Of a stretch of DNA of 37,101 nt, positions 1 through 37,101 are shown in pieces (positions within the stretch are counted from its first letter, which is position 1; each line of letters starts with the position of its first letter). The stretch comes from Nitrospirota bacterium (GTDB taxonomy: Bacteria; Nitrospirota; Thermodesulfovibrionia; Thermodesulfovibrionales; UBA6898). The stretch spans positions 1 to 37,101 of the forward strand of contig JAKAIZ010000004.1 of the NCBI GenBank assembly GCA_021814065.1, written 5' to 3'. The translations under genes were made by a program, and so were the position numbers. Under the pieces are notes generated by a model. It saw only the letters and a program-made list of their open reading frames with translations. It did no database searches and had not been told where the DNA came from.

Positions 1-82
1 GATGAGCCGTATTTCCCTCAAGATAATCCATTATCGCAAGCCTTTGCGGAGTCAATTTAAACCCTATCTCTTTATACTTCAT
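1..82 (-). CDS. Fur/PerR-family transcriptional regulator, N-terminal part (truncated by window edge)
   Basis: Reverse complement from ATG at 82 reads MKYKEIGFKLTPQRLAIMDYLEGNTAH, which matches the Fur-family N-terminus (LTPQRxAIxxxL). Not in the ORF list because it runs off the window. Confidence 0.8.
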   Translation of the reverse strand, partial: MKYKEIGFKLTPQRLAIMDYLEGNTAH

Positions 83-106
83 AATGTATATATCTTCTCA
101 TCTAAT

Positions 107-129
107 AATAGTTCTTGTCAAGAACTATT
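107..129. promoter_or_regulatory. Perfect palindromic operator-like site AATAGTTCTTG-T-CAAGAACTATT upstream of the Fur-family gene
   Basis: 11-bp arms with a 1-nt centre, read directly. It lies 25 bp upstream of the regulator start codon and contains a TTGACA hexamer on the minus strand. Confidence 0.65.
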
Positions 130-411
130 TCGTATCGATTCTTATGTGAGGCAACGGGGAACTTTTTTTAAATCCAAAGGCCGACGATATCCTATGTGTG
201 AAATCATATCCGACCATAGCCCACCCCGAAGGATCGAAAGACTCTCCTTTTATCGATAAAAGTCTGCCATAGCCCACGGAGGCGGGCATCCCGACTCCTT
301 GGAAAAATTGCATCCCCCTTTCCGCTGATCAGGCATGCCACGTCGTGCCCTTGAATGATTCCGGCCTTTTCCCCTATTCTTATAGACAAATTCTCTGCAA
401 GGAGCGAACCA

Positions 412-1092
412 ATGGAAGACCTTAAGACATCGGAAACATGGCGTGTATTCAGAATCCAGTCGGAACTCGTCGAGGGCTTCGAGACGCTTCACGACCTCGG
501 CCCTGCAGTGACGATTTTCGGTAGTGCAAGACTTTCCCGCGGCAATAAATACTACGACGACGCTATAGCGCTTGGGACGATGCTTGCGGATGACGGATTC
601 GCAATCATTACCGGCGGCGGCCCTGGAGTCATGGAAGGTGCTAACAAGGGCGCCAAGAAAGGCAAATCCCACTCGGTCGGCCTGAATATCGAAATCCCCT
701 CCGAACAGATCGCCAACAAATACCAGGACATCAGCCTCTCCTTCCGCTATTTCTTCATACGGAAGCTGATGTTCATCAAATACGCGATCGCCTTTATTAT
801 CTTCCCCGGCGGTTTCGGAACCATGGACGAACTCTTCGAGGCCCTGACGCTTTCACAAACCAGGAGAATAAAATCTTTTCCCATAATTCTTTATGGCACA
901 GAATACTGGAAGGGGCTTGTCGACTGGATGAAGAACACGCTCGTGAAGAACGGCACAATCTCACGCGAGGACTTCGCCCTCTTCTCAGTCGTCGATAAAC
1001 CCGAAGAGGTCCGTTTTTTGATCAACGAGCATTACCGGGTCTTCGGAGGAATGAGACCTAAGCCTAACAACCAAAGGAAGACGCGAAAATAA
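412..1092 (+). CDS. LOG family (TIGR00730, lysine-decarboxylase-like / cytokinin riboside phosphoribohydrolase-like) protein
   Basis: GGGPGVMEGANKGA and FPGGFGTMDELFEALTLSQT motifs. ATG at 412 follows an AAGGAG ribosome-binding site. Confidence 0.92.
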   Translation: MEDLKTSETWRVFRIQSELVEGFETLHDLGPAVTIFGSARLSRGNKYYDDAIALGTMLADDGFAIITGGGPGVMEGANKGAKKGKSHSVGLNIEIPSEQIANKYQDISLSFRYFFIRKLMFIKYAIAFIIFPGGFGTMDELFEALTLSQTRRIKSFPIILYGTEYWKGLVDWMKNTLVKNGTISREDFALFSVVDKPEEVRFLINEHYRVFGGMRPKPNNQRKTRK

Positions 1093-1108
1093 CCCGCGGA
1101 CGACGAAG

Positions 1109-2137
1109 TCAGACCCGGCTAAGTCTGTGGACCGCCTCGACCATCGCAATCGCATTTTCTGTCGGGGTCTCGGGCAGAATACCGTGTCCGAGATTAAATA
1201 TGTGCCCCCGTGCGGTCTCCGCCTTATTAAGAATGTCCTGCACCCTTTCTTCGATATGCTCCTGAGTTCCGAAGAGGACGCAGGGATCGAGATTCCCCTG
1301 CACCGTTACCTTTTTCCCAAGCGCCTTGACCGCCTTGTATATGTCCACGCGCCAATCGATGCCGACGACATCGGCCCCGGCCTTTTTGACGAGGTCGAGG
1401 AGTCCCGCGCAGTCGTTCACAAAGAAAATAACCGGCACATCGAATTTCTTCACAGCCTTGATCGCCTTCTTGACGTGAGGGAAAACGGCGCTCTCGTAAT
1501 CGAAGGGAGACAGGTTTCCGCCCCATGAATCAAAGATCTGCACCGCCTGTGCCCCTGCCCTTATCTGGGCAGAGAGGTAATCGATCACCGTTGCCGTTAT
1601 CTTTTCCATAAGTCCCTGGAAGAGTCCCGGGTTCTGATACATCATCTTTTTCGTGTTCACGAAATTTTTCGAACTGCCGCCCTCGATGATATAAGTCGCC
1701 AACGTATAGGGCGCGCCGGAAAACCCTATGAGCGGTACCTTCTCCGCGAGTTCCCGCCTGAGCATCCTGATCGTCTCGAGCACAAAGGGCATGCTGTCTT
1801 CGGTATCGGGGATAAGAAGTTTGTCGACGCCGGATTTATTCCTCACCGGCTCCCCGAGGATCGGTCCTTTTTTGTCGGAGAACTCAAGGTGCATCCCCAT
1901 CGCCTCGACGGGGATGAGGATATCGGAAAAGAGTATCGCGGCGTCCACCCCGAGTATGTCTACCGGCTGCAGCGTCACCTTTGTTGCAAGCTCGGGCGTC
2001 TTGCATAGCGTCAGAAAATCGACCTTTGCCCTGACTTCCTGATATTCCTTCAGATACCTGCCCGCCTGTCTCATAAGCCAGACCGGTGTATAATCGACTT
2101 TCTCCCCCCTGCACGCCTTCAGAAACGTATCGTTCAT
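1109..2137 (-). CDS. hemE: Uroporphyrinogen decarboxylase
   Basis: [36 protein letters not shown] and the [16 protein letters not shown] and [12 protein letters not shown] motifs. The start overlaps the upstream radical SAM stop by 4 nt (2134-2137). Confidence 0.97.
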
Positions 2138-3204
2138 TTTTCCACCTTTCTCGGTTTTCTCGGGACGTAACTGCAAAAAGGTTCTTCCTCAAGATAATCC
2201 CCGTAGACTGAATAGGCCCTTGCCCTGCATCCGCCGCAGACGTTGATGAATTCGCACGATCCACACTTGCCCTTGTACTTCTTGAAGTCCCTCAGGTTCT
2301 TGAATAGTTCAGACCCTTCCCATATCTCCTTAAACGACTGTCTGCGGACATTGCCAGCTGGCAACGGGAAATAACTGCAGGGCAGTACGTTGCCGTCGAC
2401 ATCGATCAGGCAGATGAGCTGACCAGCAATACATCCTTTCGCCCCTCCGGTCGAAAACTTGAGGGTCCGCTTCTTGAAATTCCCGCCCTCCTTCTTCGAC
2501 TGCTGGAGCACCACACGGTAATAATGGGGCGCACAGGTGGGTCTAACGAGCATCGTATCTTCGTCCTTTTCCATCTGATAATGCCAGTCGAGTATCTCTT
2601 CGTAATCTTCCTTGCTGATGAGCTCGTTCATGATCTCCTCTCCCCGGCCGGTAGGAACGATCATGAACATATACCAGGCCGTTGCGCCCAGATCTTTCGC
2701 AAGACGGTATACCCTCGGTATCTCCTCCTGGTTTCTCTTAGTGAATGAGGAATTGATAATAAATTCTATACCGTGCTTCTTAAAAAGCTTCGCTGCGTTT
2801 ATCGTACCGTTGAAAGCGCCTTTCTGGCTTCTGAAGTCATCGTGTACGCCTTCTTCCGAGCCGTCGAGACTGAGGGAGACTATCCGGATACCCGAAGACT
2901 TTATTTTCTCGCAGATAGCGTCATCGACCAGTGTGCCGTTCGTTGCGAGGCACATCCGCAACCCCTTGTCCGTACCGTATCTGGCGATCTCGAAGACATC
3001 CTGCCTCACCAGCGGCTCTCCTCCGGAAAGCACGACGACCGGCGCGGCATAACTTGCGATATCGTCGATTACCCTGAACGCCTCGGACGTCGGAAAGTCA
3101 GGATGGCCCTTCACATCCATCTCCGAGGACGAGCGGCAGTGCACGCAATGCAGGTTGCATCTCCTCGTGATCTCCCAGGCTATCCATTTCGGCGCAAATT
3201 CCAT
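2134..3204 (-). CDS. Radical SAM/SPASM protein, AhbD (heme b synthase)-like
   Basis: [14 protein letters not shown] (CxxxCxxC), VLSGGEPL, and C-terminal SPASM cysteines ([18 protein letters not shown]). Coupled to hemE. Confidence 0.85.
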
Positions 3205-3256
3205 CTTTTTCTCCCCACTCTCTCTTGTTCAGATTGTAAAAAGGACCGCGTCTGTA

Positions 3257-4933
3257 TTATACCCTTGCCCCGACCATTTTTTCACCAAAGATGCCCTCTT
3301 CGATCGCAGCAAGCAGAGGACCGAAGGTGCCCTTGTCAAGCGCGGAGACCGCCAGGGCGTCAAAGCGGACTGTAACGTTGTCGATCTCTTCGGAGGAGAG
3401 CCGGTCGATTTTGTTGAAAACGAGAAGCCGTGCCTTACCGGAAATACCGAGCTCCGAAAGGATGCGCTCCACCGAAGAGATATGCTGTTCGAACCGCGGG
3501 TTCGACGCATCGACCACATGCAAAAGCAGGTCGGCATCTTCAAGCTCCTCAAGGGTGGCCTTGAAAGCGGCCAACAGGTCCCTCGGTAGGTCCCGTATGA
3601 AACCCACGGTATCTGTGATCACTACCTCGCGTTCCCTCGGAAATCTCAGACGCCTGCTCGATGTGTCGAGCGTGGCGAAAAGTTTGTCCTCCACAAAGGT
3701 CTCGCTCTTGGTCAGCGCGTTAAGGAGTGTGGACTTGCCGGCATTCGTATATCCGACGATCGAAACGATCGGAATATTCGTTGCTACCCTGCGCGACTTC
3801 CTCTGCTGCCGCGCCTTGCTCAGCACCCTAAGCTCCCTTTCGAGTAGTCCTATGCGGTCCCTAACCCTCCGTCTGTCGATCTCAAGCTTCATCTCGCCGG
3901 GTCCCCTGCCGCCGATCCCTCCCATCAGCCGCGACATGGCCGTCCCCTTTCCCGTAAGCCTGGGCAGACGGTATTTGAGCTGGGCGAGTTCCACCTGGAC
4001 CTTCCCGTCCCGGCTGTGTGCGCGCCTAGCGAAGATGTCGAGTATCAGCTGGGAACGGTCAATCACCTTCAATTCGGTGAGCTCGCTGATCGATTTAATC
4101 TGGGATGGGCCCAGGTCCTGGTCGAATACAAGAAGGGTGGCGCCCCTGTTCATCGCCGTGATAACAAGTTCCTTCAACTTCCCCTCCCCCATGAGATATT
4201 TGGGGTTTATCTCTTTTGGTCGCTGAATCACCGCATCGAGGACGATGACGTCGCTCGACTCGGCCAGCTCCCTCAGTTCCTCAACAGAATCCTCCTGCTC
4301 GAATTTCGGTTTTGCAGACACGCTGATAAGAATCGCCTGTTCCCCGCCGGAGGCTTTTCCTCCCCGCTCCCGCTGGCCGGAGACCGCAGATCCCCTTGCC
4401 CTTTCGAGTTCTTCATCAAGCGCCGAGATAAAAGGCCCATAGTCGAACCGGTGCCGGTAAAAATCTTCACGGGGCAAAATTTCAAACGGTTTTCTCTCCC
4501 CGTGGGGCAGGAGATGGGCGATAAAGATATCGGCAGGTTGGCTGTCCCTCACGCCCACGGCAGCCATGACATCGAACCTCAACAGCGCCAGATCGGTGAG
4601 GTCGTCCTGGTTCAGCGGTTCGTTCCTCAGGTGAGTATGGATAAATCTGAGTCCCCGAAGTGCCCTTCTTCCGATGGGATACCCGTCAAGCGGTGGAATG
4701 AAAATACCCTTCGCGTCGCCGACGATCACGTGAGTGACCGTTCCCTTCCGCGATATAATCACCCCTATCTGACGGTTTATTTCGTCCGAAAGCTGCGCGA
4801 GATATTTCCCAAGTTCGACACTGATCAGCTCGTCGTGAAGCCGCCTTCTGTAAATCCTCTCGAGAGCGTGGATCTGACTTCCCTTCAGCCCCGTCAGTTT
4901 TCCGTAAAGTGCCGGTATTCCCTTTTCCTCCAA
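3257..4933 (-). CDS. hflX: GTPase HflX
   Basis: IGGRGPGEMKLEIDRRRVRDRI, SIVGYTNAGKSTLLNALT, DTVGFIRDLPRDLLAAFKATLEE and NKID motifs. Confidence 0.96.
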   Translation of the reverse strand: MEEKGIPALYGKLTGLKGSQIHALERIYRRRLHDELISVELGKYLAQLSDEINRQIGVIISRKGTVTHVIVGDAKGIFIPPLDGYPIGRRALRGLRFIHTHLRNEPLNQDDLTDLALLRFDVMAAVGVRDSQPADIFIAHLLPHGERKPFEILPREDFYRHRFDYGPFISALDEELERARGSAVSGQRERGGKASGGEQAILISVSAKPKFEQEDSVEELRELAESSDVIVLDAVIQRPKEINPKYLMGEGKLKELVITAMNRGATLLVFDQDLGPSQIKSISELTELKVIDRSQLILDIFARRAHSRDGKVQVELAQLKYRLPRLTGKGTAMSRLMGGIGGRGPGEMKLEIDRRRVRDRIGLLERELRVLSKARQQRKSRRVATNIPIVSIVGYTNAGKSTLLNALTKSETFVEDKLFATLDTSSRRLRFPREREVVITDTVGFIRDLPRDLLAAFKATLEELEDADLLLHVVDASNPRFEQHISSVERILSELGISGKARLLVFNKIDRLSSEEIDNVTVRFDALAVSALDKGTFGPLLAAIEEGIFGEKMVGARV

Positions 4934-5010
4934 AAAAAAGTATTCAACATTGTATTTCCTTTGTAGTATTTTAGCATAGATAACGAGACAATAAAGGCAC
5001 GGGAGGAACC

Positions 5011-5559
5011 ATGAAAGTCATTTCTGAACATGCGTCGGGGAAAAAGACAATCCGCCTCGTCCAGGGAGACATCACCGAAAGGGACGTTGATGCGATCGTA
5101 AACGCGGCAAACTCCTACCTCCAGCACGGGGGCGGCGTCGCCGGTGCGATCGTGAGGAAGGGCGGACGCATTATCCAGGAAGAAAGCGACAAAATAGGCT
5201 TTACCCCTGTCGGGACAGCGGTGATAACGGGAGCGGGGAATCTGCCTTCCAGGTTTGTCATTCATGCGGTGGGGCCCAGGATGGGCGAAGGGGACGAAGA
5301 CAATAAACTGACAAGCGCTGTCGCAAACATCCTCAGACTTGCATCCCAAATAAAACTCAAGAGCATCTCGCTTCCCGCGATCAGCTCCGGCATATTCGGC
5401 TTTCCGAAGGACAGGTGCGCGCAGATTCTCGTCCGTGAAGCCGAGTCATTTCTTAAAGAAAACAAAGATACCAGTCTCGATCTTGTCGAATTCTGCATCT
5501 ACGACGATCTGACTCTGGGATATTTCAGGAAAGAATTCGAACGGCTTGCGCGGGATTAA
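5011..5559 (+). CDS. Macrodomain protein (O-acetyl-ADP-ribose deacetylase-like)
   Basis: QGDITERDVDAIVNAANSYLQHGGGVAGAI and PAISSGIFGFPKDRCA motifs. Confidence 0.95.
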   Translation: MKVISEHASGKKTIRLVQGDITERDVDAIVNAANSYLQHGGGVAGAIVRKGGRIIQEESDKIGFTPVGTAVITGAGNLPSRFVIHAVGPRMGEGDEDNKLTSAVANILRLASQIKLKSISLPAISSGIFGFPKDRCAQILVREAESFLKENKDTSLDLVEFCIYDDLTLGYFRKEFERLARD

Positions 5560-5600
5560 GAAAGTCGGAAGGACAGATCGATGATCCTAAAAAACAGTTA

Positions 5601-5724
5601 AACACAGAGACTCAGAGGCACAGAGTTGAAAAAAAAGAGAAAACTCCTGAATTTACCACGCACACCGATGGCAACCCGAAATTTTACGGCAAACCGTTGT
5701 TTTCTCTGTGCCTCCGTGGTAAAT
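5601..5724. repeat. Intergenic inverted-repeat mosaic (ACACAGAGACTCAGAGGCACAGAG ... CTCTGTGCCTCCGTGGTAAAT)
   Basis: GGCACAGAG (near 5617) and CTCTGTGCC (near 5704) are complementary. ATTTACCACG (5651-5660) and CGTGGTAAAT (5715-5724) are complementary. Confidence 0.6.
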
Positions 5725-5748
5725 GATCTGCCTTTTTAGGACGATGGG

Positions 5749-6813
5749 TTATTTCCTGCGTCCGTATTCAGCCTTAATCTTCTCGTATAATTCTTCCGGG
5801 GTAAAAACCACTCCGCCGGGTCTGCCGTAAAAAACCACATCGGCAGCGCCGTTGACCGCAAGCCTTACGTCTTCGACCATCTGCCCTGCGTTCATCTCCA
5901 CCACCATGAATTTCTTTCCCTTTCGGGCCATCTCCGCTATCCTTTTTTCAGGAAAAGGAAATAGCGTCACCGGCCTGAAGAGCCCGACTTTTTTCCCCTC
6001 TTTCCGAAGCTCCTGCACGGCCGACAGTGCGATCCGCGCGGCAATCCCGAAGGCGACCACCATGAGGGCCGCGTCTTCAGTATCATGTTCGTCGAACATC
6101 ACTTCTTTCTTCCTTACCAGATCGTACTTTCTGCAGAGCTCGTAGTTCTTCTGTTCCAGTTCCCCCTGCCCCATACAGAGGGAACGAACCACCCTCGGTC
6201 TGCGGCCTTTGCAGCCGTTCAATATCCAGTCTTTCTTAGGCAGACGCGGACGCACATACTTTGTGGGGTGAAACGGTTCCATCATCTGACCAACTACGCC
6301 GTCCCCGAGGATCACCACCGGCGTGCGGTACTCATCGGCCTTGTCAAAGGCCCGCATCGTGAGGTCCCACATTTCCTGCACGTTGAAGGGAGAGTACACG
6401 ATACACCGATAGTCCCCGTGGCCCCCTCCTTTTACTGCCTGAAAATAGTCTCCCTGGCTGGCGGTAATATTCCCGAGCCCGGGTCCGCCCCTTTGAATAT
6501 TGACGATGACCGCAGGAAGTTCGGCGCCCGCGAGAAAAGAGATCGCCTCCTGCATGAGACTGATCCCGGGACTGCTCGACGACGTCATCGCCCTGACACC
6601 GGCAGCCGAGGCGCCGTATACCATATTAATTGAAGCGATCTCGCTTTCCGCCTGGATAAAGACGCCATCGACCTCGGGCATCCTTCTCGCCATATATTCC
6701 GGTATCTCATTTTGCGGCGTAATAGGATACCCGGCGTAGAAGCGGCAGCCCGCCTGCACAGCCGCCTCGGCAATCGCCTCGTTGCCTTTTCTGAAAAATA
6801 GTTTCTTCCTCAT
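5749..6813 (-). CDS. 2-oxoacid:ferredoxin oxidoreductase subunit alpha (KorA/VorB type)
   Basis: GNEAIAEAAVQAGCRFYAGYPITPQNEIPEYMA, TSSSPGISLMQEAISFLAGAELPAVIVNIQRGGPGLGNI motifs. Confidence 0.93.
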   Translation of the reverse strand: MRKKLFFRKGNEAIAEAAVQAGCRFYAGYPITPQNEIPEYMARRMPEVDGVFIQAESEIASINMVYGASAAGVRAMTSSSSPGISLMQEAISFLAGAELPAVIVNIQRGGPGLGNITASQGDYFQAVKGGGHGDYRCIVYSPFNVQEMWDLTMRAFDKADEYRTPVVILGDGVVGQMMEPFHPTKYVRPRLPKKDWILNGCKGRRPRVVRSLCMGQGELEQKNYELCRKYDLVRKKEVMFDEHDTEDAALMVVAFGIAARIALSAVQELRKEGKKVGLFRPVTLFPFPEKRIAEMARKGKKFMVVEMNAGQMVEDVRLAVNGAADVVFYGRPGGVVFTPEELYEKIKAEYGRRK

Positions 6814-6918
6814 CCCTCACCCTTTTTTGATTCCCTGCCGCTTGATCGCACGTCAGGAAATCCGCTTCATTATAGCATATCGTTCCTTGACGGAATAGGT
6901 CTCATGCGCCCGTTTCGA

Positions 6919-6947
6919 TTGACAAACATCAGACTCTTTATTTAACA
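6919..6947 (+). promoter_or_regulatory. Putative sigma70-type promoter for glyQS
   Basis: TTGACA (6919-6924), 17-nt spacer, TTAACA (6942-6947), upstream of ATG 6970. Confidence 0.4.
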
Positions 6948-6969
6948 TTTTGTTTCACGAGGAGACCGA

Positions 6970-7845
6970 ATGTATTTTCAGGATCTTATACTGACGCTTC
7001 AGAGCTTCTGGTCTAAAAAAGGCTGCGTCCTGCTTCAGCCTTACGATATCGAGGTCGGGGCCGGAACGTTCCACACGGCAACTTTCTTCCGGGTCATCGG
7101 CCCGGAACCATGGAAGACCGCATACGTCCAGCCATCGAGGAGACCGACGGACGGCAGGTACGGGGAGAACCCCAACAGGCTCCAGCAGTATTACCAGTAC
7201 CAGGTCATCATTAAACCGTCGCCGGCAGACAGCCAGGAAATCTATCTCGAGAGCCTCTCTGAACTCGGTATCGACCCGACGAAGCACGACATCAGGTTCG
7301 TCGAAGACGACTGGGAGTCTCCGACCCTCGGCGCATGGGGGCTCGGCTGGGAGGTCTGGCTCGACGGCATGGAGGTGACCCAATTTACATATTTCCAGCA
7401 GGTAGGAGGAATAGACCTCACGCCGGTTTCGCTCGAAATCACTTACGGGCTCGAGCGGATCGCGATGTACCTGCAGGGCGCAGACAACGTATACCAGCTG
7501 AAATGGAACAAAGACCTTTTCTACGGAGACGTCCACCACATGGGCGAGGTCGAGGGATCAAAGTACAACTTCGACCACTCTAATGCCGAACTGCTTGCAC
7601 GACACTTCGACGATTGCGAGAAAGAGTCCGTCAGGATGAATACGACCGGTCTCGTGATCCCTTCTTACGAATTCTGTCTCAAGTGTTCGCACCTGTTCAA
7701 CCTGCTCGACGCAAGGGGCGCAATATCGGTGACCGAAAGGACAAAGTACATAGCCAGGGTCAGAAACCTCGCAAAGCTCTGCGCCGAGGCATTTTACCGG
7801 CAGCGGGAAGAGATGGGGTTTCCGCTCCTAAGGGGACAGAAATGA
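6970..7845 (+). CDS. glyQ: Glycine--tRNA ligase alpha subunit
   Basis: [48 protein letters not shown] is a canonical GlyQ N-terminus. Confidence 0.98.
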
Positions 7846-9941
7846 GCGCCGTGAACCCGGAAACAGTAAGCGAGGAAACACCGCTGGAGCATGCGCTCCT
7901 GCTGGAAATAGGGACCGAGGAGATACCGGCCCGGTTTCTACCTCCGGCGATTGCCGACCTGAGAAATATCGCCTCGGCCCTATTCGCGGAGCACCGCATA
8001 CCTTATAAGGAGATAAGGTCGTATGCCACTCCTCGGAGGCTTGTCCTCATGATGAAGGGAGTATCCGCGGTGCAGAACGATGCGGTCAGGGAGGTCTTCG
8101 GCCCTTCGAAAAAAGTGGCCTTCGACGATCAGGGCAATCCGACAAAGGCAGCGGCGGGCTTTGCCGCCTCGCTTGGTTTACCGGTGTCGGAACTGGTAAT
8201 CAAGACAAAAGGAAAAGGCGAATATGTGGCAGCGGTCATCTCCGAGAGCGGCATGGAGACCAGGGCGGCATTGCCCGCGATATTCAGGAAGATCATCCTC
8301 TCTCTGCGTTTCCCCAAATCGATGAGATGGGGAAGCGGCAGCATGCTGTTTGTCCGTCCGATCCACTGGCTCGTAACCCTCTATGGTCAGGACACGGTGA
8401 GCGTGGAGATAGACGGTATCAAGGGCAGCAACATGACGCGAGGGCACAGGTTCCTCTCTCCTGCCGCGTTCCAGATAAGAGAGGTGAACGCCTACATAAA
8501 CGTGCTCGAGAACAACTTTGTCATTCTAGACCAGGAGAAGAGGGAAAAGGCGATACGCTCGGGCATCGACGATCTTGCGGCCCGGTCGGGCGGCCGGCCC
8601 GTGGCCGACGACGGACTTCTCGAAACAGTGAATTTTCTCGTCGAATATCCAGCGCCGGTCTTGTGCAGTTTTGACCGGGGATACCTGAAGCTCCCGAAGG
8701 AGCTGCTCATCACTGTGATGAAGGACCACCAGAAATACTTCGGCATCCAGGATGACGATGGGAACCTGCTGAACAGTTTCATCGTGATCAGCAACACCCG
8801 GGCGGAAAACAGCGAAACCGTCAGGACGGGTGCAGAACGGGTGATCAAGGCCCGCTTCGACGACGCTAAATTCTATTTTCACGAAGATAAGAAAATGTCG
8901 CTCGACGACAGGATCGGGCACCTGAAGAATGTTACCTTTCACGACAAACTGGGAAGTCTTTTTGACAAGACAGAAAGGACCGTCTCGATCGCGTCCTTCC
9001 TCGCCGACAAACTGGGTCCTGGGCTGAAGGAGAGACTCGTCAGGGCGGCAAGACTTGCAAAGGCCGACCTGATCACCGGCGTGGTCAGAGAATTCCCCGA
9101 ACTTCAGGGCATCATGGGCAGATACTATGCGCTCCACGATGACGAAGACAAGGGCGTCTCGCTGGCCCTCGAAGAGCAATACCTTCCCAAGTCCTTTGGC
9201 GGAAGGCTTCCGGAGACAGACCTAGGGGCCCTGTTAAGCCTCTCCGATAAGATAGACAACATCGCTTCGTTCTTCTCGATCGGCCTGATGCCGACCGGGT
9301 CGGAAGACCCATTCGCCCTCAGGCGACAGGCGATGGGCATAGTCTCGATTCTCACGGAGCGGGGATATGAGCTCTCGTTGCAGGATATTTTCGAAAAGGC
9401 CCTTCAGGAAGTGCCGGTAAAATCGGGGCGTGACGCCGCGGCAGAGATCCTGAACTTCATGGAGCAGCGTCTGGAGTTTATGCTTTCGTCAAAGGAATAC
9501 ACACAGGACCTCATTAAGGCCGTCCTGCCGCTGAGCCGGTCCTGTTCCATGAAGGGGGTCCTCGCCCGCATAGAGGCGCTGAGACATTTTAGGGAAGAGG
9601 ATATCTTTCCCTCTTTTCTCCTTGCGATAAAAAGGGTGAACAACATCATACCGAAGGCGCCCCTCCCGCCTCTGCGGGACAACCTTCTTGTCCAGGATGA
9701 GGAAAAAAACCTCTATGCGATATTCCTCGACTTAAGAGAAAGAACATCAGCCCTCATCGAAAAAGAGCAATTCGCCGAATGCCTTGCTGTGTTTTCGGGG
9801 ATAACGTCTGCGGTCAACGGCTTTTTCGACAAGGTACTCGTCATGGACAAACAAGAAGAGATCAAGCTAAACAGGCTCGCACTGCTCAAAGAAATATGGG
9901 CGGCCGCGTCGCTCCTCGCTGATTTTTCGAAGCTTTCCTGA
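7842..9941 (+). CDS. glyS: Glycine--tRNA ligase beta subunit
   Basis: [37 protein letters not shown]-like region. ATG at 7842 overlaps the glyQ stop by 4 nt. The longer listed ORF (7614) is an in-frame extension across glyQ. Confidence 0.97.
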
Positions 9942-9943
9942 AA

Positions 9944-10756
9944 TCAACCGTCCGAGATTTTCACCACGATCATACTTATATTGTCCCGCGCGCCGGAGGC
10001 CATCGCCTTATCGAAAAGGCACTCAGCCTCGCCATGGAGCGGCAGAAAACAGTCCTCCATGTCCGGCCGGCCGACACTCTCCCAGAGTCCGTCAGAGCAG
10101 ATAAGAAACGTCTCATGACCTGACAGATTTACCTCTCTCACATCCACTGCCGGAGACGCGCCTTGCAGATCTCCGATCAGCGCGGAGGTGAGAATGTTTT
10201 TCTGGGGGTGCGTCCGCATCTCTTCTTCGGTGATCACGCCCTCTTCCAGAAGCCTCTGTACCAGGGAATGGTCCTTCGTAAGCCTCTCCAGGACATCGCC
10301 ATTCCAACGGTATAACCTGCTGTCTCCACAATGAAAGAGAAAACACCGGCCGGCCCCCACAAACAGCCCCGTTGCGGTGGTGCCCAATCCGTAACTGTCC
10401 CTGTCTTTTTCCACGAGCCAGTTCAGGGCCGATTTGGAGGATTTCATTATATCGATGAGGTCTTCAGTGCCTTCTACCGCCACGTATTTATCTTTGAGAA
10501 TCTCGAGTACCGTCCTGCTCGCGACTTCACCCCTCTGATGCCCTCCCATGCCGTCCGCGACGGCATAGATCTGTGTTTGTTCGAAAGACGCGACACAAGT
10601 CACTCTCTCCTGGTTCGTCTCGGAGACGACGATATTATTCAGGAGCAGACTGTCTTCATTGTTCTTTCTGATCTTACCGACATTAGTGATATAGCAGGCT
10701 TCCACTCGCACTCTTACACCCTCCCTGACTCCTATGTTTCGCTGACGATTTATCAA
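9944..10756 (-). CDS. PP2C-family serine/threonine protein phosphatase (exact start uncertain; a GTG at the VRVEACY segment is plausible)
   Basis: TNVGKIRKNNEDSLLL, AVADGMGGHQRGEVAS, LTKDHSLVQRLLEEGVITEEEMRTHPQKNILTSALI, LICSDGLWE motifs. Confidence 0.93.
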   Translation of the reverse strand: MINRQRNIGVREGVRVRVEACYITNVGKIRKNNEDSLLLNNIVVSETNQERVTCVASFEQTQIYAVADGMGGHQRGEVASRTVLEILKDKYVAVEGTEDLIDIMKSSKSALNWLVEKDRDSYGLGTTATGLFVGAGRCFLFHCGDSRLYRWNGDVLERLTKDHSLVQRLLEEGVITEEEMRTHPQKNILTSALIGDLQGASPAVDVREVNLSGHETFLICSDGLWESVGRPDMEDCFLPLHGEAECLFDKAMASGARDNISMIVVKISDG

Positions 10757-10826
10757 GTATACAGCATATCGGCGGTCGGTTACGGATAAAATTAAGCGGC
10801 CCTATCCCGCGTTCGGTGGAATGATA

Positions 10827-10856
10827 TTGACAATTCCCCTTTGATTCTATTATGTT
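10827..10856 (+). promoter_or_regulatory. Putative promoter for rplM-rpsI
   Basis: TTGACA (10827-10832) and TATGTT (10851-10856) with an 18-nt spacer. Confidence 0.5.
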
Positions 10857-10901
10857 ATATAGTTCTCAAAAATTCTGAAAAGAAAGTAAAGAGGTTTACT
10901 G

Positions 10902-11327
10902 ATGAAGACTCAATTCGCGAAAAAGGGTGATATCGACCGGAAGTGGTATGTGGTCGATGCGAAAGACGCGGTCTTGGGAAGGCTCGCGGTCAAAGTCGCC
11001 ACTTACCTCAGGGGCAAGAATAAAGCGGTTTTCACTCCTAATGTCGACACCGGCGATTTCGTAATCGTGGTCAATGCCGATAAGGTGCGTCTCACCGGGA
11101 AAAAACTGACCGATAAAATCTATTACCACCATTCCGGATACATCGGCGGAATAAAGGCGAAGACGGCCAAGGACATGCTGGAGCAGACACCGGAGAAGAT
11201 CGTCGAGAAGGCGGTCTGGGGCATGCTCCCGAAGAACCGGCTCGGGAGGACGATGATCAAGAAGCTGAAAGTATACAAGGGAACCGAGCATCCTCACAAG
11301 GCCCAGTCCCCGGAAATTTTGCAATAA
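10902..11327 (+). CDS. rplM: 50S ribosomal protein L13
   Basis: [28 protein letters not shown] and the [32 protein letters not shown] signature. Confidence 0.98.
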
Positions 11328-11337
11328 AGGAGCGCAC

Positions 11338-11730
11338 ATGGCCGAAATAAAATATACAGCGACAGGAAGAAGAAAGACCTCTATCGCACAGGTAAACCTC
11401 ACCCCCGGAACAGGCAAGATCACCGTGAACAAGAAACCGGTGGAAACCTATTTCCCGCGGGAGGTGCTCCGCATGATCATCCGTCAGCCGATCGAACTGG
11501 TCGGTGCAAGCGGCAAACATGATATCGCCGTGAAGGTCGAGGGCGGAGGGCCGACGGGGCAGGCGGGAGCCATCAGACACGGCATCTCCAGGGCGCTCAC
11601 CAAAATGGACGCGGACCTCAGGGGAAGACTGAAGAAGGAAGGATTTCTCACCAGGGACCCGAGAGAAAAAGAGAGAAAGAAATACGGACTCAAAGGAGCG
11701 AGAAAACGCTTCCAGTTCTCAAAGAGATAA
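11338..11730 (+). CDS. rpsI: 30S ribosomal protein S9
   Basis: [24 protein letters not shown] and the C-terminal [14 protein letters not shown] tail. Confidence 0.98.
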
Positions 11731-11775
11731 CGCACGCTTAAGAGCGGAAGCTCTGAAGTCGTTCAGGATATCCAA

Positions 11776-11803
11776 GGGCCCGTTCTTGAAACGGGCCTTT
11801 TTG
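11776..11803 (+). terminator. Rho-independent terminator after rpsI
   Basis: GGGCCCGTTCTTGAAACGGGCC stem-loop followed by a T-rich tract. Confidence 0.8.
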
Positions 11804-11815
11804 TTTATGCACTGC

Positions 11816-11834
11816 GGGCGGGGAGACCCCGCCC
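11816..11834. repeat. Small intergenic palindrome GGGCGGGG-AGA-CCCCGCCC followed by CTACGACG
   Basis: Perfect 8-bp stem with a 3-nt loop, read directly. Confidence 0.6.
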
Positions 11835-11861
11835 CTACGACGAATCGAAAAGGATCGACAA

Positions 11862-12902
11862 ATGAAAAAAGTTGCGATTTGCGGCGCCAGCGGGTACACG
11901 GGGATTGAGCTTCTGCGTATTCTGTCCGGCCATTCCAAAGTCGAGGTGTCAGCGGTAACGTCCGAGAAATCGGCTGGCAAGAAACTGGCTGCGTTGTTCC
12001 CGCACCTTCACGGATATGGCGGCCTCACATACGAGCCGCTTAACAAAGAAAAGCTCCTGACCAAGGCTGATTTATTTTTCCTTGCGCTACCTCATGGCGC
12101 CTCCCAGGAGGCGGTCAATTTTTTTTATCGTAACGGCAAGAGGGTGATAGATCTTTCGGCGGATTACAGACTGAGAAACGCCGCGACGTACAAAGAGTGG
12201 TACGGGCTCCCGCATGAGTTCGTCTCCACTCTCAGGAAAGCCGTCTACGGCCTGCCGGAGATATACCGGAGCAGGATCAAGAAGGCGGCCCTTATCGCGA
12301 ACCCCGGCTGTTATCCGACAAGCGCGATCCTCGGCCTGCTGCCCGCGCTTAAGGCAAAGATTGTCGACGTCGGCTCGATCGTGATTGACTCGAAATCAGG
12401 GACGAGCGGCGCGGGGAGAAAGGCCGACGTTGCGGTCTCTTTCTGCGAGGTAAACGAAGGGTTTAAGGCATACGGCATCGGCACGCACCGGCACACTCCT
12501 GAGATCGAGCAGGAATTGTCGGCACTCGCAGGCAAAGAGATAAGGGTAAATTTCACCCCACATCTTCTGCCGGTCGATAGAGGGATACTTACGACTATTT
12601 ATGCCAAAATGACGAAGAAGGCGGACACAGCTTCTGTGCTGAATGTCTATCGCAAGAGATACGCGGAAGAGCCCTTCATCAAGGTGCAGGATGAAGGTGT
12701 CTTGCCGAATATCAAGAATGTGAGAGGGACAAATGTCTGCGAAATCGGGGTAAAGGTGAACGCCAGGACGAATACGCTGGTCGTCGTCTCAGCGATCGAC
12801 AACCTCGTAAAAGGGGCATCAGGCCAGGCGGTCCACAATATGAATCTCATGATGGGCTTTCCGGAGCAGGAAGGGCTGGACAAAATCGCCCTCTTCCCAT
12901 AG
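11862..12902 (+). CDS. argC: N-acetyl-gamma-glutamyl-phosphate reductase
   Basis: VAICGASGYTGIELLRILSGH, ANPGCYPTSAILGLLPAL, DNLVKGASGQAVHNMNLMMGF motifs. Confidence 0.98.
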   Translation: MKKVAICGASGYTGIELLRILSGHSKVEVSAVTSEKSAGKKLAALFPHLHGYGGLTYEPLNKEKLLTKADLFFLALPHGASQEAVNFFYRNGKRVIDLSADYRLRNAATYKEWYGLPHEFVSTLRKAVYGLPEIYRSRIKKAALIANPGCYPTSAILGLLPALKAKIVDVGSIVIDSKSGTSGAGRKADVAVSFCEVNEGFKAYGIGTHRHTPEIEQELSALAGKEIRVNFTPHLLPVDRGILTTIYAKMTKKADTASVLNVYRKRYAEEPFIKVQDEGVLPNIKNVRGTNVCEIGVKVNARTNTLVVVSAIDNLVKGASGQAVHNMNLMMGFPEQEGLDKIALFP

Positions 12903-12916
12903 GAGGATATACGCTT

Positions 12917-14113
12917 ATGCCTGGCATTAATGACATGAAAACTCATCCAGGGTTCCTTTTTTCGACAGCCGAGGCCGCGATCAAGAAACCGGGCCGCAAA
13001 GACATCGCCCTCATCGTCTCCGAAGTCGAGTCGAATATCGCAGGCACCTTCACGAAGAATGCTGTAAAAGCTGCTCCGGTCAGGCTCTGCATGCGAAATA
13101 TAAAGTCCGGTAAGGGCAGAGTGATTATCGTGAACAGCGGCAACGCCAACGCCTGCACGGGAAAGCGTGGGATGCAAGACGCAGAAAAGATTGCTGCGGA
13201 CGTTTCTCGGCGACTGGACATTAAACCTTCTCTCGCATACATCTGCTCAACCGGCGTGATAGGAACGCCGCTTCCGATGGAGAGAATAACTCCCGCACTC
13301 GATGCACTCGTTGGCAATGTCGGCAGATCTTCTTTCGCAGACGTGGCGGAGGCGATCATGACGACGGATACCTTCCCGAAGATTGTATCGAGAAGCCTGA
13401 AGATCGGCGGCAAGTCGGGGACGATCACAGGGGTATGCAAGGGCGCAGGAATGATCGCGCCGAACATGGCGACGATGCTCTGTTTCATCCTCACCGACGT
13501 CGCGCTCGAAAAAAGAGCGTTGGGCGCAGCTTTGAAGGAATCTGTAAGTAAGTCTTTCAACCGGATCACGATAGACGGCGACATGTCGACGAACGACACG
13601 GTCCTTCTCATGGCAAACGGCATGCTCGGCAACGCGCCAATTACCCTGAAGTCAAAGTATTTCAGCGCATTCAGTAAGGCGCTGGACGAGGTCACCTACG
13701 CGCTTTCCAAGCTTGTGGTGAAGGACGGCGAGGGGGCGACGAAGCTTATCGAAGTAATAGTGAAAGGCGCAAAGAGCGACTCGCATGCCCTGAAAGCTGC
13801 GTTCGCGATCGCGAACTCAAGCCTTGTCAAGACGGCGATCTACGGCAACGACGCCAACTGGGGTAGGATCATGTGCGCCGTAGGATATTCGGGGATCCCC
13901 TTTCACGAAGAGAAGGCAGACGTCTTTTTCAACGCAGTCCAGGTCGTGAAAAGAGGGCTTGCAAACAACAAGGACAAGGAAGCGACCGCTGCGTTGAAAT
14001 CCAAGGAGATAGCTATTACCATCGATCTTCACGCCGGCAAGTCATCGGCCAGGGTACTCACCTGCGATTTCACCGAGGAATACATCCGCATCAACGCGGA
14101 ATACAGGACGTAG
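12917..14113 (+). CDS. argJ: Bifunctional glutamate N-acetyltransferase / amino-acid acetyltransferase
   Basis: VNSGNANACTGKRG, CSTGVIGTPLPME, KGAGMIAPNMATMLCFILTD, YGNDANWGRIMCAVGYSG motifs. Confidence 0.98.
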   Translation: MPGINDMKTHPGFLFSTAEAAIKKPGRKDIALIVSEVESNIAGTFTKNAVKAAPVRLCMRNIKSGKGRVIIVNSGNANACTGKRGMQDAEKIAADVSRRLDIKPSLAYICSTGVIGTPLPMERITPALDALVGNVGRSSFADVAEAIMTTDTFPKIVSRSLKIGGKSGTITGVCKGAGMIAPNMATMLCFILTDVALEKRALGAALKESVSKSFNRITIDGDMSTNDTVLLMANGMLGNAPITLKSKYFSAFSKALDEVTYALSKLVVKDGEGATKLIEVIVKGAKSDSHALKAAFAIANSSLVKTAIYGNDANWGRIMCAVGYSGIPFHEEKADVFFNAVQVVKRGLANNKDKEATAALKSKEIAITIDLHAGKSSARVLTCDFTEEYIRINAEYRT

Positions 14114-14155
14114 CCGCCGGATCTTTTTGGTATTGCCGACGTGGGGAAGTAAGGA

Positions 14156-14923
14156 TCACCCTATCTTAAATGTATCCAGAATCCCGTACAGGGCCGCGAC
14201 TGCAGGCGAATCTGAGGGAAGCCCCACTATCCCTTTGCCCTGAAGGTCGAACTCGAAGATGTTATGGTCCTGGGGTATAAGTCCTGCGACCGTCAGCCCG
14301 AGTTCCTCCGCCACTTTCTTTAGTTCCTGTCCCTCGTCACCAGATACGCGGTTGATGATGAAGGCGTGTTTGGCGACGTCCAGTTCGAGTTCCTTAACCA
14401 GCCCGTCGATCCTCTTGGCGGTGCGCACCCCCCGGACCGTCGGATCGCTGACGATCAAAAGGAGATCGACCTTGTGCGTAGTGCGCCGGCTAAGATGTTC
14501 CATCCCGGCCTCGTTGTCGATCACGACATAAGAGTATGTCTCCGAGAGCTTGTCGGTGTATTTTCTGATAATGTTATTGGCGGCGCAGTAACAGCCCGGG
14601 CCTTCAGGCCTCCCCATGACAATAAGATCAAATCCTCTCGCCTCGATGATCGACTGCTGCACCTGGTAATCGAAGAGCTGTTCCATCGACATACCGCCGG
14701 GCCGATCGCTTCCGCTACGAATAGTCTGGAGCGACTCTTCCCTGAGGTGCCCTATGGTGGCGTGCACATCGACGCCCAGAGCCTCGTTCAGACAGGAATT
14801 GCTGTCTGCGTCTACCGCCAGCACCGGTTTCTTTTTTTTCTCAATCAGATATTTAACGGTCAGGGCGGCAATACTCGTCTTTCCTGTGCCGCCCTTCCCG
14901 GCCAATGCCACTACATATGCCAT
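14156..14923 (-). CDS. CooC-like P-loop ATPase (CO dehydrogenase nickel-insertion accessory protein family)
   Basis: VALAGKGGTGKTSIAALTVKYL, VDADSNSCLNEALGV, GRPEGPGCYCAANNIIR, VIDNEAGMEHLSRRTT motifs. Confidence 0.92.
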   Translation of the reverse strand: MAYVVALAGKGGTGKTSIAALTVKYLIEKKKKPVLAVDADSNSCLNEALGVDVHATIGHLREESLQTIRSGSDRPGGMSMEQLFDYQVQQSIIEARGFDLIVMGRPEGPGCYCAANNIIRKYTDKLSETYSYVVIDNEAGMEHLSRRTTHKVDLLLIVSDPTVRGVRTAKRIDGLVKELELDVAKHAFIINRVSGDEGQELKKVAEELGLTVAGLIPQDHNIFEFDLQGKGIVGLPSDSPAVAALYGILDTFKIG

Positions 14924-15023
14924 ATTTAAATACTTCCTTTTCGTTTTCTTTAATTATATATCATTTCCTTACGCGGAAGGCTATCAAGGTCCATTATTGA
15001 CCATCCACAACCTGTCCTCCTCA

Positions 15024-15044
15024 GGCGGATCCGCCCGTGGCGGA
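15024..15044. repeat. Overlapping palindromes GGCGGATCCGCC / TCCGCC-CGT-GGCGGA
   Basis: Two mutually exclusive hairpins, read directly in the intergenic region. Confidence 0.55.
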
Positions 15045-15108
15045 AGGCTCCGCACAGCCCTGGTATGTAGCGATGAACCTTTTTCTGAATGTCAGTCAAG
15101 ATTACAGC

Positions 15109-15131
15109 TGCGTTTACGTGAATCAAAATCA
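15109..15131 (+). repeat. Dispersed intergenic repeat TGCGTTTACGTGAATCA[C/A]AATCA, copy 1
   Basis: TGCGTTTACGTGAATCAAAATCA. Compared with copies at 22453-22475 (-) and 36615-36637 (-). Confidence 0.75.
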
Positions 15132-15245
15132 TATATGGACTTTTTCAGCATGTCCTCCTTAGCCTTCCTGCACAGATAAGTTAATTAGCCATGCTTGGCG
15201 CCCATTTTCATGACAGCATCCTGCTGATTGTCGTATCATATAAAG

Positions 15246-16634
15246 ATGACCGAAAAAGATAACAGAAAAGTTCCTCTGATCGATACACATTGTCACCTCG
15301 ACATGTCCGAGTTCGACAACGACAGGGAGGATGTCATCGCTAGGGCAAAGGACACCGGATTTGAGGCGCTGATAACCGCAGGATCAGACTTCGACAGCGC
15401 CGCAAGAGCGATGGAACTCGCGACCCGGCATGATTTTATCTATGCGGCGATCGGCGTCCATCCCCATGATGCGAAGGATTTTTCTGACGAAATATACCTC
15501 GATCTCGTCTCCCGCTCAAGGAACAGGAAGGTCGTCGCGATAGGCGAGACCGGACTCGACTACCATTACGACCACTCGCCCCGCGACGTCCAAAGGGAGG
15601 TCTTCAGAAAGCATCTGCGCCTCGCGAAGGAGGCCGGGCTGCCGGTCATAGTCCACAGCAGGGAGGCGAAGGAGGATACGATGGCGATCCTTGCCGAGTC
15701 GGGCATAAACCAGGGTGTCTTGCACTGCTTTTCGGGTGACCTTGATATGGCGGAGCAGGCTATGTCGATGGGGCTTTCCCTATCGCTTGCAGGTCCCGTA
15801 ACGTTCAAGAAGTCATCGCGCTTGCGCGAGATAGCGCGCATCATCCCCGACGACTATCTGTTGATCGAGACCGATGCCCCCTATCTTTCGCCGGAACCGC
15901 TCAGAGGCAGGCGCAATGAGCCGTCATACCTGGAATACACTGCAAGGTTCATCGCAGATCTGAGAGAGATCAGTCTTGACGACCTGGCACGGATCACGAC
16001 GCTCAACGCCAAACGGCTTTTCGGGATAGGGACCCTCCCTGACAGGGCAGAGATCGCCTACCAAATCCGGGACAGTCTCTACCTGAACATCACGAACCGC
16101 TGCACCAACGCGTGCTCTTTCTGCGTAAAGTTCCGTTCCGATTTTGTCAAAGGTCACAGACTGCGACTCAGCCAAGAACCCACCGAAGAGGAAATCACCC
16201 TCTCGATAGGCGACCCTTCCCTTTATAAGGAAGTGGTTTTCTGCGGTTACGGCGAGCCACTCGAGCGGTTGGACGCTGTAAAGGATGTGGCCCGCTGGAT
16301 AAAGGAACGGGGAGGAAGGGTAAGGATCAACACTAACGGTCACGCCAATCTCATCCACAAGCGGGACATCCTTCCCGAGCTGAAAGGGCTCGTCGACAGC
16401 ATCTCGGTCAGTCTTGACGCGCAGGACGAAGCCACCTACAACAGACTCTGCAAGCCGGTGTTCAAGAACGCCCACGCAGAGATCATCCGGTTCATCAGAC
16501 AGGCAAAGGAATTCATCCCGGACGTTCAGGCGACGGTGGTAGAGCTTGAGGGGGTGGATATTGAAAAATGCCGCGAGATAGCCGCACAACTCGGGGTAAA
16601 GCTCAGAATCCGGAAACTCGACGTTGTGGGCTGA
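15246..16634 (+). CDS. Fusion protein: TatD-family metal-dependent hydrolase (N-terminal) + TatD-associated radical SAM domain (C-terminal)
   Basis: TatD motifs IDTHCHLD, GVHPHD, GETGLDYH, VIVHSREA, LHCFSG, LIETDAPYLSP, followed in frame by LYLNITNRCTNACSFC (CxxxCxxC), CGYGEPL and INTNG. Confidence 0.93.
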   Translation: MTEKDNRKVPLIDTHCHLDMSEFDNDREDVIARAKDTGFEALITAGSDFDSAARAMELATRHDFIYAAIGVHPHDAKDFSDEIYLDLVSRSRNRKVVAIGETGLDYHYDHSPRDVQREVFRKHLRLAKEAGLPVIVHSREAKEDTMAILAESGINQGVLHCFSGDLDMAEQAMSMGLSLSLAGPVTFKKSSRLREIARIIPDDYLLIETDAPYLSPEPLRGRRNEPSYLEYTARFIADLREISLDDLARITTLNAKRLFGIGTLPDRAEIAYQIRDSLYLNITNRCTNACSFCVKFRSDFVKGHRLRLSQEPTEEEITLSIGDPSLYKEVVFCGYGEPLERLDAVKDVARWIKERGGRVRINTNGHANLIHKRDILPELKGLVDSISVSLDAQDEATYNRLCKPVFKNAHAEIIRFIRQAKEFIPDVQATVVELEGVDIEKCREIAAQLGVKLRIRKLDVVG

Positions 16635-17715
16635 AGTTCTCCACCCACTTCAGGAACGCCCCGACCACAAAGGGATCGAACTGGGTCCCGGCGCATCTCA
16701 TGATTTCGTTGATCGCGTCTTCCTTCGTTTTCATTTTCCGGTAGGGTCTGTCTGAAGTCATCGCATCGAAGGCGTCCGCCACGGCGAGAATGCGCGCCAT
16801 AAGCGGTATCTCTTCCCGCTTCAGACCGAAGATGCCGTTCCGCCCGTCCCAGTGTTCGTGATGATATTTAACACCCTGGATGATTTCTTTGAACTGCTTC
16901 AGTTCCACGAGTATTTCGGCGCCGAGGGCGGCATGCCTCTTGATCTCGATCCATTCCTCCGGTTTGAGCTTGCCGTTCTTGTTCAGGATCTCTTTCGGCG
17001 TAGCAATCTTCCCTATGTCGTGAAGGAGCGCACTGATTTTCAGCTTCTCCAGCACCTCTTTCTCGAGCCCCAATACCCGGCCGATGCCGATGGAATACTC
17101 CGTGACCCGCTCCGTATGCCCTGCTGTCCAGCATGAGGACGCCTCAAGCGCCTTCACAAGCGACCGTATCGCGCCCAACAGCAGCGACTCAAGCTCGCTG
17201 TAAAGCATGGCGTTTTCTATCGCAAGTCCCGCCTGGGCCCCAATCGCCGAGAGGAGCTTGGAATCGTTTGAATAAAATTCCTCTTTGGACTGCTTGTCCG
17301 CGACCACGATTGCGCCGATGACCTTAACCTTGCCGATAAGGGGGCAGACCATCAGCGACGACAGTTCAGGCATAAAGTCTTTATGCTCCGTCTCGGCAAG
17401 CCTGCAAAAAGCCGACGCTTTTTTTGAATCTATCGAGTTCCAGATGGCCCTCGACTTCTTGTCGAACACGCGCGTATCATCCCAGTTTCCCTTGCTCACC
17501 TTCGTGCTGAGCTTCTCGCCCTTTTCGTCGAGAAATAGGACTGCGGCGGTACGGACCCCGATCGTATTGATCGCCTCGTTCGTAATTCTCAGCGCGATCT
17601 CGTCGATGCTGAGGAAAGAGAAAACCTCGGATATGCGGTAGAGAAGGGAGAGCTCCTCGTATACGTTGCTCAGCTCCTGGATCGTCAATGATAGGTCATG
17701 TTCACGGCTTATCAA
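16603..17715 (-). CDS. GAF + HD-GYP-type domain protein (putative cyclic-di-nucleotide phosphodiesterase)
   Basis: GAF-like N-terminus; GHTERVTEYSIGIG, LLHDIGKIATPKEILNKNGKL, YHHEHWDGRNGIFGLKREEIPLMARILAVADAFDAMTSDRPYR. Confidence 0.92.
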   Translation of the reverse strand: MISREHDLSLTIQELSNVYEELSLLYRISEVFSFLSIDEIALRITNEAINTIGVRTAAVLFLDEKGEKLSTKVSKGNWDDTRVFDKKSRAIWNSIDSKKASAFCRLAETEHKDFMPELSSLMVCPLIGKVKVIGAIVVADKQSKEEFYSNDSKLLSAIGAQAGLAIENAMLYSELESLLLGAIRSLVKALEASSCWTAGHTERVTEYSIGIGRVLGLEKEVLEKLKISALLHDIGKIATPKEILNKNGKLKPEEWIEIKRHAALGAEILVELKQFKEIIQGVKYHHEHWDGRNGIFGLKREEIPLMARILAVADAFDAMTSDRPYRKMKTKEDAINEIMRCAGTQFDPFVVGAFLKWVENFSPQRRVSGF

Positions 17716-18076
17716 CTATCATCACCTCTTCCACCATTTCCAAAAGCGCCTTGGGACTGAAGGGCTTCGTGATGTACCGCGTAACGCCGCTGCGCAGGCC
17801 GAGTTGCTCGTCCGCATCCTGACCTTTCGCGGTAAGCATAAAGATGGGGATTTCCGCTATTTCGGGATCGCGCTTAAGGATCTTGCAGAGTTCTATGCCG
17901 CTGAGTTCCGGCATCATCCAGTCGAGGATGATAAGCCCCGGCTTTTCCTTCTTTATGACCTCTACCGCGCCCACGCTGCTCCTCAGGGTTACGACGTCAA
18001 TCATGGCCTTCTTGAGCTTGTCCTCAATCATCATCAGGATGAACGGTTCATCATCAATTACCACGACCTTTTTCAT
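17702..18076 (-). CDS. Single-domain response regulator (REC)
   Basis: VVVIDDEPFI, LIILDWMMPELSG, MLTAKGQD, ITKPFSPKAL motifs. Confidence 0.96.
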   Translation of the reverse strand: MKKVVVIDDEPFILMMIEDKLKKAMIDVVTLRSSVGAVEVIKKEKPGLIILDWMMPELSGIELCKILKRDPEIAEIPIFMLTAKGQDADEQLGLRSGVTRYITKPFSPKALLEMVEEVMIVDKP

Positions 18077-21000
18077 TTCATCTCCCGTCGGGGAAGCGAC
18101 AAGACCACTTCTGTCCCTTCGCCAGGTTTACTCCTGATTTCCATGCTGCCGCCATGCATCTTGACGATCTCACGACACAGAGAGAGACCAAGTCCTGTTC
18201 CCTTGATCCGCTGCCCGTGCTTGCCGCGATAAAACCTTTCGGGAAGATGAGAGAGGTCGTCCTCCGAGATGCCCCACCCGCTGTCGGAAACGGTAATCAC
18301 GACACCCCCTTTCGCATCCTCTACGCTGATATGGACACGGCACCCATCGTCTGAAAACATCAGCGAATTGTCGATAAGATTCGTCAGCACTTGCTTTATC
18401 TTCCCCTCGTCCCCGACCACATATCGGGCCCCGTCGACATCATATTTAATCTCGGCCTTCTTTTTTTCCACGAGCGGAGAAAAAGACCGCGACAGGCCCG
18501 ACAAAAGTTCTTCCATGTCTACACTTACCAGTTTCAAGATCTCTTTGCCGCTCTCTATCCGCGCGATACTCAACAGATCGGAGACCATATTGGACAGCCT
18601 TATCCCCTCACTCAGAATAGTACGCAGATATTTCTTCGCCCGCTTGTCGTCGATGTCTTCTTCAAGAATCATCTCGGTCATTCCCACGATTGCGGAGAGC
18701 GGTGTTCTGAATTCGTGCGAGACTGACCGTATTATCTCGGTTTTCATCCGGTCTATCTCTTTCTCGTGGCTTATGTCCCGCACCAGGTTTACTACCCCGG
18801 ACACCCCTCCCCCTGCGTCCAGCACCGGGGTGGCGCTTATCAGGACTGCATTTCTGTTTTGGAAAGCGCTGGTCAGGAAGGTCTCCCGGCTCATCCTGCC
18901 TCCGTTCAGCGCATCATCGAAACATTCACCGAGGGAAAACCTGAAATCAATGTTGTCATCCGAATACCTGAACACGTCGCAGATCGGCATCCCGACGGCA
19001 GCGGCAGCTGTAACGCCCGTCATTATTGAGAAGGCCTTATTGACTGAAATGATCCTGCCGTTGACATCGACTGTAATTATACCATCCGCCACGCTCTGAA
19101 GAATAGTGTCCGAGAGTCCCTTTTCCGTAATCGCCTTAAGATAAAAATCCGATCGCTCTATCGATACGGCCAGGATATTCGCGATAATCTTGAGGAAATG
19201 GAGTTCGTCTTCCTTAAACTCCCTCGTCCCCAAATAATAGAGGGAATATACACCGACAGTCTTTTCCCCAATATGCATGGGAACGGCGATGACAGACTGG
19301 AACTGCGAGTTGCCTATATCGGAGGCCAGATAAAATTTGGCCTCCGCCCGGATGTCTGCAATCACTGTGGGGGCCCTTCTCTCCACGGAATATCCCTCGA
19401 TGGAACTTACCGTGTTCGCATAAATAAGTTTGCCCTCTCTCCCGCTTTCGGGAGCTGCCGACTTGAGGATGAAATTCCCCTTCTGGTCCCTTACGAGCAG
19501 CCAGACAAGATCAGCCGAGAATATGTTCCTGATCAATTCGAGAACCGGTCCCATCACGTCCCTCAGTTCTATCGCCGACCCCAGCCTCGTCGAGAGCGAG
19601 AGGATCTGCGCCTGCTCTTCCTCCCGCCTGGATCTCTGGTGCTCGTAAAGTTCCCTCATCTTCTCGTACAGCTTGATATTTTCGAGAGCAATCCCAGTCA
19701 TTTCTCCAACGGAAGTGAGGATATTTTCTTCCTCGGATGTGAAATTATGCGTCCTGAAACTAAAGAGGCAGAAGACGCCGATGACCCTCTCCTTGCCACG
19801 GACGGGTATGCAGCAATATCCCTTCATCCCCGAATGTTTTATAAAGGACCGCTCTATCCTTTGGTCCTTCGAAAGGTCCGAGGTCGTCATCACCTGCCCG
19901 GTGACCGCCACCCTGCCGGGTACGTCCTCACCGAGCCTTATCCTCCCCATCATCTTCACGAATTCCTCCGATATCCCGCGGTGATACTGACAGACCATCT
20001 CTCTTTTGGCATCGTCGATGAAAAATATACCTCCCCCGTCCATGCTCAGCATCTCTATCATCCTGTCGAGGATTTTCGTAAATATTTCGTCTGCTCTCAA
20101 TGACTTACTGAGAATTCCGGCGATACTGTTAAGTGCAACCAACTCTCTGTTTTTGTTGAATATCTCTTCCTCGTGTTTCATGCGTCCCGTAACATCCCGG
20201 ATGAGTTCTATCACGTGAAGCACGTTGCCCGAGGAATCCTTGATGGGACTCGCCACGATTTCGTGAAACTTTCTTTCGCCGGAAGGACCGGCGTGCTGGT
20301 GAGTCGTCCGGTAATTCTTTCCGGTGATGAACACAGTCTGGGCAGGACACTCGTGCCCCTCGGTCCAGCACGGCTTACCCATATGGTGGGCTATCACATG
20401 ACAAAACTGACCGATCACAGGCCCCCCCGCCTCCGTCATGGCGACCCTGTTCGCCCTGATAATGTTGTACCCCTTGTCGATCACGAAGAGCTGGTCTTCG
20501 ATGCTGTCCATGATCGTTTCGACGTATTCCTTCTCGCGCTGTAGCTCGTTTCGGAGTTCCCGCTGTTCCCTGAAGTCTTTAAAAATACCGATCTTACCGA
20601 CTATCTTGTCCCCTTCGAATATCGGAGACCCGCTGATCAGCACCGGTATTTGTATACCGTCCCGCGAGAGCATGCTGATCTCATAAATCGATGAAATCCC
20701 CCTGTCTCTTTTCTCCTCAATTTGCTTGCGGATCACAGCGGCATTTTTCTCGTCGAAGAAATCATAGAGCAAAGCGCCTAATACTTCTTCCCTCGCATAA
20801 CCGAACATCCTGGTAAATGCCGGATTCACGTCCGAAATCCTATTTCCCGCGTCAACGACCCAGAGAGGATCTACCATCGCGCCCACATACGTGTCTTTAC
20901 GCTGCAGCTCAAGCGTCTTTTCACGCAGGGTAGCCGCCATCTCGTTGAAGGCCCTCGTCACTTCACCAAGTTCGTCATCGGAGACGATCGGCAGACGTAT

Positions 21001-21324
21001 GTCGAGATTGCCCTCCTTCATCAGTTTCGATCCTCTCAGAAGCCCTTTCAGAGAGATCAGCATGCCCCTCGAAAAGAGGATGGACAGCATGAGCGCAAGC
21101 ACCAGAATGTAAAACACAAAGGGAACCAGTGATTCGATAAGTTTGTCGGAAAACTCCCTGTGCGGTTGTGTATAATCCCCATTCCCGGGGGGATGGAGCG
21201 ACTCCTCCTCCGCAATCATCTTATTGACCTGTTTCACGACGGTAAATGTCAATGGCACCACGATAAGGGACGCGAAGATCAGAAAGATTACGATATGTTT
21301 ATAGATAATCTTCGTTTTCGCCAT
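18073..21324 (-). CDS. Multi-sensor histidine kinase (TM-HAMP-PAS-PAS-GAF-GAF-PAS-HisKA-HATPase_c)
   Basis: N-terminal TM segments, HAMP, several PAS/GAF segments, SHEFRTPLSAIVG H-box, LTNLIDNSLMFS N-box, VSDSGWGISEDDLSHLPERFYR and GTGLGLSLCREIVKMHGG. Confidence 0.95.
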   Translation of the reverse strand: MAKTKIIYKHIVIFLIFASLIVVPLTFTVVKQVNKMIAEEESLHPPGNGDYTQPHREFSDKLIESLVPFVFYILVLALMLSILFSRGMLISLKGLLRGSKLMKEGNLDIRLPIVSDDELGEVTRAFNEMAATLREKTLELQRKDTYVGAMVDPLWVVDAGNRISDVNPAFTRMFGYAREEVLGALLYDFFDEKNAAVIRKQIEEKRDRGISSIYEISMLSRDGIQIPVLISGSPIFEGDKIVGKIGIFKDFREQRELRNELQREKEYVETIMDSIEDQLFVIDKGYNIIRANRVAMTEAGGPVIGQFCHVIAHHMGKPCWTEGHECPAQTVFITGKNYRTTHQHAGPSGERKFHEIVASPIKDSSGNVLHVIELIRDVTGRMKHEEEIFNKNRELVALNSIAGILSKSLRADEIFTKILDRMIEMLSMDGGGIFFIDDAKREMVCQYHRGISEEFVKMMGRIRLGEDVPGRVAVTGQVMTTSDLSKDQRIERSFIKHSGMKGYCCIPVRGKERVIGVFCLFSFRTHNFTSEEENILTSVGEMTGIALENIKLYEKMRELYEHQRSRREEEQAQILSLSTRLGSAIELRDVMGPVLELIRNIFSADLVWLLVRDQKGNFILKSAAPESGREGKLIYANTVSSIEGYSVERRAPTVIADIRAEAKFYLASDIGNSQFQSVIAVPMHIGEKTVGVYSLYYLGTREFKEDELHFLKIIANILAVSIERSDFYLKAITEKGLSDTILQSVADGIITVDVNGRIISVNKAFSIMTGVTAAAAVGMPICDVFRYSDDNIDFRFSLGECFDDALNGGRMSRETFLTSAFQNRNAVLISATPVLDAGGGVSGVVNLVRDISHEKEIDRMKTEIIRSVSHEFRTPLSAIVGMTEMILEEDIDDKRAKKYLRTILSEGIRLSNMVSDLLSIARIESGKEILKLVSVDMEELLSGLSRSFSPLVEKKKAEIKYDVDGARYVVGDEGKIKQVLTNLIDNSLMFSDDGCRVHISVEDAKGGVVITVSDSGWGISEDDLSHLPERFYRGKHGQRIKGTGLGLSLCREIVKMHGGSMEIRSKPGEGTEVVLSLPRREMK

Positions 21325-22316
21325 CAGAACAAGTTCCTAATAAGATACATGAGCAAAACAACCAGGCCCCAGGAAAAAGAGATCACCCCAAGCGGCAGAA
21401 TACCCTGTTCTATGAGGGAATCAAAATCAACGGAAAAACCGATTGCCGCAAGCGCCGCGCTAAGGCAGAAATTGCTCGTGCCCTTGAAATACTCCATAAC
21501 ATGCGCAAACGCTCCGCTCATGTTCACCCCCACTGCAAGGAGTATAAAAACGATCACGAACCACGGGATCTTCACTCGCCTTCCCTCCTTCCCGGAATAA
21601 AAAAGCGAGGCAGTCACGAGGAAGAAAAGAAAGGACATCCTGATGAGTTTGATCTTCTCCGCAGCAGCAGGACATTCAGGACATACGTTCAGTGCCGCCA
21701 CCTTCACTTGTCCGAGCATCGGCAGTGTCGTACCGGCCAGAAAGTTGAATTCGACGCGTGTCAGCGAAAGGGTGTCGTTGAGCATCGGATAGAAGATCAT
21801 CCCGGTCAGCCCAAGCATCATCACAGATATTACCGCTACGGATGTCTCCTCTCTCTTCGCCCCTATCAGCGGTGAAATAACGGCAATCGCAGATGCCCCG
21901 CATACCGAAAGTCCGGACGCGAGAAGCACTGCCACTTTTTTTTCAATGCCGAATATCCCTGCGATAAGAAGCGTAAGCCCGAACAGCGCCGAGAATACCA
22001 AAAAAATCGCCAGCAACTGCCCCCAGCGCAGCTCGTCCAGAACAAGCTGCGATCCGTACAGCGCGATCCCGAGGGGGAGGAAGAAAGTCAGGGCTGTCTC
22101 CGTTCCCCTTTCGAAATAGTCCCTGTTGCCGATCATGTTCCCCGCAAGCATGCCGACGATGATCGAGATTACAAGGGCATCGAAAGAGGCATGAAGAGTC
22201 GACAAAAAATATGCCAATGCGGCAATGACAAGGACGACGCAGAATCCCGCGATATGATCTTCGGTCTTCATGTTTTTTTTTATGTTTTTCTCAAGTGTAC
22301 CATAAATACCCGCCAT
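21324..22316 (-). CDS. YeiH/UPF0324-family putative sulfate exporter (start uncertain: 22361, 22316 or 22271)
   Basis: Polytopic membrane protein; GIALYGSQLVLDE, LLASGLSVCGASAIAVISPLIGAKREETSVAVISVMML, GFSVDFDSLIEQG typical of YeiH. Confidence 0.9.
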   Translation of the reverse strand: MAGIYGTLEKNIKKNMKTEDHIAGFCVVLVIAALAYFLSTLHASFDALVISIIVGMLAGNMIGNRDYFERGTETALTFFLPLGIALYGSQLVLDELRWGQLLAIFLVFSALFGLTLLIAGIFGIEKKVAVLLASGLSVCGASAIAVISPLIGAKREETSVAVISVMMLGLTGMIFYPMLNDTLSLTRVEFNFLAGTTLPMLGQVKVAALNVCPECPAAAEKIKLIRMSFLFFLVTASLFYSGKEGRRVKIPWFVIVFILLAVGVNMSGAFAHVMEYFKGTSNFCLSAALAAIGFSVDFDSLIEQGILPLGVISFSWGLVVLLMYLIRNLF

Positions 22317-22452
22317 GAAGAAACAGGCCGTATTGTCCCCGAAGAAGCCGTTGACGACCACGTTCAGTCGGAATACGCCTGGCAGACGAAAAGTCCCGTC
22401 TGGATGCTGTCCTTACTGTTACTTATTTAAGCGGAACAATGAAGGCAGTGTT

Positions 22453-22475
22453 TGATTGTGATTCAAGTAAACGCA
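22453..22475 (-). repeat. Dispersed intergenic repeat, copy 2 (TGCGTTTACTTGAATCACAATCA on the minus strand)
   Basis: Differs from copy 1 at two of 23 positions. Abuts the GGCGAG-ACC-CTCGCC hairpin at the hisS 3' end. Confidence 0.75.
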
Positions 22476-22499
22476 GGCGAGACCCTCGCCTCCCCTTAG

Positions 22500-23789
22500 C
22501 TATGGTCGGTGCTCTTCCGCTTTACCTCGCGCCACACTGCGCAGGAAGTCGCGCAAGCCAGACGCAGCGACTGCACCTTCGGCCGCATCCGAAAGCCTCT
22601 TCCATTTCAGCTCACCTGCACGCAGTTCGTCATCGCCGATGATAAAGACATACTCTGCAGCGAGACGGTCTGCCTTTCTCATCTGGCTTTTCAACGAGGC
22701 TGCGCCATCGCCGAGTTCGGTCCAGTACCCATCCTGCCGCAGGCCGTCCGCAATGAGGATACCCTCGGCGCCGGCCCTCTCCCCGATCACCGCGATAAAA
22801 GCGGCGGGGCGTGGGAGGTCCTCCCGCACAGTCATTTTCAGGAGCTCGACGATTCTCTCCATACCTACAGCAAATCCCACCGCAGGCGTCTCCGGCCCGC
22901 CGAACTCCTTCACCAGCCGGTCATATCTTCCCCCGGCGGCGACCGCGTTCTGGGCGCCCAGGTTCTCGCTCGTCACTTCGAAGGTGGTACGTGTGTAGTA
23001 GTCAAGTCCCCTCACCATCTCAGGGTTCACCACATAGGAGATACCGAGCTTTTCGAGCAGATGAAGGAGCCTTTCGAAATGCGCCCTGCAGTCTTCACAG
23101 AGGTGATCGGTTACCCTGGGTGCCCCCTTTCTAACCTCCCTGCAGCCCTCCACTTTGCAATCCAGAATCCTCAGCGGGTTCACGTGGTATCTGCGCCGGC
23201 AGTCGGTACACAGGTCGTCGAGTCTGCCGGCAAAAAAAGACAAAAGTGCCTCCTTGAACACAGGTCTGCACTTTTCGCATCCGATCGAATTGACCTGAAA
23301 CCTGAGATTGGGCAGCCCGACCCCGGCAAGAAATCGCCCCAGCATCGAAAGCATCTCGGCGTCGGTCTCGGCATGCGGAGAGCCGAAACACTCCGCCCCT
23401 GTCTGGTAAAATTGTCTCAAACGTCCCAACTGCGGCCTTTCGTATCTGAACATCGGCCCTGCATAATAGAATTTTTGCGGTGACGGCATATTGAAAAGGT
23501 GGTTTTCCACATAACAACGGACCACCGGTGCGGTCCCTTCAGGCCTGAGAGTGATGCTGCGGCCGCCCTTGTCCTCAAAGGTGTACATCTCCTTTTCTAC
23601 GATATCGGTGTCCTCGCCGATGCTCCTCGTAAAGACGCCCGTTGCTTCGACGATCGGCGGCCTAATCTCCCCGAACCCGAAAGACGAGAATACCTCCCGC
23701 GCCTTCTCTTCGACCGACTGCCAGATGTAAATATCAGGCGGCATGACATCTTTCATGCCCTTCAGCGCCTGGAAACGTCCGGAACTCAT
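22500..23789 (-). CDS. hisS: Histidine--tRNA ligase
   Basis: KGMKDVMPPD, LRPEGTAPVVRCYVE, FRYERPQLGRLRQFYQTGAECFG, VRGLDYYTRTTFEV motifs. Confidence 0.97.
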   Translation of the reverse strand: MSSGRFQALKGMKDVMPPDIYIWQSVEEKAREVFSSFGFGEIRPPIVEATGVFTRSIGEDTDIVEKEMYTFEDKGGRSITLRPEGTAPVVRCYVENHLFNMPSPQKFYYAGPMFRYERPQLGRLRQFYQTGAECFGSPHAETDAEMLSMLGRFLAGVGLPNLRFQVNSIGCEKCRPVFKEALLSFFAGRLDDLCTDCRRRYHVNPLRILDCKVEGCREVRKGAPRVTDHLCEDCRAHFERLLHLLEKLGISYVVNPEMVRGLDYYTRTTFEVTSENLGAQNAVAAGGRYDRLVKEFGGPETPAVGFAVGMERIVELLKMTVREDLPRPAAFIAVIGERAGAEGILIADGLRQDGYWTELGDGAASLKSQMRKADRLAAEYVFIIGDDELRAGELKWKRLSDAAEGAVAASGLRDFLRSVARGKAEEHRP

Positions 23790-24265
23790 TCTTCGCCTTC
23801 TCCCCTGTTTTCGCCTTCCCTGAACGCATCGTGTTCGAGCATCCTGACATGATTTTCGATCAGCCTCTTCAGCTCTTCCTTGAAATGACGGCGTATCCCT
23901 TTCAGATCGACGATGTCTTCGTGGATCTTTATCACCTTCTCCTGCGCCTCCCTGACCAGATTATCGGCCCTTAACTCCGCCTCCTTGATCAGGAGTTCCG
24001 CCTCCTTCCGCGCATTGGTCTTGTAATCTTCGACCATCTGCTGGGCCGTCATGAGGGTCTCGCGCATCGTAGATTCCATATCTTTGTACTCCTTGATATG
24101 ATTCTCCGCCCTCTGCACGTTCTCCTTCAGCGAAGCGTTCTCCCGGAGAAGCTCCTCCATCTCCTCCCTGATCACTTCAAGAAAGGCGTAGACCTCCTCG
24201 ACATCGAACCCCCTGAACTTCATCGGGAACTGCTTCTGCTGAATGTCCAGCGGCGTGATTCTCAT
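23786..24265 (-). CDS. DivIVA-domain cell division/septum protein
   Basis: MRITPLDIQQKQFPMKFRGFDVEEVYAFLEVI followed by coiled coil. Confidence 0.94.
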   Translation of the reverse strand: MRITPLDIQQKQFPMKFRGFDVEEVYAFLEVIREEMEELLRENASLKENVQRAENHIKEYKDMESTMRETLMTAQQMVEDYKTNARKEAELLIKEAELRADNLVREAQEKVIKIHEDIVDLKGIRRHFKEELKRLIENHVRMLEHDAFREGENRGEGEE

Positions 24266-24268
24266 AGC

Positions 24269-24574
24269 TTATCCTCCTCCAAACCTGATTCCTATTTTTA
24301 TGAGAGACCGTACCAGAAATGACTGCACGAATATAATAGCAAGAATGACCACGATAGGAGAAATATCGATCGGCCCGAGCCTATGACCGATGACCCTTCT
24401 GATAGGACGAAAGACCGGCTCGGTCACGGAGTAGAGAAACCTGACGATGGGGTTATAGGGGTCCGGATTCACCCAGCTTATCAGCGCCGCAACAATGACG
24501 ACCCACTTATAGATCTCAAGCAGCATGTCGAAGATCTTTGCCACGGCAACGATGAAATCACCAAAGACGAACAC
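24269..24574 (-). CDS. YggT-family membrane protein
   Basis: SWVNPDPYNPIVRFLYSVTEPVFRPIRRVI signature. Confidence 0.94.
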   Translation of the reverse strand: MFVFGDFIVAVAKIFDMLLEIYKWVVIVAALISWVNPDPYNPIVRFLYSVTEPVFRPIRRVIGHRLGPIDISPIVVILAIIFVQSFLVRSLIKIGIRFGGG

Positions 24575-25362
24575 TATTCCCTCCTTCCAAGTTCTTCCGA
24601 TCTCTTCCGCGCGGCCAGAAGGGCATCGAACACAATGTCTCGCACAGACTTCATCTCAAAGACCTTTAGTCCCGCCTCGGTAGTGCCGCCCGGCGAAGTC
24701 ACCATGATCCTCAATTTCTCGGGCGACATTCCCGAATCGAACAGCCTGGCCGTCCCGAGAAGCGTCTGGACCACCAGCACCGATGAATCGGCAGCAGAAA
24801 GCCCCATCTTTTCTCCTGCGGCGATCATCGCCTCGGCAAACAGCGCGAAGAAGGCCGGTCCGCTGCCGGATACGGCAGTGACCGCATCCATCATCTCTTC
24901 CGGGAGGGTGAGCACGCTTCCTATCGACATAAGAATAGCCTTCACCGTGTTCAGCCCGGGGCCGTAAAAACAGCCGCATAAGGACATGACCGACATGCCT
25001 TCCTGCACCAGCGCCGGGGTATTCGGCATCACTCTTATCAGCCGCTCGGTCTTCAGTTTGGATCCGAGATAGGCTAGCGTAATACCGGCGGCGATCGAGA
25101 CGACGGTCTTTTCTTCGCTCACCGCAGGGGTAATCTCATCGAGCACCGCGCCCATATTTTGCGGTTTTACGGCAAGTATGATGACATCGCAGGCCGAGAC
25201 GACCTCCACGTTGGAAGAGGTCGCCGAAAGGCCGTACGCCGCTGCAAGTTCATGCCGCCTTTCCTCTCTGGGCTCGGAGACCATAATGTCCCTCATCCCC
25301 TTCGACGTCATCCCCTTTATCATCGCCTCCGCCATATTTCCGCCGCCGATAAAGCCGATCAT
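24574..25362 (-). CDS. proC: Pyrroline-5-carboxylate reductase
   Basis: IGFIGGGNMAEAMIKGM, RVMPNTPALVQEGM, AVSGSGPAFFALFAEAM motifs. Confidence 0.97.
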   Translation of the reverse strand: MIGFIGGGNMAEAMIKGMTSKGMRDIMVSEPREERRHELAAAYGLSATSSNVEVVSACDVIILAVKPQNMGAVLDEITPAVSEEKTVVSIAAGITLAYLGSKLKTERLIRVMPNTPALVQEGMSVMSLCGCFYGPGLNTVKAILMSIGSVLTLPEEMMDAVTAVSGSGPAFFALFAEAMIAAGEKMGLSAADSSVLVVQTLLGTARLFDSGMSPEKLRIMVTSPGGTTEAGLKVFEMKSVRDIVFDALLAARKRSEELGRRE

Positions 25363-26093
25363 GCCTCCTCCTTTTTTCTCTCTCCGAAGATCGCCGTTCC
25401 CACCCGCACCATGGTCGCGCCCTCTTCAACCGCTATTTCGAAGTCATTCGACATTCCCATTGACAGTTCCTTCAACGGGAAGCCCTCTGCTTCAGCCTTG
25501 TCTCTGATTTCCCTTAATTTTCTAAAGAAGGGTCTGGCTTGCTGCGGGTTCGCAAAGTAAGGCGGTATCGTCATGAGCCCTTCGACCTTCAGGTGCCTCA
25601 TGCCTCTTAACCTCTCGAGCAGCCATATTACTTTTCCCTGTGATATACCATACTTACGTTCTTCATCTGAAAGTTTTACCTGAATAAGTATTCTTTGCGT
25701 TTTGTTTATCTTCTCCGCCGAACTGTTCACCATTTCCGCAAGCTCCTCGGAATCAACGGAATGTATCAGGTCGAAAAGCTCGACCGCCACTTTTGCCTTG
25801 TTCTTCTGCAGATGACCGATAAGGTGCCAGCGCGGCCTGTATCCCTTCAAAGTCCCTCCGGGGGGTACGCCAAGCAGATTTCTTATATGCGCGATCTTCT
25901 CGCGAAACTCCTGCACCCTGTTCTCGCCGAAGTCCCTTAGTCCCATTTCGAGCGCCCTCACAACCACATCCGCAGCCACATTCTTCGTCACCGCGATGAG
26001 TCTTACATCATGAGGCTCCCTCCCGGCCCTCATGGCTGCATGGGAAATCGCCCTGTAGATCTTCTTTATATTTTCCGAGAGGCCGCGTTCCAT
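25359..26093 (-). CDS. YggS-family pyridoxal phosphate homeostasis protein (PLPBP)
   Basis: VRLIAVTKNV, FGENRVQEF, WHLIGHLQKNK, LSMGMSNDFEIAVEEGATMVRVGTAIFG motifs. Confidence 0.96.
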   Translation of the reverse strand: MERGLSENIKKIYRAISHAAMRAGREPHDVRLIAVTKNVAADVVVRALEMGLRDFGENRVQEFREKIAHIRNLLGVPPGGTLKGYRPRWHLIGHLQKNKAKVAVELFDLIHSVDSEELAEMVNSSAEKINKTQRILIQVKLSDEERKYGISQGKVIWLLERLRGMRHLKVEGLMTIPPYFANPQQARPFFRKLREIRDKAEAEGFPLKELSMGMSNDFEIAVEEGATMVRVGTAIFGERKKEEA

Positions 26094-26208
26094 GGTTAAT
26101 CCAGAAAGTATTATACTATTATCTCTCGCAATAAAATTCAATAAATTGGGGCAGATCAGCAGCGTCGGAAACAATGGGAGAATTTATATCAGCACCTAAG
26201 AAAGGACC

Positions 26209-26832
26209 TTACATCGCCGCTCCCAAGACAAACCAGGAGCCAAAGCAGATAAGGAAAAGACCACAGGCAACCAGCATGATCCTGTACACTTTATCGCTCA
26301 TAACTGCCCTGCCCTTTGCCACTGCAAGCGAGAGTAGACTGTACCAGCCGAGATCCGCAGCGATGTGACCGGCAAAAAAGGCGATCACGCCCGGGGGACC
26401 GTATTTCAATGCGCTCACGAGATATCCCAGTCCGATAGTCAGCCACCAGATGACCCAGTAGGGGTTCGAAAGACTTCCCACAATACCTGCAACGACGGGG
26501 TTCATCCCGGCCCGCCTTCCCTCTGCCTTCATCTCAAGCCTGGCGCTCCGACCGTCCTTGAGCAGCATCGAGCCCATCAATATCAGAATTATGCCGCCTA
26601 TGAGGCCTATCACCAGTTTCGTCCCTTCCGCGGAGACAGCAGGCATCAGGCCGAAGACGATAAGGAGGACGACGATCGCCTCGAGGAGGCCGTGTCCGAA
26701 TATAATCAGAGGTCCTGCAGAGAAGCCCCGTTTCACCGATTCTCCCACAGTGATCGTGAAGAGAGGTCCCGGCACCAGCGCTCCAGACAGGGCGACCACG
26801 AATGAGGTGACTGCGATCAACAGGATGCTCAT
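26209..26832 (-). CDS. LysE-family translocator
   Basis: SGALVPGPLFTITVGESVKRGFSAGPLIIFGHG; NPYWVIWWLTIGLGYL. Confidence 0.9.
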   Translation of the reverse strand: MSILLIAVTSFVVALSGALVPGPLFTITVGESVKRGFSAGPLIIFGHGLLEAIVVLLIVFGLMPAVSAEGTKLVIGLIGGIILILMGSMLLKDGRSARLEMKAEGRRAGMNPVVAGIVGSLSNPYWVIWWLTIGLGYLVSALKYGPPGVIAFFAGHIAADLGWYSLLSLAVAKGRAVMSDKVYRIMLVACGLFLICFGSWFVLGAAM

Positions 26833-28463
26833 AGACCGACCGCCCCACAGTATTCATTCCAGAGCCTCTCCTTCGGAACGCCGGCATCGATAAAATCCCA
26901 CGGAAGGATCTCCTCCCCGGACTTTTGCCTGAACAGAAAGAAATCACTATTGATCCCGGGATGGCCTTCTCTCAGGGAAAATTCCTGTCCTGAGGCCAGA
27001 TACTCCGCCAATCCGGAAAGACGCCTGTCGCCGAGTGAAAACAACCCCTGCAGGTATGCGTACTTCGGGACGTCGTGGAATACCCTCACACCCCTGAGGC
27101 CCGAAAGTCCCTTCTTAAGATATTTCAGTCTCTCCTTTACGTCTTTCAGCGCAGCCATCGGATGCCACTGAAAGGGCGTAAACGGCTTCGGCACGAAAGT
27201 GCTGACGCTCAGGGTGATAAACCCCCGGACCGTATTCTCTCGTATCTTCCGTACAAGCGCGATAATTCCCTCGATGTCTTCTGTCCGTTCCGTCGGAAGC
27301 CCGATCATGAAATAAAGCCGAAGGGTCTCTATACCGCCTTCAAGAATAAGCCCCGCGGTCTCGAATATGTCCTGATCGGAGATCTTCTTGTTGATGACGT
27401 CCCTGAGCCGCTGGGTGCCCGCCTCAGGAGCGATTGATATACTCTTATGTCCCTTCATCAGGGCAACGATCCTGCCGCTTCTGGGACTTGCCCGCAAAGA
27501 AGTGATCGAAAAATCCACTCCCTCTATCGACAGTACCTCCTCCGCCATTGGATAATCCGTGAGCGAGGGGCCGACAAGACCGACCTTCCTGGTCTGCGCT
27601 AATGCCTCCCGGATTTCATCCCTGAGCACTACAGGGTCTTTGCGCCTCGCCGGCTTGTAGATGCGGCCGGCCACGCAGAACCGGCATGACCAGACGCACC
27701 CGCGCATCGTCTCCAGAAGATACATGTCGGAAAACTCGGCCTCCGGAGTCGTGATACGCTGCTTCATGGGAGATGTGGAAATATCAGCTACCGTCCTTTT
27801 GCGGATGACCGCGCTCGCGGGAGGAAATGCCTTCCTCGATATAATGCCCCCGCCCTCACCGGAATAGGAAACCTCGTACAAACGGGGGACGTAAATACCT
27901 TCAATTTTCGCCGACTCCCGGAACAGCGCATCCTTTGAGCGGGACGTTCTGAAGACCGCCAGAAATTCAGGAAGCGCCTCCTCAGCCTCCCCGATCACAC
28001 AGATATCGAAAAAATCCGCCAAAGGTTCGGGGTTGTAGAATGCACATACACCGCCCATGATCACCACGGGATGCCCGCTTTGCCTCATCGGCGACCTAGC
28101 GGGAATATTCGCCAGTTTCAACATTTTTATCACATTCGGGTAATCATTTTCGAATGAGACCGAAAAGGCGACGATATCGAATCTGCCAAGCGGCCGCTTG
28201 GATTCCAGAGCAAATATTTCGTCGCCCGTCCTCTCGTATTCCGCCATTTCTTCAGGCCCTGGAAGAAAAGCCCTTTCGCATACCACGTCATCCATATCGT
28301 TCAGCAGCCCGTAGATGCCCTGATACCCCAGGTTCGACATGCCCACCGAATAGGTGTTCGGGAAAACCAGGACAACGTTGATCTTACCGCCCGGATCTTT
28401 AAAGACGGTCCCCTTCTCTTTGGAGAGCAGATATTCGGCCTTGCCTAGAAGTTTTTTGTTCAT
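26829..28463 (-). CDS. B12-binding-type radical SAM protein (TIGR03960-like)
   Basis: VLVFPNTYSVGMSNLGYQGIYGLLN, YLLETMRGCVWSCRFCVAGRIYKPARR, SIAPEAGTQRLRDVINK motifs. Confidence 0.9.
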   Translation of the reverse strand: MNKKLLGKAEYLLSKEKGTVFKDPGGKINVVLVFPNTYSVGMSNLGYQGIYGLLNDMDDVVCERAFLPGPEEMAEYERTGDEIFALESKRPLGRFDIVAFSVSFENDYPNVIKMLKLANIPARSPMRQSGHPVVIMGGVCAFYNPEPLADFFDICVIGEAEEALPEFLAVFRTSRSKDALFRESAKIEGIYVPRLYEVSYSGEGGGIISRKAFPPASAVIRKRTVADISTSPMKQRITTPEAEFSDMYLLETMRGCVWSCRFCVAGRIYKPARRKDPVVLRDEIREALAQTRKVGLVGPSLTDYPMAEEVLSIEGVDFSITSLRASPRSGRIVALMKGHKSISIAPEAGTQRLRDVINKKISDQDIFETAGLILEGGIETLRLYFMIGLPTERTEDIEGIIALVRKIRENTVRGFITLSVSTFVPKPFTPFQWHPMAALKDVKERLKYLKKGLSGLRGVRVFHDVPKYAYLQGLFSLGDRRLSGLAEYLASGQEFSLREGHPGINSDFFLFRQKSGEEILPWDFIDAGVPKERLWNEYCGAVGL

Positions 28464-28543
28464 GCAGAAAACCTTATCGATATTATACCTGCTCGAGAAC
28501 AAGAATGATTTTCAATTGTGGCTAAGGCGTGTTAATATTTCGA

Positions 28544-28987
28544 ATGAAGATCGTCGCACAGAACAGAAAGGCCTTCCATGACTATTCGATAGAAGAGACT
28601 GTCGAGGCAGGTATCGTCCTGACCGGCACCGAAGTCAAGTCCCTGCGGGAGGGGAAGGCAAACCTCAAGGACAGTTACGTCCTCGTCAAAGATTCTGAAG
28701 TCTTCCTCCTCAACTGCCACATAAGCCCCTATACCCACGGGAACATCATGAACCATGACCCCGTAAGGACCCGCAAGCTGCTTCTGCACAAGAAGGAGAT
28801 CGCTCGCCTCCTGGGCAAGACGATCCAGAAGGGATATTCGCTTATCCCACTTAAAATTTACTTCAAGGACTCCCGCGCAAAGGTCGAGGTTGGCCTTGCG
28901 AGAGGGAAGAAGATGTACGAAAAGCGCGAGTCTATCAAAAAACGCGAGGCAGACCGCGAAATAGAGAGGGCCATGAAAAGCCGCTGA
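28544..28987 (+). CDS. smpB: SsrA-binding protein
   Basis: [45 protein letters not shown] and C-terminal [13 protein letters not shown]. Confidence 0.98.
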
Positions 28988-29009
28988 ATGTGTTAAAATA
29001 TATATGAAA

Positions 29010-29354
<345 letters not shown>

Positions 29355-29372
29355 GAATAATATCTAATCTAG

Positions 29373-29519
29373 TCCTATGTAAAACGTGAATGCGACGAAT
29401 GTGGTCAGACTTTTTTAACTGAAAGCGCAGCAGCGTGTCCGGTGTGTGGGTGTACCTGTTATCATCTTAGGGTGAGATCGTTGAACCGGTGGCCTCTGGT
29501 CAAGGCGAAACGCGCATAG
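29373..29519 (+). pseudogene. Zinc-ribbon-like open frame without a start codon (SYVKRECDECGQTFLTESAAACPVCGCTCYHLRVRSLNRWPLVKAKRA*)
   Basis: Open frame from just after TAG (29370-29372) to TAG (29517-29519). Two CxxC knuckles (CDEC, CPVC). No ATG/GTG/TTG at the 5' end, so it is likely truncated. Confidence 0.45.
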
Positions 29520-29662
29520 ATGACCTTCTCCCGGTGGTCCGGTCGATACTGCGCGAGTTAAGCCGTAAAACTTATGAGCGCACATTCCAGGGCCAGGAGT
29601 GGGCCCGACTCATTGATGAGGCGCTTGAAGAGATCCGGGGCCGCTTATCACCGGCAAGATAG
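29489..29662 (+). CDS. Small hypothetical protein, 57 aa (start codon uncertain)
   Basis: GTG 29489 to TAG 29660-29662: MASGQGETRIDDLLPVVRSILRELSRKTYERTFQGQEWARLIDEALEEIRGRLSPAR. Below the supplied ORF cutoff. Overlaps the preceding frame. Confidence 0.4.
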   Translation: MASGQGETRIDDLLPVVRSILRELSRKTYERTFQGQEWARLIDEALEEIRGRLSPAR

Positions 29663-29675
29663 AGAATTTCCCTAT

Positions 29676-29705
29676 TTGACAAGAAGGGCACAGTGGGTTT
29701 AGACT
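29676..29705 (+). promoter_or_regulatory. Putative promoter for the 158 aa ORF
   Basis: TTGACA (29676-29681), 18-nt spacer, TAGACT (29700-29705). GGAGGA ribosome-binding site at 29759-29764. Confidence 0.5.
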
Positions 29706-29769
29706 TGAAGAGACAACTTGGAAGGGTTGTCACAAACAATGCCGGAAGGCAGAAAGATGGAGGAATCCA

Positions 29770-30246
29770 ATGGTTGACACCAAGAAGTTAGAAGAAGTAG
29801 CAACCCTCCTTAACAAACAGTCAGACTCCCTCAACAAAACGCTTCAGAAGATTCAAGACAAGCTCAATAGCCTCAACGTGGGTCTTGAGGCGTGGGCTAG
29901 CGGTTGGCTCTCAAATGAATCCTTAGCGATGGAAGAGGACAGCAGGGGGAACATTATAACTCCATTCCCGGGCGCTACCTCAAGGGCGCGTGTGGTTTTT
30001 TGCGGTTATGCCCGAACCGGACGGGGATGGGGATTAGCGATCCGGCCGGCAGTGGTTTACTACGATGCTGAACTGTGCTATCTGGGCGAACACAATGGAG
30101 ATCCGCAGCCACTGATAGAAACTCCAAGGGATATTCGCATTGCGGCACTAGAGCACATCCCCGAGGTGATCGGTCAACTACAGGAGAAGGCCGAGCAAGC
30201 TATCGAAGCCATAGAGAAAGCTAAAGTTATAGCAGACGAACTATAA
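29770..30246 (+). CDS. Hypothetical protein, 158 aa, helical/coiled-coil-like termini around a compact core; no family recognised
   Basis: Good ribosome-binding site, promoter-like sequence and downstream terminators. Sequence MVDTKKLEEVATLLNKQSDSLNKTLQKIQDKL...QLQEKAEQAIEAIEKAKVIADEL. Confidence 0.75.
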   Translation: MVDTKKLEEVATLLNKQSDSLNKTLQKIQDKLNSLNVGLEAWASGWLSNESLAMEEDSRGNIITPFPGATSRARVVFCGYARTGRGWGLAIRPAVVYYDAELCYLGEHNGDPQPLIETPRDIRIAALEHIPEVIGQLQEKAEQAIEAIEKAKVIADEL

Positions 30247-30275
30247 ACAACCCAAACCCCTTCCAGTTGTCTCTT

Positions 30276-30303
30276 AGCCCCCCTGACCGGGGGCTTTTTA
30301 TTT
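30276..30303 (+). terminator. Rho-independent terminator after the 158 aa ORF
   Basis: AGCCCCC-CTGACC-GGGGGCT followed by TTTTATTT. Confidence 0.85.
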
Positions 30304-30369
30304 GCTCATACGTCGCATGAGACAGAGGTTCTTTCCAAGGCGGTATAGATAGACCGGCCCCTTTCAATG

Positions 30370-30401
30370 GCCCTGGGGCGTTACTCCGGGGCTTTTTTTT
30401 G
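30370..30401 (+). terminator. Second Rho-independent terminator
   Basis: GCCCTGGGGCGTTACTCCGGGGC stem-loop followed by TTTTTTTT. Confidence 0.75.
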
Positions 30402-30502
30402 GGGCGAAATGGGTAGCTATAACTATTATTGTGTGTTTTTCTATGTCTATGCGACGTTCACTCAAGTCTTTTTTCCTTTATTTACACTAGGTTTAACTTC
30501 AC

Positions 30503-30525
30503 TTCGCTTCCCGGCGCCGCCACCA
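30503..30525 (+). repeat. Putative attachment-site repeat, copy 2 (tmRNA 3'-end-like)
   Basis: TTCGCTTCCCGGCGCCGCCACCA. Two mismatches to 29332-29354. Confidence 0.7.
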
Positions 30526-30838
30526 ATCTTTTGTTCAAGGGGTTAATTTTAGGACTGAAACGTTATTTCGCTTTGCTCTCGTTTTGCTTTTAGGTCTACC
30601 GCCTGCCCTCTCCGGTTGACCAATTCTTCAAGTCTCAGGAGCGTGGCATGGCACACAGATCTTTTAAAGAGTTCACGACGACGCGATATTTTCGAGCGGA
30701 CGAAACTCTATGATGATTACGAACAGAATTGAAGACCTTTCAGCATCTCACAGGAGTTTTCATCGAGAAGCTTACCCAAAAGCATTCCGCTACAAGGTTA
30801 TCTATCCCTGTCTTTCCTTATAGTCACCGCAAGACAGC

Positions 30839-30869
30839 GAGTAGGCGGGACAGTCGGTCCCGCCTACTC
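30839..30869. terminator. Perfect palindrome downstream of the HtrA gene, probable terminator or small repeat
   Basis: GAGTAGGCGGGAC-AGTCG-GTCCCGCCTACTC: 13-bp stem, 5-nt loop. Confidence 0.6.
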
Positions 30870-30894
30870 ATAAAAATCATCCGGGAATACTGCG

Positions 30895-32352
30895 CTATGG
30901 TTTTATCGTTACGTAGATATACCCGCCGCTCCGGTAAATCAATAGGAGCACGTCTTCTTTCGCTCCGATCTTCGAGGCAACATCCTCATAATTTTTCAAC
31001 CCCCGTATCTCTTTGCGGTTGATTTCCTCGATCACATCGTTCTTTGCCAGTACGCCACTTGCGGGACTGGTCTCGCTCACCTCTGCGACGATCACGCCTT
31101 TTACGTTGTGCGGAAGGCCGAGGGCATCCCTCTCACCGGGGGTGATCTCCTGCACTGAGACTCCCGAGAGCGCGTTGTGGTGCTCAACGGTCCTGGTCAC
31201 TTTTGCTGCCTCCGGCATTTCTCCGATGATGATCTTGAGCGTGACCTCTTTACCGTTTCTCAGTACTTTGACGTCTGCCTCTTTGCCCGGGGCCGTATTC
31301 GCAGTCATATTCCTTAGGCTCGTGGTATCTTCGACCGTCTGGCCGTCATATGCTATGATGAGGTCCCCGCGTTTCAGCCCGGCCTTTTCCGCAGGGCTGT
31401 CCTTCATCACATCCGTTACCAGCGCACCGTGCTCCCGGGAAATCCCAAGAGACTTCGCAATCTCAGGGGTCAGATCCTGGATCGATATACCGAGCCAGCC
31501 TCGTATGACCTTGCCATATTTGAGAATGCTCTGGGCCACGGCATTTGCCATGTCGGAGGGGATTGCGAAGCCGATGCCCATGTATCCGCCGCTCGTAGAA
31601 AATATAGCCGTATTGATCCCGACAAGCTCGCCGTTGGTGTTGACAAGCGCACCGCCGGAATTGCCCGGATTTATCGCAGCGTCGGTCTGAATAAAGTCTT
31701 CATAGGCAGATATCCCCACATTCGATCTTCCGGTTGCGCTTACAATACCCATCGTGATCGTCTGGTTCAGTCCGAAGGGATTGCCTATCGCGAGGACGAC
31801 GTCGCCGGGCTTCAACAACCTGGACTGGCCGATCTTTATTGCCGGCAGGTCCTTTGCCTCGATCTTTACAACAGCGATGTCAGTCTTGGGATCGGCCCCA
31901 ATGACCTTACCCTTGAACTCACGTTTGTCATAAAGGATGACCTTGATCTCGTCTGCGCCCTTCACCACATGGTTGTTGGTCAGGATGTAACCGTCCTTTG
32001 AGACAATCACCCCTGAGCCAAGTGCAGCTTGTTTGAATTTTCTCGGGTGTGCCTGTCCCTCCCCAAAAAACTTTCTGAACATCGGGTCGTTAAAAAAGTC
32101 GCCGAAGGGACTTCCCTGCATAGTGACAGTCGTTGTGGTGGAAATATTCACAACCGATGGTCTTGCCACCTCTGCCACTTCAGACAACGCCTGGCTCATC
32201 TTGCCGAGGAACTCCCTCGATGCAACTGAAACCCCCGAATCCTGCCCCCGCGCCGTCTGCTGCAGTCCAGGCCCTAACAGACATAAAAACATTACCGTAA
32301 CAGCCGCTGTCCTTATCAGCAAAGTACTCTTTCTTTTACTGCTCGCGTTCAT
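30895..32352 (-). CDS. HtrA/DegP-family periplasmic serine protease with PDZ domains
   Basis: GSGVIVSKDGYILTNNHVV, TDIAVVKIEA, QTDAAINPGNSGGALVNTNGELVGINTAIFS, PDZ regions RGWLGISIQDLTPEIAKSLG. Confidence 0.96.
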   Translation of the reverse strand: MNASSKRKSTLLIRTAAVTVMFLCLLGPGLQQTARGQDSGVSVASREFLGKMSQALSEVAEVARPSVVNISTTTTVTMQGSPFGDFFNDPMFRKFFGEGQAHPRKFKQAALGSGVIVSKDGYILTNNHVVKGADEIKVILYDKREFKGKVIGADPKTDIAVVKIEAKDLPAIKIGQSRLLKPGDVVLAIGNPFGLNQTITMGIVSATGRSNVGISAYEDFIQTDAAINPGNSGGALVNTNGELVGINTAIFSTSGGYMGIGFAIPSDMANAVAQSILKYGKVIRGWLGISIQDLTPEIAKSLGISREHGALVTDVMKDSPAEKAGLKRGDLIIAYDGQTVEDTTSLRNMTANTAPGKEADVKVLRNGKEVTLKIIIGEMPEAAKVTRTVEHHNALSGVSVQEITPGERDALGLPHNVKGVIVAEVSETSPASGVLAKNDVIEEINRKEIRGLKNYEDVASKIGAKEDVLLLIYRSGGYIYVTIKP

Positions 32353-32513
32353 AAAAAACCTCCTCGAATTGTTATGAATGTTTCGCGGACATAAACTTAG
32401 TTATGACGCCGCATCAGGAGTGCACTGCCGGCATGGCCCTGCATCTCCGCCTACTTTTTACCCTATCACATAAAAAGACTACTTTCAACATGCCGAAATG
32501 GGTACAATTCACG

Positions 32514-32542
32514 TTGACATCATGAAAAAAGGTGCTCATAAT
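32514..32542 (+). promoter_or_regulatory. Strong promoter-like sequence for the GNAT gene
   Basis: TTGACA (32514-32519), 17-nt spacer, CATAAT (32537-32542). The ATG at 32552 begins 10 nt after the -10 element. Confidence 0.65.
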
Positions 32543-32551
32543 TAAACACCC

Positions 32552-33115
32552 ATGCTGATCGCAAAAGTACCGAGATCGATACACAAGGGAGACCTTACGC
32601 TCAGGCCGCTGAGGATATGGGACGGTCCCTTCCTTTCGAGGATGTTGATGAAGGACGATATCCTCAGGTCCTGTGGGCTGAGCAGGCCACTCGAAATACC
32701 GTGGTTTTCTTTTTATCGACGGTTGAAGGCGATGTTTCCCCTCGCCTACCGTATCGAATACGCATCAGAGTCAATAGGGTTTATCGGCCTTTGCAACCTC
32801 CGGCCTGACCATTCGGCCGAAGTGTCACTTATGATATTCAAGTCCTCCTGCCGACGCATGGGATTAGGAACGATCGCCTTCCGTCTGCTCTCAGAGGCAC
32901 TTGGAGGGAATCATCTTGTAAGAAGATGGGTTGTTTCGGTCAGGAGGGACAACGCTCCGGCATACGCGTTCTGGAGGAAACTCGGGTTTGAGGAGGTTTG
33001 GCAGGACGGAGAGACTGTAAGAATGGCCCTGTCCGCCGGCAAACAGAGGACGGACCGGAATTCTCCGGGGCATCAGACAGTTGCAGAAAGATTTTTTATT
33101 CAGGGTAACGCATGA
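32552..33115 (+). CDS. GNAT-family N-acetyltransferase
   Basis: LTLRPLRIWDGPFLSRM, SCRRMGLGTIAFRLLSEA, RRDNAPAYAFWRKLGFEEV. Confidence 0.9.
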   Translation: MLIAKVPRSIHKGDLTLRPLRIWDGPFLSRMLMKDDILRSCGLSRPLEIPWFSFYRRLKAMFPLAYRIEYASESIGFIGLCNLRPDHSAEVSLMIFKSSCRRMGLGTIAFRLLSEALGGNHLVRRWVVSVRRDNAPAYAFWRKLGFEEVWQDGETVRMALSAGKQRTDRNSPGHQTVAERFFIQGNA

Positions 33116-33762
33116 TTCCCTTGAGCGATATTGACAGGCGTCCCTTCCGGTTCCCGGTCGTGACGGCACTTATCATCGGAGCGAATGTCATCATGTTCTT
33201 TCTCGAACTGACTAACGGCCAGTCTTTCATCCTTCGGTGGTCCCTGATCCCCGCGAAGATATCAGCCGGTCATGACCTCATCACTATTCTCACCGCGATG
33301 TTCATGCATGGCGGCTGGCTGCATATCATCGGCAATATGGTCTATTTCTGGGCATTCGGCCCGGAGATAGAAGACACCATGGGCCGCATTCGTTATCCTA
33401 TCTTTTATCTGGCAGGCGGGCTTGTCGCAACCATGGCGCAGGTCATGATTAATCCCTTATCCAACGTACCGAATCTCGGCGCAAGCGGCGCAATCGCGGC
33501 GGTGATGGGCGCGTTTCTCGTCACCTTCCCCAAAGACAGGATAAGGACCGTCGTTTTCATCGGGTTTTTTTTCACCATTACGTTCATACCCGCACTGATC
33601 CTTGTCGTCTTCTGGTTCGTACTGCAACTCCTGAGCGAGATCGGAAGTATCATGGAGCGGAACTCGGACGGTGTTGCCCATATGGCTCACATCGGAGGCA
33701 TACTCTTTGGCATACTCACTGCACGTTTCTTCGAGATAAAGAAAAGGCTCCAGCGAAATTGA
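33112..33762 (+). CDS. Rhomboid-family intramembrane serine protease
   Basis: MFMHGGWLHIIGNMVYFWAFG, NLGASGAIAAVMGAFL (catalytic GxSG), MAHIGGILFGIL. Confidence 0.95.
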   Translation: MIPLSDIDRRPFRFPVVTALIIGANVIMFFLELTNGQSFILRWSLIPAKISAGHDLITILTAMFMHGGWLHIIGNMVYFWAFGPEIEDTMGRIRYPIFYLAGGLVATMAQVMINPLSNVPNLGASGAIAAVMGAFLVTFPKDRIRTVVFIGFFFTITFIPALILVVFWFVLQLLSEIGSIMERNSDGVAHMAHIGGILFGILTARFFEIKKRLQRN

Positions 33763-34718
33763 CTGCGGCCGCACGAAATACCGCATGCAAACGCGATTTC
33801 ATTGTGACGTCCGAAGACGCCGGCGCCAGGGCAGACGTTCTCGCTTCATCGGTTTTCGGAATAACCCGCTCCCAGATACAGCACCTCATCGAAAAGGGGC
33901 TGCTCACGGTCAACAGACTTGCAGTAAAGCCGAACTATAAAGCAAAGCCGGCTGACATCATAGCATTGACGATTCCTGAGGCCGAGGAGAAACTCATACC
34001 GCAAGATCTGCCTGTCAGGGTCCTCTACAGCGACGATTTTCTGGTCGTACTGGACAAGCCCGCCGGCATGGTCGTCTACCCTGCCGCAGGTCATAGCAGC
34101 GGAACGCTGATGAACGCTGTTGCACATTACTGCACAAAACTGGCCTCTGTCGGTGCACCCTTAAGGCCGGGAGTAGTACATCGTCTCGACAAAGATACGT
34201 CGGGGGTAATGGTAGTTGCGGTAGACGACGGTGCCTATTATGGACTGGTCGAGCAATTCCGGAAACGAACTATAGACAGGAAATATAAGGCTATTGTCTA
34301 CGGAAATTTAAAAGACGACTGCGGGGAAATTTCCTCAAGAATAGGGAGGTCGGAATCCGACAGAAAAAAGATGTCTACCCGGACTAGCCGGGGCAAGGAG
34401 GCGGTCACCGCCTGGAAGGTGCTCGAACGGTTCGGGGCCGCCACATTGATCGAAGCTAAACTTGGGACCGGAAGGACCCACCAGATCAGGGTCCATTTCG
34501 CGTCGGTCGGCCATCCGGTCCTCGGAGACAGTACGTACGGCAAGAAAACCCTGCTGACGATTCACGGGAAGAAGATCGTATTCCCGAGGCAGATGCTGCA
34601 TGCGGAACTGCTCGGCTTCATCCACCCGGCGACCGGCAAGCATATGGAATTCAGGACCGATCTCCCGCAGGACATGAAGGAAATAGTCACCAAGCTGAGG
34701 CATACAATCGGGGTTTAG
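33759..34718 (+). CDS. RluD-family pseudouridine synthase (TTG start overlapping the rhomboid stop, or a later start)
   Basis: N-terminal S4-like domain; VVLDKPAGMVVYPAAGHSSGTLMNAV, GVVHRLDKDTSGVMVVA, LGTGRTHQIRVHFASVGHPVLGDSTYG. Confidence 0.95.
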   Translation: MTAAARNTACKRDFIVTSEDAGARADVLASSVFGITRSQIQHLIEKGLLTVNRLAVKPNYKAKPADIIALTIPEAEEKLIPQDLPVRVLYSDDFLVVLDKPAGMVVYPAAGHSSGTLMNAVAHYCTKLASVGAPLRPGVVHRLDKDTSGVMVVAVDDGAYYGLVEQFRKRTIDRKYKAIVYGNLKDDCGEISSRIGRSESDRKKMSTRTSRGKEAVTAWKVLERFGAATLIEAKLGTGRTHQIRVHFASVGHPVLGDSTYGKKTLLTIHGKKIVFPRQMLHAELLGFIHPATGKHMEFRTDLPQDMKEIVTKLRHTIGV

Positions 34719-34835
34719 GAGCGGAGTTTTCCCCAGTTGATGACGTCCGCGACCCGGTCTACGTCAGACAATGTCCTCACAGTCGATGCCCGGGGCCGGA
34801 TACTTTGCGAGAAGACCCAAGACATTCTTTTTCAT
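34715..34835 (-). pseudogene. Internally deleted, frameshifted remnant of a TIGR04282/DUF2064-like glycosyltransferase gene
   Basis: Minus strand from ATG 34835: MKKNVLGLLAKYPAPG, then in the +1 frame RASTVRTLSDVDRVADVINWGKLRS-stop (34717-34715). Resembles the two ends of the family (AKYPxPGxVKTRL ... TLxDVDTPEDL) with the centre missing. Confidence 0.6.
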
Positions 34836-34900
34836 CGGTAATAAATTCCAGTCTCAAGGCCGTAACCTATTCTCCCTTTTGTCCTTCATTCCGACCTTTC

Positions 34901-36454
34901 TCAAAGCGCTCTCCATGCCCGTCCGTCCCTCTGTATCAGCAGGTCGGCTTCCGGCGGACCGGACAGACCGGCAGCATAATTCGGGAACGTGGTGAACTCC
35001 GCGGCAGATTCCAGACGCTCAAGCAACGGTGAGAGCAGCGCCCACGTCTGTTCGACCCCGTCTTCTCTCACAAAAAGCATCTGGTCTCCCTGCATGCAGT
35101 CGAGTAATATCCTCTCATAGTCGCCCAGGGCCGATATCTTCTTGTAGGAGAAGTCCATCGTCTCGGTGCCGAGACAAACCCTCGTTCCCTGGGTCTTGGC
35201 CTGGAAGATAAGACTGGTCCCTTCATCCGGCTGGACCCTCATGATCAGGGTATTCGGCTCTATCCTGCCTTCGAGGGTGCCGGCGAACATCAGATGGGGA
35301 ACAGCCCTGAAATGTACCGATATCTCGGCCTTTCGAGAGGTAAGTCTCTTCCCCGAACGGAGGTAAAAAGGCACGCCGTTCCACCTCCAGTTGTCGATAA
35401 ACACCTTGAGCGCGGCATATGTGGCCGTAACCGAATCTTCCGGAATGCCGTCTTCTTCCCTGTAGCCAACGACGTCGTGTCCTCCGATTGCGCCCTTGCC
35501 GTACTGACCCAGCACGACCACCTCACCCACCTCTTCCGTTGGAAACGGTCTTACCGAACGAAAGACCTTCACCTTTTCGTCGCGGACATGTTCCGCCTCG
35601 AAGGCGACCGGAGACTCCATGGCAGTAAGGGCAAGAAGCTGGAAGATATGGTTCTGGAACATGTCCCGGATCACCCCTGCCTTGTCGTAATATCCTGCCC
35701 TGTGTTCGACCCCGAGCGTCTCCGAAACCGTTATCTGCACATGGTCGATATATCGCCTGTTCCAGAGGGGTTCGAAGATCGAATTCGCAAACCTGAACAT
35801 CAGGATATTCTGGACCGTCTCCTTTGCAAGATAATGGTCCATCCGATAAATCTGGCCCTCTCCGAAGGACTTTCTCAGAACCCCGTTCAGCCTTTCGGCG
35901 GATTCGAGGTTCCGGCCGATCGGTTTTTCGATCACTATGTGCGCATACCCCTTCTCCTCGCGCGAAAGACCGGTAGTCCCAAGGTTCGACGCCACCGTTT
36001 CATAGATATCGGGAGGTACTGCGAGATAGAAAATGCGGTTTCCGGTTGTATCATGCCTTTTTTCGAGGTCGGTGATCCTTCTTTTAAGCAGCCTGTACGA
36101 GCCTGTCTGGGCATAGTCGGCCTTCACGTAATAAAGCCTTTGCGAAAAGTCGGTCCAGGACCGGAAATCGAAATCGCCTGCAAGCGCGCCCTGCGCGGCA
36201 TCACGCACGGTCCCGCGAAAAGCGGCCCTTTCCATGTCTCTTCTGGCAACTCCGATGACAAAAAAATTCCCGGGAAGGAGGCCGTTTTTTGCGAGCCGGT
36301 AGAGCGAGGGCAACAACTTTCGCCGGGCGAGATCTCCTGTAGCCCCGAAGACCACGAGGCAGAAGGGACGGGGGATCTCGACATCGCAACTCTCCAGGGT
36401 TTTATAGATAATACCGGTAAACTTATCGGGAGAAAGCGCCTTGATTTCGTCCAT
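34901..36454 (-). CDS. zwf: Glucose-6-phosphate 1-dehydrogenase
   Basis: VVFGATGDLARRKLLPSLYRL, VIEKPIGRNLESA, RMDHYLAKETVQNILMFRFAN (DHYLGK-type), GVPFYLRSGKRL. Confidence 0.97.
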   Translation of the reverse strand: MDEIKALSPDKFTGIIYKTLESCDVEIPRPFCLVVFGATGDLARRKLLPSLYRLAKNGLLPGNFFVIGVARRDMERAAFRGTVRDAAQGALAGDFDFRSWTDFSQRLYYVKADYAQTGSYRLLKRRITDLEKRHDTTGNRIFYLAVPPDIYETVASNLGTTGLSREEKGYAHIVIEKPIGRNLESAERLNGVLRKSFGEGQIYRMDHYLAKETVQNILMFRFANSIFEPLWNRRYIDHVQITVSETLGVEHRAGYYDKAGVIRDMFQNHIFQLLALTAMESPVAFEAEHVRDEKVKVFRSVRPFPTEEVGEVVVLGQYGKGAIGGHDVVGYREEDGIPEDSVTATYAALKVFIDNWRWNGVPFYLRSGKRLTSRKAEISVHFRAVPHLMFAGTLEGRIEPNTLIMRVQPDEGTSLIFQAKTQGTRVCLGTETMDFSYKKISALGDYERILLDCMQGDQMLFVREDGVEQTWALLSPLLERLESAAEFTTFPNYAAGLSGPPEADLLIQRDGRAWRAL

Positions 36455-36614
36455 ATTCCGTTTTTTCCTTCAGTATTGCAGAGCGCGGGCCTCTCACAAA
36501 GATTGTAGCAGAAAAAAAAGGGACGGAAAAGCGAAACGCACAAGGCCTCATTGCTGATGTTGTATAACGGACGAAGACAGACATGTCGAAAAACGCCATA
36601 CAATCGGCAGGATT

Positions 36615-36637
36615 TTATTGTGATTCACGTAAACGCA
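36615..36637 (-). repeat. Dispersed intergenic repeat, copy 3 (TGCGTTTACGTGAATCACAATAA on the minus strand)
   Basis: Matches copies 1 and 2 with no more than three differences over 23 nt. Confidence 0.75.
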
Positions 36638-36762
36638 AACTCGACGCCTTCCGCTCTCTTGAAAGGCAGGCTGCAATGCCCGTGGTTCATAAGCGGAGCC
36701 TCGACTATGGCGCTTTTTCACCATGTCTGCCCTCGCTAATATATGTTTTGTGACGGTAAGCG

Positions 36763-37101
<339 letters not shown>

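Follow-up and report, generated by a model that had tools for sequence, protein, structure and literature searches.

Why should a small gene remain intact, with its own expression signals, in decayed DNA beside ssrA, and what might such a gene do? The question is raised by P0001, a protein gene in a Nitrospirota genome that we examined within a stretch of 37,101 nucleotides, hereafter called the window. An earlier note on this DNA had described an intact frame of 158 codons preceded by TTGACA-18-TAGACT and GGAGGA and followed by a double terminator, and all of these are present in the sequence as follows.

29676-29705, plus strand: sigma-70-like promoter-like site TTGACA-18-TAGACT, predicted +1 at about 29712
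29759-29764, plus strand: Shine-Dalgarno (SD) sequence GGAGGA, 5 nt upstream of the ATG
29770-30246, plus strand: protein gene P0001, an open frame of 158 aa
30276-30295, plus strand: intrinsic terminator 1 (predicted hairpin and T-run); a similar sequence also lies 3′ of the L004 homologue
30369-30393, plus strand: intrinsic terminator 2 (predicted hairpin and T-run), from the scan

The promoter-like site matches the consensus at 10 of 12 positions and is the best among five sites (shuffled sequences give 2.1 +/- 1.4); the unit's own promoter and terminator are defined by consensus scan only. No frame of comparable length was found on the strand opposite the open frame. A 13 nt repeat common to smpB and this frame is taken as chance.

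The surroundings of the gene are of a different character. The features needed to follow its history are these.

28529-28987: smpB
29010-29354, plus strand: ssrA (tmRNA, tag ANNELALAA), whose 3′ end is the integration site
29332-29354, plus strand: left att copy, the 23 nt tmRNA 3′ end; the same 23 nt bound a 13.4 kb element in congener G001
29373-29662, plus strand: pseudogene of a small Zn-ribbon and helical protein, in two frames and without a start codon (from translation)
30503-30525, plus strand: second att copy, matching the tmRNA 3′ end at 21/23 positions
30526-30651, minus strand: 3′-end remnant of a tyrosine integrase gene, peptide ATLLRLEELVNRRGQAVDLKAKREQSEITFQS compared with ATPRRLEELVNRRGQVVDLNAKRDGNQKTSQS of the G001 element
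30895-32352, minus strand: htrA/degP gene

P0001 lies in a segment of 1,171 bp bounded by the tmRNA 3′ end and its imperfect copy; no further copies of the 23 nt sequence occur within the window. The G+C content of the segment is 50% versus 53% for the window, and the other genes annotated in this DNA are ordinary chromosomal ones. The pseudogene has intact relatives of 85-96 aa at L190 and L192, and a tyrosine-integrase-like open frame lies near the L192 copy.

In congeners G004 and G002, smpB-ssrA is followed by htrA within about 0.1 kb, and because ssrA is directly followed by htrA, the site is empty there. In G001, the 13.4 kb element lies between two perfect 23 nt att copies and is again followed by htrA. 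It carries a tyrosine integrase fragment beside ssrA, replication and recombination genes, and an XRE-like regulator, with all gene names except that of the integrase assigned by reading the sequences. By sequence, this element (L077:83-13468) includes DnaB-, RecT-, and exonuclease-like genes, and its integrase, open for only 165 aa, may be broken too. Positions 30503-30651 of the window are 81% identical over 156 bp to the att site and integrase end of the G001 element. This remnant past the second att copy, which the earlier note had missed, is all that is left of an integrase here, and none lies within the 1.17 kb segment. P0001 is absent from all four sampled congeners.

These comparisons show that the DNA between ssrA and htrA in the window was acquired and that the genes of the element itself are broken. 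The simplest history, and the order of events that we infer for this site, starts from a G001-like element at ssrA; a second insertion then separated that element from ssrA, and both decayed. Given that the neighboring genes are frameshifted or truncated, it is well supported that P0001 is retained island cargo. The earlier note had proposed just such a self-contained unit kept in decayed ssrA-linked DNA, and the att repeat, the empty sites in G004 and G002, the G001 element, the integrase remnant, and the frameshifted Zn-ribbon neighbor all speak for it.

A related arrangement has been described for the ssrA islands of Dehalococcoides (PMC3146451), which feature tandem ssrA 3′-end repeats, some segments without their own integrase, and a serine recombinase. 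The window segment resembles these islands in its integration at the tmRNA 3′ end, its repeats of about 20 bp, its tandem layout, and its lack of an integrase. It differs in being only 1.17 kb long and in its association with a tyrosine integrase, as seen in the G001 element and in the window remnant.

The earlier note also called the protein an orphan. This description no longer holds, as one close (47% identical), three distant, and one remote plasmid homologue were found. Among 231 genomes of the class, the search yielded a single close homologue, located on L004 in G026, a member of another family of the same order; its 47% identity to P0001 extends over the full length. The gene sits downstream of tRNA-Ala(CGC), in an element whose left end is common to the congeners of G026. 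When G121 and G026 are compared at this tRNA gene, the flanks are the same and roughly 0.8 kb containing the homologue is missing from G121. This comparison shows that the P0001-type unit is intact and has also been inserted into an unrelated element linked to a tRNA gene. The L004 unit has promoter-like and terminator-like sites of its own, with promoter-like sites in that region being no commoner than in shuffled sequences.

Several other features of the tRNA-Ala elements can be recorded. The gene next to the homologue (L020:10917-13325) combines a helicase, an MTES_1575 nuclease domain, and TPRs; its product matches PADLOC model PDC-S37 (E 7.5e-55), and the contig breaks off before the far end of the gene. 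Short tandem motifs at L004:1257-1345 and 2128-2160 (AATGTCCTGAATGTCCTGA; CCGACAAAAGCGACAAAAGTA) border the inserted unit, have similar counterparts in G121, and are read as an iteron-like control region of the element. In G038, about 9.5 kb between tRNA-Ala 3′-end repeats (L091:850-10353) is rich in PAS/histidine-kinase-like genes, such that this island carries sensor genes as cargo.

This distribution is reminiscent of morons and other prophage accessory loci (PMC7067206), which are self-contained genes in mobile elements, with their own promoter and terminator, located outside the life-cycle modules. The P0001 unit likewise has its own predicted promoter and terminator, lies outside the life-cycle modules of its element, and is present in one tRNA-Ala element (G026) but not at the corresponding position of its sister (G121). 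Unlike morons, it sits in the wreck of an ssrA element and not in a working prophage, and the ends of its predicted mRNA pair with each other, as described below.

Could the gene simply be neutral, an ordinary survivor of a lost prophage or island that decay has yet to reach and that does not benefit the host? Its neighbors in the segment have decayed and the four sampled congeners lack it, both as expected for such a remnant, and P0001 may owe its intact state to nothing more than recent arrival. However, the frame, the SD, and the terminators are all intact. Moreover, P0001 and the L004 homologue are identical at 58/72/37% of codon positions 1-3, a pattern that, together with the full-length homologue at 47% identity, indicates that the frame is more than chance and has evolved as a selected protein. 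This pattern and the conserved arms in the untranslated regions (UTRs), both seen between two families, demonstrate selection on the family rather than in this host today. We consider a neutral leftover rather unlikely, and the sequence features suggest that P0001 may be expressed and maintained at present.

The most distinctive property of the unit is found at the ends of its predicted transcript, where an inverted repeat (29708-29728 / 30255-30275) that had escaped the earlier note surrounds the open frame. Its parts, and a possible leader, are as follows.

29710-29726, plus strand: 5′ arm of the transcript-end pairing, GAGACAACTTGGAAGGG, where the mRNA is predicted to begin
29739-29777, plus strand: possible 12-codon leader open frame, MPEGRKMEESNG*, whose stop overlaps the main start; weak, from two sequences only
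30258-30273, plus strand: 3′ arm of the transcript-end pairing, CCCTTCCAGTTGTCTC, just ahead of the terminator

At the 5′ end of the predicted transcript, the first ~17 nt are complementary to the 16 nt immediately before the terminator. The left arm starts at the predicted transcription start, and the homologue in G026 is arranged alike. The duplex energies in the two homologues are -28.6 and -26.1 kcal/mol, values matched by 4/2000 and 1/2000 shuffles. Because the observed energy is also attained by 0.3% of segment pairs drawn at random from the window, one genome alone would be unconvincing. In partition-function folding of both full transcripts, the 5′ arm pairs with the last 70 nt with a probability near 1.

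Comparison of the two loci further delimits what is conserved. The similarities of the 5′UTR and of the 3′UTR between P0001 and L004 are each equaled by 1/5000 shuffles, and that of the terminator by 36 of 5000, whereas the promoter, the upstream DNA, and the downstream DNA have no similarity. With the UTRs alike and the promoter and flanks not, conservation extends over the transcript and no further. In these two genomes, the beginning of the predicted mRNA and the sequence ahead of the terminator are conserved and complementary, and they are predicted to form a clamp of 14-16 bp; the prediction draws on a pair of sequences in which compensatory changes are almost absent.

Because these two sequences have almost no compensatory changes, a role of the arms at the DNA level has to be weighed. 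The inverted repeat might consist of the terminal repeats that bound a tiny mobile cassette, or form an invertible switch or a pair of operators, and its length and arrangement would fit, as would arms conserved in sequence and not just in complementarity. Against this, the insertion that distinguishes G026 from G121 reaches clearly past the arms, and the conserved DNA likewise extends beyond them, from about +1 to the terminator. The arms contain indels, and neither a flanking duplication nor a nearby recombinase gene is seen. Finally, the arm pair is specific to the P0001 gene, the motif being at background level among relatives (121 genomes). A DNA element of this kind is thus quite improbable. 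Viral loci found with the arm motif were also inspected, and they have no convincing paired arms like those of the P0001 gene.

If the arms instead act in RNA, two functions suggest themselves. Pairing of an mRNA 5′ end with a CU-rich 3′ stretch is known for hok, aapA3 (PMC6733600), and icaR (PMC3868564), and masking of the SD through such 5′-3′ pairing has been established for aapA3 and icaR. P0001 mRNA resembles hok, aapA3, and icaR in its predicted long-range end pairing, which is present in both homologues and exceeds shuffled controls. By analogy, the CU-rich 3′ arm could mask an SD-like GGAAGGG serving a leader that is coupled to the main frame, leaving the full-length mRNA silent until its 3′ end is trimmed. 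GGAAGGG is indeed located in the 5′ arm, and in both genomes it lies before a leader start codon (ATG, GTG) that is followed by CC, at distances of 12 and 11 nt; in the window, moreover, the leader stop overlaps the main start. The GTG-started counterpart is found at L004:1457.

Other observations do not fit a switch of this type. In L004, the leader has no coupled stop and extends into the main frame for about 57 codons. In contrast to these systems, the predicted pairing leaves the main SD of P0001 mRNA uncovered: deleting the 3′ arm in silico changes main-SD accessibility only from 0.31 to 0.36 and from 0.64 to 0.63, the interval used for the window value, 29757-29762, being shifted by two bases from the exact SD. 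Since accessibility is essentially the same with or without the 3′ arm, control of translation via the main SD is not predicted, which favors a role in stability over SD masking. In addition, no antisense gene was identified, and the product is a soluble-looking protein of 150-odd residues (158 aa) rather than a small hydrophobic toxin like those of hok and aapA. A translational switch is therefore rather unlikely for this gene.

The protein itself offers further hints. Its sequence is rich in charged residues, and no long hydrophobic stretch is evident. The earlier note had anticipated helical N- and C-terminal segments around a core, in agreement with a low-confidence fold that has an N-terminal helix (~4-46), a core of beta strands (~62-89), and a C-terminal helix (~119-157). 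This fold was predicted from a single sequence with a pLDDT of 53, too poor for a fold search. Nor was a family recognized by the earlier note, and our searches concur: Pfam, NCBIfam, PHROGs, and the PDB gave no match above the curated or significance threshold for the members tested, and PADLOC gave no model match for the three members tested. P0001 is a member of a rare, uncharacterized family in which a beta core with a GYAxxxGWGL motif lies between two long helices.

The earlier note had pointed to the genomic neighborhoods and the dN/dS of homologues as informative, and both can now be described. Beyond the tRNA-Ala-linked element of G026, three distant homologues of 147 aa, about 21% identical and from one genus of another class, occur in operons, a few bases downstream of a gene for a periplasmic binding protein, and without the clamp. 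The dN/dS of about 0.1 among them indicates that they are under purifying selection. The close and distant branches match in a profile comparison (E 3e-8), and a profile of the five members retrieves a plasmid protein of Granulicella tundricola (WP_013572855.1, pACIX901; E 1.4e-9). The latter has in common with P0001 the core motif GYAKVDGKWGLALR, APRALR..A..KIPDLL, and helices on both sides, and it differs in being 214 aa long with an extra C-terminal tail, in residing on a megaplasmid, and in being only about 25% identical. Because the distant homologues are ordinary operon genes, the function of the protein need not depend on mobile elements.

The earlier note would have counted the confinement of homologues to phage structural modules against its reading. 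We found no relatives at E 1e-3 in phages, in viral contigs, or in two scans that covered each GTDB species with one genome. E-values of the first search stage apply per genome, and borderline matches across hundreds of genomes were set aside. A 32-residue match in G370 may be genuine or chance. Weak matches in G218, G174, G175, G180, and G225, of which L095 is an integrase, are taken as chance, and a match on a Pseudomonas koreensis plasmid is a chance one to a gene that reads as a DNA-ligase-like protein.

We favor as probable the interpretation that P0001 is a moron-like accessory gene with a predicted end-clamped mRNA, left behind after decay of an ssrA element. A self-contained transcription unit would have been carried in by an integrative element and kept as the ssrA element decayed. 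The clamp could shield the mRNA from 5′-end-dependent and 3′-exonucleolytic decay, and with this protection a foreign locus would steadily express a small soluble protein. In a weaker variant, the clamp would mask the SD-like GGAAGGG of the short leader. The protein most likely acts as a helical oligomer in the service of cell or element; exclusion or defense would be examples. This accessory or defense-type role is a guess, drawn only from the cargo position of the gene and the defense-like neighbor of one homologue. It is also conceivable, but highly improbable, that the paired mRNA termini form a conserved structure that is recognized, possibly by the encoded protein, in an RNA-protein accessory module that has moved between integrative elements as a defense or exclusion gene.

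These findings add an unnamed protein family, present in the phylum of the window and on an acidobacterial (Acidobacteriota) plasmid, to the cargo of mobile elements. They also provide a clean two-genome case in which conservation outside the coding frame is located precisely at both ends of the predicted transcript. This raises the testable question of whether paired mRNA ends keep small cargo genes expressed in a new host.
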